Source: Phycisphaerales bacterium (GTDB lineage: Bacteria; Planctomycetota; Phycisphaerae; Phycisphaerales; UBA1924). Taken from it: DNA of 64,000 nucleotides. Location of the stretch: the NCBI GenBank assembly GCA_029260345.1, contig JAJDDK010000004.1, positions 62,001-126,000 on the forward strand. Reading direction: 5' to 3'. Below the pieces are notes generated by a model that did no database searches, was not told the origin of the DNA, and saw only the letters and a list, made by a program, of their open reading frames with translations. Each line of letters starts with the position of its first letter. Position 1 is the stretch's first letter. The translations under genes were made by a program, and so were the position numbers. This document shows, piece by piece, positions 1-64,000 of this stretch.

Positions 1-1644
1 GATGATGAATCGGCAGATCACCGATCCCCGGCTCGGGACGCCACTCTCAACCTGCACTCGATGCGGCTCGTGACGCACCTCATCCATCGACGTGTCGCGC
101 CATGACTCCAGCATGCCCGCCGCGACGACGTCGCCTCGCCCCGGCTCACACAAGAACAAGTCATTGCGCCCGATGCCCTTGCGTGCGGCCAAACCACTGC
201 GTGTCGGGATGATGCGATCGTTGCGCACTTCCGCCGTGACGCTCCAGACGCCGTCGCCCAGTTGCTTCACATCCACCTCACCAAACCGGATCTGCGGCAT
301 CTGGTCCGCATGGAACATTGAAAAACCGAAGTTCCGGTGACTGTCCTCTTCAAGCATGAACGTCGGCGTGTTGCGGCTGCCCCACTTATTCACGCCCCCC
401 ACCAGCACGGTCCCGTATTCGGGATGCTCCACTTCGGTGTACGGCGTGAAGTCCTTCCCGAACTGAAGCAGATCGCGGAATCGCATCATCTGCTCGCTGT
501 TCGGACGGTTTTCATCCTCTTGAAAATACTTGCCTGATGTCCACAGTTCATTTGTGAAACTGAAAATGCCAAGACCCTCGGCCGTCCAGTTCACGAATCC
601 ACCGTGCACGGTGTACAGATCTTTCCAGATGATCCAGTAGTTGTAATACGGCAGCAGGTCTTCGCCGACGCGCCCGAGCTCGTCGTACACGCGGTTGTCC
701 TCCGGTGGATACTCCGAGCCGCGATAGTCAGCGCCTGGGCCGCGCAGGATCATGCCGCCAGTGTTGTGATAGCTCTGCGCCGCCGCGATATTCGGGTGAT
801 CGAGAATGAACATGCCGATCGCACGCGGCTCCGGATTGCTGAACGGATATTCACCGGCGCCAAACTGCACATGATTCGGTTGCCAGTCGCTCGGCCAGTT
901 GCGGTTCATGTCGTCGCTGCCGATGCCGTCTTCATTGATGCGCCCATCGCCGTCGTTGTCGATGCCTTCCCAGCCGAGATTCGTCCACTCGCCCTTCTTG
1001 TCCGCCGGAACGCGCTCGAAGATGCGCGGATCATCAATGTTGCGCCGCCAGCGCCCGTCCGGATCGCGCACCCACATCTGCGTGATCATGCCGTCGCCGT
1101 CGAGATCGTCGTACCCGTCTTCGTCGAAGAGGCCATCGCCATCGTTGTCCACCGGGCGCTGCCCCGCTCGCGATGAGTGCGGCGTGTTCGGATGCTCAAA
1201 CCAGTAATCGCGCCCGTCCGGATTCTGACTCGGCAACAAATACAGCGCCGTGTTGTCCAGGAGCGACGTCAGCATCTCGTTGTTGCCGAATTCCTTCGTC
1301 GCGTACCACAACGTGTACAGCACGGCTTCCGCCGCCTGAATCTCGTTGCCGTGCACGTTGCCGTCCATCCACATAGCGGGCTTGTCGCGATCCGAACCCG
1401 TTTCCGAGTTCGTGACAATCGCCACGAGCATGTCGCGCCCGTTGCGGCTTTCGCCGATCTTCTCAATCTTTACAAGCTTCGGATACGCACGAGCAATCTC
1501 GCGCATGATCGCGTTGATCTCCCCGTGCGTGTAGTAGCGGTTGAACGCCACATCGACTTTGCTCGGCACAAACTGCTGCGCCGGCGCGGGCGCGGCGATG
1601 AGCAAGCCGCATACGACCGTCGCGATCAGTGTCTTCGTGTTCAT
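1..1644 (-). CDS. Secreted M14 zinc carboxypeptidase, C-terminus cut by window edge
   Basis: A zinc-dependent carboxypeptidase expected outside the cytoplasm. Residues 1-22 form a signal peptide ending in APAPAQQ. The M14 signature is intact: GNVHGNE supplies zinc ligands His98 and Glu101, NPDGRDY follows near 141, DMNRNW near 245 carries the substrate-binding Arg, and SYHNTGG near 290 fits the third zinc ligand. An Asp-rich insert (DNDGDG, DGDGMI, residues about 165-190, and another DNDGDG near 228) looks like calcium-binding loops. The ATG at 1644 follows a GGAG nine bases upstream. The frame is open to base 1, so 548 codons are seen and the C-terminus is missing. It lies 23 bp after the next M14 gene, probably in one operon. 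Confidence 0.9.
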   Translation of the reverse strand, partial: MNTKTLIATVVCGLLIAAPAPAQQFVPSKVDVAFNRYYTHGEINAIMREIARAYPKLVKIEKIGESRNGRDMLVAIVTNSETGSDRDKPAMWMDGNVHGNEIQAAEAVLYTLWYATKEFGNNEMLTSLLDNTALYLLPSQNPDGRDYWFEHPNTPHSSRAGQRPVDNDGDGLFDEDGYDDLDGDGMITQMWVRDPDGRWRRNIDDPRIFERVPADKKGEWTNLGWEGIDNDGDGRINEDGIGSDDMNRNWPSDWQPNHVQFGAGEYPFSNPEPRAIGMFILDHPNIAAAQSYHNTGGMILRGPGADYRGSEYPPEDNRVYDELGRVGEDLLPYYNYWIIWKDLYTVHGGFVNWTAEGLGIFSFTNELWTSGKYFQEDENRPNSEQMMRFRDLLQFGKDFTPYTEVEHPEYGTVLVGGVNKWGSRNTPTFMLEEDSHRNFGFSMFHADQMPQIRFGEVDVKQLGDGVWSVTAEVRNDRIIPTRSGLAARKGIGRNDLFLCEPGRGDVVAAGMLESWRDTSMDEVRHEPHRVQVESGVPSRGSVICRFII

Positions 1645-1667
1645 GGTGCGTTTCTCCGATCGCGAGT

Positions 1668-3590
1668 TCAGTTGTTGAGAGTGACGGACACGCGCTCTTC
1701 GCCGATGGTCGGGGAGCGCACCACGATTTCGAATGTTTCGTTGTCGCCGCCGGTGACTAGCCATTCAGCGCGAGCGACGCCGCCGGAGCCGGCGAGGTTG
1801 CGCTGCTGCTGCATCTTGTCGCCCGCAAGAATGCGGTTCTCATCAAGTTCGGCAATCATCGTGACACCGGGCACGCGGCGCACCTTTTCGGCGATTGCGA
1901 GCATCGTCGGGAAGTAGCCGGCGTTGGTCGCTTCGAGCGAGACGCGCCACACGCCGCGACCGACACGCTCGACGGCGACCTCGCCAATCTCCACGTGCGG
2001 CAAACGGTTCATGAGCTCCACCGAAAACCGCGCCTGCTCATCAATCAATCGATCAAGTTCATCCGCCGGCGGATTGAACATGAGGCCCTGCACAAACCCG
2101 CCGATCTCCACTTCGCCAAGCTGCGGATGATCAAACGTGGTCCATTCAATAAACCCGGCGCCGTCGAGCTCATCGTCGCTGTACTTGAGCCACGCGACCT
2201 CGTTCTCATCCGCTTTGCTTTTCTCTTTAGATTCGCCGCCGGCGCCGCCCGCCGGACCGGGATCGGGCAAACCCTGTCCCACCGCCATGGCACGACGGCG
2301 CACATCAGGATCCATGCTCCGAAGCTCCTGCATCATCTCGCGCTGACGCGCTTCATCCGCGGCCTGAAACTCCGCGACCATCGCCTGGATTTCGGCGGTC
2401 GTGACGCCACCTTCAGCTTCGCCAGAGTCTGCCCTCGCATCGGCGCCGCCCGGCGCTTTGGCTCCTTCGCCCTTGGCGGAATCATCTTTCTTTTCCGATT
2501 CAATCTGATCCGGCCGCACCCAGACGGGTGTCGAGAAACTCGGCACGCCGTACTGCGCATACGCCCATGCATAAAACGCGCCGTCGCTGTCCGGCGTTGA
2601 CGCGGCCTTCATCTTGGTGATCTCCTTGAAGACTTCGCTCATCTTCTCGTAGATCGCTTTGTCGTCGTTCTCAATGCCGACCGGCGCTTCGCCGGTGATG
2701 TCCATCTTGCCTGCTGCCGGAATTTTCACCAGTGAATCGTGCGGCCCAAACACCAGCACCGCCGCGATGTTCGGGCGCGCCAGCATCCAGTTCACCAGCG
2801 CCAGCGATTCCGGCGCCGACAGCGGGTAGTCACCAGCGCCGTCTTTGTGTTCCGGCCACTGGTGCATGAAGTTCATGTCGAGTTCAACGCCGCCGAAACC
2901 ATCTTCGGCAAACTTGCCGTCACCGTCATCGTCGATGCTTTCAACAAGCATCGCATACTGCGCAATCTCGCCCTCTTCGGGCTTGGGCGCCCGCATCAGT
3001 CGTGGTTCATCCGGATCAACAACGAGCGTCGCATTCATCCACGACGGCGGATTCTTCACGCGCATCATCGTGATGACGCCGTCGCCGTTGACATCACTGG
3101 GACCATCCTCATCAACGCGACCGTCACCGTCCGCATCATCCGACGTCGTTGTGCGGGAATACGACCGGCGCGGGCCGTTGCCTTCCAGATGCAGCGCCGC
3201 GCCGTCCGGATTCAGTCGCGGCACGATGTACACGGTCGTCGTCTCAAGCAAGTCCGCATGATCAGACACGATCAACCGCGCGACGCCCAGCGCCACGTCC
3301 CCGCCAACAAAGTGATTCGCATTGGCGCCCGCAACGATCAGCAGCGCCGGACGATCATCCGGCCCCGATCCGCGTCCTCCCTCAGCGCCAAGTCGTAAGA
3401 GATGGATCGGCCGGCCTTCGCCGCTCTGACCGATCGTCGTCACTTCCATGAGCGAACGATTCGCCCGGTCCAGCTCGCGCACCTGTCGGTCCAGTTCGCT
3501 CGCGGTGGGCGCGGCGGTTGACGACATCGTGGCGCACGCCGCGAGCGACGTGACCCACACAAGACTCATGCATCTCATCAGGATTCCCAT
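1668..3590 (-). CDS. M14-family lipoprotein with degenerate zinc site
   Basis: About 640 residues related to the neighbouring M14 carboxypeptidase. The start at 3590 is chosen because it gives a lipoprotein signal (TSLAAC, Cys19); an ATG at 3578 with GGGA upstream is an alternative, and the frame stays open back to a GTG at 3719 that overlaps the previous stop. The Asp-rich insert (DADGDG, DVNGDGVI) is shared with the gene downstream. Where active M14 enzymes have HxxE, this protein reads NANHFVGGD (about residues 90-98), and the Arg motif DMNRNW is replaced by DMNFMHQW. A His in FGPHDS may be kept. The middle carries a low-complexity stretch rich in Glu, Ala and Gly. I infer a pseudo-peptidase, perhaps a binding protein. 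Confidence 0.8.
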   Translation of the reverse strand: MGILMRCMSLVWVTSLAACATMSSTAAPTASELDRQVRELDRANRSLMEVTTIGQSGEGRPIHLLRLGAEGGRGSGPDDRPALLIVAGANANHFVGGDVALGVARLIVSDHADLLETTTVYIVPRLNPDGAALHLEGNGPRRSYSRTTTSDDADGDGRVDEDGPSDVNGDGVITMMRVKNPPSWMNATLVVDPDEPRLMRAPKPEEGEIAQYAMLVESIDDDGDGKFAEDGFGGVELDMNFMHQWPEHKDGAGDYPLSAPESLALVNWMLARPNIAAVLVFGPHDSLVKIPAAGKMDITGEAPVGIENDDKAIYEKMSEVFKEITKMKAASTPDSDGAFYAWAYAQYGVPSFSTPVWVRPDQIESEKKDDSAKGEGAKAPGGADARADSGEAEGGVTTAEIQAMVAEFQAADEARQREMMQELRSMDPDVRRRAMAVGQGLPDPGPAGGAGGESKEKSKADENEVAWLKYSDDELDGAGFIEWTTFDHPQLGEVEIGGFVQGLMFNPPADELDRLIDEQARFSVELMNRLPHVEIGEVAVERVGRGVWRVSLEATNAGYFPTMLAIAEKVRRVPGVTMIAELDENRILAGDKMQQQRNLAGSGGVARAEWLVTGGDNETFEIVVRSPTIGEERVSVTLNN

Positions 3591-3715
3591 CCGTTGATCT
3601 GTCCAATGGCGACGCAGGCGCATCAGGCCTGACGCTTCGTCTACCCCACTCCCGCATCGCGGATGCGGCGAGCAACGTGATTCACTTTTTTCGGGCGCCG
3701 CAGCGCGCATTCGCT

Positions 3716-6367
3716 TCACAAGCTCGGCCCGTACACAATGGCGTTCATCAACAGTCTCATCCCGGCATGATGAAAGCCTCGGAACGTCTGATCATCGCTG
3801 AAGCAGATGACTGAGCCGCGACCGAGCCGGTGCTGCGTCATGAACGGCGTGCCGCCGATTTCGTCTTCATTGGATTTTGAAATCGTGCCACCGATGCGTA
3901 GTCCTTCACCGGACTTCGCGTCCGCGAACCGCGCCACGACATATCCGTTATCAGCCACGGGCAATGTGCGTGTGCCTCGCTTCAGCACGCCGATCCAGTC
4001 GTCCATGCCGGCGGCGAGCGGATGTGTCACATCAATGTTGGCAAGCAACAGAGCGCCGGGAACGCGATCCTCAATGCTTTCCTGCTCGCGTTCGGCGTAC
4101 GTCTTGGCGCTGGGCTTGGGCTCGTCCTTGTCCTCTTCGTCATCCTCATTCTTGAGATCAAGCAGTGCGCGGCACGCCCACGATGCGCTTGGCCCATTGG
4201 CAACGAGTGTGCCGCCGCCGCGAACCCAGTCCTTGATGGCGTTCGTTGTTGACTCATTGAGCGAGCCATACATCTCCGGCATGACAATCACGTTGTAATC
4301 ATCAAGGTCAATCCGCGTCAGCGATTCCGCATTCACTGCCGTGTAGGGAATCGGCATGGCGATGTCCAGCAGATGCCAGTGCTGCCCGTAGCTGTTCCCG
4401 CTTATCGGCGAGTCGCGCACCAGCAGCACCCGCGGCAGCTCAAGCAGATCATTGTCATCGGCGCCAAGCACAAAACCCTTCGTGTTCAGTCCTGATCCGA
4501 CACGATGCACATTCAGCCCTTGCTCCAGACAATCCTCAACAAACGCCTGAAGCTGTTCCGGCCGATTTCGAATCGTGTACACAATCAGACTGCCGCCGCT
4601 GAACTCAACATCATCCACCGTTGAAATCGCATCGCCCGTCAAACGCGCAAACAACTCGTGCTTTGCCGCAAGCCCCATCGCGATCGGGAACTGATGTTGC
4701 TTCGCATCAATCACAAAGGCAATCTCACCAACGCCGCTGAGCTCCGGCGCGGGCGCTTCCCACTCTTCAAGCACTGTCGTCGCCGCGGCGACCGCCGTGG
4801 GTGTGTAGTACGCATGAAGACCAAATGACACTGGCAAGCTCCACGCCGTGATGTCGTACGTGTCAATGTCCGTCACTTCCGTGTCGCGTTCGAACACGGC
4901 TCGCGCCAGCCGCCCCATCGGCTGGTCGGCGCGAATGACCCACGTCCCTGCGGGCATCTTGCCGGGGCCTGGATCACCACCAGTCTTGTACGAAGTCAAG
5001 CCTTGGATATTGGCGTTCTCATCCATCGTCTCGATGACGATGCCGTGCGCCTGGCACAGGTCCCACACCTTCTGAAGCAGCGCCGGATCGTTGTCCGCGC
5101 GCACCAGGAACGCCATCGGCCCGTCGCCGCTGAGCTTCGACGAATCAACAAAGAACCGGCGGAATCGCTCAAGCTGACCTTCCCGATTCGCCGCCGTCGT
5201 CTCGAGGTAGCTCATCCCCGTCAGAAAGTGATTGAACGCGCGGCGGCGCAACGTCAGCTTGTACTCACCCATCACATCAACCACGAGCCCCGCAAAGCCG
5301 TGCCCAGCCTGCTCGCACAACAATCCAACCGCGCCGTGATACACCGGAAGCACCTTGCCGTAACCGGGATACAAATAGTCAAATCGCTCGCGTGTTGAAT
5401 ACACGAGGCCGCGCTCATCAAACGCCTTTGCGTTCGCGGCGCCGTAAATCTCCAGCCACTCCCGCGTCTCCGCCGGGATGTTCTGGTTGTACGGATCATC
5501 GCCGGGCCCGAAGAAATACGGGTTCCGATGCCCCTGTTCGTGGTAATCAATATGCAACTGCGGCTTGATCGTGCGATACAGCGCCAGCCGCGTTCGCGAC
5601 TCCGGATGCACCAGCCACAGCCAGTCCCGATTCAGATCGAAGTAGTAATGATTCGTGCGCCCGCCCGGCCATGGTTCATCGTGCTCAGCCGCATCGCTTG
5701 ATGAGTTCGGCCCCTGCCCGACGCCCAGCACGGTGTTGTACCAATTCACATACCGATCGCGGCCGTCCGGATTCACCATCGGATCAACGATGAGCACGAC
5801 GTTGTTGAGGATGTTCTGAATCTCGTCGTTCTGCGCCGCGGCAAGCGTGTACACCATCTGCATCGCCGCTTCACTGCTGGAAGCCTCATTGCCATGCACG
5901 TTGTAGCTGAACCACACAATGGCAGGATTGGTGCGAATGATCTCGTCCGCGCGAGCCGCACTCGTGGCGGGATTCGTCAGCTCCAGATTGCGCTCGCGAA
6001 TGCTGTTAAATCGGCGCAGATTCTCCGGCGACGAAATGACGAGATAATTCAGCGACCGGTGTTCGTACGTGGCGCCGTACTGCGCCATCGTCATGCGCTC
6101 AGACGCTTCAGCGACGCGCTCCAGATATCGCACGACATCGCCATGCCGCGTAAACCCGTCGCCGACCTCATACCCCAGCACACTCTGCGGCGTCGGGATT
6201 GACTCATCCAGTTCAAACCCGCCGAAGTACTCGAACGCGGGGCGCAGATTCAGCGGCTCAATCGCCGCTTCAATGAATGACTGCGCCGCCGCCGGCGAAC
6301 TCCCAAGAACCACGGAACCCAGAATCGCGAGTCGGAAACTGGCCCAACCAAACTTCACTCTGCGCAT
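3716..6367 (-). CDS. Large secreted M14 carboxypeptidase
   Basis: 883 residues. The ATG at 6367 has GAGGA eight bases upstream and opens a signal peptide ending in SSPAAAQS. The M14 catalytic domain spans roughly residues 65-420: YNVHGNE gives zinc ligands His158 and Glu161, then NPDGRDRY, FDLNRDW (substrate Arg) and DYHEQGH. The last 250 residues resemble the glutamine-amidotransferase-like fold often found at the end of such proteins (segments LLVRDSPISG, NVIVMPEMYG, GGTLVANGPS), interrupted by an acidic stretch rich in Glu and Asp. It is the first of three M14 genes on this strand. Secreted or periplasmic protein digestion is the likely role; the substrate cannot be read from sequence. Confidence 0.88.
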   Translation of the reverse strand: MRRVKFGWASFRLAILGSVVLGSSPAAAQSFIEAAIEPLNLRPAFEYFGGFELDESIPTPQSVLGYEVGDGFTRHGDVVRYLERVAEASERMTMAQYGATYEHRSLNYLVISSPENLRRFNSIRERNLELTNPATSAARADEIIRTNPAIVWFSYNVHGNEASSSEAAMQMVYTLAAAQNDEIQNILNNVVLIVDPMVNPDGRDRYVNWYNTVLGVGQGPNSSSDAAEHDEPWPGGRTNHYYFDLNRDWLWLVHPESRTRLALYRTIKPQLHIDYHEQGHRNPYFFGPGDDPYNQNIPAETREWLEIYGAANAKAFDERGLVYSTRERFDYLYPGYGKVLPVYHGAVGLLCEQAGHGFAGLVVDVMGEYKLTLRRRAFNHFLTGMSYLETTAANREGQLERFRRFFVDSSKLSGDGPMAFLVRADNDPALLQKVWDLCQAHGIVIETMDENANIQGLTSYKTGGDPGPGKMPAGTWVIRADQPMGRLARAVFERDTEVTDIDTYDITAWSLPVSFGLHAYYTPTAVAAATTVLEEWEAPAPELSGVGEIAFVIDAKQHQFPIAMGLAAKHELFARLTGDAISTVDDVEFSGGSLIVYTIRNRPEQLQAFVEDCLEQGLNVHRVGSGLNTKGFVLGADDNDLLELPRVLLVRDSPISGNSYGQHWHLLDIAMPIPYTAVNAESLTRIDLDDYNVIVMPEMYGSLNESTTNAIKDWVRGGGTLVANGPSASWACRALLDLKNEDDEEDKDEPKPSAKTYAEREQESIEDRVPGALLLANIDVTHPLAAGMDDWIGVLKRGTRTLPVADNGYVVARFADAKSGEGLRIGGTISKSNEDEIGGTPFMTQHRLGRGSVICFSDDQTFRGFHHAGMRLLMNAIVYGPSL

Positions 6368-6472
6368 GCGATGATCCTCATGGTCTTGCGTCGCGGCCGC
6401 AATACGCCAAAGGCGGCCTCGGAGCCGTACCGTACCGGAAGCGAGCCGCACCGTGGCATGGACGCCGCGCGG

Positions 6473-6478
6473 TACGCT
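6473..6478 (+). promoter_or_regulatory. -10-like element, M42 peptidase
   Basis: TACGCT lies six bases before the ATG at 6485, and no Shine-Dalgarno is present. This spacing would make the start codon the first transcribed base. Confidence 0.4.
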
Positions 6479-6484
6479 TCACCC

Positions 6485-7729
6485 ATGCACACCGACCACA
6501 CGCGGCGAGCGCAACGCGAACAACTCCTCATCAACCTCACGTCCATTCCGACCGCGACCGGTTACGAAGACCGCGTCATCCAATTCATCACGCGCTGGGT
6601 GGAAGACCGCCCGCACCTGCGGCTGAGCCGGGACAAAGCCGGCAACCTCGTGATCGCCTCAGCCCATGCCGCAAGCATGGAAGACGAAACCGGGCCGATC
6701 ATCTTCGAAGCGCACCTCGACCATCCGGCGTTCGTTGTCGAATCGGTGGAGTCCCCGAAAATCGTGACGGCCGCTTTTCGCGGCGGTGTGATGGCGCCCT
6801 ATTTCGACAACGCCCGAGTCGCGCTCCGCCACGCGAATGGCGATTCGACACTTGGGGCCATTCGTTCGACCGAAGCACCGGAAGAACCGGCGCGCCCGTT
6901 TCGTGTCGCCCGCATCGAGTTTGAGAAAGCCACCGATGCTCAAGTCGGCGACATGCTGACGTGGGATCTGCCAGATTCAATCATTGAAGACGATCGACTG
7001 CACGCCCCCGCATGCGATGATCTCGCCGCGGTCGCCTCCGCGCTCTGCGCAATGGATGAACTGACTTCGAACGCAAACAGCGCTGATCCAGCCGCAACCA
7101 ACGTGCAACTCCTCTTCACCCGCGCCGAAGAAGTCGGCTTCGTCGGCGCCATCGCCGCGTGCAAACTGAACACAATCCCCCCCGGCGCCCGCATCATCGC
7201 ACTGGAGAATTCGCGCAGCTTTGACGACTCTCCCATCGGCGGCGGACCGATCGTGCGCGTCGGCGACCGGCTCAGTGTGTTTTCGCCGACGCTGACCGCC
7301 GCGGTCGCGAAGATCGCGCAGCAGCTCACCGGTGAATCGGATCGCAAAGTTGGCAGCGCGTCCGATGGTGGAGCTCTACAACCCGACGCGATCGAACCAA
7401 TCGAGAACTTCGCATGGCAGCGCAAACTCATGCCGGGCGGCGCCTGCGAAGCCACCGCGTTTCAGGCATATGGACACGAATCAACCTGCGTGTGCCTGCC
7501 GCTGGGCAATTACCACAACATGGGCGAACTCGACTCCGTCGAACAAGCCGTCAAAGCGAAATCAGATTCAATTCACGCGCCGATCAAGCCCGAAGTCATC
7601 GCCATCAGCGACTTCCACAACCTCGTCGAACTGCTCATCGCCTGCGGCCGCCACCTCGGAACGGTCGAACCCATCACGACGCGCCTCGACAAACTCTACG
7701 ACGACCGCCGCTTCGTGCTGGATCGCTGA
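6485..7729 (+). CDS. M42-family aminopeptidase-like metallopeptidase
   Basis: 414 residues, cytoplasmic, resembling the M42/M20 two-metal aminopeptidases. Seen motifs are FEAHLDHP (His77 and Asp79), PACDDLAAV (bridging Asp near 178), FTRAEEVGF (Glu215-Glu216, general base plus ligand), a third ligand region IALENSRS and a final His in AYGHEST. These occur in family order, so an active di-metal site is likely. The frame continues upstream to 6371, but the ATG at 6485 is preferred because similarity starts just after it and a -10-like TACGCT sits six bases upstream. It is divergent from the M14 cluster and converges with the flagellin-domain gene with no bases between the stop codons. Confidence 0.85.
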   Translation: MHTDHTRRAQREQLLINLTSIPTATGYEDRVIQFITRWVEDRPHLRLSRDKAGNLVIASAHAASMEDETGPIIFEAHLDHPAFVVESVESPKIVTAAFRGGVMAPYFDNARVALRHANGDSTLGAIRSTEAPEEPARPFRVARIEFEKATDAQVGDMLTWDLPDSIIEDDRLHAPACDDLAAVASALCAMDELTSNANSADPAATNVQLLFTRAEEVGFVGAIAACKLNTIPPGARIIALENSRSFDDSPIGGGPIVRVGDRLSVFSPTLTAAVAKIAQQLTGESDRKVGSASDGGALQPDAIEPIENFAWQRKLMPGGACEATAFQAYGHESTCVCLPLGNYHNMGELDSVEQAVKAKSDSIHAPIKPEVIAISDFHNLVELLIACGRHLGTVEPITTRLDKLYDDRRFVLDR

Positions 7730-8779
7730 TCACTGCAATCCGAGCGAACTGCGCACATCGTGAGCGATGCTTGACGCGGCAGAGCCTTCGTTCTTCGCGA
7801 TTGTGAATGCTGTAAACGTCCCGAGGCGCTGGGCATTGACTTCACCTTCAGTCGCAGACAACGCGATACGCGCTCGCAATGTGGGCACATCAACGTGGAG
7901 GATGAACCCGCGCCCCGTCGCAAGCTCGCCATTCACCGTGCCTTGAATGTCCTGGCCCTGATCGGATTGGCCCCGAAACGCGGCGGCGCCACCAAATGCG
8001 ATTCGCGTTGTTGGATCAGGCGCTTGCGCGTTGCGCGCGCGAACCTGATACACGCCTGCTTGCGCCGGACCAGCCCAATTCCCGTCGTCAACGATTTGAA
8101 TTGAAACAAACTCTTCACGACCAAATTGCTCAGATTCAAGCAGCACGCCATTTCCCTGATGCGTGGCATGGACGCCAGTTTGATCGGTGAATGCATTGAT
8201 GGCCGCAGTGACATCTGCAACTGCTGTGCCTGAGGCGAAAGAGAGTTGTTGTGAGCCGCGCCGACCGGTGACTTCAATCGCGAAAGTTGAATTTGGCTGT
8301 TCAAGATCAAGCGCGAGCCCACCGAACGACAAGTATTGCGCCGCCTGCTGCGCGCTTTGCGTGACTTCAATCTGCACATCAAGCGATCCTGTTGACCCAA
8401 GATCGGCGTGCTGCACGGAATACTTTCGAACCGCTTCGTTGACATTCTCAATGGAGTATCCCGGCCCGCCGCCCGCCGCGCCACCCGGCTTCGCCCCCGC
8501 CACCACCGCATCAATCGACGCGATGATGTCATCCACCTTCTGCCGCGCCGCCGCGCCGGGGTCGCCGCTCTGGGCGGCTTCATTGGACGCCTTGTCCAGC
8601 TCCGCCAGCAGCGATTTCACCTGCGCGAGCGACGCACTGACATCCGCCGCATCGCGCGGCTTCGTATTTCCAGCACTTTCCGGACGCGCGCCGTCGCCGG
8701 CCCCTTGCCGCAGCACGTTCAGTCGTGACAAATCCGGAACAACATTCCCGTGGCTGCTTGGCTGGATTGGCTCAGGCAT
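7730..8779 (-). CDS. Orphan flagellin variable-domain protein
   Basis: 349 residues. Residues about 125-330 follow the central region of planctomycete flagellins as I know it: EVTQSAQQAAQYLSF, then FAIEVTGRRGSQQLSFASGT, AINAFTDQTGVHAT, FGREEFVSIQIV and finally TVNGELATGRGFILHVDVP. The helical N- and C-terminal regions that polymerise in a real flagellin (D0/D1) are absent. Instead residues 1-100 are Pro-, Ala- and Gly-rich with a short helical stretch (SLAQVKSLLAELDKA). No signal peptide is seen. It may be a flagellum-associated protein, a flagellin-fold decoy or a degenerate flagellin. No other flagellar gene is in the window. A strong terminator lies 64 bp upstream of the start, so the gene has its own promoter or is attenuated. 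Confidence 0.75.
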   Translation of the reverse strand: MPEPIQPSSHGNVVPDLSRLNVLRQGAGDGARPESAGNTKPRDAADVSASLAQVKSLLAELDKASNEAAQSGDPGAAARQKVDDIIASIDAVVAGAKPGGAAGGGPGYSIENVNEAVRKYSVQHADLGSTGSLDVQIEVTQSAQQAAQYLSFGGLALDLEQPNSTFAIEVTGRRGSQQLSFASGTAVADVTAAINAFTDQTGVHATHQGNGVLLESEQFGREEFVSIQIVDDGNWAGPAQAGVYQVRARNAQAPDPTTRIAFGGAAAFRGQSDQGQDIQGTVNGELATGRGFILHVDVPTLRARIALSATEGEVNAQRLGTFTAFTIAKNEGSAASSIAHDVRSSLGLQ

Positions 8780-8842
8780 CGTGCGATCTCCGTGGGGTTC
8801 TCAAACACCCATCGGTTTCGGGATCGCGAACGCCGCACATTC

Positions 8843-8889
8843 AAAAAAAGACCGCCCCGGCGGCAGGGGCTTAACCGTCGGGGCTGGTC
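8843..8889 (-). terminator. Strong intrinsic terminator upstream of the flagellin-domain gene
   Basis: On the minus strand GACC, a bulge, GCCCCG and a further four pairs form a stem over 8850-8889, followed directly by seven T residues (8849-8843). No protein gene on this strand ends here, so it terminates an RNA from the gap or attenuates the gene starting at 8779. Confidence 0.7.
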
Positions 8890-9200
8890 AAACAAATTCG
8901 TGTGTGTGCACGAATGAGGAACGCATCATGCCGAGCGATCCTTGCATCGGCAAGTCGTGTGGGGAGCGAACGGGACGGACCCTACGTCGGCGGACACTTC
9001 GGCCGGATCCGCCCCGCTTGCGATCAGGCTGGGCGTCCGTAGGTCGCTTCGGGGCGGCTGGACCGGGACGCGCGGGGCCTGCACTTCCTGATCTCATTCG
9101 CACGCCCGGAGGCGAGTCGGAGCCTGATCTCTTTCTCCCACGTCTATATGTTCGGAAGGCGCTCGGGTATGGTTCCACGCTGAGCAATATTTTTTTAGTC
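8890..9200 (-). ncRNA. Possible structured RNA in the 475-bp gap
   Basis: The gap between 8780 and 9254 has no convincing protein gene. It is very G+C-rich and holds long complementary segments: CCGCCCCG near 9010 with CGGGGCGG near 9045, and CCTACG near 8990 with CGTAGG near 9032, which interleave as a pseudoknot could. A minus-strand transcript would end at the terminator at 8843-8889. A plus-strand transcript could end at the weak stem plus seven T residues near 9189-9196. I do not recognise SRP, RNase P, tmRNA or 6S RNA signatures. Strand and limits are uncertain. Confidence 0.25.
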
Positions 9201-9254
9201 GCCGGGGCGGAACGCCTTGCTCCAGCGGCTTTTCCGTACTCTCACGCCGCCCCC

Positions 9255-10184
9255 ATGCCACGATTCCGACTCACCATTGCGTACGACGGAACCGCCTTTC
9301 ACGGATGGCAAAAGCAGCATGCGCCCGATCCGGAAAGACCCGGTGAACGCGTGCATTTGCGCACCGTGCAGGAAGTCGTTGAACAAGCGGTGCGCGACGT
9401 GGTGCGACAACCCGTGTTGCTGCAAGGCGCCAGCCGCACGGATTCAGGCGTGCACGCCAATGCGCAAACCGCGGCGTTCACCGTCACCGAAGATGAAAGC
9501 ATTTTCATCGAAGAAAATGCTGATTCGCCGCGCACGCCGCCCGTCTGGGAACGACTCACGGAAGACCGGTTTCGCCTCGCGCTGAACAGTCGACTTCCGG
9601 AAGATGTCGTCATCACACAACTCGCGCGCACGCGCGATGACTTTGAACCCATCAGCGATTGTGTTGCAAAGGGGTATCGCTACACACTGCACGCGGGGCT
9701 GGACCGACCATTGCGCGATCGTGCATTCGTGCATCATGTGCGCACGGAGTTGGATCTGGCGCGCATGCAGGACGCCGCGGCGCGATTCATCGGAGACCAC
9801 GACTTCGCCGCGTTCGCTGCCGCAGGGCATGGACGACTCAGCACGGTGCGCACGGTGTTTGAGTGCAGCGTCAAAGAGCTGTCGGGTGAAGGGCATCTAG
9901 GGATCAAGGCAACAAGGCAACAAGGGGAATCGGAAGCCTCGATCCCTCGATCCCTCGATGCCTCGATGCCTATCTCCCCCCATCGCTTTGCCATCGACAT
10001 CTCCGGCAACGGATTTCTGCACAACATGGTGCGCATCGTGGCCGGAACGATCGTCGAAGTCGGGCGCGGCCGCATGGAACCTGAACAGGTCGAGCGCGCC
10101 ATCAAGAGCGGCGACCGCCGCGACGCCGGGCCGACCTTGCCGCCGACAGGGTTGTGTTTGATGTGGATGAAGTATGGGGATTAG
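9255..10184 (+). CDS. truA: tRNA pseudouridine synthase A
   Basis: Isomerises uridines 38-40 in the anticodon arm of tRNAs. 309 residues from the ATG at 9255; the frame is open upstream to 8187 but that part is antisense to another gene. The catalytic motif GASRTDSGVHA places the Asp at residue 63, and the family C-terminal core FLHNMVRIVAGT is present. Residues about 215-240 (from GIKATRQQ to SLDASMP) are not part of the family; they are the translation of a short direct-repeat element also found in purQ. Another acidic insert lies near residues 80-100. The stop codon TAG lies inside a 79-bp inverted repeat (10178-10256) shared with the convergent PfkB gene. Confidence 0.93.
   Translation: MPRFRLTIAYDGTAFHGWQKQHAPDPERPGERVHLRTVQEVVEQAVRDVVRQPVLLQGASRTDSGVHANAQTAAFTVTEDESIFIEENADSPRTPPVWERLTEDRFRLALNSRLPEDVVITQLARTRDDFEPISDCVAKGYRYTLHAGLDRPLRDRAFVHHVRTELDLARMQDAAARFIGDHDFAAFAAAGHGRLSTVRTVFECSVKELSGEGHLGIKATRQQGESEASIPRSLDASMPISPHRFAIDISGNGFLHNMVRIVAGTIVEVGRGRMEPEQVERAIKSGDRRDAGPTLPPTGLCLMWMKYGD
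9898..9972 (+). repeat. Class B repeat inserted in truA
   Basis: A segment built from runs of AAGGCAACAAGG and of CCTCGATGCCTCGATGCC, translated in frame as part of TruA. A clearly related segment in the same orientation relative to its gene lies in purQ at about 11882-11990; both translate to end in SLDASMP. Confidence 0.75.
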
Positions 10185-10256
10185 GCCTCAGTGACCAGGA
10201 GCCGGGCCCCAGTTTCTGAAACTGGTGACTGGTCACTGGCTCCCGGGGCCTAATCC
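10178..10256. repeat. Class D inverted repeat carrying two stop codons
   Basis: GGATTAGGCC at 10178 and GGCCTAATCC at 10247 form ends of a 79-bp imperfect palindrome containing GTGACCAGGAGCC and its complement. The TAG in the left end stops truA and the TAG in the right end stops the PfkB gene. The hairpin could also act as a bidirectional terminator. A relative lies at 12351-12446. Confidence 0.75.
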
Positions 10257-11182
10257 ACTTTCACAATCCTCTGAAACTCATCCATCCGCTCTTTAAGCTC
10301 GCGTTCGTTCAACTCGGCCAGCCGATCGAGACTAAATGATTCAAGCGTAAAGCTGGCGATCACGGTGCCGCGCACGAGGCCTTCTTGCAGCATGTCGAAG
10401 GACACCGGCTCGCCGCCGAAGTGTTCGGCCGCGTGCCGCGCCGCGACGTGCCCCATCATGCCGCCGGCGAATGAATCACCCGCGCCCGTCGGATCAATCA
10501 CGATCTCCGCCGGATATGCAGGAAGAGCTGCGATGCCATCGCGATGCACCATCACGCAGCCGTGCTCGCCTTTTTTGATCACCGCGAAACTCGGACCAAG
10601 ATCAAGAATCGCTTTGCCCGCCGTGATCGGGTTGCGCTTGCCGGTGAGTTGCAGCGCTTCCTGATCGTTCAGCACCAGACCATCAATGTTCTTCAGCAAA
10701 TCTTTGAGGTCGTCGTTGGCCGTATCAATCCACAGATCCATCGTGTCCGCAACCGCGATCGCACGATCGGGAAAGTTCGACAGCAGCTCCTGCTGCACCG
10801 CCGGATGCGTGTTCGCGAGGAACACATACTTCGAATCGCGATACTCCTGCGGCGTCAGCGGCGGATGCTCCGTCAATACACCCAACTCCGTGAAGATCGT
10901 CTCACGGACATTCATGTTCTCAAGGTATTTCCCGCCCCATGCGAACGTTTTGCTCTCCGGGCGCTGCTCCATCCCGACGACGCACACGTTCGGAAAACGC
11001 GCCATCGTGTGACGGTGCTTGTCGTCAAAATCCCCGCCCACCGCAGCGACCATGCGCACCGGCGCAAAGAACGACGCGGCAGCAGAAAAATACGTCGCAC
11101 TCCCGCCCAGCACACGCTCAGCGCGGCCCGTGGGGGTTTCGACGGTGTCAATTCCGATAGTTCCGGTCACGATTAATGGCAT
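10250..11182 (-). CDS. PfkB-family sugar/nucleoside kinase
   Basis: 310 residues of the ribokinase/PfkB fold, transferring phosphate from ATP to a sugar or nucleoside hydroxyl. An N-terminal GGSATYFSAAAS fits substrate binding, LNDQEALQLTG lies near 171, and the family signature DPTGAGDSFAGG near 230-241 contains the catalytic base Asp236. The substrate is not evident; adenosine or ribose kinase-like enzymes are candidates. ATG at 11182 is preferred to the upstream frame because the fold begins here (MPLIVTGTIGID) and TACACT lies seven bases upstream. The final residues VD and the stop come from the edge of the class D repeat. Confidence 0.85.
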   Translation of the reverse strand: MPLIVTGTIGIDTVETPTGRAERVLGGSATYFSAAASFFAPVRMVAAVGGDFDDKHRHTMARFPNVCVVGMEQRPESKTFAWGGKYLENMNVRETIFTELGVLTEHPPLTPQEYRDSKYVFLANTHPAVQQELLSNFPDRAIAVADTMDLWIDTANDDLKDLLKNIDGLVLNDQEALQLTGKRNPITAGKAILDLGPSFAVIKKGEHGCVMVHRDGIAALPAYPAEIVIDPTGAGDSFAGGMMGHVAARHAAEHFGGEPVSFDMLQEGLVRGTVIASFTLESFSLDRLAELNERELKERMDEFQRIVKVD

Positions 11183-11189
11183 AGCGAAA

Positions 11190-11195
11190 AGTGTA
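11190..11195 (-). promoter_or_regulatory. -10-like element, PfkB gene
   Basis: TACACT on the minus strand, seven bases before the ATG at 11182, with no Shine-Dalgarno between. Confidence 0.4.
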
Positions 11196-11236
11196 GTCCA
11201 AAATCCGAAGCGCGCCCGTGGGGAAGCGGCTTCCCA

Positions 11237-11288
11237 CCACTCTCCCCCTGGGAGAGTCGGCAACGCGCAGCGTTGACGGTGAGGGCTC
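11237..11288. repeat. Class A palindromic repeat, intergenic
   Basis: ACTCTCCC CCT GGGAGAGT followed by TCGGCAACGCGCAGCGTTGACGGTGAGGG. The same two-part design (CTCTCCC stem, then a short stem and GGTGAGGG) recurs in nadA and between 59967 and 60342. It lies between the PfkB and purQ genes; the 248-bp gap holds no gene. Confidence 0.75.
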
Positions 11289-11430
11289 CCTGTCTACTCC
11301 CTCCTTCTCGCCTCATTTGTGAACAGCGCACGCATTTATTTGAGATGCTTTTCAGTGAGCGCACTTATCGCAAACGCACTGCTCAAGAGCAGTGGCACAC
11401 ACGGATCAGAAAGATGTCGGTTCGTGATGC

Positions 11431-12321
11431 TTACGCATTCACCGGCGCGCCGGCCTTCACATGCTCAACTGCGTTCAGAAACATCTTCAATCCCGGCGTC
11501 GGCGTGTTGAACAAGCCGCGATCAAGCCGCGTCCAGTACGGGTGCTGCGTCCACTCCGCATACCGCTCCGGATGCGGCATCAACCCAAAAACCAGCCCCG
11601 TCGCATCGCAGATCCCAGCAATCGCGTTCTCCGAACCATTTACGTTCTCGCCATAGCGCAGCGCCACCTGCCCACCATTTTCAATGGCGCGCAGCACGGT
11701 CTCATCCGCCGCGACAAAGCGACCTTCGCCGTGCGCGATCGGAAGCCGCAACACATCCGCGGCGTGCGCCTCATCACTCCACAACTCCTGCGTCCACACG
11801 CATCTTGATTCTGGGAACTCGACGGGAAGCCAGTGGTCGATGAATCGGGCGGTGACGTTGTCGGCGAGCGCAACGGATTGTTTGAGAGGCATCGAGGCAT
11901 CGAGGGAGCCAGGCATCGAGGCCTGCGCGCCCGCGCCTTCCCCACCCTTGCTGCCTCGCTGCCTTGATCCCTCGATCCCTCTCCCCGGAAGCAACCCAAT
12001 CTGCACCAGCGCCTGAAACCCGTTGCAGACGCCGATGATCGGAACGCCGCGCTCCACTGCCGCAAGCAGTTCGCCCAGCAGGCGCTCGCGCACCTTCACC
12101 GCCAGCACACGCCCCGAGGCAATGTCATCGCCATAACTGAACCCGCCGGGAAAGCCGATCAGGTCGGCGTCGCGCAGGCGCGATGGGTCCGCGATGAGGC
12201 GGTCAATATGAATGCGCTCAGCGCGGGCGCCGGCGAGTTCGAACGCGCGGCACATCTCACCGTCACAATTCGTGCCGGCGGTGCGGAGGATCAGGGCGAG
12301 GGGGCGGTCGGTGTCAGGCAT
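11431..12321 (-). CDS. purQ: Phosphoribosylformylglycinamidine synthase, glutaminase subunit
   Basis: Supplies ammonia from glutamine for FGAM synthesis in purine biosynthesis. 296 residues against the usual 220-260. The class I amidotransferase features are GFPGGFSYGDDIASG near 56-70, GVCNGF with nucleophile Cys99, and the His/Glu pair in GLMPHPERY near 255. Residues about 114-147 (GIEGSRQ to SLDASMP) are foreign to the family and encoded by a class B repeat; they sit right after the nucleophile elbow helix, where other PurQ proteins have a short variable loop. TACGAT is six bases before the ATG and no Shine-Dalgarno is visible. No purL or purS is in the window. Confidence 0.92.
   Translation of the reverse strand: MPDTDRPLALILRTAGTNCDGEMCRAFELAGARAERIHIDRLIADPSRLRDADLIGFPGGFSYGDDIASGRVLAVKVRERLLGELLAAVERGVPIIGVCNGFQALVQIGLLPGRGIEGSRQRGSKGGEGAGAQASMPGSLDASMPLKQSVALADNVTARFIDHWLPVEFPESRCVWTQELWSDEAHAADVLRLPIAHGEGRFVAADETVLRAIENGGQVALRYGENVNGSENAIAGICDATGLVFGLMPHPERYAEWTQHPYWTRLDRGLFNTPTPGLKMFLNAVEHVKAGAPVNA
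11882..11990 (-). repeat. Class B repeat inserted in purQ
   Basis: On the coding strand it reads ATCGAGGGATCAAGGCAGCG at one end and CCTCGATGCCTCGATGCC near the other, matching the truA element in order and frame. It is longer than the truA copy by a G+C-rich centre. Confidence 0.75.
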
Positions 12322-12327
12322 ACGGCA

Positions 12328-12333
12328 ATCGTA
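12328..12333 (-). promoter_or_regulatory. -10-like element, purQ
   Basis: TACGAT on the minus strand, six bases before the purQ ATG. The same hexamer is the -10 of the tRNA-Glu and XRE-operon promoters. Confidence 0.5.
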
Positions 12334-12350
12334 GCGAGGTGGAGAAGGCT

Positions 12351-12446
12351 CCAGTCACCGGGAGTCAGGCCTCAGTCCGCAAGACTTGGCGGGTACGACA
12401 TTTCATATCCCTGGCGCCTGGTCGCTGGTCCCTGATGCCTCAATCC
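12351..12446. repeat. Class D repeat at the nadA stop codon
   Basis: Reads, on the minus strand, GGATTGAGGCATCAGGGACC followed by AGCGACCAGGCGCC and ends near GACTGAGGCCTGACTCCCGG. The GGATTGAGGC end supplies the nadA TGA. It relates to the element at 10178-10256 and fills the gap before purQ. Confidence 0.65.
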
Positions 12447-13810
12447 ACCCCCGCCAAATCACTCGTCAGCGACAACATCCGATCCAGCGCCGTCAGCGCC
12501 CACTGCCGCACATCGGGATGCACGCGCACCTGATTCACGACCTTGCCATCAGCCAGGTTGTCCAGCGTCCACAACAAGTGCGGCTCATCGATCCGGTACA
12601 TCGTCGTGCACAGGCACTGGCAGTCGGACAGGATGCGCACGGACACGCCGCGCGTGGCGGCTTCGCGCGCCAGGCGATTCACCAGATGCACTTCCGTGCC
12701 GATCGCCCACTTTGTGCCCGGTTCGGCCGCTTCAATCGCGCGGATGATGAACTCTGTTGAGCCGTTCAAATCAGCGCGGTCCACGACTTCCTTGCAGCAC
12801 TCAGGATGCACGAGGATGGTCGTCTCCGGCGACTCGCGCCGGATCTGATCGCAGTGTTCCGGCCGGAAGAGTTTGTGAACGGAGCAGTGCCCCGCCCAGA
12901 GAATCACTTTGGAATCAAGCAGCTGTTGTGCCGTCATCCCGCCCAGCGCTTCGCCACGCTGTGTGCGCTTCGGGTCGTAGACGCATGTTTCGGTCTCGAC
13001 ATCCATCCCGTACGCCGCGGCGGTGTTGCGCCCGAGGTGCTGATCCGGCATGAAAAGCAGCTTGATCTGCCCCCTCTCCCCTTTGGAGAGGCCGGGTGAG
13101 GAAGAGACTCGGCCCTCATCTGTCATCGCTTGCGCGATGACATCTTCTCCCAGAGGGAGAAGAGTTTTCCCCCTCTCCCCACGGGAGAGGGTGGCCTCGC
13201 GCAGCGAGGTCGGGTGAGGGGTCTGAATCTTGCCGCACAGCTCAGAGAGCTGTGTCACCTCACTCGCCGCTCCCCCCGCCATTGCCCACTCAAACACTTT
13301 CGCCGCGTTGCTCGACGTACACACCGCGCCGCCATGCTCACCGACAAACGCCTTGATCGCCGCCGTCGAATTCATGTACGTGATCGGCACGATGCGCCCT
13401 TGCCAACCCTGAGCCGCAAGCGACTCATGCATCGCGTCCCACGCATCGACCACGTCGTCGTAATCCGCCATGTCCGCCATGGAGCAGCCGGCGGAAATGT
13501 CCGGCAGGATCACATCAACATCATCAGGCGTGAGAATGTCCGCGGACTCGGCCATGAAGTGCACGCCGCAGAAAATGACGTGTTTGGCGCCGCGGGCCTG
13601 CACGCGATCCGCGGCAAGCTGCGACAGCTTGAACGAATCACCCGTGAAGTCCGCATGACGAATCACATCATCCGTCTGGTAGTGATGACCCAGGATGATG
13701 ACCGAGTCGCCCAGCTCCGCGCGGCGCGCATCAATCGCATCGCGCAGCTCATCCGCACTGAGGCGGAGATAGCGTTCCGGAAGCGAAGGTTGCCAGTGAG
13801 TGAACTTCAT
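12440..13810 (-). CDS. nadA: Quinolinate synthase A
   Basis: A [4Fe-4S] enzyme that condenses iminoaspartate with dihydroxyacetone phosphate in NAD synthesis. 456 residues, longer than usual. Family motifs are ILGHHYQTDDV near 40, IFCGVHFMAES and AVCTSSNA (two cluster Cys), MPDQHLG and HPECCKEV, and a C-terminal CQCLC supplying the third Cys. Residues about 195-247 (TPHPTSL to SKGERGQ) are the translation of three class A repeat units placed between the second Cys region and the PDQHLG motif. The stop lies in a class D repeat. No nadB or nadC is seen nearby. Confidence 0.92.
   Translation of the reverse strand: MKFTHWQPSLPERYLRLSADELRDAIDARRAELGDSVIILGHHYQTDDVIRHADFTGDSFKLSQLAADRVQARGAKHVIFCGVHFMAESADILTPDDVDVILPDISAGCSMADMADYDDVVDAWDAMHESLAAQGWQGRIVPITYMNSTAAIKAFVGEHGGAVCTSSNAAKVFEWAMAGGAASEVTQLSELCGKIQTPHPTSLREATLSRGERGKTLLPLGEDVIAQAMTDEGRVSSSPGLSKGERGQIKLLFMPDQHLGRNTAAAYGMDVETETCVYDPKRTQRGEALGGMTAQQLLDSKVILWAGHCSVHKLFRPEHCDQIRRESPETTILVHPECCKEVVDRADLNGSTEFIIRAIEAAEPGTKWAIGTEVHLVNRLAREAATRGVSVRILSDCQCLCTTMYRIDEPHLLWTLDNLADGKVVNQVRVHPDVRQWALTALDRMLSLTSDLAGVD
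13069..13224. repeat. Three class A repeat units inside nadA
   Basis: Units at about 13073-13100, 13110-13165 (opposite orientation) and 13170-13221. Each has a CTCTCCC/GGGAGAG-type stem; the third has the complete GCCTCGCGCAGCGAGGTCGG second stem and GGTGAGGGG end. All are translated in frame within NadA. Confidence 0.85.
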
Positions 13811-13886
13811 GACGGCTGAGTGAGAATGCGCGGTTCATCCGCCGCTCGTGACTCAGCCAATTCTAGGCAGCGACGCCAAGAAAGAG

Positions 13887-13921
13887 TTCACCGGTGGGAC
13901 GGGCGTCTCGCCCGTCCGAAG
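13887..13921. repeat. Class C palindromic repeat, intergenic
   Basis: TTCACCGGTGGGACGGGCGTCTCGCCCGTCCGAAG, containing the palindrome GACGGGCG TCT CGCCCGTC. Two more copies, in opposite orientation to each other, are inside metH at 53716-53800. Lies between nadA and the PilZ gene. Confidence 0.8.
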
Positions 13922-13947
13922 AGCGCCCAAATTCACTCAAATCAAGT

Positions 13948-14352
13948 TCAAGCCGCGACAGCCGTGCGCTCGCGCTCCACCGTCTGCATCGCCAGAGGCG
14001 CCTGCTCAGCGAGCGGTCGGTCGTACTGAATCGCCACCGCCTGATGGTGGAAATCAATCGGCACCACGCGCACCACACGCGCCGGCAGCAGACTGCCCGA
14101 CTCCAGCACACCGTTGCTCTCCCATGCGACGCCGACGCGAAGCCGCTCGCCGGGGCGAATCGGCTGCCGACCGGCGACCCGGATCAGCGCCCCGCTCGCG
14201 GAAATGTTCGTCGTTTCCCCGGCTTCAAATCGCACATCACCCGTGCGCTGCACTTTGCACGGACGCACAAAGCTGCGGCGCGGGAAGATGCGGCGGTCAC
14301 GTCCTGTTGAGGCCTGAGTGGCGGGCACTGTCGCGCTGGCGGGCTGGCTCAT
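13948..14352 (-). CDS. PilZ domain protein
   Basis: 134 residues with a single PilZ domain, a c-di-GMP binding fold. The two binding motifs are seen: RRSFVR (RxxxR) near residues 25-30 and TNISASGALI (D/NxSxxG) near 48-57. The start at 14352 is set by a strong GGAAGGAG nine bases upstream; an upstream ATG at 14403 lacks one. No enzyme domain is attached, so it is probably a c-di-GMP responsive adaptor for surface or motility functions. The target is unknown. Confidence 0.8.
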   Translation of the reverse strand: MSQPASATVPATQASTGRDRRIFPRRSFVRPCKVQRTGDVRFEAGETTNISASGALIRVAGRQPIRPGERLRVGVAWESNGVLESGSLLPARVVRVVPIDFHHQAVAIQYDRPLAEQAPLAMQTVERERTAVAA

Positions 14353-14500
14353 GGCGAGGGCTCCTTCCGGGTTCCTCTGTATCGGACACAGATGCGTGTC
14401 CATTCATTGATTGGTGGCGATTCCGCGAATCTTTCACGGACCCTCCCCTCCGCCGCCCCTCGTCGCAGCGTGCCGCCTCCCCGCTACGCTTGGAGGCCCT

Positions 14501-15460
14501 ATGACGCATCCCCTCGGCCTGATCACGACGAATCGACGTGCAGAAGTCGCCCCAACGGAGCGGCTCCTCGGGACGCCGCTCGTCCTCTGGGCGGTCAACA
14601 ACCTGCGCCGCGTCCTGCCGCTCGAGCAGATCGCCGTCGTTTCGGACGACCCCGCCGTCACCTCCCTCATCGCAGCTCATGGCCTCCGAGAAATCGAACC
14701 GACGGTGGCGATCGACGCCGAACATGTGCTCATCCATGACGCATACCGACCGTTCTGTGCGCCGGACACCATTCACTACGCCATCAAGAGCGACGTGCGC
14801 GAACTGGAAGCCGTCCGCGTGCGCGCCATTGAGCGCATCGACGTGCGCCGTCGCGATGATCTCGAACTCGCCAGCGCCGTCGCGGCGGGCCTCCCACCGA
14901 ACCACCCATGCATCGTCGGTGTCCGCCGCATGCGCCTCCCGTTGGACGCCAACATCAAAGCCGTCATCACGGATGTGGACGGTGTGCTGACCGACGGACG
15001 CATTCACGTGCATTCCGGCGGCGAGCAGGTTCGCGCCTTTCACATGCAGGACGGGCTTGGTTCACGCTTGCTTCAGAAAGCAGGCATTGCCGTCGGCTGG
15101 CTCAGCGCCGCGGCGGATGACGGCTCCACGCGCCACCGAGCCGCACGGCTGGACATCTTGAATGTCGATGTCGGTGAGGGCGACAAAGGCGCTCGCTTCA
15201 CCCGTCTTTGCGAAGCCATGAATGTTGATCCCGCGCACACGCTATACGTCGGTGATGACGTCAATGACCTGCCTGCGATGGAGCGTGCGGCTCTCGCCGC
15301 GTGCCCGGCGAACGCACGCCCGGAAGTGAAAGCCGCGGCTGATCTCGTGCTCGACACCGCCGGCGGCGATGGCGCATTCCGCGAACTGGTGGACATCCTT
15401 TTGGACGATGGATGTGGCGCCGCGACACCAACTGTTTCATCCGCTGAGCATTCGACATGA
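14501..15460 (+). CDS. Degenerate nucleotidyltransferase fused to KdsC-like HAD phosphatase
   Basis: 319 residues. Residues 147-319 form a C0-type HAD phosphatase of the KdsC/NeuA-C-terminal family: ITDVDGVLTDG has nucleophile Asp158 and Asp160, and GDDVNDLPAM supplies the metal-binding Asp pair. KdsC removes phosphate from KDO-8-phosphate in lipopolysaccharide synthesis. Residues 1-145 look like a shortened sugar-nucleotide transferase domain: RLLGTPLVLWAV, then IHDAYRPFCAP and RRRDDLELASAV match NeuA/IspD-type segments, but the Arg/Gly-rich nucleotide loop is missing and the domain is about 90 residues too short. The ATG at 14501 has TGGAGG five bases upstream. It overlaps ispE by ATGA. Confidence 0.78.
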   Translation: MTHPLGLITTNRRAEVAPTERLLGTPLVLWAVNNLRRVLPLEQIAVVSDDPAVTSLIAAHGLREIEPTVAIDAEHVLIHDAYRPFCAPDTIHYAIKSDVRELEAVRVRAIERIDVRRRDDLELASAVAAGLPPNHPCIVGVRRMRLPLDANIKAVITDVDGVLTDGRIHVHSGGEQVRAFHMQDGLGSRLLQKAGIAVGWLSAAADDGSTRHRAARLDILNVDVGEGDKGARFTRLCEAMNVDPAHTLYVGDDVNDLPAMERAALAACPANARPEVKAAADLVLDTAGGDGAFRELVDILLDDGCGAATPTVSSAEHST

Positions 15461-16383
15461 CCGAGACGTGGTCCGTGCGCCGACAGGCGCCGGCGAAGAT
15501 CAATCTCGCGCTGGCGGTGGCGCCGCCCAATCCGAAGCCGCCCGCGGGCGATGGGCTGCACCCGATTGCGTCCTGGATGGTCGCCGTCGATCTCTACGAC
15601 GATGTTTCTGTGGCGCGCCTGCCGGAGGATCGCACGAGCCGTTATGCGATTCGCTGGCATGCGAAGGCGCCGCGCACTTCTGCAATTGATTGGTCGGTCT
15701 CCAAGGATCTCGCCGTGCGCGCCCATTTGTTGCTGGAAGAAACCGTCGGTCGGCGACTGCCCGCGGCAATCACCGTCGAGAAGCGTATTCCGGTTGGCGC
15801 TGGTCTTGCGGGCGGGTCATCCGATGCCGCTTCGACGCTCCTTGCCATTCGGGAACTTTTCCAACTTGATCTTTCGGATGAGGCGTTGCGCGAACTCGCC
15901 ATAAAGCTCGGAAGTGACATCGCGTTTTTTCTGACGGAGGACGCAGCGCCACGACCGGCGCTCGTCGAAGGCGTCGGAAATCGCATTGAGCGCATGCCGC
16001 CTCTGCAATCGGCGACCGGCGACGCCGCCATCGCGCTCATTCTTCCAGACTTCGACTGCTCCACCCCTGCCGTCTATCGCGCGTTCGACGAGCGTGGCGA
16101 GCAGCCCTTTCATGAGACTTGGGCGCGCGGCGTGGCGCAGGAAGCGAAACTCGAATCCGACGCGCTGTTCAATGATCTGGCGCTTCCGGCAATGGCGGTG
16201 CAACCGCGCCTCGCTGAATTGCATGCCGCCGCTCAAGACGCTTTGCACCGTACCGTTCACGTCACCGGCTCCGGCAGTGGCATGTTCGTCATTCTCGATA
16301 GCGACGCCGAAGCAACCATCAAAACATTGAGATCACTCGATGACCTCAAGAGTTGTGCGATCGTGCCCGCGCGAATCCTTTAA
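15457..16383 (+). CDS. ispE: 4-diphosphocytidyl-2-C-methyl-D-erythritol kinase
   Basis: A GHMP kinase of the MEP isoprenoid pathway. 308 residues, normal length. The N-terminal APAKINLALAV motif and the ATP loop PVGAGLAGGSSDAAS near residue 110 are typical, with the C-terminal GSGSGMF motif at about residue 270. It starts in the stop codon of the KdsC-like gene (ATGA), so the two are translationally coupled. IspF of the same pathway is encoded far away at 51681. Confidence 0.92.
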   Translation: MTETWSVRRQAPAKINLALAVAPPNPKPPAGDGLHPIASWMVAVDLYDDVSVARLPEDRTSRYAIRWHAKAPRTSAIDWSVSKDLAVRAHLLLEETVGRRLPAAITVEKRIPVGAGLAGGSSDAASTLLAIRELFQLDLSDEALRELAIKLGSDIAFFLTEDAAPRPALVEGVGNRIERMPPLQSATGDAAIALILPDFDCSTPAVYRAFDERGEQPFHETWARGVAQEAKLESDALFNDLALPAMAVQPRLAELHAAAQDALHRTVHVTGSGSGMFVILDSDAEATIKTLRSLDDLKSCAIVPARIL

Positions 16384-16404
16384 TTCATCCGCAGCGCCAC
16401 CATA

Positions 16405-16435
16405 GAAAAAGCCCAAGGATGGAAATCCCTGGGCT
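16405..16435 (-). terminator. Intrinsic terminator of clpC
   Basis: On the minus strand AGCCCAGGGAT, loop TTCC, ATCCTTGGGCT (one mismatch), then TTTTTC. It sits between the convergent ispE and clpC genes. Confidence 0.85.
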
Positions 16436-16467
16436 TGGTGATTTAAATCAATGACGCTCAGCGTGAT

Positions 16468-18975
<2,508 letters not shown>

Positions 18976-19042
18976 CTCTTGACTCCTGCCGCGTGAACTC
19001 CGCGGCGGTGAATACAGGGCAAAACCCTGCGCGATGGGACCA

Positions 19043-19067
19043 AGTATAGGCGGCGCTCTTCGCCGCC
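19043..19067 (-). promoter_or_regulatory. clpC promoter with adjoining palindrome
   Basis: TATACT (19048-19043) fits a -10. Immediately upstream is GGCGGCG CTCTT CGCCGCC (19049-19067), a perfect 7-bp inverted repeat where the -35 would lie, with no recognisable -35 hexamer. It could be an operator. It is not a CIRCE or CtsR site. Confidence 0.45.
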
Positions 19068-19272
19068 CCCGTTCACCATGCGAACGGCGCGCCGTCGTTA
19101 TCAGGTCTTCTATCGGCTCCCCAGACGCTTGAATTGCGACAGAGACGCCGAAGGACACGTCAGGAACTTCAGAGCCACGCCATTGGTCTGCCAATGCGGC
19201 AGAAGACAGCGCCAGCGCATCGGGAGAATCGCCCCGAATGAATCGGAATTTATTTCACGAACAACAAAGCCG

Positions 19273-19551
19273 TCAGAATGCCTGATCCGCCTGCGTCGCG
19301 AGCGCAAAGTCTTTCTCTGTAACGCCTCCCGCATCATGCGTGGAAAGCGTCAGCGTAACTTTGTTGTACCGGATCAAAATATCCGGATGGTGGTCCGCCG
19401 CTTCCGCGAGGTCTTTGACTTTGTTCACAAAATCAACCGCAGCGACGAAATCCTTGAATTGATACGTCCGCTGGATGGCGCCGTTTATCTCCGTCCATTC
19501 GGTGAGCGACTTGAGCTCGGACTGAATTTGCTCGTCTGTCATCACCGGCAT
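19273..19551 (-). CDS. phhB: Pterin-4a-carbinolamine dehydratase
   Basis: 92 residues, the usual size. It dehydrates 4a-hydroxytetrahydropterin; some bacterial relatives have other pterin or regulatory roles. The active-site motif EAADHHPDI with the His pair is present near residue 52, and the preceding FNKV-like segment DFVNKVKDLAE fits. ATG at 19551 follows GGAAGGAG; the second Met (19542) is an alternative. No aromatic amino acid hydroxylase gene is nearby, so the partner is unclear. The 297 bp between this gene and clpC hold only the clpC promoter region. Confidence 0.88.
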   Translation of the reverse strand: MPVMTDEQIQSELKSLTEWTEINGAIQRTYQFKDFVAAVDFVNKVKDLAEAADHHPDILIRYNKVTLTLSTHDAGGVTEKDFALATQADQAF

Positions 19552-19631
19552 GGGGGCGCTCCTTCCTGGGTCAAACGGGGCTGTTCCTGCCGCCCCGCAA
19601 TGTGACGCCCGGGTCGTCGGGCGTGCGGGGG

Positions 19632-19637
19632 TATCTT
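19632..19637 (+). promoter_or_regulatory. -10-like element, GluQ-RS gene
   Basis: TATCTT, seven bases before the GTG at 19645, without a Shine-Dalgarno. Confidence 0.3.
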
Positions 19638-19644
19638 CGTCGCC

Positions 19645-20631
19645 GTGCCGCCCTCGTCAACCCCAACACAGGACATTCGCGTGACGCGCCTGGCGCCTTC
19701 GCCCACCGGCGCGCTGCATCTCGGCAATGCGCGCACGTTTCTCATCAATTGGGCGATGGCCCGCGCGAATGGCTGGCGCCTCGTTCTGCGAGTGGACGAT
19801 CTCGCCGGGCCGCGCGTCAAAAAACACGCGGCTCAAGACGCAATCGACGATCTGCGATGGCTCGGGATCGATTGGGACGGCGATGCAATCTTTCAATCTC
19901 AACGTCTTGATCTCTACCGCGCCGCCATGCGCGACCTGGCGCAACGCGCGCTCGTTTTCCCGTGCGATGTCACACGTCGCGAACTTGAAGACGCTCTGGC
20001 CGCCCCCCACGCTCCCGTCCGCGGCGGACCCCAGGGCGAATCGCGCTTCCCACCCGAACTGAGACCAAACATCGGCCCGTGCGATTTTGACCACGTCGCC
20101 GAATCGACAAGCTGGCGATTCCTCGTTGACGCGGCGCCAATCCCTTTCACGGACCATTTCGCCGGTCCGCAGACTCAAAATCCCGCAGACACCGTTGGCG
20201 ACTTCATCGTGTGGACAAAAGACGGCGAACCGGCGTACCAGCTCGCCACCGTGGCGGATGACCACCACCTCGGCGTCACCGACATCGTTCGAGGCGACGA
20301 TCTCCTCGATTCCGCCGCTCGCCAACTTCTCCTCTTCAGGGCACTGAATTTCGCGCCTGAGCCGCGATTCTTCCACCTGCCACTCGTCGTCGGCGAAGAC
20401 GGTCGCCGCCTCGCCAAACGGCATGGCGACACACGCATCAGCGCCTATCGCGAAGCTGGTGTCTCGCCCGAACGCGTCATCGCCCTCATCGCACGCTGGA
20501 GCGGCGTTCAAACAGCGCCGGATGAAATGTCGGCGACGCAGTTCTCCGAGGTCTTTGACCTCGATACCATGCCAAAGGAACAGACGATTTTCACCAGCAA
20601 GGATGACGCATGGCTTCGCGCACGATCCTGA
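19645..20631 (+). CDS. gluQ: Glutamyl-Q tRNA(Asp) synthetase-like
   Basis: 328 residues: the class I catalytic domain of a glutamyl-tRNA synthetase without the anticodon-binding domain, as in GluQ-RS, which charges queuosine of tRNA-Asp. The HIGH-like motif is TGALHLGNART near residue 22 and the KMSKS-like motif is RRLAKRHGDTR near 255. The zinc site typical of many GluQ-RS enzymes is incomplete: only one Cys (FPCDVTRR) is seen where CxC is usual. The GTG start at 19645 is open to doubt; a GTG at 19681 (VTRLAPSPT) is the alternative. Its 3' end overlaps the DUF192 gene by 22 bp. Confidence 0.8.
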   Translation: MPPSSTPTQDIRVTRLAPSPTGALHLGNARTFLINWAMARANGWRLVLRVDDLAGPRVKKHAAQDAIDDLRWLGIDWDGDAIFQSQRLDLYRAAMRDLAQRALVFPCDVTRRELEDALAAPHAPVRGGPQGESRFPPELRPNIGPCDFDHVAESTSWRFLVDAAPIPFTDHFAGPQTQNPADTVGDFIVWTKDGEPAYQLATVADDHHLGVTDIVRGDDLLDSAARQLLLFRALNFAPEPRFFHLPLVVGEDGRRLAKRHGDTRISAYREAGVSPERVIALIARWSGVQTAPDEMSATQFSEVFDLDTMPKEQTIFTSKDDAWLRARS

Positions 20632-21116
20632 TCTTCATGTCCGTGCTGCTCGCCGGCTGCGCTTCACTCACGTCATGTGACGAAAAGGCCGGCGCCGATG
20701 TCGCGGCCGTCAACGTCAAGAACACGTGGTTTCATATGGAAATCGCTGACGACGACGCCGTACGCATCAAAGGTCTCGGCGGGCGTGATTACATCGCCCC
20801 CGATGGCGGCATGATCTTTGTGTTCCCGCGCCCTCACGTGATGAATTTCATCATGCGCGATTGCCCGATCCCGATCGACATCGCCTACCTTGACGCGGCC
20901 GGCCGCGTGCTCACCCTGTACGAAATGGTCCCCGAAGAGCCACGCCGCGAAGGTGAATCCGATGTCGCCTACGACGCGCGCCTCAAGCAATATTCCAGCA
21001 AGTTTCCCGCGTATTTCGCCGTCGAATTCGCCGGCGGACGCATGAAGGAACTTGGCCTCGAAGTCGGCGACAAGCTCGAATTCGACGCTCAGGCGCTCAA
21101 GCGCCGCGCCCAATGA
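20610..21116 (+). CDS. DUF192 lipoprotein
   Basis: 168 residues. The lipobox LLAGC at Cys17 predicts an exported, lipid-anchored protein. The rest is a DUF192 domain: GLGGRDYIAPDGGMIFVF, then MNFIMRDCPIPIDIAYLD. In other bacteria this domain occurs in small exported proteins of unknown biochemical function. An insert rich in Glu and Arg (EEPRREGESD) lies in the middle. It overlaps the upstream GluQ-RS-like gene, so the two are likely cotranscribed, without obvious functional link. Confidence 0.85.
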   Translation: MASRTILIFMSVLLAGCASLTSCDEKAGADVAAVNVKNTWFHMEIADDDAVRIKGLGGRDYIAPDGGMIFVFPRPHVMNFIMRDCPIPIDIAYLDAAGRVLTLYEMVPEEPRREGESDVAYDARLKQYSSKFPAYFAVEFAGGRMKELGLEVGDKLEFDAQALKRRAQ

Positions 21117-21186
21117 ACCGATGCACCGGACGACCCGGCGGCGCGCCTCGTCATGCGCGGCGCCGTAGCGTGGTCCGGGGGGCGTT

Positions 21187-22428
21187 ATGTCCGGCTCAAT
21201 TATTTCATTTGTGTCGCCGACGCCGGAGCTGACCAAACAGCAGGCCTGGTGGACCACACTGGTTGAGCACTGGCCGGCGTTTGCACCGCCCCCAGCGTTG
21301 CAACGTTTGGCGCTTGATCAGGCCCTGTGTGAGCCGCACGAAATGCATGGCTCAGTCGCCGTCATTGTGAGCTCCAGCGACGCCGCCGTGCGCACCTGCA
21401 TCCTCAAGCTGCTTGACGTGCTTGACGCACGCATGATGCCCACGATCCTGCTCACGACTCCTGATGACGCGGACCTCGCTGCACTCTCGAACGAGCGCGT
21501 CATCGTGATCCCGCAAAACACCACGCCGGACGTGCTCGCGTCCGCCATCTTCGCCTTGTGCGTGCGCCAGCCCGCAATTGATTCTCTGCTCTCGGAACTG
21601 CGCACCATGCGCCGCTTCCACGGCGGGCTCCGCGACGAGATGGATCGACTGCAGGAAGAGTTGCAACTCGCCGCCCATGTGCAGCAGCAGTTCATCCCGC
21701 GCTCACTCCCCGAAATCGACGGCATTGAGTTCGGCGTGCTGTTCCGCCCGTGCGGCTACGTCTCTGGCGACATCTACGACGTTGCGCGCATCACGGATGA
21801 ACTCGTCGGTTTCTTTATCGCCGACGCCGTCGGTCACGGCGTCCCGGCAGCGCTCATGACCATGGTGCTTTCCAAAGCCATGCCGGCGCTGGACAACGAC
21901 GGCAAACTGCTTGGTCCCGCCGAATCGCTCAAACGCCTCAACGCGGCGCTCATGAAGCGCACCGGCCGCGTGCAAACATTTGCCACCGCGGTCTGCGGCG
22001 TGATCAATCCGAGCACCGGCCAAGTCACCATCGCCGGCGCCGGTCATCCGCCGCCACTTCGCATCAGTGGAGGCGCTGTCAGCCGCGTCGAAACCAACGG
22101 CAGTCTGCTCGGCGTTTTTGAGGATGGCGAATTCAACGAAGTCGCCTTCACCCTCTCGACCGACGAGATCCTGCTCATGCACTCCGACGGCTTCGAGACC
22201 GCTTTCCCCGATCCGGTGAACGATCGTTCGCGAAAGTCTCCCTCCACGCGCTACCTCGATCACTTCCGCGAACTGCGCGAAGCACGCGAAGAGACGGACG
22301 TGAAAACCGCCGTCGCCGCTCTCGCCCGAGCGCTCGACGAGCAGGCAGGCTCACTGCATCAGATCGACGACGAAACGGCATTGGTCATCGGTCGCCGTCC
22401 CGCCGAGGCCGTTTCCCGAGCCGCCTGA
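21187..22428 (+). CDS. SpoIIE-type PP2C serine phosphatase
   Basis: 413 residues. Residues about 55-130 resemble a response-regulator receiver fold but lack an obvious phosphoacceptor Asp at the expected place. A coiled coil follows (LRDEMDRLQEELQLAAHVQQ, residues about 145-165), then the SpoIIE/RsbU phosphatase domain: YVSGDIYDV gives the first metal-binding Asp, IADAVGHGVPAALM the second motif, and GAGHPPPL the third. Such enzymes usually act on anti-anti-sigma factors. No partner kinase or STAS protein is encoded here, so the pathway is unknown. The start has a G-rich stretch just upstream. Confidence 0.85.
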   Translation: MSGSIISFVSPTPELTKQQAWWTTLVEHWPAFAPPPALQRLALDQALCEPHEMHGSVAVIVSSSDAAVRTCILKLLDVLDARMMPTILLTTPDDADLAALSNERVIVIPQNTTPDVLASAIFALCVRQPAIDSLLSELRTMRRFHGGLRDEMDRLQEELQLAAHVQQQFIPRSLPEIDGIEFGVLFRPCGYVSGDIYDVARITDELVGFFIADAVGHGVPAALMTMVLSKAMPALDNDGKLLGPAESLKRLNAALMKRTGRVQTFATAVCGVINPSTGQVTIAGAGHPPPLRISGGAVSRVETNGSLLGVFEDGEFNEVAFTLSTDEILLMHSDGFETAFPDPVNDRSRKSPSTRYLDHFRELREAREETDVKTAVAALARALDEQAGSLHQIDDETALVIGRRPAEAVSRAA

Positions 22429-22469
22429 CCGATTGCCGCTCATTTGCGCGGCAACTCAATCGGCGCCGG

Positions 22470-22475
22470 TACAAT
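22470..22475 (+). promoter_or_regulatory. -10-like element, lpxA
   Basis: TACAAT (5 of 6 consensus bases), six bases before the lpxA ATG at 22482; no Shine-Dalgarno. Confidence 0.5.
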
Positions 22476-22481
22476 TCACGC

Positions 22482-23348
22482 ATGCCAACCATGCATGACT
22501 TTTCTGACGCCGCTGTGCCTGTCGCGATTCACCCCAGCTCCGAAATCGGCGAGGGTGTGACGTTCGGCCCCGGCGCCGTGGTCGGCCCCAACTGCCGCAT
22601 TGGTGATCGCACGCGCCTCGGCTCCAACGTCATCATTGTGCAAGACACGACGATCGGCGCGGATAACGAATTTCATGCCGGCGCCGTGATTGGCGGCGAT
22701 CCCCAAGATCGCGCCTACGACGAGAATGTCGATCGCGGTGAACTCATCATTGGCGACCGAAACGTCGTGCGCGAGTTTGTCACCATCCATCGCGGCGCCG
22801 GCGAAGGCGGACCCACACGCGTCGGATCCGACGGTTATTTCATGGCCAATGCGCACATCGGTCACAACTCAATCGTTGGTGATCACGTCACCATGACGAA
22901 CTGCTCCGTGCTCGGCGGGCACGTCCGCGTCGGCGAATCCGCGGTGCTTTCCGCATACAGCGGCGTCCATCAATTCTGCGAAATCGGTGAGTACGCCCTC
23001 TTGCAAGCCAGCGCCATCGTCAGCCAGCACGTGCCGCCGTATTGCCTTGTTCATCGCGGCGGAAATCAGCTCTCAGGCATCAACGCGGTCGGATTGCGGC
23101 GCAGTGGCAAATTCACCCGTCAGGAAATCTCTGACGTGCGCGAAGCGTACCGACTGATCTTCCGCTCGAGCTCCGTGCCATCAACGGCCCTTCGACGCGT
23201 CAGCGCTCGCGAATGGTCAACGTGTGCGCGGCGGCTCATCGAGTTCATCGAACATTCGATGAGCATCAAGGGTCGCCGCGCTCGCGGCATCTGCACTGGC
23301 GCTGCACGCTCCATTCGCGCCGGTCGCCCAGCTGATGATTTGGTCTGA
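22482..23348 (+). CDS. lpxA: UDP-N-acetylglucosamine acyltransferase
   Basis: First step of lipid A synthesis, O-acylation of UDP-GlcNAc. 288 residues. The left-handed beta-helix hexapeptide repeats run from about residue 15 to 190 (IGEGVTFGPGAVVG, IGDRTRLGSNVI), and NAHIGHNSIVG contains the catalytic His in the family position. HRGGNQLSGINAVGLRR follows, then a helical C-terminal domain. Its presence supports an outer membrane with lipid A. Other lpx genes are not in the window. It converges with sthA with two bases between the stop codons. Confidence 0.92.
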   Translation: MPTMHDFSDAAVPVAIHPSSEIGEGVTFGPGAVVGPNCRIGDRTRLGSNVIIVQDTTIGADNEFHAGAVIGGDPQDRAYDENVDRGELIIGDRNVVREFVTIHRGAGEGGPTRVGSDGYFMANAHIGHNSIVGDHVTMTNCSVLGGHVRVGESAVLSAYSGVHQFCEIGEYALLQASAIVSQHVPPYCLVHRGGNQLSGINAVGLRRSGKFTRQEISDVREAYRLIFRSSSVPSTALRRVSAREWSTCARRLIEFIEHSMSIKGRRARGICTGAARSIRAGRPADDLV

Positions 23349-23350
23349 GT

Positions 23351-24769
23351 TCACGCCGCAAGACGCAGCGACGCATCCGCGCCGCCAAGCATGCGCAATC
23401 GGTTCAGCCCATCCAATGCCGCGACCTTGTAGCACTCCGCCAGCGTCGGATAGTTGAACACCGTCTCGGTGAAGTAGTCAATCGTCGCGCCAAACGCGAT
23501 CGCCGCCTGTCCGATGTGCACCAGTTCCGTCGCGCCTTCGCCGATCACGTGCGTCGCGAGCACCTGCCGCGTTTCACGGTGAAACAGCAATTTCAGAAGG
23601 CCGGATTCATCACCAAGGATCTGACCCCGAGCGATCTCGCGATAGCGCGCCACACCGATTTCGTATGGCACATTTTGTGACGTGAGCTCCTGCTCGGTCG
23701 GGCCGACCATGGAGATCTCGGGGATCGTGTAAATGCCGTACGGCATTGGCGATTCCGTCGGCGCCGCTTCCTCACCAAACATGTGACGAACGGCAAGACG
23801 TCCCTGCTCACGACTCGTCGCCGCGAGCGCCGGAAACCCAACAACGTCACCTGCGGCGTACACATGGCCGAGTTCCGTTTGGAACTGATCATTGACCGTC
23901 AGCCGCCCGCGCTTGTCCGGATGCAGACCGGCGTCGTGCAAACCCAAGTCATCCGTGTTGCCCTGCCGCCCGACGCTGTACAACAGACATTCGCCGGCGA
24001 TCTCTTTTCCGCTGGCCGTCGCGGCAATCACACTTCCGTTTCGCTTCTCAAGCCCGACAACCTGCTCGCCAAAGCGAAACTCCACGCCATGCGATTGCAT
24101 GTGGTGCGCCAGCGCATCGCGCATCTGGCGATCAACAAACTCCAAATAGCTATCCGTCTGATTGATCAGCACCACGCGCGAACCGAGCGTTGCAAAGATA
24201 CACGCATATTCCACACCGATGACACCGGCGCCAACGACAATGAGCTGTCGCGGAATTCGATCAAGGTTCAGAATCTGATTCGAGTCACAGATCATTTTTC
24301 CATCAAAATCCAGCTCCGGCGGGCGAGCCGGGCGCGAACCAACCGCAATCAACGCATTGTCAAATGCGAAATGCCGAGTGTCACTCCCTTCACGGACCTC
24401 GATCTCATTGGACGCCACGAACCGCCCGATGCCGCGAGCCAATTCAACGCCATTACGCCGAAGTTGATCGCGCAAGACATTGGTTTCGTGCCGCACAATT
24501 TTGCCGGTGCTGCTGGTGAGATCTTCGATCGTCACGTCATCTTTGACGCGGTAATACGAACCGTAATGCGTGCGCTGACGCAGACCAGTCAGATGCAACG
24601 TGGCTTCGCGCAGCGATTTTGAGGGAATGGTCCCGGTGATCGCCGCAGCACCGCCGGGCGCCTCATTCATCTCAATCGCGATAACGCGCTTCCCGAGCTT
24701 CGCCGCTTGGATGGCGCCGAAATGGCCCGCCGGCCCGCTGCCGATGACCACAAGATCAAACTGCTGCAT
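23351..24769 (-). CDS. sthA: Soluble pyridine nucleotide transhydrogenase
   Basis: FAD enzyme that transfers hydride between NADPH and NAD. 472 residues. The FAD-binding GxGxxG is IGSGPAGHFGA near residue 9, followed by GTIPSKSLREA, the SthA version in which the redox-active disulfide of lipoamide dehydrogenase is missing. NAD-binding VVGAGVIGVEYA is near 180, and AAGDVVGFPALA near 300. The start at 24769 is fixed by AGGGGAG upstream. The long frame to 24928 is not used. Lipoamide dehydrogenase is excluded by the absent CxxxxC. Confidence 0.9.
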   Translation of the reverse strand: MQQFDLVVIGSGPAGHFGAIQAAKLGKRVIAIEMNEAPGGAAAITGTIPSKSLREATLHLTGLRQRTHYGSYYRVKDDVTIEDLTSSTGKIVRHETNVLRDQLRRNGVELARGIGRFVASNEIEVREGSDTRHFAFDNALIAVGSRPARPPELDFDGKMICDSNQILNLDRIPRQLIVVGAGVIGVEYACIFATLGSRVVLINQTDSYLEFVDRQMRDALAHHMQSHGVEFRFGEQVVGLEKRNGSVIAATASGKEIAGECLLYSVGRQGNTDDLGLHDAGLHPDKRGRLTVNDQFQTELGHVYAAGDVVGFPALAATSREQGRLAVRHMFGEEAAPTESPMPYGIYTIPEISMVGPTEQELTSQNVPYEIGVARYREIARGQILGDESGLLKLLFHRETRQVLATHVIGEGATELVHIGQAAIAFGATIDYFTETVFNYPTLAECYKVAALDGLNRLRMLGGADASLRLAA

Positions 24770-24863
24770 GACGACTCCCCTCCATATCGCGCGCCCAGCG
24801 CACCGAAAACTATCGGTCGCATGGCACGCGTCCGTGAGGGTCACCTTCGCCGCCGATAACGAC

Positions 24864-24902
24864 AGGACGAAGCCGCGCCGGTAGCAAGCGCGGCTTCGTC
24901 CT
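24864..24902. terminator. Long perfect hairpin downstream of the small exported protein
   Basis: 15-bp perfect stem AGGACGAAGCCGCGC / GCGCGGCTTCGTCCT with a nine-base loop. No clear T-run, so it may terminate transcription of 24984-25355 or stabilise its 3' end. Confidence 0.55.
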
Positions 24903-24983
24903 TGTGGGCGAGAGAAAGACGCCGACACGTCAGAGACGCGCCGACGCCCGGTCGGACCTGGAGCAAGAACTCAGGTCGTCAGA

Positions 24984-25355
24984 TCAGTTCGGAGACTTGT
25001 CGGAACGAACGTCCACCCTGATCGCAACCTTGTCCTCATGCGAGACCGTGGCCTGGCGGTCCACCTTGAGCGCGTCCTTCATCGTCGAAGCACGCCCGTC
25101 GAGTGTGTAGACCGTCTTGTCGTTGACTTTGAGGACCATCGACTTGGCGCTCATTGCCTCCGGCTCTTCGTCTACGCGCAGCGTGAACTCCATGGCCTCC
25201 GGAGCCACCTTTTCAATCACGCCGTGCGCAATGTCGGTGGCCTCCAGGGAAGCGTGCTGACGATCCAGCGCCGCCTGGCCGGTGGTCGCGGCGAGCAAAG
25301 CGCCGCTGGAAGCGATGAACAGTGTCGATGCCATGATCAGTGTCGTGCGATTCAT
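24984..25355 (-). CDS. Small exported protein, unknown
   Basis: 123 residues with a signal peptide (MNRTTLIMASTLFIASSGAL, cleavage after about residue 28). The mature part is charged, rich in Glu, Asp and Lys, and mainly beta by appearance: EFTLRVDEEPEA, MVLKVNDKTVYTLDGRAS, QATVSHEDKVAIRVDV. It resembles short bacterial proteins with an OB- or DUF5666-like pattern, but I do not recognise the family. ATG at 25355 has AGGAGC upstream. It appears to be a single-gene unit with a hairpin behind it. Confidence 0.65.
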   Translation of the reverse strand: MNRTTLIMASTLFIASSGALLAATTGQAALDRQHASLEATDIAHGVIEKVAPEAMEFTLRVDEEPEAMSAKSMVLKVNDKTVYTLDGRASTMKDALKVDRQATVSHEDKVAIRVDVRSDKSPN

Positions 25356-25547
25356 TTGATTGCTCCTTTCGAGAGCGGATTTCCTGCACCTTCAGTAGTC
25401 GTGAACGTTGCAACGCGCGGACCCGCGATCAACGACCTCTTCAGTTGTGCCTGGAAATCGCATCTCGCCATATGTCGAAGAGCCGCATCACGTTCAGCGA
25501 CTCTGCGTTCGGCGAGTTGAACTGCGGCCGGAACTCATCGTCCCGCG

Positions 25548-25799
25548 TCACATGACGCGAGCACCCATCGTCCGCCGCGAAAAGCCATACCTCCTTGGGG
25601 GCAGCATGTCGTTGAAGTCGACTCGGTAGAACGAAGGAGGGCTGCCCCACTGTTTGTTGGCGACCCCGACACGTGCGTTCGTGCGGCGTCTGATCGCAAA
25701 GTCATACGACATCCGGTTCGCACTGTTCCACAAACTTTCTGCCGACGTTGGCATGTCGCAGCGCGCTCGCCCCTGCGCTACTGCAAACGCCGCTTGCAA
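25548..25799 (-). CDS. Doubtful small gene, possibly frameshifted
   Basis: The 589-bp gap 25356-25944 has no clear gene. This 83-codon frame starts with TTG at 25799, with AGGTG upstream and an A+T-rich stretch (25815-25850) that could be a promoter. Its residues look protein-like (SANRMSYDFAIRRRTN, PSFYRVDFNDMLPP). Just before its stop, a second frame (25441-25650) continues with DEFRPQFNSPNAESLNVM. The two could be one gene broken by a frameshift. I recognise no family. Confidence 0.25.
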   Translation of the reverse strand: MQAAFAVAQGRARCDMPTSAESLWNSANRMSYDFAIRRRTNARVGVANKQWGSPPSFYRVDFNDMLPPRRYGFSRRTMGARVM

Positions 25800-25944
25800 C
25801 AGGCCAACACCTTGATAATTAATCGCATTTCATACGGTATAGAAAGCAAAAACGCAGATTCAATCAGTTGTCCTACGTGTCCGACCAGACACCGGGTTGG
25901 CGCCATCATTGCACATGCTTTGGCGCGCATAAATGAAATGATTT

Positions 25945-27390
25945 TCATGCATTGCGCAACGCTTTGAATGCGTCAATCGCACGCAAGCGCGCCGCTTGGT
26001 GATCGCAAAGGCGCTCTGGGTAATCAACGGCCGCACGTTTCTCATCTGACAGCCGCCAAGGCTCGTGCGCCATCTTCACTGGTAGATCCGCCAGCTCGGG
26101 CACGAACCTCTGGATGAACTCAGCCTTGGGATCGTGCCGCTGACCTTGCGTAACCGGGTTGTAGATACGGAAGTACGGCGCCGCGTCCGTGCCGGTCGAA
26201 GCGCTCCACTGCCAGCCGCCGTTGTTGGACGCCAGATCACCATCAATCAGTCGTCGCATAAAATAGCGCTCACCCTTCCGCCAATCGATGAATAAATCCT
26301 TCGTCAAAAACATCGCAACAATCATGCGCAACCGGTTGTGCATCCATCCGGTCTGATTGAGCTGGCGCATCGCGGCGTCCACAATCGGGTACCCCGTCCG
26401 ACCCTCACACCATGCCTGAAACTCATCTTCATCGTCACGCCACTTCAGCCGCTCCGTCTGAGGCTGAAACGCGCGTCCCATGCTCAGCTTCGGATGCGCA
26501 AAAATGAGATGCTTGTAGAACTCCCGCCAGATCAACTCACTCATCCACTGCGACGGACCAGTCTTGCCGGCGCCCTTATCGTGTGAAAATGAGCCGCCAT
26601 TGGCCTCGACGGCGCGCTGAAAGCACAACCGCGGCGAAATCACACCAGACGTCAAATACGGCGACTGCGTGCTCGTCCCATTCACTGCCGGAGCATCGCG
26701 CTGTTCCGCATACGCCGCGATGCGATTCTTGACGAACGCTTCAAGCCGCTGGTGCGCATGCGCCTCACCCGCGGGCCACAAGTCCGCACGGGCGGCTTCA
26801 CGATCAAATCCCTTGACCCGTTCCGGAACCGGATCCGGCTCGATGTTCAACTTCCCCTGCTTCTGAGGCGTGCCTCGAACTTCAACGCCGCCGAGTTCGT
26901 CGAGCCGCGCCAACCACGCGTTCTTGTATGGCGTGAATACCGAGTACCAACTGTCCTGTTTCGTCCGGACCTCGCCGGGCGCGAGAATCACCTGATCGTC
27001 AAAGCGATCAACGTGGAGACCCTTCGCCTCAAAGTGCGCCTCAACGTCGTCGTCGCGCTTCCGCTCATTGACTTCGTATTCATTGTTGAAGTACAGCGCA
27101 TCGCACTCATACTCGCGCGCCAGCTTCAACAGTTCCTTCCCCACACCGGCGAATCGCGCCGTCGTCAGAATTTTCATGGGAATCCGCAGATCGTTCAGTT
27201 TCGCGGAGAGTTCCGCCAGATTCCGCAAGACGAAATCAACGCGAGTATCCGCCCAATCGTGTTCAGTCCATTGATCAGGGCATATGACGAACGCCGCGAC
27301 CACACCGTTCGTCGCGCGGCGGCACGCTTCGTCAAGCGCAATATTGTCGTGCACTCGCAGATCGGAACGGAACCAGACAAGAGGTCTCAT
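25945..27390 (-). CDS. phrB: Deoxyribodipyrimidine photolyase (class I)
   Basis: Light-driven repair of cyclobutane pyrimidine dimers using FAD. 481 residues, usual length. The N-terminal antenna-binding domain starts PLVWFRSDLRVHDN. The FAD domain holds GYPIVDAAMRQL, TGWMHNRLRMIVAMFLTKDL and NNGGWQWSASTGTDAAPYF, with the conserved Trp residues and the Asn of CPD photolyases. The last residues of the ORF are short of any extra domain. It lies 34 bp after the amidase gene on the same strand and may be read through from that operon. No Shine-Dalgarno is obvious. Confidence 0.92.
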   Translation of the reverse strand: MRPLVWFRSDLRVHDNIALDEACRRATNGVVAAFVICPDQWTEHDWADTRVDFVLRNLAELSAKLNDLRIPMKILTTARFAGVGKELLKLAREYECDALYFNNEYEVNERKRDDDVEAHFEAKGLHVDRFDDQVILAPGEVRTKQDSWYSVFTPYKNAWLARLDELGGVEVRGTPQKQGKLNIEPDPVPERVKGFDREAARADLWPAGEAHAHQRLEAFVKNRIAAYAEQRDAPAVNGTSTQSPYLTSGVISPRLCFQRAVEANGGSFSHDKGAGKTGPSQWMSELIWREFYKHLIFAHPKLSMGRAFQPQTERLKWRDDEDEFQAWCEGRTGYPIVDAAMRQLNQTGWMHNRLRMIVAMFLTKDLFIDWRKGERYFMRRLIDGDLASNNGGWQWSASTGTDAAPYFRIYNPVTQGQRHDPKAEFIQRFVPELADLPVKMAHEPWRLSDEKRAAVDYPERLCDHQAARLRAIDAFKALRNA

Positions 27391-27424
27391 GGGTGTTCAA
27401 TTCGATGCTTCAAGTAGTCTGGAT

Positions 27425-29176
27425 TCAGGCCAGTAGCGGACGCCGATTCGAGATCCCAAGCGACCGTTCGAGTTCCGAACCGACAGCCAGGAGCGTCCCA
27501 TCATCGAACAGCCTCCCCCACATCGTCACGGCGAACGGCGTCCCATTCTCGCGAAAACCCTGCCGAATGGTCAGCGCCGGATGGCCGCTCATATTGGTCA
27601 GGGCATGCATGGCGCCGTGACGGCTTGGCGCAATCACCACATCGACGCTTTCGAATAGTTCCGCCGCACGCTTCATATAGCGCCGCCGCAATCGCCGCGC
27701 ATTCATGTATTCCACCGCGGACGCCAGCCGCGTCGTTCGAAATGTGTTCGGCCATGCGGCGTCATCCTGCCACTGCATCTGGTCATCCAGGTTGAAGCGA
27801 GTCAATTCATCAAATGACGCCGCCGCCTCCACCGAAATGATGAAAAAGATGATCCCACCATACGGCGCGCCTTCAAGCGAGAGCGGCGTCAACTGGCACC
27901 CCATCCCTTCCAGCGCCGCCAGCGTCGCGCGATCTTCATCGCGAGCCGCATCGCTCTCAAATTCATCCTTCAAATATCCGACGCGCACGTCGCGCATGTT
28001 CCGCGTCATGTCCAGATTGAGCGGAATATCAATCGTCGATTCATCCAGCTCATCCGGCCCGCTGATCGCGTCAAGCACATACGCGCAGTCTTCGGCGGAG
28101 CGACAAATCGGGCCGATCTTGTCCAGCGACCAGCACAGCGACATCGCGCCGGCACGTGACACCAAACCAAATGTCGGGCGAAACCCCGTGGCGCCGCACC
28201 GCGCCGAAGGCGACATGATCGAACCGTACGTCTCCGTCCCGATTGTAAAGGCGCACAACCCCGATGCGACCGCCGCGGCCGACCCGGCGCTTGAGCCACT
28301 CGAACCCTGCTCCAGATTCCACGGATTCCGCGTCTTCCCGCCAAACCAGATGTCCCCATACGCCAGCGCGCCGAGCGTGAGCTTGGCAATGAGCACAGCG
28401 CCCGCGTCATTCAGCTTGGAAACCACCGTCGCATCGCTTTGCGGAACGCGATCAACAAACGGCGCGGCGCCCCACGTCGTGCGCACATTGGTCGTGTCCA
28501 GCAAATCCTTGGCGCCCCACGGGAGCCCATGCAACGGCCCGCGATCAATGCCCGCGCTCAATTCCCGATCGGCGCGCCGAGCCTGTGCGATCGCCTCATC
28601 CTCCATCAGCGTGACCACACATTCCAGCTTCGGACCGTATTCCTTCAATCGCTTGAGATAGATCCGTGTCAATCGTTCGCTGCTGATCGATCGATTATGG
28701 ATCCACTGTGAAAGCTGCGCAATGGACGCAAACGCGATGTCTTCATCAGACATCGGCAATGGCGCCGCTGGCGCACGCTGAAACCGCGCGGGCTGCTCTC
28801 GAACCGTGAACTCCATCCCCGGAAGCCGCGGATCAAACACTTCCGCAGGCCCTTCGTTGTTCTCGAGCTTGGCGGCGCGCACCACGTCATACAACTCAAG
28901 CACGTTTTCAATTGAGCCGAGCGTCTGTTCGCACTCGGCGTTCGTGTATTCCACGCGCGCCAGCTTTGCGCCTTCCATGATCGTGCGCAAATCGATCCCT
29001 GCTGGCGCCGGCGCCTCGTCCGGCTGCACATCCTGCAAACGCGCCAATTCGATCGCCTGCACCGTTCGCGGCGCCGCGCCTGCAGCAACACCAGCCCCCG
29101 CGACAGCGAGAAACGCGCGTCGATCAAACGTCCGCGCATTCAACTCGAAAGAACTCGGCTCTGCATCGTGCGCCAT
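27425..29176 (-). CDS. Tat-exported amidase-signature hydrolase
   Basis: 583 residues. The ATG at 29176 (AGGAGC upstream) opens a twin-arginine signal: DRRAFLAVAGAGVAAG. The amidase-signature triad is present: Lys in HGLPWGAKDLLDT near 222, and the Ser pair in QGSSGSSAGSAAAVASG near 292 with GTETYGSI further on. These enzymes cleave amide bonds with an unusual Ser-Ser-Lys triad. The substrate is unknown. Position at the end of the peptidoglycan-sugar operon suggests an extracytoplasmic amide of cell-wall or peptide origin, which is inference only. An N-terminal extension of about 150 residues precedes the core. Confidence 0.85.
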   Translation of the reverse strand: MAHDAEPSSFELNARTFDRRAFLAVAGAGVAAGAAPRTVQAIELARLQDVQPDEAPAPAGIDLRTIMEGAKLARVEYTNAECEQTLGSIENVLELYDVVRAAKLENNEGPAEVFDPRLPGMEFTVREQPARFQRAPAAPLPMSDEDIAFASIAQLSQWIHNRSISSERLTRIYLKRLKEYGPKLECVVTLMEDEAIAQARRADRELSAGIDRGPLHGLPWGAKDLLDTTNVRTTWGAAPFVDRVPQSDATVVSKLNDAGAVLIAKLTLGALAYGDIWFGGKTRNPWNLEQGSSGSSAGSAAAVASGLCAFTIGTETYGSIMSPSARCGATGFRPTFGLVSRAGAMSLCWSLDKIGPICRSAEDCAYVLDAISGPDELDESTIDIPLNLDMTRNMRDVRVGYLKDEFESDAARDEDRATLAALEGMGCQLTPLSLEGAPYGGIIFFIISVEAAASFDELTRFNLDDQMQWQDDAAWPNTFRTTRLASAVEYMNARRLRRRYMKRAAELFESVDVVIAPSRHGAMHALTNMSGHPALTIRQGFRENGTPFAVTMWGRLFDDGTLLAVGSELERSLGISNRRPLLA

Positions 29177-29234
29177 GTTCGCGCTCCTTCGATATTCGTG
29201 TGACAACGCATCCTCGTCGCGACGACGCGACCCG

Positions 29235-30350
29235 TCAATGGCCCCGCGCCGCATGGCGCGAACGGCGAATCCGATCGGCGCTCATTTTCACCCGATCCAT
29301 TCCCCCACCAATGCGTCCATCGTCCACGGCGTTCTTGATTGCTTCAACGATCTGAAGCGCCGGACACGCTCGACGCTCACCCGGCGCATTCATGCCATCA
29401 AGCACACAATCGGCCCCGGCTTGCAACGCCAACACGGCCGCGTCTTCAATAGACCACCGCTGAACAATCGCCCCCATGTCGAGCGAGTCCGTCACGATGA
29501 CGCCGTCAAAACCAAGATCGCGCCGCAACCGCTGCGTCGTGTGAATCGGTGACAACGACGCAGGCAGCGCCGCATCAATGTCCGACTCCTCAATGTGCGC
29601 CGTCATGATCCACGTTGACGGGTCGAGTTTCGGGATCAGGTGTTGATACGGCGCCAATTCAATATCGCACATTGAGCGATGCGCCACTTCCGGAAGCGCC
29701 AAGTGGCTGTCCATCAGCACACCACCGTGCCCTGGAAAATGTTTGAGGCACGTCAACATTCCCTTTGCACGATGTGCGGCAACGACGACTTCAGCGCATT
29801 GCGCGACCATGTGCGGATCCGACCCGTACGCCCGCCGCTTTCCCGCGATGATCGGATTTTCTGGCGACATACGCAGATCAACGCACGGCGCAAAGTTCAA
29901 ATCAACCCCAGCCTGCAGCGCCACGCCCGCCAGCCGCTCCGCCTCCAATGTTTGCTCGGCGCCGGCGAGCGCTCCGAAGTCCGCCGCGCTCCGTGTCGAA
30001 TCAAAGCCGCGCGACGGCCGCAATCGAGTCGTCTCGCCGCCCTCATGATCAATCGCAATGATCACATCGTCGCCGAGCGCTCCGCGAATATGCCGCACGA
30101 GCGCTCGCGTCTGTTCCGGTGATTCGATATTGCGCAGGGCTTGAGCGCGCGCTGTTTCGATTGACGCTCCCTCTGCCATCAACCTCGACATCGTTGGCAA
30201 ATCAACATCAAACAAGATCACACCGCCGACACACGCCTCGGCACAAATCGCAAGATCTTGTTCCAATTCCGGATCACCCGGCGCGGCGCCGCGAACGCCG
30301 ACCATGACGCAGCGCCCGATCAATCGGCGATCAGCGGAGGCCCAACTCAT
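29235..30350 (-). CDS. nagZ: Beta-N-acetylglucosaminidase, GH3 (NagZ-like)
   Basis: 371 residues, no signal peptide. GH3 features: IDHEGGETTRL, the NagZ loop KHFPGHGGVLMDSH near 202-215 with the catalytic His/Asp, MTAHIEES, and nucleophile Asp in VTDSLDMGAI near 286. NagZ removes GlcNAc from GlcNAc-anhydroMurNAc muropeptides in the cytoplasm. The start at 30350 has GGAGGAG and overlaps the symporter stop as ATGA, so translation is coupled. Neighbours MurQ and AnmK act on the product, which supports the call. Confidence 0.88.
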   Translation of the reverse strand: MSWASADRRLIGRCVMVGVRGAAPGDPELEQDLAICAEACVGGVILFDVDLPTMSRLMAEGASIETARAQALRNIESPEQTRALVRHIRGALGDDVIIAIDHEGGETTRLRPSRGFDSTRSAADFGALAGAEQTLEAERLAGVALQAGVDLNFAPCVDLRMSPENPIIAGKRRAYGSDPHMVAQCAEVVVAAHRAKGMLTCLKHFPGHGGVLMDSHLALPEVAHRSMCDIELAPYQHLIPKLDPSTWIMTAHIEESDIDAALPASLSPIHTTQRLRRDLGFDGVIVTDSLDMGAIVQRWSIEDAAVLALQAGADCVLDGMNAPGERRACPALQIVEAIKNAVDDGRIGGGMDRVKMSADRIRRSRHAARGH

Positions 30351-31903
30351 GACTCCTCCCCACCAACACGCCGGCGCGGCGTTCCCAATGCACACAACCC
30401 AAACGCAATCAATGTGGCCGCCGTCATGCGCCATCCCAGCGACCAGACTGCCCAATCCTCATTCAACGTCCAAGCACCAATGGTCGGCAAATTCTGAAGT
30501 GAAAGCGAAACTACCAGCCCTGCGCCGAGCGCGACAAGCGCCGACAGTGCATTCCCTCGCCGGGTCAGCAACACCGTCAGAAAGACTCCGAGCAGCCCGC
30601 CATACGCAAGCGTCATCACACCCAGCGCAAACTCCAGCAAACCCTCTCCACTTTCGCGCTGCCACCACACGCACACGCAGGCAAACCCCGCAAGCACGGC
30701 GCCCCACACCACGACCGCCACGCGCGACGCGCGCACGTAATGCATCTCGGATTTCCCCGGCCGCGCCCGTTTGTAGAAATCCCACACCGTCGCCGACGAC
30801 ATCGCCCCCAGCGCCGAGTCCAGGCTGCTCATCGCTGCGGCCGCGACGCCGGCGATCACAAGGCCGCGCAACCCCGTGGGCGCTTCAATCAGCAAATATC
30901 GAATAAACACGTCCTGCGCCGGCGGCGCCCCAGCCGTCGCAGCGCCCAACGGGTGGTAATGCGCCCACAGCAGCAATCCCGCAAACAGAAACAACGCCAC
31001 CACCGCAACACCAAGCACATTCGACAGCAGCACCGCGCCCGCCGCCTTCTTCCACGATGAACACGTCAGCAATCTCTGGGCGAGGTCCTGATCGGTTCCC
31101 ATCGCCGCGGTGTTCAAAAGCGTCATGCCGATGATCGCTGTCCAAAGGGTGAACGGAAGCGACGGGTCAAAGCGCGTGTCCACGAGCGTAAGCTTCGTCG
31201 AACCATCATCGTTCGGCGTCTGCGCCAGCCGTTCGAACACCTCGCCAAGCGGCGCATCGAACGATTGCAGCAATAGAACAATCGCCGCAATCACAGCGCC
31301 GAGCAGGATCACGACCTGCGCTGTGTCCGTCCAGATGATGGCGCGTATTCCGCCCGCCATCGTGTACAGCGTCGCGGCGACAGCGATCACCAAGATCGCC
31401 AGCACCAGATGTTGCGGCTCCGAATCTTCAAACAAAATCAGCGAAATCGGAATCGACGCAATGAACAGGCGCGCCCCGGACGCAAACACGCGCCCCAGCA
31501 AAAACATGCCGCTGGCGCACAGTCGGCCTTCAACCCCCATCCGCCGCTCAAGCAGTTCATACACCGTTGTGACGTTGCGCCGGTAAAACGCCGGAAGAAA
31601 GAGCGCCGCGACCACGCCCGCCGCGAGCAAACTGCCAATGCTCTGCGACAGATACGTGAGATTGCCCGTGTATGACGCCTCGGGCGCTCCCACAAATGTC
31701 GCCGCCGACAGTGAGGTCGCCAGAAGTGACAACCCGGCCGCCCAGAATGGCATGCGCCGGGACGCCACGAGGTAATCACTCGTCGTGCGCGCTCGCCGCC
31801 CGACGATGCACCCCAGCGCAATCATCGCGCCGAGATACGCAAACAAGACAACCCAATCGCCCATGGCAAACCGAATCGGCGAGCTCGCCGCTGCGGCGAT
31901 CAC
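30347..31903 (-). CDS. Sodium:solute symporter (SSS family)
   Basis: 518 residues with about 13 to 14 hydrophobic segments. The SSS pattern is clear: DYLVASRRMPFWAAGLSLLATSLSAATFVG near residues 43-70, a GGIRAIIWTD segment near 175, and FSMxS-like ASSLDSALGAMSSATVWDFY near 360. Sequence alone does not give the substrate. Its place between murQ and nagZ, with GTGA and ATGA overlaps on both sides, argues for uptake of a peptidoglycan-derived sugar or muropeptide. The GTG at 31903 is used because it overlaps the murQ stop; the Met at residue 14 is an alternative start. Confidence 0.88.
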   Translation of the reverse strand: MIAAAASSPIRFAMGDWVVLFAYLGAMIALGCIVGRRARTTSDYLVASRRMPFWAAGLSLLATSLSAATFVGAPEASYTGNLTYLSQSIGSLLAAGVVAALFLPAFYRRNVTTVYELLERRMGVEGRLCASGMFLLGRVFASGARLFIASIPISLILFEDSEPQHLVLAILVIAVAATLYTMAGGIRAIIWTDTAQVVILLGAVIAAIVLLLQSFDAPLGEVFERLAQTPNDDGSTKLTLVDTRFDPSLPFTLWTAIIGMTLLNTAAMGTDQDLAQRLLTCSSWKKAAGAVLLSNVLGVAVVALFLFAGLLLWAHYHPLGAATAGAPPAQDVFIRYLLIEAPTGLRGLVIAGVAAAAMSSLDSALGAMSSATVWDFYKRARPGKSEMHYVRASRVAVVVWGAVLAGFACVCVWWQRESGEGLLEFALGVMTLAYGGLLGVFLTVLLTRRGNALSALVALGAGLVVSLSLQNLPTIGAWTLNEDWAVWSLGWRMTAATLIAFGLCALGTPRRRVGGEES

Positions 31904-32826
31904 GGCTGCTCTTTCACATGCAATGCGTTGGGCAGATTCCCGTCGGCCTGCGCGAGATGGACCGCTGCATCGTCGCGCGACATTGATCCAAGCGTCATCA
32001 GGATCGCAAGCTTGACGGAGCCCTCCGCCGCATGCAGCGCGCCAGCCGCGCGTTCGCGAGACAGTCCTGTCGCTTCAGAGATGATGCGCAATGCACGATC
32101 TGTCAGCTTCGCGTTGCTGGCGCGCAGGTCCACCATCAGATTTTCGAACACTTTGCCATGGCGCACCATGAGCGTCGTCGTAATGGTGTTCAGCGCCATC
32201 TTCGTCGCCGTGCCCGCTTTCATGCGTGTCGATCCAGTGATCGCTTCCGGCCCTGTATCAAGAATGATCATGTGATCGACGATGAAGGGTGAGCGCAGCG
32301 CCGAGCAGGTCAAAAGACCAGTCAGGGCGCCGCGCGCATGCGCATAAGAGATTCCGCCCAGCACATACGGCGTGGTTCCGCCCGCAGCAATGCCAAGCAG
32401 CGTGTCATTCTCATTGAGTTCAAACGGCGCCAAATCAGTCGCGGCGCCATGCGGATCATCCTCAAGCCCTTCGCTCGACTTTCGCAACGCCGCATCGCCA
32501 CCGGCGATCACACCGACGATTCGATTCGGATCCGTCTGAAACGTCGGCGGACATTCCGAAGCGTCCAGCACACCGAGCCGTCCGGAGGTTCCCGCGCCGA
32601 GATACATCAATCGCCCGCCGCGTTTCCATCGCGCCTCAAGCGCTTCGATGAACTTTGAAATCGCCGGCGCCGCAGCGCGCACGGCGCCCGCCACCGTCGC
32701 ATCTTCATCGTTCAATCGCTCAACGCACGCCGCGACACTGAGCGTGTCAAGATCCATCGTGCGCGGATTGCGTCGTTCGGTGGCGACGTGCGCGCGATCG
32801 GGAATGGCTGAAACATCGTCCTTCAT
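31900..32826 (-). CDS. murQ: N-acetylmuramic acid 6-phosphate etherase
   Basis: Cleaves the lactyl ether of MurNAc-6-phosphate to GlcNAc-6-phosphate and D-lactate. 308 residues, typical length. The SIS-domain signature is YLGAGTSGRLGVLDASECPP near 75-95, with further conserved GSTRMKAGTATKMALN near 195-210 and a C-terminal UBA-like helical segment. ATG at 32826 overlaps the anmK stop (ATGA). Together with AnmK, this completes the route anhydroMurNAc to MurNAc-6-P to GlcNAc-6-P. Confidence 0.95.
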   Translation of the reverse strand: MKDDVSAIPDRAHVATERRNPRTMDLDTLSVAACVERLNDEDATVAGAVRAAAPAISKFIEALEARWKRGGRLMYLGAGTSGRLGVLDASECPPTFQTDPNRIVGVIAGGDAALRKSSEGLEDDPHGAATDLAPFELNENDTLLGIAAGGTTPYVLGGISYAHARGALTGLLTCSALRSPFIVDHMIILDTGPEAITGSTRMKAGTATKMALNTITTTLMVRHGKVFENLMVDLRASNAKLTDRALRIISEATGLSRERAAGALHAAEGSVKLAILMTLGSMSRDDAAVHLAQADGNLPNALHVKEQP

Positions 32827-33917
32827 CGCACATTCACCCACGAACCTGCCACCGGAGGAATCTGTACGCCCGTCACCTGCGCCAGTGTGATCGGAACCGC
32901 ATCGGCGCACAAGCAACCGAGCACCGCCATCGCGACTGATTCCCGCCAGGCGCCGGGAATGCCCAAGATTTTCAACGGTTGCACCATTCGACCAAGGGCC
33001 TTCTCCATGGCGCTTACGAGTGCGGCACTGTGCGCGCCGCCCCCTGCAAGAAAAACATCGCCTGCATCCGCAACCGTTTCACCGATCACATTTCCAATAC
33101 CCGCTGCAGCGCTGGCGGCGAGGCAAGCCCCATCAAGCCGATCAATCCATGCATCAATCCATCGCGCGCCTTCATCGCCGGCGCCGAGCGATCGCTTCTC
33201 GTGCCGCTGGGCTCGCAACATGTCCGAAAGCTCGCGAACAGCTTGTGGATCAGCTTGGCCGCGCAGCGCATTCGCGCCACCCGAGTCATAATTCAGATCA
33301 AGAGCACGGCGTGCTACGGCGTCCAGCACTTGATTGCAAGCGCACACATCAAACGCGCGAATCGTTTCTGGCGATCCGCCCGCTGGCAACACCGTCACAT
33401 TGCAGAAGCCGCCAAGGTTGACGATGGCTCTCGACGCCGTTTCGTCGCGAAACATGATCCAATCCGCCAGCGGCGTGATCGGCGCCCCTTGCCCCCCCGC
33501 CGCGAGGTCCGCCGCGCGGAGATCAAACACTACCGGCGACTTCACCGCATGCGCAATCGTCCACGGCTCGATCGCCTGCCACGACAAAGGCGGCCGATGA
33601 AACAACGTTTGCCCATGCACGGCGACAAAGGCGACCTCGCCATGAGTCTCCATGAGCTGCTTCGCCACCTTCGCATGCCGCTCGCTGAGGCGATGGATCG
33701 CGCTTCGCAGCGCACCTGTGGGCGCCGCACGTCCTTCCACGGTTTCAAGAAAGACGCTTCGCTCCTCGGCGATCGGCTCGGAAGCGCCGTCTATGAACTC
33801 GACGGTCATCGCCAGGCCCTCACCGCAAATGCGCACCAGCGCGGCGTCCACCGCGTCCATGCTGGTGCCGCTCATGCACCCGATGACCAATCGCTCGCGG
33901 GTCGCCTTCTCGCGCAT
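32823..33917 (-). CDS. anmK: Anhydro-N-acetylmuramic acid kinase
   Basis: Opens and phosphorylates 1,6-anhydroMurNAc to MurNAc-6-phosphate. About 364 residues from the ATG at 33917. The signature IGCMSGTSMDAVDAALV starts near residue 11, VHGQTLFHRP near 105, and a glycine-rich VFLAGGGAHSAALV near 300 for ATP. Earlier in-frame starts exist to 33953; the one at 33917 is preferred because TACGCT lies seven bases upstream. It begins 36 bp after the porin stop. No NagA or NagK gene is close. Confidence 0.93.
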   Translation of the reverse strand: MREKATRERLVIGCMSGTSMDAVDAALVRICGEGLAMTVEFIDGASEPIAEERSVFLETVEGRAAPTGALRSAIHRLSERHAKVAKQLMETHGEVAFVAVHGQTLFHRPPLSWQAIEPWTIAHAVKSPVVFDLRAADLAAGGQGAPITPLADWIMFRDETASRAIVNLGGFCNVTVLPAGGSPETIRAFDVCACNQVLDAVARRALDLNYDSGGANALRGQADPQAVRELSDMLRAQRHEKRSLGAGDEGARWIDAWIDRLDGACLAASAAAGIGNVIGETVADAGDVFLAGGGAHSAALVSAMEKALGRMVQPLKILGIPGAWRESVAMAVLGCLCADAVPITLAQVTGVQIPPVAGSWVNVR

Positions 33918-33924
33918 GCATGGG

Positions 33925-33930
33925 AGCGTA
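33925..33930 (-). promoter_or_regulatory. -10-like element, anmK
   Basis: TACGCT on the minus strand, seven bases before the preferred anmK ATG. It would allow an internal promoter in the operon. Confidence 0.35.
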
Positions 33931-33953
33931 CCCATTTGCACTGCATTCGACAC

Positions 33954-35180
33954 TCAAAACACGAACTGAAACTGTGCCCGAACAGCGAACGAACCTGATC
34001 CGGCGCCCGCCAGCAACCCCTGCGTCGTGGTCGGATTGACCAGGTCGTTGTCGGCGGCGTCATCAAAGAAATACTGACCGTCCACCGTCAGCTTGATCGC
34101 CTGCCCGTGGATGTACCAGTTCGCACCAATTGCGAGCGTGTTAAACGGATCATCGCCGGGACGGTCGGAATCGGGAATGACCATGTCAAACCGAACAAAC
34201 GGCTCGATGTGATCAGTCGCATACATGCTGGCCTGCGCCACCCAGCCGTAGTCGTGATACGTCGCATTCGTTTCCTGCGACACACGACCGCTGGCGGACG
34301 CAAACAGTGAAAATCCGTTTCCCTGTAAACCGCCGTCCACCGTCCACGAGAACATGTACAGACTCGGCATTCCCGGCGCATCAGGCGATTCCTGAAAGTT
34401 CGCCGCGGCGCCAAACATCGCAGACAACTCCGAGCCGCGCGAACTGGTGAACTGCCGGAACGAGCGCCAATCCCCCATCGCCAACCACTCAACACGGCCC
34501 GTCACCGCCCACTGCGCCGGCGCGGCGTCGAAATCCGTATTCGCCGAATCAAAACCGTCGCTGTACGCCACGGCGCCGCGCACTGATTCGCCCTGCGCGC
34601 TGATCTCAATGCCCTGCGAGCGTCCCTGCCCGAACACATCGTTCACGATCGAGCGGTCCGTCGCCATGAGTCGCTTGGCGCTGGTGAGTTCCTCGCGCAT
34701 GAACGGGAGCTTGAACTGCCCGGCGCGCAGTTCGATGTGGTCGGCGAGCCGCACCGTCATGTAGGCGTCCGAAAGGCTGGAAGATCCCGTATTACGGCTG
34801 AATGAGTTGGTGATCTTGAATCCGAACTGGCCGTCGTACAGCGAACCCTGAAACGTCAGTCGCGTTCGCCGCAAAGAGAAGCCTGACTCATTCGTGTCGG
34901 GCGCTCCGCCCTCGCCATGGCCATATGCATACGTGAATCGAAGCTGCGTCCAGCCGGTGATCTCAAGCTCGTGCCGCCCCTGCTGATCACGAATCACGAA
35001 ACCGCCGTCGTAGCCCGATGTGGACTCCTCAAGGAGCAGACTCGAACGCGCCGACGCATCAGCGATCATGTCGGCGACGACCGATTCATCCACGCCGGAC
35101 GACGCCACGGCTGGTGCGCCAAGTGCGAAAGCGCCACAAATCGCTATTGAAACGACAGGGTCATGCATGCGGCGCATCAT
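33954..35180 (-). CDS. OprP/OprO-type outer-membrane porin
   Basis: 408 residues. A signal peptide (IAICGAFALGAPAVASS) is followed by a long beta-rich protein. Features of phosphate-selective porins are seen: FSLRRTRLTFQGSLYDGQFGF near 105, DAYMTVRLADHIELRAGQFK near 145 and a terminal aromatic FQFVF that signals barrel insertion. Solute specificity cannot be inferred; the family includes porins for phosphate and for other anions. It overlaps the PepSY gene as ATGA. As part of the peptidoglycan-sugar operon it may let anionic sugars through the outer membrane. Confidence 0.82.
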   Translation of the reverse strand: MMRRMHDPVVSIAICGAFALGAPAVASSGVDESVVADMIADASARSSLLLEESTSGYDGGFVIRDQQGRHELEITGWTQLRFTYAYGHGEGGAPDTNESGFSLRRTRLTFQGSLYDGQFGFKITNSFSRNTGSSSLSDAYMTVRLADHIELRAGQFKLPFMREELTSAKRLMATDRSIVNDVFGQGRSQGIEISAQGESVRGAVAYSDGFDSANTDFDAAPAQWAVTGRVEWLAMGDWRSFRQFTSSRGSELSAMFGAAANFQESPDAPGMPSLYMFSWTVDGGLQGNGFSLFASASGRVSQETNATYHDYGWVAQASMYATDHIEPFVRFDMVIPDSDRPGDDPFNTLAIGANWYIHGQAIKLTVDGQYFFDDAADNDLVNPTTTQGLLAGAGSGSFAVRAQFQFVF

Positions 35181-35734
35181 GCCTCAGCGCGTCGCTTACG
35201 ACCGGCTCGTTTCGCCCAGATCGGCAGAATCCACAAGTACATCCCAGTGAGCCACAAGCACAACAGCGCGACGCCATTAGGAAGAAAGATCCAGAGTTTG
35301 GCAAGGTCGTGAAACCATGAACCGTCATGAATCTGTTCAATCAGATCACTGCGCCGATACGCGACCTGCACGACTTCGCCGGTGGCGGTGTCCACCTGCA
35401 CTTCCCAGCTGTTCTTGCAACGCACTTTGACGATGCCTTTGTCCGGGCGCACATCAAGGCGATCGATTTCATCCCATGATGAGACTTCCGCCTCTGGCAC
35501 AGAGGCGGCCGCCGCGAGAATGTCGTCGAACGAAATCGTCATGCCGCCCGCCGCATCTCCGGACATCGCGCCTTTGGCCGTCGGCGGCTGAATCCACGCC
35601 ACATCCTTCTTGAACTGAAGAAGGATGCCGGTGCTCAAGACAATGACCGCGGGAATGGCGAACGCGATCGCGCCCCAACGATGCAGTTTGCGAGACCATT
35701 TATTGATGAACTTGACCGCCGGGTTTCGACTCAT
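35177..35734 (-). CDS. PepSY-associated membrane protein
   Basis: 185 residues. An N-terminal transmembrane segment (WGAIAFAIPAVIVLSTGILLQ, near 20-40) follows the motif KLHRW, and a second lies near 150-175 (NGVALLCLWLTGMYLWILPI). The part between is a PepSY-like extracytoplasmic domain (VRPDKGIVKVRCKNSWEVQVD). Such proteins often occur next to outer-membrane receptors or iron-reductase-like membrane systems; here it is coupled to a porin. It is the first gene of the operon that runs to 27425. A Shine-Dalgarno is not obvious. Confidence 0.78.
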   Translation of the reverse strand: MSRNPAVKFINKWSRKLHRWGAIAFAIPAVIVLSTGILLQFKKDVAWIQPPTAKGAMSGDAAGGMTISFDDILAAAASVPEAEVSSWDEIDRLDVRPDKGIVKVRCKNSWEVQVDTATGEVVQVAYRRSDLIEQIHDGSWFHDLAKLWIFLPNGVALLCLWLTGMYLWILPIWAKRAGRKRRAEA

Positions 35735-36016
35735 GGATGGCTCAGGAAATCAGGAAATTGAATCGCGCCGACGGCCGGCGGCGCCCGCGACAACGTACCG
35801 ATCGGCGAAGCCGACCGTTGCTCTTTATTGGACGTGTCATATCCCCGAATTTGTGCTCTGTGGGCCATTGACCCGCGACCAATGCAACTTTCGACCGGGT
35901 TCGTGAGTTGAAGTCCAATGCCAAGTAGACTCCTCCGATAACGCTCCGCCCTTTCGGAGCACGCGGCGCCATCACGGTTGCCACTTCTGGACGCGGACAC
36001 CAAGAAGGACCCTGCC

Positions 36017-39000
36017 ATGCGCATTCGATTCGTCAGCGGCATCACCACCGCCGCCCTCCTGCTCCTCACATTGAATTCATCCGCGGCGTTCGGCGCCGAC
36101 TCCTCAACCTTCGCCGGCCTTCGCGCCCGCGCGCTGGGGCCATCGCTGGCCTCGGGCCGCGTGTCGGACATCGCCGTGAACCCGCAAAATCACAGTGAGT
36201 GGTACATCGGCGTCGCTTCCGGCGGCGTGTGGAAGACCACCAACGCCGGCACGACCTTCACGCCCATCTTCGACAACGAAGGCTCGTACTCCATCGGGTG
36301 CGTCGTCGTTGATCCGAAGAACCCCGCCGTGGTCTGGGTCGGAACAGGCGAAAACAACAGTCAGCGCAGCGTGTCGTTCGGTGATGGTGTGTACAAGTCC
36401 GTCAACGGCGGCGCCTCGTGGACGAACGTCGGCCTGCCGGACTCCGAACACATCGGCATGATCGCGATTGATCCGCGCGACTCCGACGTGGTGTACGTCG
36501 CCGCACAGGGCCCGCTCTGGAACTCCGGCGGTGACCGCGGCCTCTACAAGACCACCAACGGCGGACAAACCTGGTCGCGCGTCCTGCACGTCAGCGATGA
36601 CACCGGCATCAACGAAGTGCACATCGACCCGAGCAACCCTGACACGCTGTATGCCTCCGCGTATCAGCGCCGGCGCCATGTTTGGACGCTTATCAACGGC
36701 GGCCCCGAAAGCACGATTTACAAATCAACCGACGCCGGACGCACCTGGGCCAAAGCCAATCGCGGCTTGCCCAGCGTGGACATGGGCCGCATCGGCATGG
36801 ACATTTCGCCCGTCGATCCCAATGTGCTGTACGCCATCATCGAAGCGGCTGACGACAAGGACGGGTTTTTCCGCTCCACCAACGGCGGCGCCACGTGGGA
36901 ACGGCGCAGTGACTACATCTCCAGCAGCCCGCAGTACTACAACGAAATCGTCTGCGATCCCAAGAACGTGGATCGCGTGTATGCGCTCGACACCTACATG
37001 CACGTGACGAACAACGGCGGCGCATCCTTCGACGCCATTCCGATGGGCGACCGACACGTTGATGATCACGCGCTGTGGATCGATCCGAACAACACGGATC
37101 ACCTGATCGTTGGGTGTGACGGCGGCTTGTACGAATCGTTCGATCGCACGGCCACGTGGTCGTACTTCGCGAATCTGCCGGTGACCCAGTTCTACAAAGC
37201 CGCGTACGATTTCTCCGAACCGTTCTACTACGTGTACGGCGGCACGCAGGACAACAACACGCTCGGCGGACCGGTGCAGACGATTGACCGCGCCGGCATC
37301 GCCAACGAACACTGGTTCGTCACTGTTGGCGGCGACGGATTCGAGCCGGCCGTCGACCCCGAAGACCCGAATACGGTGTACAGCCAGTGGCAATATGGCG
37401 GCCTGATTCGCCACGACCGCGCCAGTGGCGAGATCGTGGACATCCGCCCGCGCGAAGCGCCCGGTGAAGATCCGTACGTCTTCAACTGGGATGCGCCGCT
37501 CATCATCAGTCCACACCTGCACACGCGCATCTACTTCGGCGGTCGCAAGCTCTTCCGCTCCGATGATCGCGGCAACTCATGGACCGTCATCAGTGGCGAT
37601 CTCACCCGCGGCATTGATCGCAATCAGCTCAAAGTCATGGGCAGGATTCAGAGCGTGGACGCCGTCGCCAAGAACAACTCCACGTCGATCTATGGAAACA
37701 CCGTCGCCATCAGCGAATCACCCTTGGCTGAAGGCCTGATCTACGTCGGCACCGACGACGGTCTGATTCACGTCACCGAAGATGGCGGCGCCAACTGGCG
37801 TAAGACTGATGTCTTCCCTGGCGTTCCGAACATGACGTACGTCAGTGATATTTTCTCATCACGTCACGATGCTAACGTCGTCTTCGCAACCTTTAGCAAC
37901 CACAAGAATGGCGACTTCACCCCGTACATCCTCCGCAGTGATGATCGCGGCCGCACCTGGACGTCCATCCGCGGGGATCTGCCCGACCGCCACGTCGTGT
38001 GGGGCGTGGATCAGGACACGGTCAACGAAAGTCTACTCTTTGCGGGCACCGAATTCGCTGCATTCTTCTCGCAGGACGGCGGCGAAACGTGGAAGAAAAT
38101 CAGCGGAGTGCCGACGATCGCCGTGCGCGACGTGGAAGTGCACCCGCGCGAGAATGATCTGATCATGGCCACCTTCGGGCGCGGCTTCTACATTCTCGAC
38201 GACTACACGCCGCTACGCCATGCGACGAGCGAGACACTCGAAGCCGAAGCCGCCATCTTCCCCGTGCGCGACGCCAAGGCATACATCGAGACCAGCCGTC
38301 TCGGTATGCCGTCCGGTCGCGGCTTCCAGGGCACATCATTCTGGGCGGCGCCAAACCCGGACTACGGCGCACTGATCACGTACCACTTGAAGGACGGCCT
38401 CAAGTCGCTTGAAGATCAGCGCAAGGAAGCTGAAAAGAAATCCGGCGTCACCAAGGACAACTATCCGACCACCGATGCGATGCGCGCCGAGTTTGAAGAA
38501 ACGGCGCCGCAGGCGGTGCTCACCATTCGCGATGACGCGGGCGAAGTGGTTCGCCGCATGACGGTTCCCCACGGCAAGGGCCTGCACCGTGTCGCGTGGG
38601 ATCTGCGCTACCCGACCTATTCGCCGACATCGTTGACGCCGCGCCGGCAGTCCCCATGGGGCCCGCCTGATGCAGGTCCGCTGGCGCTGCCCGGCACGTA
38701 CTCCGCAACATTGACCACGCTTGTCAATGGTGAAGTCGAACAGGTCGCCGAGTCCATGGAGTTTGAAGTCGTTCCGCTGAATCTGGCGACGTTCTCCGCC
38801 GACGATCGCGCGGCGGTGCTCGCCTTCCAGCAGAGAGCCGGGCGTTTGCAGCGAGCCGCGTACGGCGCCCAACGCGCCATGGGCGAAGCGCAGGAGCGCA
38901 TCAACTTCCTGCGTCAGGCGATTCTTGATACGCCCGATGCAGACTTGAGCGATCTCAGCCGCATTGACGATTTGCAAAGCAAAATGAATGCATTGCGAGT

Positions 39001-39277
39001 CGCAATGAACGGCGACCGAACGCTCGGGCGGCTCAACGAGCCATCGCCTGAGACCATCATGTCGCGCATCAGCAACATTGTGGGTGATCAGTGGTGGGTG
39101 TCGTCGCCGCCAACGCAGACGCAGCGTCAGCAGTATGGGTACGCCGCGACTGAGTTCGCGACGGCGCTGGCTGATCTTCAAGTGATCTTCGGCGAAATCG
39201 CGATGCTTGAAGCGGATCTTGAGAACATCGGCGCCGCGTGGACGCCGGGCCGCATCCCGACGTGGTCGCCTGAGTAA
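36017..39277 (+). CDS. Exported BNR/VPS10-like beta-propeller protein
   Basis: 1086 residues with a signal peptide (LLTLNSSAAFGAD). At least eight BNR/Asp-box motifs of the form S/T-x-D/N-x-G-x-x-W are seen, such as KSVNGGASW, KTTNGGQTW, RSDDRGNSW, RSDDRGRTW and SQDGGETW, spread over residues about 60-720, consistent with one or two sortilin-like propellers. FGRGFYILDDYTPLR closes this part. The last 300 residues hold a segment resembling a beta-sandwich (VLTIRDDAGEVVRRM) and a helical tail. Proteins of this plan are common in Planctomycetota and Bacteroidota as predicted hydrolases, but the catalytic activity is unproven. ATG at 36017 has AAGGA upstream. Confidence 0.85.
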   Translation: MRIRFVSGITTAALLLLTLNSSAAFGADSSTFAGLRARALGPSLASGRVSDIAVNPQNHSEWYIGVASGGVWKTTNAGTTFTPIFDNEGSYSIGCVVVDPKNPAVVWVGTGENNSQRSVSFGDGVYKSVNGGASWTNVGLPDSEHIGMIAIDPRDSDVVYVAAQGPLWNSGGDRGLYKTTNGGQTWSRVLHVSDDTGINEVHIDPSNPDTLYASAYQRRRHVWTLINGGPESTIYKSTDAGRTWAKANRGLPSVDMGRIGMDISPVDPNVLYAIIEAADDKDGFFRSTNGGATWERRSDYISSSPQYYNEIVCDPKNVDRVYALDTYMHVTNNGGASFDAIPMGDRHVDDHALWIDPNNTDHLIVGCDGGLYESFDRTATWSYFANLPVTQFYKAAYDFSEPFYYVYGGTQDNNTLGGPVQTIDRAGIANEHWFVTVGGDGFEPAVDPEDPNTVYSQWQYGGLIRHDRASGEIVDIRPREAPGEDPYVFNWDAPLIISPHLHTRIYFGGRKLFRSDDRGNSWTVISGDLTRGIDRNQLKVMGRIQSVDAVAKNNSTSIYGNTVAISESPLAEGLIYVGTDDGLIHVTEDGGANWRKTDVFPGVPNMTYVSDIFSSRHDANVVFATFSNHKNGDFTPYILRSDDRGRTWTSIRGDLPDRHVVWGVDQDTVNESLLFAGTEFAAFFSQDGGETWKKISGVPTIAVRDVEVHPRENDLIMATFGRGFYILDDYTPLRHATSETLEAEAAIFPVRDAKAYIETSRLGMPSGRGFQGTSFWAAPNPDYGALITYHLKDGLKSLEDQRKEAEKKSGVTKDNYPTTDAMRAEFEETAPQAVLTIRDDAGEVVRRMTVPHGKGLHRVAWDLRYPTYSPTSLTPRRQSPWGPPDAGPLALPGTYSATLTTLVNGEVEQVAESMEFEVVPLNLATFSADDRAAVLAFQQRAGRLQRAAYGAQRAMGEAQERINFLRQAILDTPDADLSDLSRIDDLQSKMNALRVAMNGDRTLGRLNEPSPETIMSRISNIVGDQWWVSSPPTQTQRQQYGYAATEFATALADLQVIFGEIAMLEADLENIGAAWTPGRIPTWSPE

Positions 39278-39305
39278 GCGCGACCCACACTTCAAAAATA
39301 AAAAA

Positions 39306-39333
39306 ACGCGGGGACTGGATCCCCGCGTTTTTT
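39306..39333. terminator. Bidirectional terminator
   Basis: ACGCGGGGA, loop CTGGA, TCCCCGCGT, flanked by an A-rich run on the left and TTTTT on the right. It serves the convergent BNR gene (plus) and beta-helix gene (minus). Confidence 0.9.
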
Positions 39334-39354
39334 CATCGACGCAGCTATAGCCCC

Positions 39355-40890
39355 TTAGCCGTCGACGTTGGCCCATGGATCATCGATCATTGGATTGGAC
39401 GGCGCGACGCCATTCGTGGTTTCACCGATCCAGTTCGCACTGCCCGGCGCAAGATTAAACTCATCGTTCGCCGTCTGGTTCCTGCCGAACAGGTTGAAGC
39501 TCGCGCCGGTCGGTAGGAAAAAGCCGTCACCGGTGTTCTGTCGTGCATGATTTCCAAGAATGCGGCTGTTGTCGCCGCTGCCAGAAAAACCATTGCCGCC
39601 ATTCTCTGAGCTGTAGTTTTCCTCGACGACGGAGAATGAAAGGAAGACGAATCCGTCATCATCGTTGCTATGCGCCGTGCACTGCCGCGCGGCGCCGCCA
39701 GCCGGCAGATCGAACCCATCGTCGGAATTGTTGCTCGCCGTGCTTCCGATCAACGTGCAGGATTCACCCAAATCGAAACCATCACGCGGATTGGCCTGCC
39801 CATTGTTGTCCGCGGTGCAATTGATAATCGTGCATGCGGACCCCGTTGAAAAACCGTCGTCGTCATTGAAGGACGCCGTGCAGCTCGTCGCGGTCACGCC
39901 GCTGCCGAGCGAAAACCCATGAAAACCATTGGAGCGCGACGTGCAATCACGCAGCGTTGACCCGGAATCCACACTGAAGCCGGTCGAACCATTGCCATTG
40001 GCGGAGCAGCCGATGATGGTCACGCCGCCGCCGACGGCGGTATCGATGCCGACCGAATCATTGTCCCGTGCGGAGCATCCGCTGGCCGTCGAGCCGGCGC
40101 CGAGGAAGATTCCCGCTTCGGCGCCATTGCGCACCGCGACTGAATTCATCACGGAGCTGTTCTCTTGCGTCAAGATGCCGATGCCGCCATTGTCCGAGGC
40201 GTTGCAACCGGAGATCGTCACGTCGTCACCTGCGTCAAAGCCGCGGCCTGAGTTGTTCGCCGCGACGCACTCGTGAACGGAACTCCCATCGCCGATTTGG
40301 AATCCGATCGCGTTGTCGTTTGCCATCGAGCCACGCACAATGCTGTGCGTGCCGACCACAATGCCATTGGCGAAGTTGTCACGGCTCACGACACGGTCCA
40401 CCAGCGTGCGCACGCCCGCGTTCACACCATTGCCGCCATTGTTGGAAACGCGCAGGTCGATGAGTTTGACGCCATCGGCGGCGGTCGTGTTGACGCCATG
40501 GCCAAATGTGCCTCGCACCACGCCGTTGCGTAATTCAATGTTGGTGCGGGCGCCGGACACCACGACGCCGTGTTGAAACGCAACCAAGTTGCCCGGCGCG
40601 ATGCCATAGCCGCGCATATCGAGCGTGACATCACTGGCGGCGATGGTGATCGCGGTCTGCCCGCCCACCTGCGGCACAAGCGTTTCAGTCAGCACATACG
40701 ACCCTGACTGGCTGATTGTGATCGGCACATCGGCCTGGCTCAGCGGCGTGCGCGGCTCAACCTCATCCAATGTCTTCATGGTGGATTGCACCGGCCCGGA
40801 AGGCGGCGTCAGATCACCGGCGTTGGCGACGCCGCTCTGAACCAGCGTGATGCACGTCGTGACGCAGATGGCAAGTCTGAACGAATTCAT
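39355..40890 (-). CDS. Secreted right-handed beta-helix protein, copy 1
   Basis: 511 residues. Signal peptide ends at VANAGD. Residues about 65-460 are repeating turns of 22-24 residues of the type VxxCxAxxNxGxGFxxGxG, as in pectate-lyase-like beta-helices of cell-surface or matrix proteins. No catalytic site is evident. It shares with 42596-44110 an N-terminal block (AGDLTPPSGPV, then TLDEVEPRTPL, SGSYVLTE, AITIAASDVTLD) and a C-terminal DDPWANV. ATG at 40890 has GAGGAG upstream. The two genes flank a hydrolase lipoprotein and may be a duplicated pair. Confidence 0.85.
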   Translation of the reverse strand: MNSFRLAICVTTCITLVQSGVANAGDLTPPSGPVQSTMKTLDEVEPRTPLSQADVPITISQSGSYVLTETLVPQVGGQTAITIAASDVTLDMRGYGIAPGNLVAFQHGVVVSGARTNIELRNGVVRGTFGHGVNTTAADGVKLIDLRVSNNGGNGVNAGVRTLVDRVVSRDNFANGIVVGTHSIVRGSMANDNAIGFQIGDGSSVHECVAANNSGRGFDAGDDVTISGCNASDNGGIGILTQENSSVMNSVAVRNGAEAGIFLGAGSTASGCSARDNDSVGIDTAVGGGVTIIGCSANGNGSTGFSVDSGSTLRDCTSRSNGFHGFSLGSGVTATSCTASFNDDDGFSTGSACTIINCTADNNGQANPRDGFDLGESCTLIGSTASNNSDDGFDLPAGGAARQCTAHSNDDDGFVFLSFSVVEENYSSENGGNGFSGSGDNSRILGNHARQNTGDGFFLPTGASFNLFGRNQTANDEFNLAPGSANWIGETTNGVAPSNPMIDDPWANVDG

Positions 40891-40957
40891 TTCACAGCTC
40901 CTCTACAGATCGTCGAACGAGAAACGGCTCTCGCACGCAGTAGGCGTCAAACGATCG

Positions 40958-42277
40958 TCAAGGGGGCGAAAGAAATTCGGAATCTGGAAAGTTTGCTTGC
41001 TCGCGTCGAGCATCGTCAGCGAGACGTACGATATTTTCGCGATAATCGTGTGGAAACCTCCAGATCGGATCGCCGCCCTCGCGAATGAGCCCACGCTTTG
41101 AGGGGGGAAGCCCGAGCACGAGCGTCATCAGAATGTCGCTGCTCACCCACGGACTCGCTCGGAAGTACCCGTGGCCGTTGTCTTCATTCGCACGCTCAGC
41201 GTCACTGACTCGAACAAACGAGGTTTGGTCATCCCGCTCAAGGTGTTCGATCGTGTTTGGGCGAAAATCATCGGCGTCCAATGAACCAAGCCTCCCCCAG
41301 CCAAACAGGAAACGGGACATCCCCAGCGCCCGATCTCGTTTCGTCGTGTAGATCGTGATTTGATCGGCAAGATCGGCGAGCCCGTCGGCGTAGTGCGACA
41401 AGAATGCGCCACGATCAATATCCGGGCCCGTGAAGACGACTTGACCGATTCGCAATTTCTCTTTGACCTCTGATTCGCTCAGTCCCGAATACTTGAGGCG
41501 CAGTTGCTGCAAACCACCGCTCAGGACACGTGCTCCCGCGGAATAGGACAGAAAATGTATATGCTCTGCGCTTGTCGCACGGGCCAGGTAATCAACAAAA
41601 ATCCGAAAATGGCGCAATGTTTGATACGCATTCTCGGTGGAGCTCAGATAGTCGAATGTGCCGCGACGTGTGGGCCATGAATACACGACAAAAACACCAT
41701 CCTGCCCCATGTAATAGTAAAACTCCGCCGCCACGATGATCGACTGCTCAAAGCTCACTTTGAACGGCGCCACGTACACGTAGATATTCTTCGACCGAGA
41801 GGATTCGAGGCGTTTGTTCACCTGTTGTGCGAATTGAACTGCAGGCTCACTCAGGTTTGGATCCGTCGCAGTTGTGTCAAAAAAGATCACTGATTGATCA
41901 AGCGGACCAAAATCATCCACTTCATCCAGGCGCATGCGCAGTTGGTTTCTGCGCGGCCATGCCACGGATTCCTCAACGAGCTTATTCCACGACCAGTCCT
42001 CAGGACCGATGCGCACCTTTGATGCGCCAAGCCGCAGCGCACGAGCTCGCTTGGGCGGATAGGGATCGGGTTGGCGATCAGGATCGTACGCGCGATCGGT
42101 CGCGTAGAAGACATCGATCACATTCGATTCAAGGTCATCGCGTGTCACGGTGGACAAGTCGAAGACATTTTCTGCGTAGATCGCCGGTGTGCGCATCAGC
42201 GAAGGCGGCGATCCGCAGGCGGCCGGAATGAGAGCGAGGATGGCAATCGCGATGACATTGAAGATGGACCGCGTCAT
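40958..42277 (-). CDS. Lipoprotein alpha/beta hydrolase (DUF900-like)
   Basis: 439 residues with lipobox IPAACG (Cys21). The pattern fits the DUF900 group of alpha/beta hydrolases: DVFYATDRAYDPDRQPDP, then FFDTTATDPNLSEPAVQF, QDGVFVVYSWPTRRGTFDY and the elbow FLSYSAGARVLSGGL, where Ser is the presumed nucleophile (SYSAG rather than strict GHSxG). A later VFTGPDIDRGAF gives a likely acid. Export through the lipoprotein route is unusual for a cytoplasmic-type hydrolase. It stands between the two beta-helix genes, 67 bp after copy 1's start, on the same strand. Substrate unknown. Confidence 0.78.
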   Translation of the reverse strand: MTRSIFNVIAIAILALIPAACGSPPSLMRTPAIYAENVFDLSTVTRDDLESNVIDVFYATDRAYDPDRQPDPYPPKRARALRLGASKVRIGPEDWSWNKLVEESVAWPRRNQLRMRLDEVDDFGPLDQSVIFFDTTATDPNLSEPAVQFAQQVNKRLESSRSKNIYVYVAPFKVSFEQSIIVAAEFYYYMGQDGVFVVYSWPTRRGTFDYLSSTENAYQTLRHFRIFVDYLARATSAEHIHFLSYSAGARVLSGGLQQLRLKYSGLSESEVKEKLRIGQVVFTGPDIDRGAFLSHYADGLADLADQITIYTTKRDRALGMSRFLFGWGRLGSLDADDFRPNTIEHLERDDQTSFVRVSDAERANEDNGHGYFRASPWVSSDILMTLVLGLPPSKRGLIREGGDPIWRFPHDYRENIVRLADDARREQANFPDSEFLSPP

Positions 42278-42368
42278 ATCGCAGGCCTCCTGTTTGTTTC
42301 AGCCAAAGCTAGCCAAGCGATCATCTCTCAGCCTCGATCGGGGGAATCGCTGAATCGCTCCCCCAATG

Positions 42369-42395
42369 AAAAAGGCGACCTCAGAAAGGCCGCCT
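42369..42395 (-). terminator. Terminator of tRNA-Glu
   Basis: On the minus strand AGGCGGCCT, five-base loop, AGGTCGCCT (one mismatch), then TTTTTC, just after the tRNA. Confidence 0.85.
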
Positions 42396-42408
42396 CTTTT
42401 CACTTGAA

Positions 42409-42483
42409 TGACCCCACGGGGATTCGAACCCCGGTTTCCAGGATGAGAACCTGGCGTCCTGGACCAGGCTAGACGATGGGGCC
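42409..42483 (-). tRNA. tRNA-Glu (anticodon CUC)
   Basis: 75 bases on the minus strand. Acceptor GGCCCCA pairs with TGGGGTC (one G-U). The anticodon arm CCAGG TTCTCAT CCTGG gives CUC after U33. The T arm is CGGGG TTCGAAT CCCCG. The discriminator is A and CCA is not encoded. It has its own promoter and terminator. Confidence 0.95.
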
Positions 42484-42518
42484 GAGATGACAGCGGCCCC
42501 GTGAGGAGCCGCGAGCCA

Positions 42519-42546
42519 ATCGTATGGTCCCGCCGGAGGGCGTCAA
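42519..42546 (-). promoter_or_regulatory. tRNA-Glu promoter
   Basis: TTGACG (42546-42541), 16-base spacer, TACGAT (42524-42519), placing the start of transcription about 28 bases before the tRNA. Confidence 0.7.
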
Positions 42547-42595
42547 CTGATTGGCCACGAAGCGGCGGCTGCGCGTCTGGCCCTGGTCAAAGTGG

Positions 42596-44110
42596 TCAAT
42601 TCGCCGGCACGACGTTGGTCCAGGGGTCATCATCCAGTGAGTTGGCGCCACTTGGGTCTGTGTCGATGGTTCCCACGTAGTTCATGGCAGGAATACTAAA
42701 GGCGTTGAACGACACAACATTCTGACCAATGACGTTTTCAGTAGCTCCGGCCGCAAATTCAATTCCGGCCGAGAGGTTATTGAACGCTTGATTGCCGATC
42801 AGAACGTTGTGGCTGCCTTCGCCCCGGAACCCCACACCAGAGTTCATCGTGCTCGTATTTCCACGAAGCGTCGTCAGGTTTGAGAACCAGAATCCATAGA
42901 AACCGTTTCCGGAGGCCTGACACGATTCTGCGATTCCGCCCTCGGATCCGAATTCAAAGAAGAACCCAGCGTCGATGTTGTCGGTCGCCACGCAGTTCTT
43001 GAGGGACACATTGCTTCCCAACTTAAATCCTTCACCGGCAGGGAATTTAATCGCGTCACCGTTTCCGCGAGCGCTGCAATTCACGAGGGAGCCCCCGTCG
43101 TCGACGTCAAACCCAGCGCGACCATTAAACGAGGCTGAACAATCGATGTACGTCGCCATGCCAGAATCGCGGTATCCCTGACCGACATTTTCAGCGGCAA
43201 GACATCCGTTCAAGGTGACTCCATCACCTTGAATGAAAAAGCCCGACCCGCCTATTAGTTCGAAGTCTCCGTTTTCAGTAGCGACGCAGTCCTTGAGCAT
43301 GACCGCATCATGCACCGTGAACCCGCCGCCGGTGTTCCAGCGAGCGACGCAGCCGCGGGCAATTGAATTGTCCTGAAGAACAATTCCGACGAGCGCATTG
43401 GCGGTGGCCGTCGTGTCTTCGATCGAGGCTCTCTCTTCGGTGGCAATTCCATTGCCGTCATTCGCGTCGGCAATGCAATTCACCAGCTTCGAATCTCGTG
43501 CAAGACTGAAGCCATCTGACGTATTCCCGAAAGCCGTGCATTCCGAGAACCGAACGTAGTCGTGCCCTCGAAAGCCGAATCCGCCATTTCCTGAAGCATT
43601 GCATCGGTCGACTTCACTGAATCGCCCAACGTTGATGCCATGCGAGCCACTGCTGTACACACGAATGTCAACAATCCGCATATTCGTCGCATTCAATGTG
43701 TTGACGCCTTCACCAGTGCAATCACGAATCTCACCGTTGCGGATCTCGCTACGTCCAAGCGTACCGAAGACGCCATCCATCAAGATTCCCGTCTCAAACT
43801 CGAACGCTCCGGTCCCGTCAATCGCGAGGCTGTTCAGATCGAGCGTGACGTTGCTGGTCGTAATGGTGATGGCGACCTGCCCTGCCGCGGTTGGTTCGAG
43901 CGGCTCGACCAGCACATAGGAACCGGGCTCTGAGATCACCATTGGAACGTCGGACTGTCGAATTGGAATGCGCGGATCAAGTTCGTTGAGCGTTCGAAAC
44001 GTCGGCGTCACCGGACCCGGCGGCGGCGTCAGATCTCCGGCCTGCACCCATGCCGCAGCGCCCACCATGCCAACAACAAGCAACGCGGCTCCAATTCGTT
44101 TCGAATTCAT
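42596..44110 (-). CDS. Secreted right-handed beta-helix protein, copy 2
   Basis: 504 residues, a paralogue of copy 1. Signal peptide ends at WVQAGD. The shared block reads AGDLTPPPGPV, TLNELDPRIPI, GSYVLVE and AITITTSNVTLD, followed by about 14 beta-helix turns (VRFSECTAFGNTSDGFSL and similar) and a C-terminal DDPWTNV. The two proteins keep the same ends while the middle differs, so the ends probably serve export or assembly. It is followed on the same strand by tRNA-Glu. An A+T-rich stretch over 44130-44220 upstream probably holds its promoter. GGAGATTGCG precedes the ATG. Confidence 0.85.
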   Translation of the reverse strand: MNSKRIGAALLVVGMVGAAAWVQAGDLTPPPGPVTPTFRTLNELDPRIPIRQSDVPMVISEPGSYVLVEPLEPTAAGQVAITITTSNVTLDLNSLAIDGTGAFEFETGILMDGVFGTLGRSEIRNGEIRDCTGEGVNTLNATNMRIVDIRVYSSGSHGINVGRFSEVDRCNASGNGGFGFRGHDYVRFSECTAFGNTSDGFSLARDSKLVNCIADANDGNGIATEERASIEDTTATANALVGIVLQDNSIARGCVARWNTGGGFTVHDAVMLKDCVATENGDFELIGGSGFFIQGDGVTLNGCLAAENVGQGYRDSGMATYIDCSASFNGRAGFDVDDGGSLVNCSARGNGDAIKFPAGEGFKLGSNVSLKNCVATDNIDAGFFFEFGSEGGIAESCQASGNGFYGFWFSNLTTLRGNTSTMNSGVGFRGEGSHNVLIGNQAFNNLSAGIEFAAGATENVIGQNVVSFNAFSIPAMNYVGTIDTDPSGANSLDDDPWTNVVPAN

Positions 44111-44370
44111 CGCAATCTCCTTCGATTCGCAGGAATGAAATGTGCTTCTAAAAGTCTAAGAAAAGTGACAACTTCACTGAACAAAAAAATAGATGCCACG
44201 GTAGAAAAGGGAAGCAATCTTACAGAATCCGCTGGCAGCAAATCAGGAACATGGAAAGCTATCGCCGCGCAATGCCTGATCGGCAATGGTGCGAGTCACC
44301 ACAAAGTTCAAATTCATTCGTGCGAGGCTTCATCGTCACGCACGATTCGCCCTCGCGATGCGGCTCGCCC

Positions 44371-44673
44371 TTACGCCCCCGCCTTCGCATGCTGGCGACG
44401 AAGCTGCGACAGCGCATACACCGCCGCCTCCGCTTCGGACTGCCCGACCACAGCGCCAGCCGGGTTGCCTTTCGCATCCGTCCATTCCGCTCGGTGGCAA
44501 TCGAACAAATCCACAAATCGAATGTTCAGCGCGAAGCCGTTCTTCTCGAACTCGTCTTTGATGCGCTGCACGCCGGGGTACATCCGCCCGTCGGCGGCGT
44601 GCTCGCACCCGGAGGTGTCCAGCGCGGACCAGCCGGTCGCGTACAGCTCTTCAATTGCATATTCGAGGCCCAT
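44371..44673 (-). CDS. Conserved small protein, unknown
   Basis: 100 residues, no signal peptide or membrane segment. Composition is even, with motifs MGLEYAIEELYATGW, DTSGCEHAADGR and a helical EAEAAVYALSQLRRQHAK at the end, so it looks like a real folded protein. ATG at 44673 is preferred to one three codons earlier because AGGAAGG sits nine bases upstream. It is divergent from the dihydrouridine synthase gene. I do not recognise the family. Confidence 0.65.
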   Translation of the reverse strand: MGLEYAIEELYATGWSALDTSGCEHAADGRMYPGVQRIKDEFEKNGFALNIRFVDLFDCHRAEWTDAKGNPAGAVVGQSEAEAAVYALSQLRRQHAKAGA

Positions 44674-44915
44674 CTGAAGCATCCTTCCTCGGACGCAGCG
44701 CCTTGAAAAACGTACGCGGCCCCGCCCGTCGTCAAGGTCCGAAAAGCGGCGTACGCCCCGCCGCGACCTGACGATAGCGGTGTCGGGGGTGAGGCTCCAG
44801 CGCCAACCGAGGAATCGGATTCCGATGACGCTTCAGATTCAGAAAACTTGATTTTCCAATCCTCCAAGGGCACCAAATCAGGCAGCCAGCATTCCCTCCT
44901 ACCATCGACGATTCC

Positions 44916-46001
44916 ATGCTCGCCCGCCCCCTCCAGATCGGCCCCGTTCGGCTTGAGTCGAACCTGCTGCTTGCCCCGGTCGCGAACTACTGCGATCTGG
45001 CGTTTCGCCTGACCGCGCGCTCGTGCGGCGGCGTGGGGCTTGCGTGCACGGATCTCTTGTCGCCGCATGGATTGCTGCGTGGCGGCGCGAAGAGCCTGGA
45101 TCTTGCGCGCACCAACGATGAAGACAAACCCGTCGGCATGCAGCTTTATGGCGCCGATCCGGACATTCTTGCTGATGGCGCCGCGTGGGCGGTGGATCAC
45201 GGCGCGACGGTCGTGGACATCAACATGGGCTGCCCCGTGGACAAAGTCGTCAAGAAGAATGGCGGCTCCATGTTGCTGTGCGATCCGGAAAGCACCGTTC
45301 GTCTTGCGGAGCGCGTCGTTGAGAGTGTGCATCGCGCCAGTGGCGGCGCTGTGCCGGCGACGGCGAAGGTGCGACTGGGGTGGGATGCGAACTCGATTGT
45401 GGCGCCGCGCTTGGCGCGCATGCTGGAGCGCGTCGGCATTCAGGCCGTCACTGTGCATGGGCGCACGACAGAGCAGCGTTTCAAGGGCGACGTCAATCAC
45501 GACGGCATTGCGGAAGTTGTCGCGGCGGTCGAGTCCATCCCCGTTATTGGCAACGGCGATGTGACCACGCCTGAGGCATGTGTTGAAATGATTGAGCGCA
45601 CCGGATGCGCCGGCGTCATGATCGGTCGCGGCGCCTTCAGCGCGCCTTGGATCTTTCGCGATTGCTGGGCGCTGCAAACCACCGGCGTCGTGCCACCAGA
45701 TCCGAGCGAAGTGGAGAAAATCGAACTCGTCCGCACCTATATGAACTTCATGCTTGAGTTCCGCGATGAGCGATACGCCATGACGCACATCCGCCGTCGA
45801 ATCTCATGGTTCGGCAAGCGCCTCGGCCCGTGCAAACCTTTGAAAGAAGCGATCCGCCTCGCGCCAGATCCGGAGTCGGTCTTTGCGGCGCTCGACGCCT
45901 TTCTGCAAGGTGATCTGCGGCAGTTTGGGCAAAATGACGACAATGATGCGCCCCCGCAAAGGCGATCAGCCGCCGCGACCGAGGCAATTTCGGCAGCCTA
46001 G
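44916..46001 (+). CDS. dus: tRNA-dihydrouridine synthase
   Basis: FMN enzyme that reduces uridines in the D-loop of tRNAs. 361 residues. TIM-barrel motifs: [14 protein letters not shown] near 18, [32 protein letters not shown] near 100 with the catalytic Cys in [16 protein letters not shown] near 175, IPVIGNGDV near 205 and GVMIGRGAF near 230. Closest in style to DusB, although the DusB sequence AGAGSALL is NGGSMLL here. A low-complexity tail rich in Asp and Ala ends the protein. Start has no clear Shine-Dalgarno. Confidence 0.9.
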
Positions 46002-46124
46002 TCGCATCCAACAGGTACATCGCTTAGAACCGTAGTGTCGCGGCCTGCGAACAATGCGGGTGGGCTGTGTGTGGGCGGTCGGACCAGACGCATTTGCGTC
46101 GTTACGCAGGAGAGGCGGACCATC

Positions 46125-47483
46125 ATGTGGAATCGTTCCTTTGTTCCATTCACCCTGAGCGCGTTCGCCATCGGCGCCGCGACAGGATTTGACGCCCAAG
46201 CGCAAAGCGCGCGACCAACAAACGCAGCGCCGATCGGCGCCACCGAACCACAGATCATTCTTCGCCCGCAAGCCGCGCACGCCGGCGCGCCAACCGAAGG
46301 CGGCATGTTCCCTGCGAATTGTGACTTTTACGATCCGTACACGTCGTATGCGCTCACCAGCCTCCTGAACCCACCGGCGAGCTTTGTCTCTTTGGGCGCC
46401 CAGCCAAACCCAGGCGGCGTGCCATGGGATGCGCGCGACTTCTTTGGCGCGGCCGACAGCGCGGTGATTCTTGCCGCCGGCGGTCAGCCCCCGATGGGAG
46501 CACCGCCGCACGGCGTGGCGCCGACGCGATTTGCTATGTCGGCGCGTGGTTACACGGACACGTACAACCCAAAGCTCGGCATTCTTGGCGACATGCAGCA
46601 CGCACTCTTTATTCCTGCGGTTGGCTTGCCGGTGCGCGTGTCGCAGGATTTCTATCTTGAATCTTCGGATACGCAGCCGCGCACCTCGGTGTGGTGGAGC
46701 CCGGTGTCCTTCGTCAATGCGTCCATTTGGGATCGCGTGTTTTTCGGCGGGATGAACTTGCAAGGCGACCTTGCAGGATTCGGCAATGCGCAAGGTGTGA
46801 CCAATCGGTTCCTCAGCTTGGCGCGATTGCCGGACGGTTCAGGACAAGCGTTTTACGCCAGCGCGCCCACGACCGTGTTCCCATTTCCGGTGAATGAATG
46901 GTTCACATTGATGGCGCACACCAGCGTGGGTCAGACCGGCGGCGGTTACAGCCTGTGGTTGAAATCTGCCGGCACGGTCGCCGCGAATCCGCCTTACCTC
47001 GACCCGCGCATGAGCTCCGGCGACATCGAACCCATGGATGGAAATCCGATGGGGTGGGTGAATCTGTTTCCGGGTCGAGGCGACAATCTCGCGACCCCGC
47101 AGGTGCGTGAGGGCATCGGCCTTGCCAGGAATCGGTTCGGCGACACCGCTTCGAACGTTGGACAGTTCAACCAGGCGCCGATCTTTGACTCTCCGAACTT
47201 CAACGGGATTCAGTACGGCTGGGGGTTCGACAATCCGCTCAACTCAGCGTTCCAGGCGGACAATTACCACTTCGCGAACTACTGCGTGAGCGGACCCTTT
47301 ATCCAGATCGCCTGCCCGGCGGACTTCAGCGGAAACGGCTCCGTTGGCGGCGAGGATCTTGCAGAGCTGCTCGCCAACTGGGGTCCGGACGGCGGATTTA
47401 CTCCGATTGACCTGAATCTCGATGGAGTGGTCAACGGCGCCGATCTGGCGAGCTTTCTTGCCGACTGGGGCCCGTGCAACTGA
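46125..47483 (+). CDS. Exported protein with C-terminal dockerin-like domain
   Basis: 452 residues. Signal peptide (LSAFAIGAATGFDAQAQ). The main part, residues about 60-385, is unrecognised, with many aromatic and Pro residues and low charge. The last 60 residues form a type I dockerin-like pair of calcium loops: PADFSGNGSVGGEDLAELLANWG and LNLDGVVNGADLASFLADWG style repeats, each a D/N-x-x-G-x-V segment followed by DL and NWG/DWG. This ending is very frequent in exported planctomycete proteins and may be a sorting or attachment element. No cohesin gene is seen. ATG at 46125 has AGGAG upstream. Confidence 0.75.
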   Translation: MWNRSFVPFTLSAFAIGAATGFDAQAQSARPTNAAPIGATEPQIILRPQAAHAGAPTEGGMFPANCDFYDPYTSYALTSLLNPPASFVSLGAQPNPGGVPWDARDFFGAADSAVILAAGGQPPMGAPPHGVAPTRFAMSARGYTDTYNPKLGILGDMQHALFIPAVGLPVRVSQDFYLESSDTQPRTSVWWSPVSFVNASIWDRVFFGGMNLQGDLAGFGNAQGVTNRFLSLARLPDGSGQAFYASAPTTVFPFPVNEWFTLMAHTSVGQTGGGYSLWLKSAGTVAANPPYLDPRMSSGDIEPMDGNPMGWVNLFPGRGDNLATPQVREGIGLARNRFGDTASNVGQFNQAPIFDSPNFNGIQYGWGFDNPLNSAFQADNYHFANYCVSGPFIQIACPADFSGNGSVGGEDLAELLANWGPDGGFTPIDLNLDGVVNGADLASFLADWGPCN

Positions 47484-47543
47484 ATCAGGCGTGGCCAAAG
47501 CAGCGACACACCCGCGTCGGATTCGACCGATAGGATCCGAACG

Positions 47544-48332
47544 ATGGATCGATTTTCGTCGCAGCCGCGAGACGACTCGCACGACTCAACCTCGGGGTAT
47601 GACCTGGCGCCGACGGCGCGTTCGCTGGCGCTGCCGGGCGAGGCGTTTGTGCGCGCGAACGCCGCGCTGGCGCTGGATGCGCTGGCCGGCGATCTGCTGG
47701 CGCAAGCAATCACGTGCGTGCGGCAATTTGGTGATTTTCATATGGCGCTGGGCGGGGATGAATCCATCGAAGCGCTGTACATGCGATTGATGAGCGATCC
47801 CGAACTGCGCGGCCTGCCCTGGAAAGACACGCATCTCTGGATGACACACGAGCGGCAGGTTGATGACGACGACCGCTTAGCCACCGCATTGCGCGAATAC
47901 ATCATCGACCATTCGGACATCCCGCAAACGCAGGCGCATCTCATTCCAATTGATGAGAATGACGCGCCGGAACAATACGAAGCCATGCTGCGCGAAGCGC
48001 TCGGTACGCGCGAGCCGGGGCACGACCGGCTTGACTGCATCGTCCTTGCCATGGAGCCGGGCGGACACGCCGGCGGGCACGCGCTGATTGACACCGGCGC
48101 CGCGGAAAACGGACTTCTTTGTGGCTGGGCCAATCAAGTTGGAGCACCGCCGACAGTGGCATTAACGCGCCCGTTCGTGTGCGCGTCGCGGCTCATCGCG
48201 GTGACCGGATTCGGCGAGGAACGGCGCGACGCGTTGCGTTTGATCGCGGCCCGCCCGAATCAGCTTTCAATCAAACCAATTGCCGGCGAATTGCGCTGGT
48301 ACCTCGACGATGCAATTGCTCAGGCGGACTAA
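47544..48332 (+). CDS. Divergent 6-phosphogluconolactonase-like protein
   Basis: 262 residues. The overall layout matches 6-phosphogluconolactonase/glucosamine-6-P isomerase folds: DFHMALGGDESIEALYMRL, then WKDTHLWMTHERQVDDDD, IPQTQAHLIPID and LDCIVLAMEPGGHAGGHA. Family active-site residues differ: SGGSTP is GGDESI, the Asp of GDER is missing in THER, and the PDGHxASLFP motif is PGGHAGGHA, so the general-base Asp is lost while one His is kept. It may be inactive or have another substrate. TAGGAT lies seven bases before the ATG, although AGGA could also act as a Shine-Dalgarno. Confidence 0.7.
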   Translation: MDRFSSQPRDDSHDSTSGYDLAPTARSLALPGEAFVRANAALALDALAGDLLAQAITCVRQFGDFHMALGGDESIEALYMRLMSDPELRGLPWKDTHLWMTHERQVDDDDRLATALREYIIDHSDIPQTQAHLIPIDENDAPEQYEAMLREALGTREPGHDRLDCIVLAMEPGGHAGGHALIDTGAAENGLLCGWANQVGAPPTVALTRPFVCASRLIAVTGFGEERRDALRLIAARPNQLSIKPIAGELRWYLDDAIAQAD

Positions 48333-48335
48333 CGC

Positions 48336-48611
48336 TCACCCCTCGAGGTCGATGCGTGGCGCGATCTCGCCATCGATGAGTCCCTGCTGCTGGCGATCTT
48401 CGTGGGACTCTTCCTGATCGTTGCCCTTCATGTTGCGAATGGCTTCGATCTCTTCGGTCGGGGTCAGACCGTCGCCGAACTCCGCTTCGTCGAGGGCGCG
48501 CTTGAAACGCGCGCGTTCGCGATCACGCGCTGCGCGCTCGGTCGTTTGCGCACGCTCCTGTTGACCGACGCCGGCGAGCGAAGACTGGATGGGCAGTCCG
48601 ATGGGGTCCAC
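48336..48611 (-). CDS. Small Gln/Glu-rich protein, unknown
   Basis: 91 residues beginning at GTG 48611 in the same frame as the asd stop, 42 bp behind it. Charged and probably helical (RAARDRERARFKRALDEAE), with a downstream acidic block NDQEESHEDRQQQG. No membrane segment or signal. No Shine-Dalgarno is visible, so it may depend on readthrough or coupling with asd. Family unknown. Confidence 0.5.
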   Translation of the reverse strand: MDPIGLPIQSSLAGVGQQERAQTTERAARDRERARFKRALDEAEFGDGLTPTEEIEAIRNMKGNDQEESHEDRQQQGLIDGEIAPRIDLEG

Positions 48612-48653
48612 AGGTTTCGTATCGGCGACCGGGGCGACCCCCCGCCACCAAAA

Positions 48654-49763
48654 TCAGGTTCGGACGTGGCTCTCAGACGCCGCAATAGCCGCAGCACCCG
48701 GAGAGCCGGATTTGAGCAGCCCCTCGGCGATTTGAACGGCGTTGAGAGCCGCCCCTTTCAGGAGCTGATCGCCGCTCAAAAAGAGATCAAAACCGTGATA
48801 TCGATCGCCTTCGAACGGCAGCGATTCATCTGGGCGCACGCGCCCGACGAGCACATCGTCCAGCCCGCTTGCTTCGCGCGGCGTTGGAAAACGATTCGCC
48901 GCGCGATCATCAACGATTCGCACCCCCGGCGCCGCCGCCAGCGCTTCGCGCACCTGCGCTTCGGTGGCCGGCGTCGAGAGCTGAATGTTTACGCTTTCCG
49001 AGTGCGCCCGCATCACCGGCACGCGAATGCACGTCGGGCTGATGCGCACGGAATCATCGCCCCAAATCTTGTGCGTCTCGTCGATCATCTTCTGCTCTTC
49101 GAGGTTGCGGCCGGTGCGCGCATCCATCGCGGAATTGTGACTGAAGAGATTGAACGCATACGGCTCAGGGAAAATCCGCGGCTGCGGCTCCTTGCCGGCA
49201 AGCACGTCGCGGGTCTGGTCCTCAAGCTCGCGCATGGCTTCGGCGCCGGCGCCGCTGGCGGCTTGGTACGTCGAAACGACAATGCGCTCCACGCCGAAGG
49301 CATTCCTCAGCGGCGTGACCGCCATCAGCATCACAATCGTGGAGCAGTTCGGGTTGGCGATGATGCCCGGCTCGCCGCGCTCGTTGAACGCGTCCAGTTC
49401 GTCGCCGTTCACTTCCGGCACGATCAATGGCGTGCCCGGAGTCATACGAAAGGCGGAAGAGTTGTCCACGACGACCGCGCCCAGTTTGACGGCAACCGGC
49501 CCCCACTCGCGGCTGATGGCGCCGCTCGCGGAAAAGAACGCGACATCAACGCCTTCGAGACTCTCCCGCGACAGCTCCTGCACCGTGACTTCGCCGCCTC
49601 GGAATGGGAGGTATTTCCCGGCGGACCTCGCCGACGCCAGCAGTCGCAGCTCCCCCACCGGGAAGCCGCGGGCTTCGAGAAGCTGAATCAGCTCCTTCCC
49701 GACGGCGCCGGTGGCCCCCACCATGGCGACGGTCAGATCACGATTGGAACGCAAAACGGGCAT
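48654..49763 (-). CDS. asd: Aspartate-semialdehyde dehydrogenase
   Basis: Reduces aspartyl phosphate to the semialdehyde for lysine, threonine, methionine and diaminopimelate. 369 residues. NADP-binding VGATGAVGKELI near 15, NPNCSTIVM near 138 with the nucleophile Cys, GASGAGAEAM near 170 and a late His in RVPVMRAHSE near 260. ATG at 49763 is preferred to the frame extending to 49877. Divergent from the pseudopilin gene. Confidence 0.93.
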   Translation of the reverse strand: MPVLRSNRDLTVAMVGATGAVGKELIQLLEARGFPVGELRLLASARSAGKYLPFRGGEVTVQELSRESLEGVDVAFFSASGAISREWGPVAVKLGAVVVDNSSAFRMTPGTPLIVPEVNGDELDAFNERGEPGIIANPNCSTIVMLMAVTPLRNAFGVERIVVSTYQAASGAGAEAMRELEDQTRDVLAGKEPQPRIFPEPYAFNLFSHNSAMDARTGRNLEEQKMIDETHKIWGDDSVRISPTCIRVPVMRAHSESVNIQLSTPATEAQVREALAAAPGVRIVDDRAANRFPTPREASGLDDVLVGRVRPDESLPFEGDRYHGFDLFLSGDQLLKGAALNAVQIAEGLLKSGSPGAAAIAASESHVRT

Positions 49764-49870
49764 CGAAGGCGCCTTTTGGGAATCCCCGAAAAAATACAAT
49801 GACTCATCGGCAATACGCGCGGCCGCTCCGGCGTTGAGCCGATGGTCGATTCGACCGGAAGGATATGCCC

Positions 49871-50458
49871 ATGCCAAGTCGGCGTCAGTCGCCCCGCCAA
49901 ACTGGATTCTCCCTGCTGGAGCTGATGGTCACGATCTCGATCATCGCGGTCCTGCTCGGGATCACGCTGCCGGTGCTGCCTCGCGTGCGAGACACGGCCC
50001 GGCGCACCGCGTGCGCCGCCAACTACCACGGCATTGCGCAAGGATTCCAGCTCTACCGAGATCAAAATCAGCAGAAGTTCCCGGACGCTCGTTACATGCC
50101 GCCGCCTTGGCTTTCAGGTGACGAAGACCCGCCACTTCGCGTTGCGATGGACGGATATGTGGATTCGATCGAGGCATGGCATTGCCCCGGTGATTCCGAG
50201 GTTTTCGATCGGACCTATGTCGACGAGAGCGGCGCGGAACAGATTTGCGGCATGTCATACGACTACGAGACAGGCATCTCGGGCGTGACGCACGACCAGT
50301 CCTTCTTTGCGAAGTTTCTCCGCCAGACCCCCGCTGACACTCCGATTTCGAATGACTTCGATAACGGTGGATACGAGACGCAGGATGGCGAGATCATTCA
50401 GATCGAATATTTCCACGAGAAGCGCAACATCCTTTTCGCCGACGGACACATCGAGTAA
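49871..50458 (+). CDS. Type IV pilin/pseudopilin-like protein
   Basis: 195 residues. The prepilin signal RQTGFSLLELMVTISIIAVLLG is present near the N-terminus with the conserved Gly before the cleaved bond and Glu at +5. The globular part has several Cys and ends with ILFADGH, a tail widespread in planctomycete pilin-like proteins. Usually processed by a prepilin peptidase and used in a type II-like or pilus apparatus, none of which is encoded here. Start at 49871 has GGAAGG eight bases upstream; an ATG six bases earlier is in frame. It lies 5 bp before the Gly-rich membrane protein gene. Confidence 0.83.
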   Translation: MPSRRQSPRQTGFSLLELMVTISIIAVLLGITLPVLPRVRDTARRTACAANYHGIAQGFQLYRDQNQQKFPDARYMPPPWLSGDEDPPLRVAMDGYVDSIEAWHCPGDSEVFDRTYVDESGAEQICGMSYDYETGISGVTHDQSFFAKFLRQTPADTPISNDFDNGGYETQDGEIIQIEYFHEKRNILFADGHIE

Positions 50459-50463
50459 GAGCC

Positions 50464-51162
50464 ATGACTGAGCACAAACGCATTAACCTTGACGAAGCCT
50501 CTGAAAGCCGCGCACCAATTGACGCGAATTGGTCACGGCGCAAGAAGATGACTGTTGGCATTGTCGCAGCCATTTGTGCGACGAGCGCCGTATCCGCCGG
50601 TGTCTGGTGGACCATGGCCTCACGCCCGCCGCGCCTGCCGCGCACGGCGGATGAAGCCGTGGTGCTTCTTGCATCCTCACAGTTCGATCGATTGAGTGAA
50701 GATCGTCAGCGCCAGTACGCCGCCGAAGCAGGACGCCTGATGCGCGAGCTTCCTGACGAAGAACGGCGTGCGCTCTTCCAGGATGAATCGAACCGAGACG
50801 CGATGCGCAAGGTCTTCGAAGAACGCATGGATGAAATGGTTCGCAATTTTGCTCGCGGCGAGGAAATGAATCGCGGCCGTTTCCCGCGCGGCGAACGACC
50901 GCCCCGCGCCGAAGGCGAAGAAGGCCGTCCGCCATTCAATCCTGAAGAAATGACGGATGAAGAGCGCCAGCGCCGCATGGATGAACGAAAAGAGCGCATG
51001 AATGAGCAAATACTGACCAATGCGCAAAGCGGCAACGCCCAATCGTCCGGCCTGCGCGCTGAAATGATGAAGCGCATGACGAAATCCGGTGGCGGTTGGG
51101 GCGGCGGTGGTCGAGGTGGGGGCGGCGGCGGAGGTGGAGCCGGCGGACCGCGCGGCGGTTAA
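50464..51162 (+). CDS. Membrane protein with charged helix and Gly tail
   Basis: 232 residues. One N-terminal transmembrane segment (TVGIVAAICATSAVSAGVWW, about residues 30-50), then a long highly charged helical region rich in Glu, Arg and Met (residues about 80-205, EERMDEMVRNFARGEEMNR), and a final tail of about 25 mostly Gly residues. Topology suggests the helix and tail lie outside the inner membrane. It is 5 bp behind the pseudopilin gene and is likely cotranscribed. Function unknown. Confidence 0.7.
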   Translation: MTEHKRINLDEASESRAPIDANWSRRKKMTVGIVAAICATSAVSAGVWWTMASRPPRLPRTADEAVVLLASSQFDRLSEDRQRQYAAEAGRLMRELPDEERRALFQDESNRDAMRKVFEERMDEMVRNFARGEEMNRGRFPRGERPPRAEGEEGRPPFNPEEMTDEERQRRMDERKERMNEQILTNAQSGNAQSSGLRAEMMKRMTKSGGGWGGGGRGGGGGGGGAGGPRGG

Positions 51163-51168
51163 GCCCCC

Positions 51169-51684
51169 TTACCCACGTTCGGACATCAATTCGTGAAGCG
51201 CCTCAATTGCTCGCGCAATTGGCAGGTGCGCTTCACGCTCCGGCGCCGCGATTGCAATCGCTCGCTCGCACCGATTCATCACGCGGCCTCGCTTTTCCGC
51301 GGACGACAGATCGCACAAATTGTCATACGTGTCCGCGAGTTTGATGAGCTTTGCTCGCCAATCGGCGCGCTGAAGAGCCGCGTCATAGGCCGCTTCGCGC
51401 GCCGCCTCCGGCACGCGCATGTCCTTGGTGAGCGCCGCAACGCAGCCCGCGACATCTTCACCGAATTTTTCCGCGATGTCGTCGTAATCCGCCGGTGAGT
51501 CTTCGATCACATCATGCAGAAACGCTGCGGCAATACAAACCTCATCATCACAACCAAACACATCGCGCACGGTCATGGCGACGCGCACCGGGTGTGCCGC
51601 GTACGGCGTGCGCCCGTCATCACGCATCTGCCCCTGATGCAGACGCAGCGCCATGGATGCCGCATCCTGCCAAAGCTGTTTCAC
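51169..51684 (-). CDS. HD-domain ppGpp hydrolase-like protein
   Basis: 171 residues, a stand-alone RelA/SpoT hydrolase-type HD domain similar in size to MESH1-like small hydrolases. Seen are PYAAHPVRVA near 26, FLHDVIEDS near 55 (the HD metal pair) and LIKLADTYDNL near 113, matching the metal and base positions of (p)ppGpp hydrolases. No synthetase domain is attached. The GTG start at 51684 overlaps the ispF stop (GTGA). The substrate could also be another nucleotide. Confidence 0.75.
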   Translation of the reverse strand: MKQLWQDAASMALRLHQGQMRDDGRTPYAAHPVRVAMTVRDVFGCDDEVCIAAAFLHDVIEDSPADYDDIAEKFGEDVAGCVAALTKDMRVPEAAREAAYDAALQRADWRAKLIKLADTYDNLCDLSSAEKRGRVMNRCERAIAIAAPEREAHLPIARAIEALHELMSERG

Positions 51685-52247
51685 AACGTCGCTCCGTGAT
51701 GTTCGCCCGCGGGAATTAGCAGCACCACAACCTGCACATCAATCGCGCGGCCTTCGCCAGTCGCATCCACGCGCTCGCCAGTTTTTCCCTTCACGTTCAC
51801 GTCCGCCTGGTTCACGCCGAGCAGGTCCGCGAGGTTTCGGCGCATTTCTTCTTTGCGCGGCCCCAGCTTCGGCCGTTCCAGCACGACCACCGCATCGAGA
51901 TTGCCGACTCGCCAGCCCTGCTCGCGCGCCCGGCGCATGGCTTCAGCGACGTAGACGCTGGAGTCTTCTCCCGAATGCCGCGGATCATCGTCCGGAAACA
52001 ACTGCCCAATGTCCGGAAGCGCCAAGGCCCCAAGAATCGCGTCCGTCACGGCGTGATAAAGCGCGTCGCCATCGGAATGGCCGACCGGGCCGAGGTCGTG
52101 ATCGAGCCGCACGCCGCCAAGGATGAACGGTCGCCCGGCCCCGGCCGGCGCGACTGGCTCCAGCCGATGCCGGTCCCATCCCAGGCCGACCCGAAATGGG
52201 GGCCGCCCGTGACTCAATTCCCCGGATTGATCTGCCTTTGGAGGCAA
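51681..52247 (-). CDS. ispF: 2-C-methyl-D-erythritol 2,4-cyclodiphosphate synthase
   Basis: Fifth enzyme of the MEP pathway. 188 residues; the family has about 160, and the extra is an N-terminal leader. Zinc ligands are seen in GWDRHRLEP (DxH) and the HSDGDALYHAVTDA motif, with ILGGV between. The TTG at 52247 is chosen because GGAAGGGG sits five bases upstream; a TTG at 52217 is an alternative. Coupled to the HD gene by a GTGA overlap. Confidence 0.9.
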   Translation of the reverse strand: MPPKADQSGELSHGRPPFRVGLGWDRHRLEPVAPAGAGRPFILGGVRLDHDLGPVGHSDGDALYHAVTDAILGALALPDIGQLFPDDDPRHSGEDSSVYVAEAMRRAREQGWRVGNLDAVVVLERPKLGPRKEEMRRNLADLLGVNQADVNVKGKTGERVDATGEGRAIDVQVVVLLIPAGEHHGATL

Positions 52248-52394
52248 TCAGACCCCTTCCTTGTGGAGTGAGCGGACTATTCGGACGATGGAAACGGTGC
52301 CCCGGCGCGACCTGTCGCCACCGGGCGCGAACTCGCGCGGCGTCCGACCGCGTATGTTACTTGCCAGCGATCCTGCGTCCTCCGGAGTTCAGAC

Positions 52395-52826
52395 ATGCCC
52401 ACTCGCCGCGCCGTTCGAAACGTCATGACCACCCTTTCGCTCGCCGCCCTCTCGTTTGGCGCCCTGTCGGGTTGCTACACGCCGCAGGGGCCGGGGTATT
52501 CAGGCTTGGCGCCGGAGACGTACATCAGCACGTCGTTGAGCCCCAAGACCGTCTCGCTGGTCGACAAGCGCACGGACGAAACGGTCTGGTCGGTCGATGT
52601 GCCCGTCGGCAAGCAAGTCGTGATCATCTTCCGCGAAGGCCAGAACGAAGGCGCCTTCATGCCCGACACGTTGCTGTGGGAAGTGATGGACGCCGGGAAG
52701 AAGTTCGGCAAGCTCGACAATGAGATCCCGTCCCCGCCGCGCTCTTCGCGCCGCGTGGACATGGCCCTGCGCCCCGCGCCGGAGCTTCCCGCCAATGCGA
52801 CCATGACGCAGACGTCGTCGAACTGA
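52395..52826 (+). CDS. Small lipoprotein, unknown
   Basis: 143 residues. Lipobox GALSGC with Cys27 after a signal beginning MPTRRAVRNVMTTLSLAALS. The mature part is beta-like (TVSLVDKRTDETVWSVDVP, VVIIFREGQNEGA) and ends in a Pro/Arg-rich tail. GGAG lies eight bases before the ATG and a TATGTT about 40 bases upstream may be the -10. Family not recognised. Confidence 0.7.
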   Translation: MPTRRAVRNVMTTLSLAALSFGALSGCYTPQGPGYSGLAPETYISTSLSPKTVSLVDKRTDETVWSVDVPVGKQVVIIFREGQNEGAFMPDTLLWEVMDAGKKFGKLDNEIPSPPRSSRRVDMALRPAPELPANATMTQTSSN

Positions 52827-52873
52827 TCGAAGAGCGCTATTCCGGCTCCGCCGACGGCGCTCAGATCGCTACG

Positions 52874-55800
52874 TCAGACATTGAAATACTTGGCTTCCGG
52901 GTGATGCACGATCAATGCGCTCGTGCTTTGCTCCGGGTCAATCTGCCAGTTCTCAGTGAGAGCGCAGCCGATGCGCTCCGGCTGAAGCAAACGGAAGAGC
53001 TTTTCCTGATCGCTCATCTCCGGGCAGGCGGGATAGCCAAAGCTGTACCGCGAACCGCGGTATTTTTGCGTGAAAAGCTCGCGGATCTTCGTCGCGTCCT
53101 CGCCGCCAATGCCGAGTTCCTGACGCATGCGCTTGTGCCACATTTCCGCCAGCGCTTCGGCGCACTCGACGCCGAACCCGTGCAGGTAGAGGTACTCCGT
53201 GTAGTCATCTCGCTCGAAGAGATCGCGAGCCCGACGTGAAACTTCTTCGCCAACGGTCACGCAGGACAGCCCCAGCACATCGCGCTCCGGCTCGCCGACG
53301 TCCTTGAAGAAGTCCGAAATGCACAGGCGCTTGCGGCTTGATTGGCGCGGAAAACTGAAGCGCTCGATCTCGCGCGTGCGATCGTCCGGGTCAAAGACGA
53401 TCAGATCATCACCGTCGCTCGCAACCGGCCACCAGCCGTACACCACACGCGGCGTCAGCACGTCTTCATCGCGACACATGTCACAGAAGCGCTGGAAGAT
53501 CGGATCAACGTCCTCGCGCACCTGACGCTCGAACTCTTCGTCACTCTTGCGGCCCTTTTTGTACTGCCACTGCCCGCGATACAGCGCGACTTTGTTCACG
53601 AACGGATACACATCGTCGAGCTTGATGCCTTCGACCACGCGCGATCCCCAGAACGGCGGCTCGGGAACATCCACATCACGCGCCACATCGCTGCGTTGGG
53701 CGACCGCAAGTGCGGGTTCACCGGTGGGACGGGTGTCTCGCCCGTCCGTGTCATCAGCGACCCCATCTCCGGAAGACGGGCGGGACGCCCGTCCCACCGA
53801 CTCCTGTGCTTTTCGTGACTTGGACTTCGCAATCTGCTCCTCAGCCCGAGCGCGCTTCTCCAGACGATCCGCCACTTCCTGATCAAGCGAGTCGAAGTCG
53901 CGCTTCATGATGTGATCCATCAAGCGCAACCCTTCAAATGCGTCGCGCCCGTAGTACACCTTGCCGCTGGAATACGTCGTGCGCAGTTCCGTCTCGCAGT
54001 AATGTCGCGTCAGCGCGGCGCCGCCGAGCATCACCGGCGTGGCGACGGAACGCTCAGCCATTTCGCGCAAGTTGTCCTGCATGACCCCGACACTCTTGAC
54101 CAGCAACCCCGACAGCCCGATCGCATCGGCGCCGTACTCTTCGAGCGCGCTCATGATGTTTGCGATCGGCTGCTTGATGCCGAGGTTCACGACTTCGTAG
54201 CCGTTGTTTGTCAGAATGATGTCAACAAGATTCTTGCCGATGTCGTGCACATCGCCCTGCACCGTCGCAAGGATGATCTTTCCCTTGCTGCCGCCGCCCT
54301 CAACTTTGGGCATGTGCGGCTCCAAATGCGCCACGGCGCCCTTCATCACCTCCGCCGATTGCAGCACAAACGGCAACTGCATTTCGCCCTTGCCGAAGAG
54401 TTCACCAACGACCTTCATGCCGCCGAGCAGGTGATCGTTGACAATATCCAGCGCCTCGTATTTCGTGAGCGCTTCGTCGAGCGAGGCCGTCAATCCATCC
54501 TTTTCGCCATCAATGATGTGGCGCTGCAAACGTTCTTCAAGCGGCAGGTCCGCCAGCGACACACGCGCCTCGGCGACGCCTTCTTCGTCATCCGGAAAGA
54601 GCTTGATAAAGACGTGCAGCGGATCAAAGCCCTCGCGCCGCTTGTCGTAGATCAAGTCCAATGCCGCGTTCCACCGCTCATCACTGATCTTGGTCTTGGG
54701 AAGAATCTTCGACGCATGCACAATCGCGCTGGTCAGGCCGACTTCGCGCAGCTCATGCATGAACACGCTGTTCAGCACCACGCGAGCGGCCGGCTTCAGA
54801 CCGAATGACACATTGGAAAGCCCAACCACCGTGTTGCACTGCGGGAGGCGCTCGCTGATGAGCCGCGTGCCTTCGATGGTTTCCAGCGCCAACCGCCGGT
54901 CCGCCTCAACGCCCGTGGTCACGGGAAGCACCAGCGGATCGAAAAACAAATCCTCCGGCGCGATGCCGTATTTGTTGCATGCCAGATCATGAATGCGTTC
55001 GGCAATCTCGATTTTGCGCTTCGCCGTCTTGGCCATCGCTTCCTGCGGATCTTCGTCGATGGTTCCTGCAACGATCGCGGCGCCGTACCGCTTCGCCATG
55101 CGACAAATCTCGGCGAGCTTCTCTTCCCCGTCTTCGAGATTCATCGAGTTCAGGATGCACTTGCCGCCGGCCCGCTTGAGCCCCGCCTCCATCACATCAA
55201 TCTGCGTGGAGTCGACCATGAGCGGCGTCGGCGCCTGGCGCACGAAACGTGACACGACTTCGTCCATGTCAGTGACGCCGCCGCGACCAACGAAGTCGAC
55301 GCAGACATCAATCAGGTGCGAGCCGTCGCGTAACTGCTCGCGCGCCATGGAGACCAAGCCATCCCAATCGTCTTCATTGAGCAGGCGCTTAAACTTGCGC
55401 GAGCCGTTGGTGTTCGTGCGCTCGCCGACGATCAGGATTGAGCTGTCCTGGTCGTACTCCACCGGTGAATAGAGCGACGTGCAGGACGGCTTCATCGGCG
55501 TTTTTTCGACGTCGGCGATCATGGCGCCGTCAAGCGCATTCGCCAGCGCTTCGATGTGCTCCGGCGTCGTGCCGCAACAGCCGCCGACGATCGAGACGCC
55601 GAACTCCGTCACGAAGCGCGCCACCGAATCTGCAAATGGCTTCGGTTTCAGCGGATATTCCGTGCGCCCTTCGACCAGCACCGGTAAACCGGCATTGGGA
55701 ACAATCGCGATGTGCCGATCCCAGTGGCGGCTCAGCCAGCGCACATGCTCGGTCATTTCAACCGGGCCCGTGGCGCAGTTCAGACCGAGCGATGCGATCG

Positions 55801-56458
55801 GGAAGCCCTTCAGCGCATGCGCCGCTGCGGCGATCTCCGTCCCCACAAGCATCGTGCCCGTTGTTTCGATCGTGACGTTGCACATGATCGGCACGTCGGA
55901 TGCGTCTTTGCCGCGCTCCGCGAGCGCATCGAGGCACGCATTGACGGCGCACTTGACCTGCAAAATGTCCTGACACGTTTCGATGATGAACGCATCCACG
56001 CCGCCGTCGAGCAAGCCCCGCGCCTGTTCGACGTAAGACGCAAGCAACTCATCCCACGTGGTGTGGCCCAGTGTGATCAGTTTGGTGCCTGGCCCCATCG
56101 AACCCAGCACAAAGCGCGGCTTGTCTTTCGTCGAATGTTGCTCGCACGCGGCGCGCGCGATTTCCGCCGCGACTTTGTTCAGCTCGCGCGTTTGTTCGAC
56201 CAGATCAAACTCTGCGAAGACCAGTTTGTTGGCGCCAAATGTGTCCGTCTCGACGGCGTCCGCGCCGACGGCAAGAAACGATTCGTGGATGGACTGGATC
56301 ACATCCGGCCGCGTCTGCACGAGGATCTCGGTGCAGTTTTCCTTGTTGAGGTAATCGCGCTCAAGGTCGCAATCGCAATTGTGAATGCTCGTGCCCATCG
56401 CGCCGTCAATGACAAACGGGCGGCGACCGAGACGCGAAAGCAGCGGAGATTGAGCCAT
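52874..56458 (-). CDS. metH: Cobalamin-dependent methionine synthase
   Basis: Methylates homocysteine from methyltetrahydrofolate through B12. About 1194 residues, four modules: homocysteine domain (residues about 1-325, zinc Cys in GLNCATG and GGCCGTTPEH), pterin domain (about 340-620, INSMNLEDGEEK), cobalamin domain with VQGDVHDIGKN near 770 (DxHxxG, axial His) and the reactivation domain at the C-terminus (ERIGCALTENW). Residues about 887-915 in the linker before the reactivation domain are encoded by two class C repeats, so the insert sits where length is tolerated. ATG at 56458 is chosen from family alignment; the frame continues upstream to 56629. Confidence 0.93.
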   Translation of the reverse strand: MAQSPLLSRLGRRPFVIDGAMGTSIHNCDCDLERDYLNKENCTEILVQTRPDVIQSIHESFLAVGADAVETDTFGANKLVFAEFDLVEQTRELNKVAAEIARAACEQHSTKDKPRFVLGSMGPGTKLITLGHTTWDELLASYVEQARGLLDGGVDAFIIETCQDILQVKCAVNACLDALAERGKDASDVPIMCNVTIETTGTMLVGTEIAAAAHALKGFPIASLGLNCATGPVEMTEHVRWLSRHWDRHIAIVPNAGLPVLVEGRTEYPLKPKPFADSVARFVTEFGVSIVGGCCGTTPEHIEALANALDGAMIADVEKTPMKPSCTSLYSPVEYDQDSSILIVGERTNTNGSRKFKRLLNEDDWDGLVSMAREQLRDGSHLIDVCVDFVGRGGVTDMDEVVSRFVRQAPTPLMVDSTQIDVMEAGLKRAGGKCILNSMNLEDGEEKLAEICRMAKRYGAAIVAGTIDEDPQEAMAKTAKRKIEIAERIHDLACNKYGIAPEDLFFDPLVLPVTTGVEADRRLALETIEGTRLISERLPQCNTVVGLSNVSFGLKPAARVVLNSVFMHELREVGLTSAIVHASKILPKTKISDERWNAALDLIYDKRREGFDPLHVFIKLFPDDEEGVAEARVSLADLPLEERLQRHIIDGEKDGLTASLDEALTKYEALDIVNDHLLGGMKVVGELFGKGEMQLPFVLQSAEVMKGAVAHLEPHMPKVEGGGSKGKIILATVQGDVHDIGKNLVDIILTNNGYEVVNLGIKQPIANIMSALEEYGADAIGLSGLLVKSVGVMQDNLREMAERSVATPVMLGGAALTRHYCETELRTTYSSGKVYYGRDAFEGLRLMDHIMKRDFDSLDQEVADRLEKRARAEEQIAKSKSRKAQESVGRASRPSSGDGVADDTDGRDTRPTGEPALAVAQRSDVARDVDVPEPPFWGSRVVEGIKLDDVYPFVNKVALYRGQWQYKKGRKSDEEFERQVREDVDPIFQRFCDMCRDEDVLTPRVVYGWWPVASDGDDLIVFDPDDRTREIERFSFPRQSSRKRLCISDFFKDVGEPERDVLGLSCVTVGEEVSRRARDLFERDDYTEYLYLHGFGVECAEALAEMWHKRMRQELGIGGEDATKIRELFTQKYRGSRYSFGYPACPEMSDQEKLFRLLQPERIGCALTENWQIDPEQSTSALIVHHPEAKYFNV
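53716..53800. repeat. Two class C repeats inside metH
   Basis: TTCACCGGTGGGACGGGTGT with CTCGCCCGTCC (53717-53749) and, in opposite orientation, GACGGGCGGGACGCCCGTCC ending near 53800. The translation (GRASRPS to GRDTRPTGEP) keeps the metH frame. Confidence 0.85.
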
Positions 56459-56614
56459 GCCTGGGATTCGTCCTTCCAGAGGGCGATGGGGGAATCGAGG
56501 AGTCCGTCCGAAGCGCTCTGCCCTACTTGCGGCGAGCCAGCCCGAACCGTCCCGCATCATATCGTCCCGTTCATCCGGATCAACGGATGAAGAATCCGGA
56601 AATGGAAAGTGACA

Positions 56615-56643
56615 TTGACATTTTGCCAATCATGCTTTACGAT
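56615..56643 (+). promoter_or_regulatory. Promoter of the XRE/ABC operon with palindrome
   Basis: TTGACA (56615-56620), 17 bases, TACGAT (56638-56643). The 12-bp perfect palindrome ACGATCGATCGT (56639-56650) overlaps the -10 and the start region, where the encoded XRE regulator could bind. Confidence 0.65.
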
Positions 56644-56648
56644 CGATC

Positions 56649-57044
56649 GTGGGCAATCCGATGAACCAATGCGTCAAATGCACGATCTCGCAGCTCGGCG
56701 TGGCCCTGCTCGCCGCTGGGGCACTTGTGGCCTCCAGTTACGTCCTGAAGACGTACGAGATGTCGGCCCCAGCACGCTTGGGAGTCGCGCTCTCGCCAGC
56801 CCCCTTCTATGTGCTGCTGATCTGGGTCATGGTTCGCGGCGTCAGAATGCTGGACGAGCTTCGCCGCCGCATCATGCTGGAATCCCTCGCCATCGGGTTC
56901 GCCGGCGGATGGCTGCTTCTCCTGCTCTACAACCGCCTTGAAGTCGCGAACATCGGGCTTCCACCTATGGAAATGGATTGGGTCCTTTTCCTCTTCATCA
57001 TGATCTGGGTCGCGGGGTACGGGTACGCCACCCGCCGCTACTGA
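56649..57044 (+). CDS. Four-helix membrane protein, operon gene 1
   Basis: 131 residues with about four transmembrane segments (LGVALLAAGALVASSYVL; FYVLLIWVMV; GFAGGWLLLLLY; WVLFLFIMIWVAGYGYA) and a cytoplasmic MLDELRRRIMLES between. Two Cys near the N-terminus (CVKC). The start is uncertain: the GTG at 56649 is five bases after the -10, while the ATG at 56661 is also possible; neither has a Shine-Dalgarno. Its stop TGATG overlaps the next start. Function unknown, but this kind of protein commonly sits with a small XRE gene. Confidence 0.75.
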   Translation: MGNPMNQCVKCTISQLGVALLAAGALVASSYVLKTYEMSAPARLGVALSPAPFYVLLIWVMVRGVRMLDELRRRIMLESLAIGFAGGWLLLLLYNRLEVANIGLPPMEMDWVLFLFIMIWVAGYGYATRRY

Positions 57045-57277
57045 TGAAGAACCAGCTCAGGGTCTTGCGGGCGGAGCGGAAGTGGTCGCAGGCGGACCTC
57101 GCCAAGCGGCTTTCCGTCTCTCGTCAGACCGTCAACGCGATCGAAACCGAGCGCTACGACCCCAGCCTTCCGCTCGCCTTCCGCATCGCCAGGCTCTTCG
57201 ACCGACCAATCGAAACCATTTTCACCGATCCCGAAGATGGCGAAGAAATGAAATCCGAACCGGAGAAATCGAAATGA
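57044..57277 (+). CDS. Small XRE-family transcriptional regulator
   Basis: 77 residues, essentially one HTH_3 domain: LRAERKWSQADLAKRLSVSR then TVNAIETERYDPSLPLAFRI and ARLFDRPIETIF. This compact type usually represses its own operon. The ATG lies in the stop TGATG of gene 1, and its own stop overlaps the next ATG (ATGA), so it is translated as part of the unit. The palindrome at 56639-56650 is a candidate operator. Confidence 0.88.
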   Translation: MKNQLRVLRAERKWSQADLAKRLSVSRQTVNAIETERYDPSLPLAFRIARLFDRPIETIFTDPEDGEEMKSEPEKSK

Positions 57278-57606
57278 AGACATCGCGGGATGAGTGGCGA
57301 AATCTGGAACAACCGAATGAAGCGACCGAGCCGCACGCAGGCGGCGTCTGCCAAACGCCCCGGCGTTCGTGGCTTATGCTGCCTCTCCTTGCGCTGGGAA
57401 TCGGCAGCGCGGCGGGCGCCATCGTCGTGATGTTCGGCGATTCGTCGATGCGTGAAGGCCTTTCGTACGGCGCGTTCTTCGCGCTGACCAGCTTCGGCGG
57501 ACTTCTGGCGACACGTGAATCAAATAGCGGCGGATGCTGCCTCTCAAAGTGGTTTCAACGCCGCGGGGCAAAAAATGGTGGCGATATGACGGAACACAAC
57601 GCATGA
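57274..57606 (+). CDS. Two-helix membrane protein, operon gene 3
   Basis: 110 residues, two transmembrane helices (LMLPLLALGIGSAAGAIVVMF near 35-55 and SYGAFFALTSFGGLL near 66-82) and a Cys-containing tail (GGCCLSKWFQRRG). Coupled at both ends by ATGA overlaps, with the XRE gene before and the ABC ATPase after. No family recognised; it may assist the exporter. Confidence 0.65.
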   Translation: MKTSRDEWRNLEQPNEATEPHAGGVCQTPRRSWLMLPLLALGIGSAAGAIVVMFGDSSMREGLSYGAFFALTSFGGLLATRESNSGGCCLSKWFQRRGAKNGGDMTEHNA

Positions 57607-58595
57607 GTGACAACGCGATACTTCTCGATGGCGTCGTCAAGACGTTCGGCGACAAGAAAGCGGTCGATCATCTCGATCTGCAAGTCCCCACGGGTTCGGT
57701 GTGCGGCTTCCTCGGCCCCAACGGCGCCGGGAAGACCACCACCATCCGCATGGTGATGTCCATCATTTATCCAGACTCCGGACGCATCGAAGTGCTCGGC
57801 AAGAAGAGCGCCATCGAGTCCAAAGACCGCATCGGCTATCTGCCCGAAGAGCGCGGCGTCTATCGCAAGATGAAAGTTGGCGACTTCCTCGCCTACATCG
57901 CGCGCCTCAAAGGCATGGATGCCGGCCGCGACCTGACGACCAAGATCGACAACTGGCTCGATCGCGTGCAGCTTGCGGACGTGCGCAAGAAGAAGTGCGA
58001 GCAGCTCTCCAAGGGCATGCAGCAGAAAGTGCAGTTCATCGCGACGATCATTCACGATCCGGAACTGATCATCCTTGATGAGCCCTTCAGCGGCCTCGAC
58101 CCCGTGAACGCACGCTTGCTGCGCACACTCATTGATGAGATGCGCACGGCCGGCAAGACGATCATCTTTTCAACGCACGTGCTCGCCTCGGCGGACCAGT
58201 TGTGCGACCGCGTGTTCATGATCAACAAGGGCCAGAAAGTGCTGGACGGCTCCATCGAAGGCATCCGCGCCAAGTTTGATCCGAAAACAATTGTCGTCGA
58301 GCCTGCCGCATCAAACGCGGACCAGGATTTCTACGGCAAGGTCCAATCGATCTCCGGCGTCCACTCCGTGACGCGAATCGGCGAGCGTGGCTCCGTGTAC
58401 GAAGCGCATCTGAACGATGGCGCGGACGCCCAGACAGTGCTCAGCGCCATCGCGGCAGCCATGCCCGTCCGGCGCATCGAATTGCGCAAGGCGACACTCG
58501 AAGACATCTTTGTCAATCTCGTCGATCCGGGAGACTCCGAAGACACCATCCGCGCGGCACTGAAATCCGACGCCGCCATGTCGGTGGGAGCCTGA
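57603..58595 (+). CDS. ABC-2 exporter ATPase (NatA-like)
   Basis: 330 residues. Walker A GPNGAGKTTT near 38-47, Q-loop region and signature LSKGMQQKVQFIATI near 139, Walker B IILDEPFSGLDPVN near 155-168 and an H-loop in IFSTHVLASA near 200. The C-terminal 90 residues fit a DUF4162 domain. Related proteins are NatA of Na+ efflux and daunorubicin-type exporters; the substrate is unknown. Starts within the previous stop (ATGA) and ends 3 bp before the permease. Confidence 0.9.
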   Translation: MSDNAILLDGVVKTFGDKKAVDHLDLQVPTGSVCGFLGPNGAGKTTTIRMVMSIIYPDSGRIEVLGKKSAIESKDRIGYLPEERGVYRKMKVGDFLAYIARLKGMDAGRDLTTKIDNWLDRVQLADVRKKKCEQLSKGMQQKVQFIATIIHDPELIILDEPFSGLDPVNARLLRTLIDEMRTAGKTIIFSTHVLASADQLCDRVFMINKGQKVLDGSIEGIRAKFDPKTIVVEPAASNADQDFYGKVQSISGVHSVTRIGERGSVYEAHLNDGADAQTVLSAIAAAMPVRRIELRKATLEDIFVNLVDPGDSEDTIRAALKSDAAMSVGA

Positions 58596-58598
58596 TTC

Positions 58599-59966
58599 AT
58601 GAATAAGATAATTCTCACCGCAATTCGTGAATTCAAAGCCACGGCGCTGACGCCGGCGTTTCTGTTCGGCGCCGTCATTTTGCCGCTGATTATTTGGGGT
58701 GTGCTCGCTGCGGCGCTGGGCGCCGGCCTGTTCAGCCAAAAGCCTGAGCCGACGAAAGGAAAAATTGCTCTCGTCGATCCGACGCCGGACAAACAGTTGA
58801 CGGCACTCGTGGCGGCGCGCCTCTCGCCTGAAGCGCAGAAGGCGAAACTCGAAGCCATGAGAGCCGAAGCCAGCGCCAAACTCGCCGAGGTAATGGGCTC
58901 CATGGGCGAGAATGCGGCGAAGCAGGCGGAAGGATTATTCAAGTTTGATCCGTCCGAGATTGACGTCGAATCGCACGAGCCTTCGGCCGATCTCGAAGCC
59001 GTTCGCCAGCGCGTTCGTGACGGTGAACTTCTCGCTCTCATCGAAGTGACGCAGAGCACGATCGAACCCGGAGGCACATTCACCGATCAGGTTGGAGAGA
59101 AGGCCAAAGCACGCGACATCGAGATGATTGAAGATGCCGTCGCGAACTCTGTCGTTGACGTGCGTCTTGAGGACTCCGGTATGAGTGCGCCGCTCGTACG
59201 CGCGCTCTATAGCCGTCCGAGCGCCCAGCAAGTCACGCTCAAGGCCTCTGGCGGCGAAACCAAAGGCTCGGAGATGATCCAACGCTTCTTGCCACTTGCC
59301 TTCCTCATGTTTCTCGCCATCGCCATCTTCACCGGCGGCGGTTACCTGCTGATGAGCACAGTGGAAGAGAAATCGAGCCGCATTATGGAAGTGCTTCTTT
59401 CCTCAATGTCACCGATGCAATTGATGACAGGGAAGATCATCGGCCAGGGCTTTGTGGGGCTTCTCTTGCTGTTGGTTTACGGCGGGCTTGGTGTGTTTGC
59501 GGCGATCCAGTTCGCCTTCATGGACCTGATCCCACCATCGCTGCTCGTGTGGCTGGTCGTCTACTTCCTGATGGGATACTTCATCTATGCGTCATTTAAT
59601 GCGGCCATCGGCGCCGCAGTGAACGAAGCCCGCGAAGCCCAGGCCCTGCAAGGGCCCATCATGGGTCTGACGATTCTCATCATGTATCTCGCGATCTTCA
59701 GTGTGATGATCAGTGACAATCCACACTCCTCAATCGCGCGAGGGCTGAGCTATTTCCCGCCGGCCACCCCATTCGTCATGTCCATGCGCGTCGCGTACAT
59801 CAATGACCCGATGCCGATGTGGGAGCTGGTGTCCACGACGGTCGTCGGCGTGCTCGGCATGATCGCAAGCGTCTGGTTCGCCGCGAAGATCTTCCGCGTC
59901 GGCGTCCTGATGTACGGCCAGCCGCCGAGCCTCATTGGCCTGATCAAGTGGATGCGGTATGCGTGA
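58599..59966 (+). CDS. ABC-2 exporter permease (NatB-like)
   Basis: 455 residues. An N-terminal transmembrane helix (AFLFGAVILPLIIWGVLAAA), then about 200 extracytoplasmic residues rich in Glu, Ala and Lys (residues about 45-230), then five or six further helices with the ABC-2 segment EEKSSRIMEVLLSSMSPMQL near 265, which is typical of NatB-like permeases. Pairs with the ATPase 3 bp upstream. The transport direction is expected to be outward. Substrate unknown. Confidence 0.9.
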   Translation: MNKIILTAIREFKATALTPAFLFGAVILPLIIWGVLAAALGAGLFSQKPEPTKGKIALVDPTPDKQLTALVAARLSPEAQKAKLEAMRAEASAKLAEVMGSMGENAAKQAEGLFKFDPSEIDVESHEPSADLEAVRQRVRDGELLALIEVTQSTIEPGGTFTDQVGEKAKARDIEMIEDAVANSVVDVRLEDSGMSAPLVRALYSRPSAQQVTLKASGGETKGSEMIQRFLPLAFLMFLAIAIFTGGGYLLMSTVEEKSSRIMEVLLSSMSPMQLMTGKIIGQGFVGLLLLLVYGGLGVFAAIQFAFMDLIPPSLLVWLVVYFLMGYFIYASFNAAIGAAVNEAREAQALQGPIMGLTILIMYLAIFSVMISDNPHSSIARGLSYFPPATPFVMSMRVAYINDPMPMWELVSTTVVGVLGMIASVWFAAKIFRVGVLMYGQPPSLIGLIKWMRYA

Positions 59967-59968
59967 CT

Positions 59969-60016
59969 AATCCTCCCCCTCCCGCCTCGCGGGAGGGGTT
60001 AGGGGAGGGTTCTCCC
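59969..60016. repeat. Palindromic repeat, CCTCCC type
   Basis: CCTCCCCCTCCCGCCTCGCG continued by GGAGGGGTTAGGGGAGG; a long inverted repeat at the end of the permease gene. Confidence 0.7.
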
Positions 60017-60073
60017 ATCACCTCTCCCTTTGGGAGAGGTCGGCGAAGCAAAGCGCCGCCGGGTGAGGGGCGA
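60017..60073. repeat. Class A repeat unit
   Basis: CACCTCTCCCTTTGGGAGAG stem, then GTCGGCGAAGCAAAGCGCCG and GGTGAGGGG. Almost identical to 60181-60237. Confidence 0.85.
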
Positions 60074-60121
60074 GTTCCTTCCTTCATGATCAGCGAACGC
60101 GCCGGAAAGCAGGACACATTC

Positions 60122-60174
60122 GGCCCTCACCCGACCTCGCTGCGCTCGGCCACCCTCTCCCAATGGGAGAGGGA
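60122..60174. repeat. Class A repeat unit, opposite orientation
   Basis: GCCCTCACCCGACCTCGCTG, CGCTCGGCCACC and CTCTCCCAATGGGAGAG, the reverse of the nadA third unit. Confidence 0.85.
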
Positions 60175-60180
60175 CTCGCT

Positions 60181-60237
60181 CCACCTCTCCCTTTGGGAGA
60201 GGTCGGCAAAGCAAAGCGCCGCCGGGTGAGGGTCGAG
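60181..60237. repeat. Class A repeat unit
   Basis: Copy of 60017-60073 with few changes. The 403-bp gap 59967-60369 is almost wholly repeats and carries no gene. Confidence 0.85.
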
Positions 60238-60285
60238 TTTCGCCCGTTCGATTCATTAAGAAAGAATAAATCAAGTCAAACATCT

Positions 60286-60342
60286 GGCCCTCATCCGTCA
60301 ACGCGTTGCGTTGACACCTTCTCCCAGACGGAGAAGGGATTG
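60286..60342. repeat. Class A variant, opposite orientation
   Basis: GGCCCTCATCCGTCAACGCG, GTTGACACCTTCTCCCAGAC and GGAGAAGGG: same layout with altered stem bases, matching the second nadA unit and the intergenic copy at 11237-11288. Confidence 0.7.
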
Positions 60343-60357
60343 GCGCCATATCGCCGA

Positions 60358-60363
60358 TAGATT
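60358..60363 (+). promoter_or_regulatory. -10-like element, uppP
   Basis: TAGATT, six bases before the uppP ATG, no Shine-Dalgarno. Confidence 0.35.
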
Positions 60364-60369
60364 CCCCAC

Positions 60370-61305
60370 ATGACTTGGTGGCACGCTGTCATTCTGGGCC
60401 TCGTTGAGGGAATCACTGAGTACCTCCCGGTCAGTTCGACCGGTCATCTCATCATCACCAGCGCGCTGCTCGGTCTCGATGACCCGTCCGTCAAGAACTC
60501 TGTTGATACGTTCACGATCGTCGTGCAGGGCGGCGCGATCCTCGCCGTGCTCGGTCTGTATCGCCAGCGCGTCCTTCAAATGATTCGCGGCGTCTTCGGG
60601 CGCGACCCCGCCGGGCGCAAGCTCGCCATCAACATCATCATCGCGTTTCTCCCCGCAGCGATCCTCGGCGTATTGCTCGACGACTGGATCGAAGCGCGAC
60701 TCTTCTCACCCATCCCGGTGCTCGCGGCTCTCGCTCTCGGCGGCGTGTGGATGATCTGGCTGGATCGTCCGAGCGCACGGCGCGCCTCTGCAGAATTGCA
60801 TGAAGCCATCGACCACGAGCACGATCCTGAAGACGAAAAAGCGAAAAAACTCGGCGCGGCGCCGCGTCGCCATCTCGAGATCGAAGACATCTCGTGGCGC
60901 ACGGCGCTGGCCATCGGCTTCTTTCAAGTCGTCGCCATGTGGCCCGGCACGTCGCGCTCGATGATGACCATCGCCGGCGGCACACTGCTCGGCCTGCGCC
61001 CCAAACAAGCGGCGGAGTTTTCATTCCTGCTCGGCCTGCCCACACTCGGCGGCGCCACCGTGTACAAACTCGCAAAGAACCTGAAAGAATCGCACGACAA
61101 CGGCACGCCGAACATGTTCGAAGACCTCGGCGTCATGCCGGTGGTCATCGGGCTGATCGTCGCGACGATCGCCGCAGCGCTTGCCGTGAAATGGCTCGTG
61201 TCATTCTTGAATAAGCACGGCCTGGCTGTGTTTGGCTGGTATCGGCTTGCGTTGTGCGCGGTGCTTGGCGGATTGATCGCTGCGGGCATTGTGCAATTCG
61301 GTTGA
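60370..61305 (+). CDS. uppP: Undecaprenyl-diphosphatase
   Basis: Recycles the lipid carrier for peptidoglycan and O-antigen. 311 residues with about eight membrane segments. The two family motifs are present: GLVEGITEYLPVSSTGHL near 8-26, and MWPGTSRSMMTIAGGTLLGL near 195-215. A hydrophilic insert of about 40 residues (HEHDPEDEKAKKLG) separates the third and fourth segments and is longer than usual. The repeat cluster precedes it and the alcohol dehydrogenase-like gene converges with an 18-bp gap. Confidence 0.94.
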   Translation: MTWWHAVILGLVEGITEYLPVSSTGHLIITSALLGLDDPSVKNSVDTFTIVVQGGAILAVLGLYRQRVLQMIRGVFGRDPAGRKLAINIIIAFLPAAILGVLLDDWIEARLFSPIPVLAALALGGVWMIWLDRPSARRASAELHEAIDHEHDPEDEKAKKLGAAPRRHLEIEDISWRTALAIGFFQVVAMWPGTSRSMMTIAGGTLLGLRPKQAAEFSFLLGLPTLGGATVYKLAKNLKESHDNGTPNMFEDLGVMPVVIGLIVATIAAALAVKWLVSFLNKHGLAVFGWYRLALCAVLGGLIAAGIVQFG

Positions 61306-61323
61306 GGCGCGCACCGAAGTCAA

Positions 61324-62307
61324 TCACATCTCGATGACAACCTTGAGCTGTGACGGGTCTTGCGCCGCCGCAAATGCTTTGGCCGCATGCTCCAGCTTGA
61401 ATCGCTGCGTGATCAGTCCTTCGACGTTGATCTCGCCGCGTTCGAGCATGGTCACGGCTTCGCGCAGGCGGGCGCCGCGCGAACCGAGCAGTTCGATCTC
61501 ATTCTCCACCAGCGGGCGCAGATCCGTTTCATCCGGCATATCGAATCCGGGAGGCGAAAGCGGGCGCAGCAGCACGATCTTGCCGCGCGGGCGCACCATG
61601 GCCGCGGCGGTCGTGATGCTCCCTCCCGGCGCCGACACATCGAGCACCACATCCTGATCTTCGCGCCGGCCGACTTGTTCCAGCGGACGATGGCGCACGC
61701 CGAGTCGATCCGCCGCATGCAGCGTCGCTTCGCACGACGATACAACACGCACAGACGCATTCAGTTTGGCCATTGCCTGAGCCGCAAGCAGCGCTTCGGA
61801 GCCGCGCCCCAGCACCGTGATGTACGGACGGCCTTCCAAGTGCGTGAACCACGCGGCTTGCAGCGCCCGCGCCAGTGGCGCCGCGAAAATCGCCAGATCA
61901 TCCGGCAGCGACTCAGAAATCGCGCACACATTCATCGTCGGAAGGTTGAATTGTTCGCGCAGGCAGCCATCGCAGCCCGGTGATCCGAGTAGTCGCCGAT
62001 CGCGGCAATGCGTGCTCAGTCCACCGCGACACAGATCGCACAAGCCGCACACGATGTCCGGCGAGGAGACGATGCGTTGACGGCGCAGGGCAGCGGATTT
62101 CGAACCTGTTTCCACGACGGTCCCGACAAATTCGCGCCCGGGCGTGAACGCGGTTGCGTCATCGATGCGCAGCATGCTCGCAATGTCAAACCAATCGATG
62201 CTCACCAGCGAAGGCCGCACGGCGACTTCGGTTTCGGCTGGAGCTCGTGTTTCGGAATTCGCCAGAGTGATGGCGCCGGCGCTGAGGCGCACCGCGCGAA
62301 AACTCAT
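61324..62307 (-). CDS. Zinc-type medium-chain dehydrogenase/reductase
   Basis: 327 residues. Structural-zinc Cys are clear: VCGLCDLCRGGLSTHC near 89-104. The start of the catalytic-zinc environment (FTPGREFVGTVVETG) is kept, though the usual first catalytic Cys segment (VSIDWFDIASM) shows no Cys, so an active-site zinc is doubtful. A nucleotide-binding-like segment VLGRGSEALLAAQAM is near 170. The best name is an alcohol-dehydrogenase-like oxidoreductase of unknown substrate. ATG at 62307 follows GAGGGGGA and overlaps the HEAT gene stop. Confidence 0.75.
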   Translation of the reverse strand: MSFRAVRLSAGAITLANSETRAPAETEVAVRPSLVSIDWFDIASMLRIDDATAFTPGREFVGTVVETGSKSAALRRQRIVSSPDIVCGLCDLCRGGLSTHCRDRRLLGSPGCDGCLREQFNLPTMNVCAISESLPDDLAIFAAPLARALQAAWFTHLEGRPYITVLGRGSEALLAAQAMAKLNASVRVVSSCEATLHAADRLGVRHRPLEQVGRREDQDVVLDVSAPGGSITTAAAMVRPRGKIVLLRPLSPPGFDMPDETDLRPLVENEIELLGSRGARLREAVTMLERGEINVEGLITQRFKLEHAAKAFAAAQDPSQLKVVIEM

Positions 62308-63161
62308 TCCCCCTCGGGACTCGGCGCGGTTCCCCGCGTCATCCCGACTGGCATCGATGCGGTCTCGTTTGGTGTCTCGACCCATGGAACGATGTATTCC
62401 CAGAACTTTGGCTTTCGCTGATACACGGGATAGACGTAGGTACCGCGCCCAGCGAACAGATCGTCCGTTTCGGACGTCCACTGAAGCCACGCGCCAGCGT
62501 CATAGGCAAAGTCCTGCCCGGTCAGGATGGTCAGTGAACTCAGCGCCGCCTGATTCACGAGGAGTCGCTGATCGAGCAACCCTGAAATAAGCACCTGCAC
62601 AACTTGCGCGTCCGCGTATTGCCCAAGGGCGCCCGCAGCGGCGGCACGAGTTTCGGAATCCGTCTCAAAACGAGGGCTTGCCGCGCGAATCAGCGGCTCC
62701 ACCACGGCTGGATTATGAATGCGCTGCAATGCTTCAGCCGCGGCTCTGCGAACGATGGGTGAATCATCCGTCAGGGATTCAGCGAGCAGCACCGCATCGC
62801 TTGTCAGACCGTGTCGTCCGACCGCTTCGCATGCGACGGCGCGCACGGTGGGATCCTCATCATCCATCGCGAGGCGATAAAAGCGCAGGTACACCGGATC
62901 GCCGCCCCACGGCGCATTGGAGAGAAGCAGCATGCCGCGCTGACGTTTGTCGGGGTCATACGGGTCCGCCGCCCAGCGAGCGGCTTCGGCAGGATCCGGC
63001 GGCGAGAAGATATTCAGAATCGTGTCCTGCTCGAGATTGCTGCCGCCGGTGAAATCGGCGCCGCATCCGCTGACGAATAAGGTGCAGAAGTACACGAAGA
63101 CCATGCATCCGGCGGCGCGGAGTCGGCGAGTCGTATTCGCAGTCGGTTCAGCACTGGGCAC
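62304..63161 (-). CDS. HEAT-repeat lipoprotein
   Basis: About 285 residues from the GTG at 63161 (start unsure; ATG at 63104 would also leave the lipobox). Signal with RR and a lipobox FVSGC. Residues about 95-240 are HEAT-like helical repeats: DPTVRAVACEAVGRHG, DDSPIVRRAAAEALQRI, SETRAAAAGALGQYAD. The C-terminal 60 residues are Trp/Tyr/Pro-rich (YVYPVYQRKPKFWEYIVPW). Probably a scaffold at the periplasmic face. ATGA overlap with the next gene. Confidence 0.78.
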   Translation of the reverse strand: MPSAEPTANTTRRLRAAGCMVFVYFCTLFVSGCGADFTGGSNLEQDTILNIFSPPDPAEAARWAADPYDPDKRQRGMLLLSNAPWGGDPVYLRFYRLAMDDEDPTVRAVACEAVGRHGLTSDAVLLAESLTDDSPIVRRAAAEALQRIHNPAVVEPLIRAASPRFETDSETRAAAAGALGQYADAQVVQVLISGLLDQRLLVNQAALSSLTILTGQDFAYDAGAWLQWTSETDDLFAGRGTYVYPVYQRKPKFWEYIVPWVETPNETASMPVGMTRGTAPSPEGE

Positions 63162-63167
63162 GATTCG

Positions 63168-63173
63168 ATTGTA
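63168..63173 (-). promoter_or_regulatory. -10-like element, HEAT lipoprotein
   Basis: TACAAT on the minus strand, six bases before the GTG at 63161; it supports this start and a leaderless transcript. Confidence 0.4.
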
Positions 63174-63213
63174 CGGTGAAAGCGGATTCAGGCTGAAGTG
63201 AAGGAGGCGCCTC

Positions 63214-63981
63214 ATGATTGATCGCATCATTGGCCGGTTCACGTTGCCGTTTCGATGGCTCTCTTTGGCGGCGGTGGCGATGGGGCTGGCCGGGTGTCAC
63301 TTCGGATCAAGCCCGGATGCGACCAAGAGCTTTGGCCCGGCGACGAAAGCGGATTCATCACTGAAGGCGGCTGAGGCGTACGTGTCCAAGGCCGGCGAGT
63401 CGGCTTTTAGCGTCGTCGGCGCCGAGGATGGATCCAAGGGAAAAGTCACGGTGTCCATCGAGCCCGTTTCGGGCGGGCATCGGTGGCAGGTGCGCTATGT
63501 TCGCGACAGCGCCAAGACCCCATTTCGTGAGGACGTGCTTGAATCCACTGACGCCGGCGTTGTGATGATCGAGACCACTGAATACGACCGAGACGCGCTC
63601 ACCGTCTACGACCCGCCCCTCACACTGATGCCGCGAACCCTGGAGCCGGGAAAAATTTTCAAACAAGAAATCAAGATGGTGATTCACCCGCCCAGCGATC
63701 GCAACAAAGTGCGCCGGCGCGGCACGGGCCACCAAACGGTCGAACTCATCGGAAAGCAATCCGTCAAAACGGGCGCCGGAGAGGTCGACGCCTTCCACGT
63801 GCGCAGTCACTTCGTCGCGGAGCTTTCACCGGCGCACGTCGAAATCGCGACCGAACGCTGGTACGCGCATGAGAAAAGCACTGTTGGTTTTGTCGCGGAG
63901 CGTTATGACGAGAAACTAACGATCCTGGGTGTGGAGTCGTCAGCGCGCGGCTACCTCTGGATCTTGCGCGCGAACCATTGA
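63214..63981 (+). CDS. Lipoprotein, unknown
   Basis: 255 residues. Signal ends with lipobox MGLAGC (Cys28). The rest resembles beta-rich exported proteins: VTVSIEPVSGGHRWQVRYV, VVMIETTEYDRDALTVYDPP and a PGKIFKQEIKMVI block, with a long C-terminal beta pattern ending ARGYLWILRAN. A strong Shine-Dalgarno (AAGGAGG) precedes the ATG. It is divergent from the HEAT-repeat lipoprotein, so the 52-bp gap holds both promoters. No family recognised. Confidence 0.72.
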   Translation: MIDRIIGRFTLPFRWLSLAAVAMGLAGCHFGSSPDATKSFGPATKADSSLKAAEAYVSKAGESAFSVVGAEDGSKGKVTVSIEPVSGGHRWQVRYVRDSAKTPFREDVLESTDAGVVMIETTEYDRDALTVYDPPLTLMPRTLEPGKIFKQEIKMVIHPPSDRNKVRRRGTGHQTVELIGKQSVKTGAGEVDAFHVRSHFVAELSPAHVEIATERWYAHEKSTVGFVAERYDEKLTILGVESSARGYLWILRANH

Positions 63982-64000
63982 CTTGTGTCGATCACGGATC

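Follow-up and report, generated by a model that had tools for sequence, protein, structure and literature searches.

How do two unrelated enzymes come to carry the same stretch of sequence inside their open reading frames? The question is raised by truA and purQ in the window that we analyzed, a 64,000-nucleotide stretch of the genome of a Phycisphaerales bacterium (Table 1). An initial annotation had placed related inserts at TruA residues ~215–240 and PurQ residues ~114–147, and this is where we find them. The two inserts align collinearly over their full length, both arms included, with a local score of 72 (z 22), far above the maximum of 28 reached by 2000 dinucleotide shuffles (mean 15.4, sd 2.5), which argues against shared low complexity as the source of the likeness. 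All 14 top-scoring stretches of the window overlap one insert or the other. The host products score 141.3 bits against TIGR00071 (NCBIfam cut-off 142.85) for TruA and 169.8 bits against TIGR01737 (cut-off 177.8) for PurQ.

Table 1. Host genes and inserts in the 64,000-nucleotide window.
Feature	Positions	Strand	Basis
truA (tRNA pseudouridine synthase A), host gene	9255..10184	+	ORF; Pfam PF01416, NCBIfam TIGR00071 and PDB TruA matches
Two-armed octamer palindrome in truA, TruA residues about 215-240	9898..9971	+	alignment, arrays
truA sense arm (RAGGSANC)n	9898..9925	+	
truA inverted arm (CCTCGATS)n	9937..9971	+	
purQ (FGAM synthase subunit I), host gene	11431..12321	-	ORF; Pfam PF13507, NCBIfam TIGR01737, PDB 3d54_D
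Two-armed octamer palindrome in purQ, PurQ residues about 113-147	11884..11983	-	alignment, arrays
purQ sense arm (RAGGSANC)n	11946..11983	- (coding strand = minus)	
purQ inverted arm (CCTCGATS)n	11884..11922	-	
Insert in nadA (gene 12440-13810), different palindromic family CCTCTCCC..GGGAGAGG..CGGGTGAGG	13045..13222 (ends approximate)	-	

The inserts follow one plan: copies of the degenerate octamer RAGGSANC form a sense array, and beyond a spacer comes an inverted array of type (CCTCGATS)n. The 8-nt units stand head to tail (period 8, Tandem Repeats Finder). On the coding strand the truA insert reads TAGGGATC-AAGGCAAC-AAGGCAAC-AAGG / spacer / CCTCGATC-CCTCGATC-CCTCGATG-CCTCGATG-CCT, and the purQ insert GAGGGATC-GAGGGATC-AAGGCAGC-GAGGCAGC-AAGG / spacer / CCTCGATG-CCTGGCTC-CCTCGATG-CCTCGATG-CCT. 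The element is an imperfect palindrome, RAGG...CCTC from either strand, and the predicted hairpins have stability z-scores of –2.0 and –3.9 as RNA and –1.7 and –3.6 as DNA. Arm lengths and ends vary, and we found no fixed ends, fixed length or adjacent transposase for the element. Of the terminal inverted repeats and target-site duplication that mark MITEs, inverted arms are present; the duplication, for which the initial annotation advised a search, was not seen by eye at truA, at purQ or at the filled/empty mqnC pair described below.

Orientation relative to the gene and phase at both ends are identical in the two inserts, and both end in SLDASMP, exactly as had been noticed. However, these agreements say little about origin. 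An octamer array traverses all three frames and yields an identical cyclic 8-residue peptide whichever frame is entered, only the end phase being free to vary, and we therefore dropped the shared frame as evidence; the shared orientation is equally weak evidence because an imperfect palindrome reads RAGG...CCTC both ways. What the arrays encode would bear on their persistence in genes. Sense arrays of the common units are stop-free in all frames and specify a hydrophilic cyclic peptide, E/K-G/A-S-R-D/H-R/Q-G-I, and the inverted arm is open when its units are GAGG-type. In crude pattern counts that include two orthologous pairs, stop-prone AAGG-type units make up 1/26 units of translated antisense arms vs 16/34 in the sense arms of the same inserts, and 20/48 in six arrays of the same genome outside recognised genes.

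Neither insert is ancestral to its enzyme, as far as the orthologues tell. Alignments were built from the 30 best-scoring of 60 (TruA) and 61 (PurQ) genomes with a match, own genome included, and none of the 29 others so aligned (best-scoring of 59) has the insert in TruA, nor does any of 29 others (best-scoring of 60) in PurQ, a comparison that the initial annotation had proposed. Its further claim that both inserts occupy variable loops holds in part: in predicted models both insert blocks appear as low-confidence loops (pLDDT 49–65), and the TruA loop is length-variable across the host's family, but the PurQ loop is far less so (3 of 30 rows unparsed and uncounted).

Searching the whole genome, also advised at the outset, revealed further copies, and manual grouping of the pattern matches gives about 13 array loci. 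The 11 arrays outside the window all appear, by eye, one-armed and non-palindromic. In 462 kb of this genome, comprising the window and 20 sampled stretches, the survey returned three period-8 rows, all within the truA and purQ inserts, and no period-8 array of different sequence. Twelve lone CCTCGATGCC matches outside arrays have no neighbouring units and were treated as chance. Across the family, whose genomes, like the others used here, are MAGs, RAGGSANC-type pattern matches occur in 38 of 120 genomes, 12 of which hold only 1–3; they total 621 vs 43 for a reversed control, itself matched in 19/120. Outside the family the pattern is found in 9 of 287 phylum genomes, with control and pattern matches roughly equal in 4 of the 9. 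The array-richest genus is that of genomes G084 and G121. Relatives also have arrays of period 7 and period 8 built from other sequences, among them a two-armed one in G090 whose sequence is unrelated. A strict two-arm gapped pattern hit 4/163 genomes, the own genome not among them, which is no measure of frequency because degenerate copies such as those of truA and purQ escape it. Rfam gave only matches below the gathering score, which we took as chance. A link to reverse transcriptases found no support: RVT_1 is found in 8/38 array genomes vs 15/82 others and has no match in the own genome.

The same element interrupts other core genes of relatives, and in mqnC the filled and the empty site can be compared. 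Among three congeners with 85–90% DNA identity, the insert is present in mqnC of G099 and G006 and absent in G128. The MqnC loop measures 39 residues in both carriers, 18 in G128 and 12–21 in 23 of 40 parsed genomes (2 of 42 rows, unparsed, and the parsed row of G033, wrongly anchored, were excluded). The empty site of G128 reads GAAGAAAGCGACG where G099 has GAAGGGAGCGAGG. A one-armed in-frame copy lies in mqnC of G003. Judged by position and family matches, dnaE, purL and uvrB of relatives carry two-armed in-frame copies, which brings the palindromic copies to truA, purQ and four genes in relatives (mqnC, dnaE, purL and uvrB); one-armed in-frame copies are found in ubiD, carB and clpB, the last identified by an NCBIfam ClpB match of the L138 protein. 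In-frame insertion affects unrelated conserved genes, with truA, purQ and mqnC judged against insert-free orthologues. At accC and ruvX the arrays lie upstream, ahead of the apparent start, and we left them out of the coding copies. Ten more array-spanning ORFs were searched against Pfam; eight have no family and two have matches away from the array, and we claim none of them. In other genera, the same truA and mqnC loops hold other repeat families. Within the window itself, the Pfam and NCBIfam matches of NadA are split into two stretches and its best PDB alignment is broken at residues 173–277; from its sequence, the nadA insert appears to be the same phenomenon as in truA and purQ, played out by another repeat family.

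We consider it probable that both inserts, in truA and in purQ, are copies of a single dispersed palindromic repeat, probably selfish and tolerated in loops, that behaves in the manner of Rickettsia palindromic elements. Their common sequence identity, the presence and absence of the mqnC insert in congeners, the low-confidence loops in the models and the scarcity of stop-prone units in translated antisense arms all support this reading. Copies would spread to new sites, presumably by copying in trans, and would mostly land outside genes; those within genes would persist only if they left the frame open and fell in a disordered surface loop of the protein. Survival would be aided by a stop-free sense array giving one hydrophilic peptide in any frame and by an inverted arm that stays open with GAGG-type units, and the copies would be nearly neutral for the host. 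The enzyme genes would appear unbroken because the insert adds just a floppy loop. Of the original proposal of a mobile or copied element, one copied element with an open frame in two unrelated enzymes thus stands, and mobility of the transposition type is unsupported. Arrays may also partly grow in place. A broader possibility, which we rate as not very likely, is a general, family-wide process by which arrays of 8-nt units, in many cases two-armed, would be generated and dispersed, perhaps with the help of Y1/RAYT transposases. Several unrelated octamer units are present in the family (RAGGSANC, GAGCGACG, CAGCGAGA, and GTGACACA with CGGAGTGA). On such a reading an array would be a frame-independent coding cassette, since a unit of eight is no multiple of three, and the truA and mqnC loops would therefore be refilled by different repeat families across genera.

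Origin in place would dispense with movement: a short RAGG-like seed would be lengthened by slippage during replication, and the second arm would come from a template switch on the quasi-palindrome. Variable array lengths and ends, the predominance of one-armed arrays in the own genome, and the other octamer and heptamer arrays of relatives, including the unrelated two-armed one in G090, are what it would predict, and GAAGAAAGCGACG at the empty mqnC site, which is seed-like, would also fit growth from a seed. We nevertheless find it rather unlikely, since random seeds should differ in unit, yet 462 kb of the own genome showed just one period-8 sequence; moreover, one degenerate octamer recurs in 38/120 family genomes and the truA/purQ match is collinear through both arms. 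To the inserts being ancestral loops or assembly artefacts we give almost no credence: the TruA and MqnC loops do vary in length within the family, but orthologues lack the insert, the same element is found in independent genomes and genes, and reading frames are intact. A service to the host, such as gene regulation through an mRNA hairpin or a useful loop in the protein, also seems very improbable. The predicted hairpins are stable, but the inserts are patchy in unrelated enzymes, missing in relatives and placed in low-confidence loops that other repeat families fill in other genera.

Dispersal in trans of REP-type elements by RAYT/Y1 (IS200-like) tyrosine transposases has statistical associations in its favour; we rate it, like growth in place, as rather unlikely. 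At a cut-off of 1e-15, picked after the list was seen, Y1_Tnp (PF01797) is matched in 24/26 array-bearing genera vs 14/48 others (Fisher 1e-7); any Y1_Tnp match is found in 38/38 array genomes vs 55/82 others (9e-6). With only genomes of at least four array matches taken as array-bearing, the figures are 19/26 vs 33/94 (7e-4). DDE_Tnp_1 shows no association (14/26 array genera vs 25/48), nor does RVT_1 (counts above). However, genomes matched by the reversed control lean likewise (12/19 vs 40/101, p 0.08), the array-richest genus has only weak Y1 matches, and a poorly resolved single-gene tree gives just 2 supported independent pairs, too few for a test. The own genome has a Y1 transposase match (E 6e-31 at C5:684044; Y1 subtypes, RAYT included, were pooled) and a CATGCCCACGC palindrome near a Y1 gene, and 3 of its 13 arrays have, no more than 200 bp away, the palindrome core GGCATGCCCA, which occurs 3 times in 462 kb. 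Against this, two adjacent octamer units were met in 0/25 loci around Y1 genes, and in three of four loci inspected other palindromes lie near the transposase. GTAGG starts five of the 13 own arrays by eye, and a constant GTAG end tag was accordingly suspected; an automatic check found boundary GTAG in 2 of 79 arms, leaving the tag unsupported, although this check, which demands exact register, undercounts and overlooked three of the five by-eye cases. The truA and purQ inserts have no GTAG.

Most known in-frame palindromic repeats in core genes come from Rickettsia, and there are REP cases in several phyla. If the dispersed repeat that we favour is correct, the Planctomycetes case, with genes of the same kinds (dnaE, uvrB and truA) and filled and empty sites in congeners, would open another lineage to tests of how selfish DNA supplies proteins with new segments. 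It also suggests a rule, that a stop-free unit not divisible by three predicts which repeats persist in genes, and it warns annotators that such loops are no conserved protein features. Among the titles and abstract openings listed by literature searches, none gave an account of octamer palindromes in Planctomycetes genes.

Several known systems share part of this picture. Cyanobacterial STRRs are short tandem heptamer repeats, with a unit not divisible by three, that occur patchily at many sites by a mechanism that is not known. TAACTGA repeats are described as a heptamer at many sites, patchy and with no known mechanism, lying in the featured genome mostly immediately upstream of start codons (PMC4679880). 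Both resemble our element in having one short unit not divisible by three, head to tail, at many sites and patchily distributed; our element differs in its eight-base unit and in the two arms of several of its copies within genes. Nematomorpha mitochondria are reported to carry inverted repeats inside protein genes, as perfect palindromes with arms up to 142 bp that species have gained and lost (PMC6649704); they are not known to form a dispersed octamer family like the present one. Intragenic REPs of the GTAG and CGTC families are, by their published description, short palindromes in genes of several phyla, many for DNA synthesis and repair; the hosts include uvrB and dnaE of R. conorii and, in Stenotrophomonas maltophilia, the gene for tRNA pseudouridine synthase A, and there are GTAG REPs from which flanking genes take their TAG stop (PMC3733652). 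Relative to REPs so described, our element lacks a constant GTAG tag and has octamer-array arms instead of a single 20–40 bp palindrome, and Y1 genes here have no adjoining octamer arrays (0/25 loci). Rickettsial RPEs, with Wolbachia counterparts, are described as palindromic repeats that keep the frame in unrelated conserved genes and also lie outside genes, RPE-4 being found in Rickettsia dnaE (PMC3767692, PMC2229807). Compared by description, RPEs are repeats of 100–150 bp with their own sequence groups, whereas the arms in Planctomycetes consist of octamer arrays and vary in length; the two are alike, on these accounts, in placing in-frame palindromes in unrelated core genes, with dnaE a host in both.

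The inserts in truA and purQ belong to one repeat family. On the coding strand, both run from tandem RAGGSANC octamers through a spacer to inverted CCTCGATS octamers and are thus imperfect palindromes, and they align collinearly across both arms (score 72 versus a shuffle mean of 15.4, standard deviation 2.5 and maximum 28 in 2000 shuffles). The top 14 stretches by score in the 64-kb window each overlap one of the two inserts. Position, sequence and alignment bear out the proposal of the initial annotation that the two genes carry related inserts. The shared reading frame that it had cited in support is weak evidence of anything, because a run of 8-nucleotide units yields the same cyclic 8-residue peptide whichever frame is read: a GAGGGATC run translates to EGSRDRGI and its complement to DPSIPRSL, with no stops. 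The predicted hairpin scores z –3.9 as RNA and –3.6 as DNA in purQ, and is only moderately better than shuffles in truA (–2.0 and –1.7). Gene identity was supported by Pfam and PDB matches (PF01416 and TruA structures; PF13507 and PurQ/PurL structures), with NCBIfam TIGR00071 and TIGR01737, respectively, slightly below cut-off.

On sequence comparison, the two inserts do not look ancestral. Among 61 genomes searched, TruA was matched in 60 and PurQ in 61, and in the best-scoring 30 of each, which were fetched, the element occurs in the own genome (G000, source of the window) only. The PurQ loop has 42 residues here versus 19–28 in 26 other parsed rows, and the TruA loop is variable (17–58 residues across rows, own 49). 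Read from the DNA, the TruA loop is occupied by other repeats in other genera: a GGAGFQPAS-type stretch in G017, and octamer arrays differing from the own element in G008 and G029. AlphaFold models (mean pLDDT 86.9 for TruA, 88.7 for PurQ) place the TruA insert between strands 198–209 and 243–252, with blocks at pLDDT 49–51, and the PurQ insert at about residues 111–145, with blocks at 52–65 and a low-confidence short helix at 119–123.

The initial annotation had suggested a mobile or copied element, and a whole-genome search did recover more copies. With two and a half octamer units as the search pattern, exact matches in the own genome numbered 44, versus one for the reversed control (94 versus 26 with two mismatches allowed), and the close matches form about 13 array loci, truA and purQ among them. 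A further array within a gene lies in ubiD; judged by eye, the rest are apparently intergenic, several immediately 3' of a stop codon, and 11 of 11 beyond the window appear one-armed. Tandem Repeats Finder detected no period-8 array of other sequence in 462 kb of this genome (the window plus 20 sampled stretches). Across 120 sampled family genomes, the pattern matched exactly in 38, with just one to three matches in 12 of these, and the control matched in 19 (621 versus 43 matches in total). Arrays of GAGCGACG satisfy the control pattern too, so a different octamer family probably accounts for part of the control matches. The phylum sample gave matches in 10 of 294 genomes, or 9 of 287 after removal of seven own-family genomes, and in 4 of these 9 the control was about as frequent as the pattern.

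Octamer-array copies within genes
Gene	Location	Strand	Form and position
truA	window 9255–10184	+	insert at residues about 215–240
purQ	window 11431–12321	–	insert at residues about 113–147
ubiD	own genome, contig C7:49950		one-armed; in or at edge of C-terminal domain
mqnC	genomes G099, G006		two-armed, in frame
dnaE	genomes G006, G128		two-armed, in frame
purL	genome G121		two-armed, in frame
uvrB	genome G162		two-armed, in frame
carB	genome G128		one-armed
clpB	locus L138		one-armed
mqnC	genome G003		one-armed

Insert-free orthologues were aligned for truA, purQ and mqnC. A filled and an empty site, the comparison that the initial annotation had called for, were found at another gene, mqnC, where the loop has 39 residues in G099 and G006 versus 18 in the congeneric G128; no target-site duplication is visible in this pair, at 85–90% DNA identity. 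A loop of 12–21 residues, present in 23 of 40 parsed genomes, is the commoner state. Inserts read as belonging to other repeat families occupy MqnC of G013, G008 and G021 and of the own genome.

Several such families were seen. In-frame inserts of a different palindromic family (CCTCTCCC..GGGAGAGG..CGGGTGAGG) lie in two further core genes of the own genome, nadA (window 13045–13222) and mqnC (contig C4:371878–372040, L291), and the family is also seen at window 13171 and 60012–60239; truA, purQ and nadA, within 4.6 kb, thus all hold repeat-derived inserts. A third family, CGGTGGGACGGGCGTCTCGCCCGTCC, lies at window 13870–13918, 53700–53748 and 53775–53799, and the peptide GGTGVPPV in MqnC of G013 looks like its translation. 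Degenerate heptamer-like repeats of CTGGTCACTGG type are intergenic at window about 10190–10255 and 12355–12445, and a degenerate TGAGATT heptamer array (8.7 copies) adjoins a TGCCACTGCTCTTGAGCAGTG repeat on own-genome contig C7 (L235:10771–10831).

Y1_Tnp (RAYT-like) transposases may aid dispersal of the arrays. A strong match, at a cut-off of 1e-15 picked after the list was seen, occurs in 24 of 26 array-bearing genera versus 14 of 48 others, and the association persists at other cut-offs (any match, 38/38 array genomes versus 55/82; array genomes limited to those having at least four matches, 19/26 versus 33/94), with none for a DDE transposase or RVT_1. However, reversed-control genomes tilt likewise, not significantly (12/19 versus 40/101), and a single-gene tree leaves just two supported independent pairs. 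A palindrome core that occurs just three times in 462 kb is found no more than 200 bp from three of the 13 own arrays, and a similar palindrome, CATGCCCACGC, lies about 300 bp from an own Y1 gene (contig C5:684044–684388, L236), but adjacent octamers were found at 0 of 25 Y1 loci and GTAG, a REP feature, is not a constant end tag of the arrays. The main rival to dispersal is that arrays grow where they stand, through slippage and template switching: relatives carry period-7/8 arrays of other sequences. One of these, in G090, is a two-armed octamer palindrome unrelated in sequence (L339:7007–7133; ACAGTGAC x5.6, a spacer of ~25 nt, CTCCGTCA x7.9) that immediately follows a TGA in the likely upstream gene.

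Unit composition fits selection for an open frame. An antisense stop is given by AAGGCATC and AAGGGATC, not by AAGGCAAC, and by crude pattern counts, non-independent through two orthologous pairs, AAGG-type units make up 1 of 26 antisense units in eight gene copies. In the sense arms of these inserts they account for 16 of 34 units (p 2e-4), and in six own arrays that lie outside any recognised gene for 20 of 48 (p 4e-4).

The nearest known kind is the protein-coding palindromic repeat: the element seems to work like Rickettsia palindromic elements (RPEs) and intragenic REPs, but may not be a member of either. RPEs include a dnaE case (PMC3767692; PMC2229807), and intragenic REPs are reported from S. 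maltophilia, in the gene for tRNA pseudouridine synthase A, and from uvrB and dnaE of R. conorii (PMC3733652). TAACTGA heptamer repeats (PMC4679880) and nematomorph mitochondrial coding palindromes (PMC6649704) are partial parallels. What sets the element apart from RPEs and REPs is that it is built of octamer arrays and occurs in a planctomycete.
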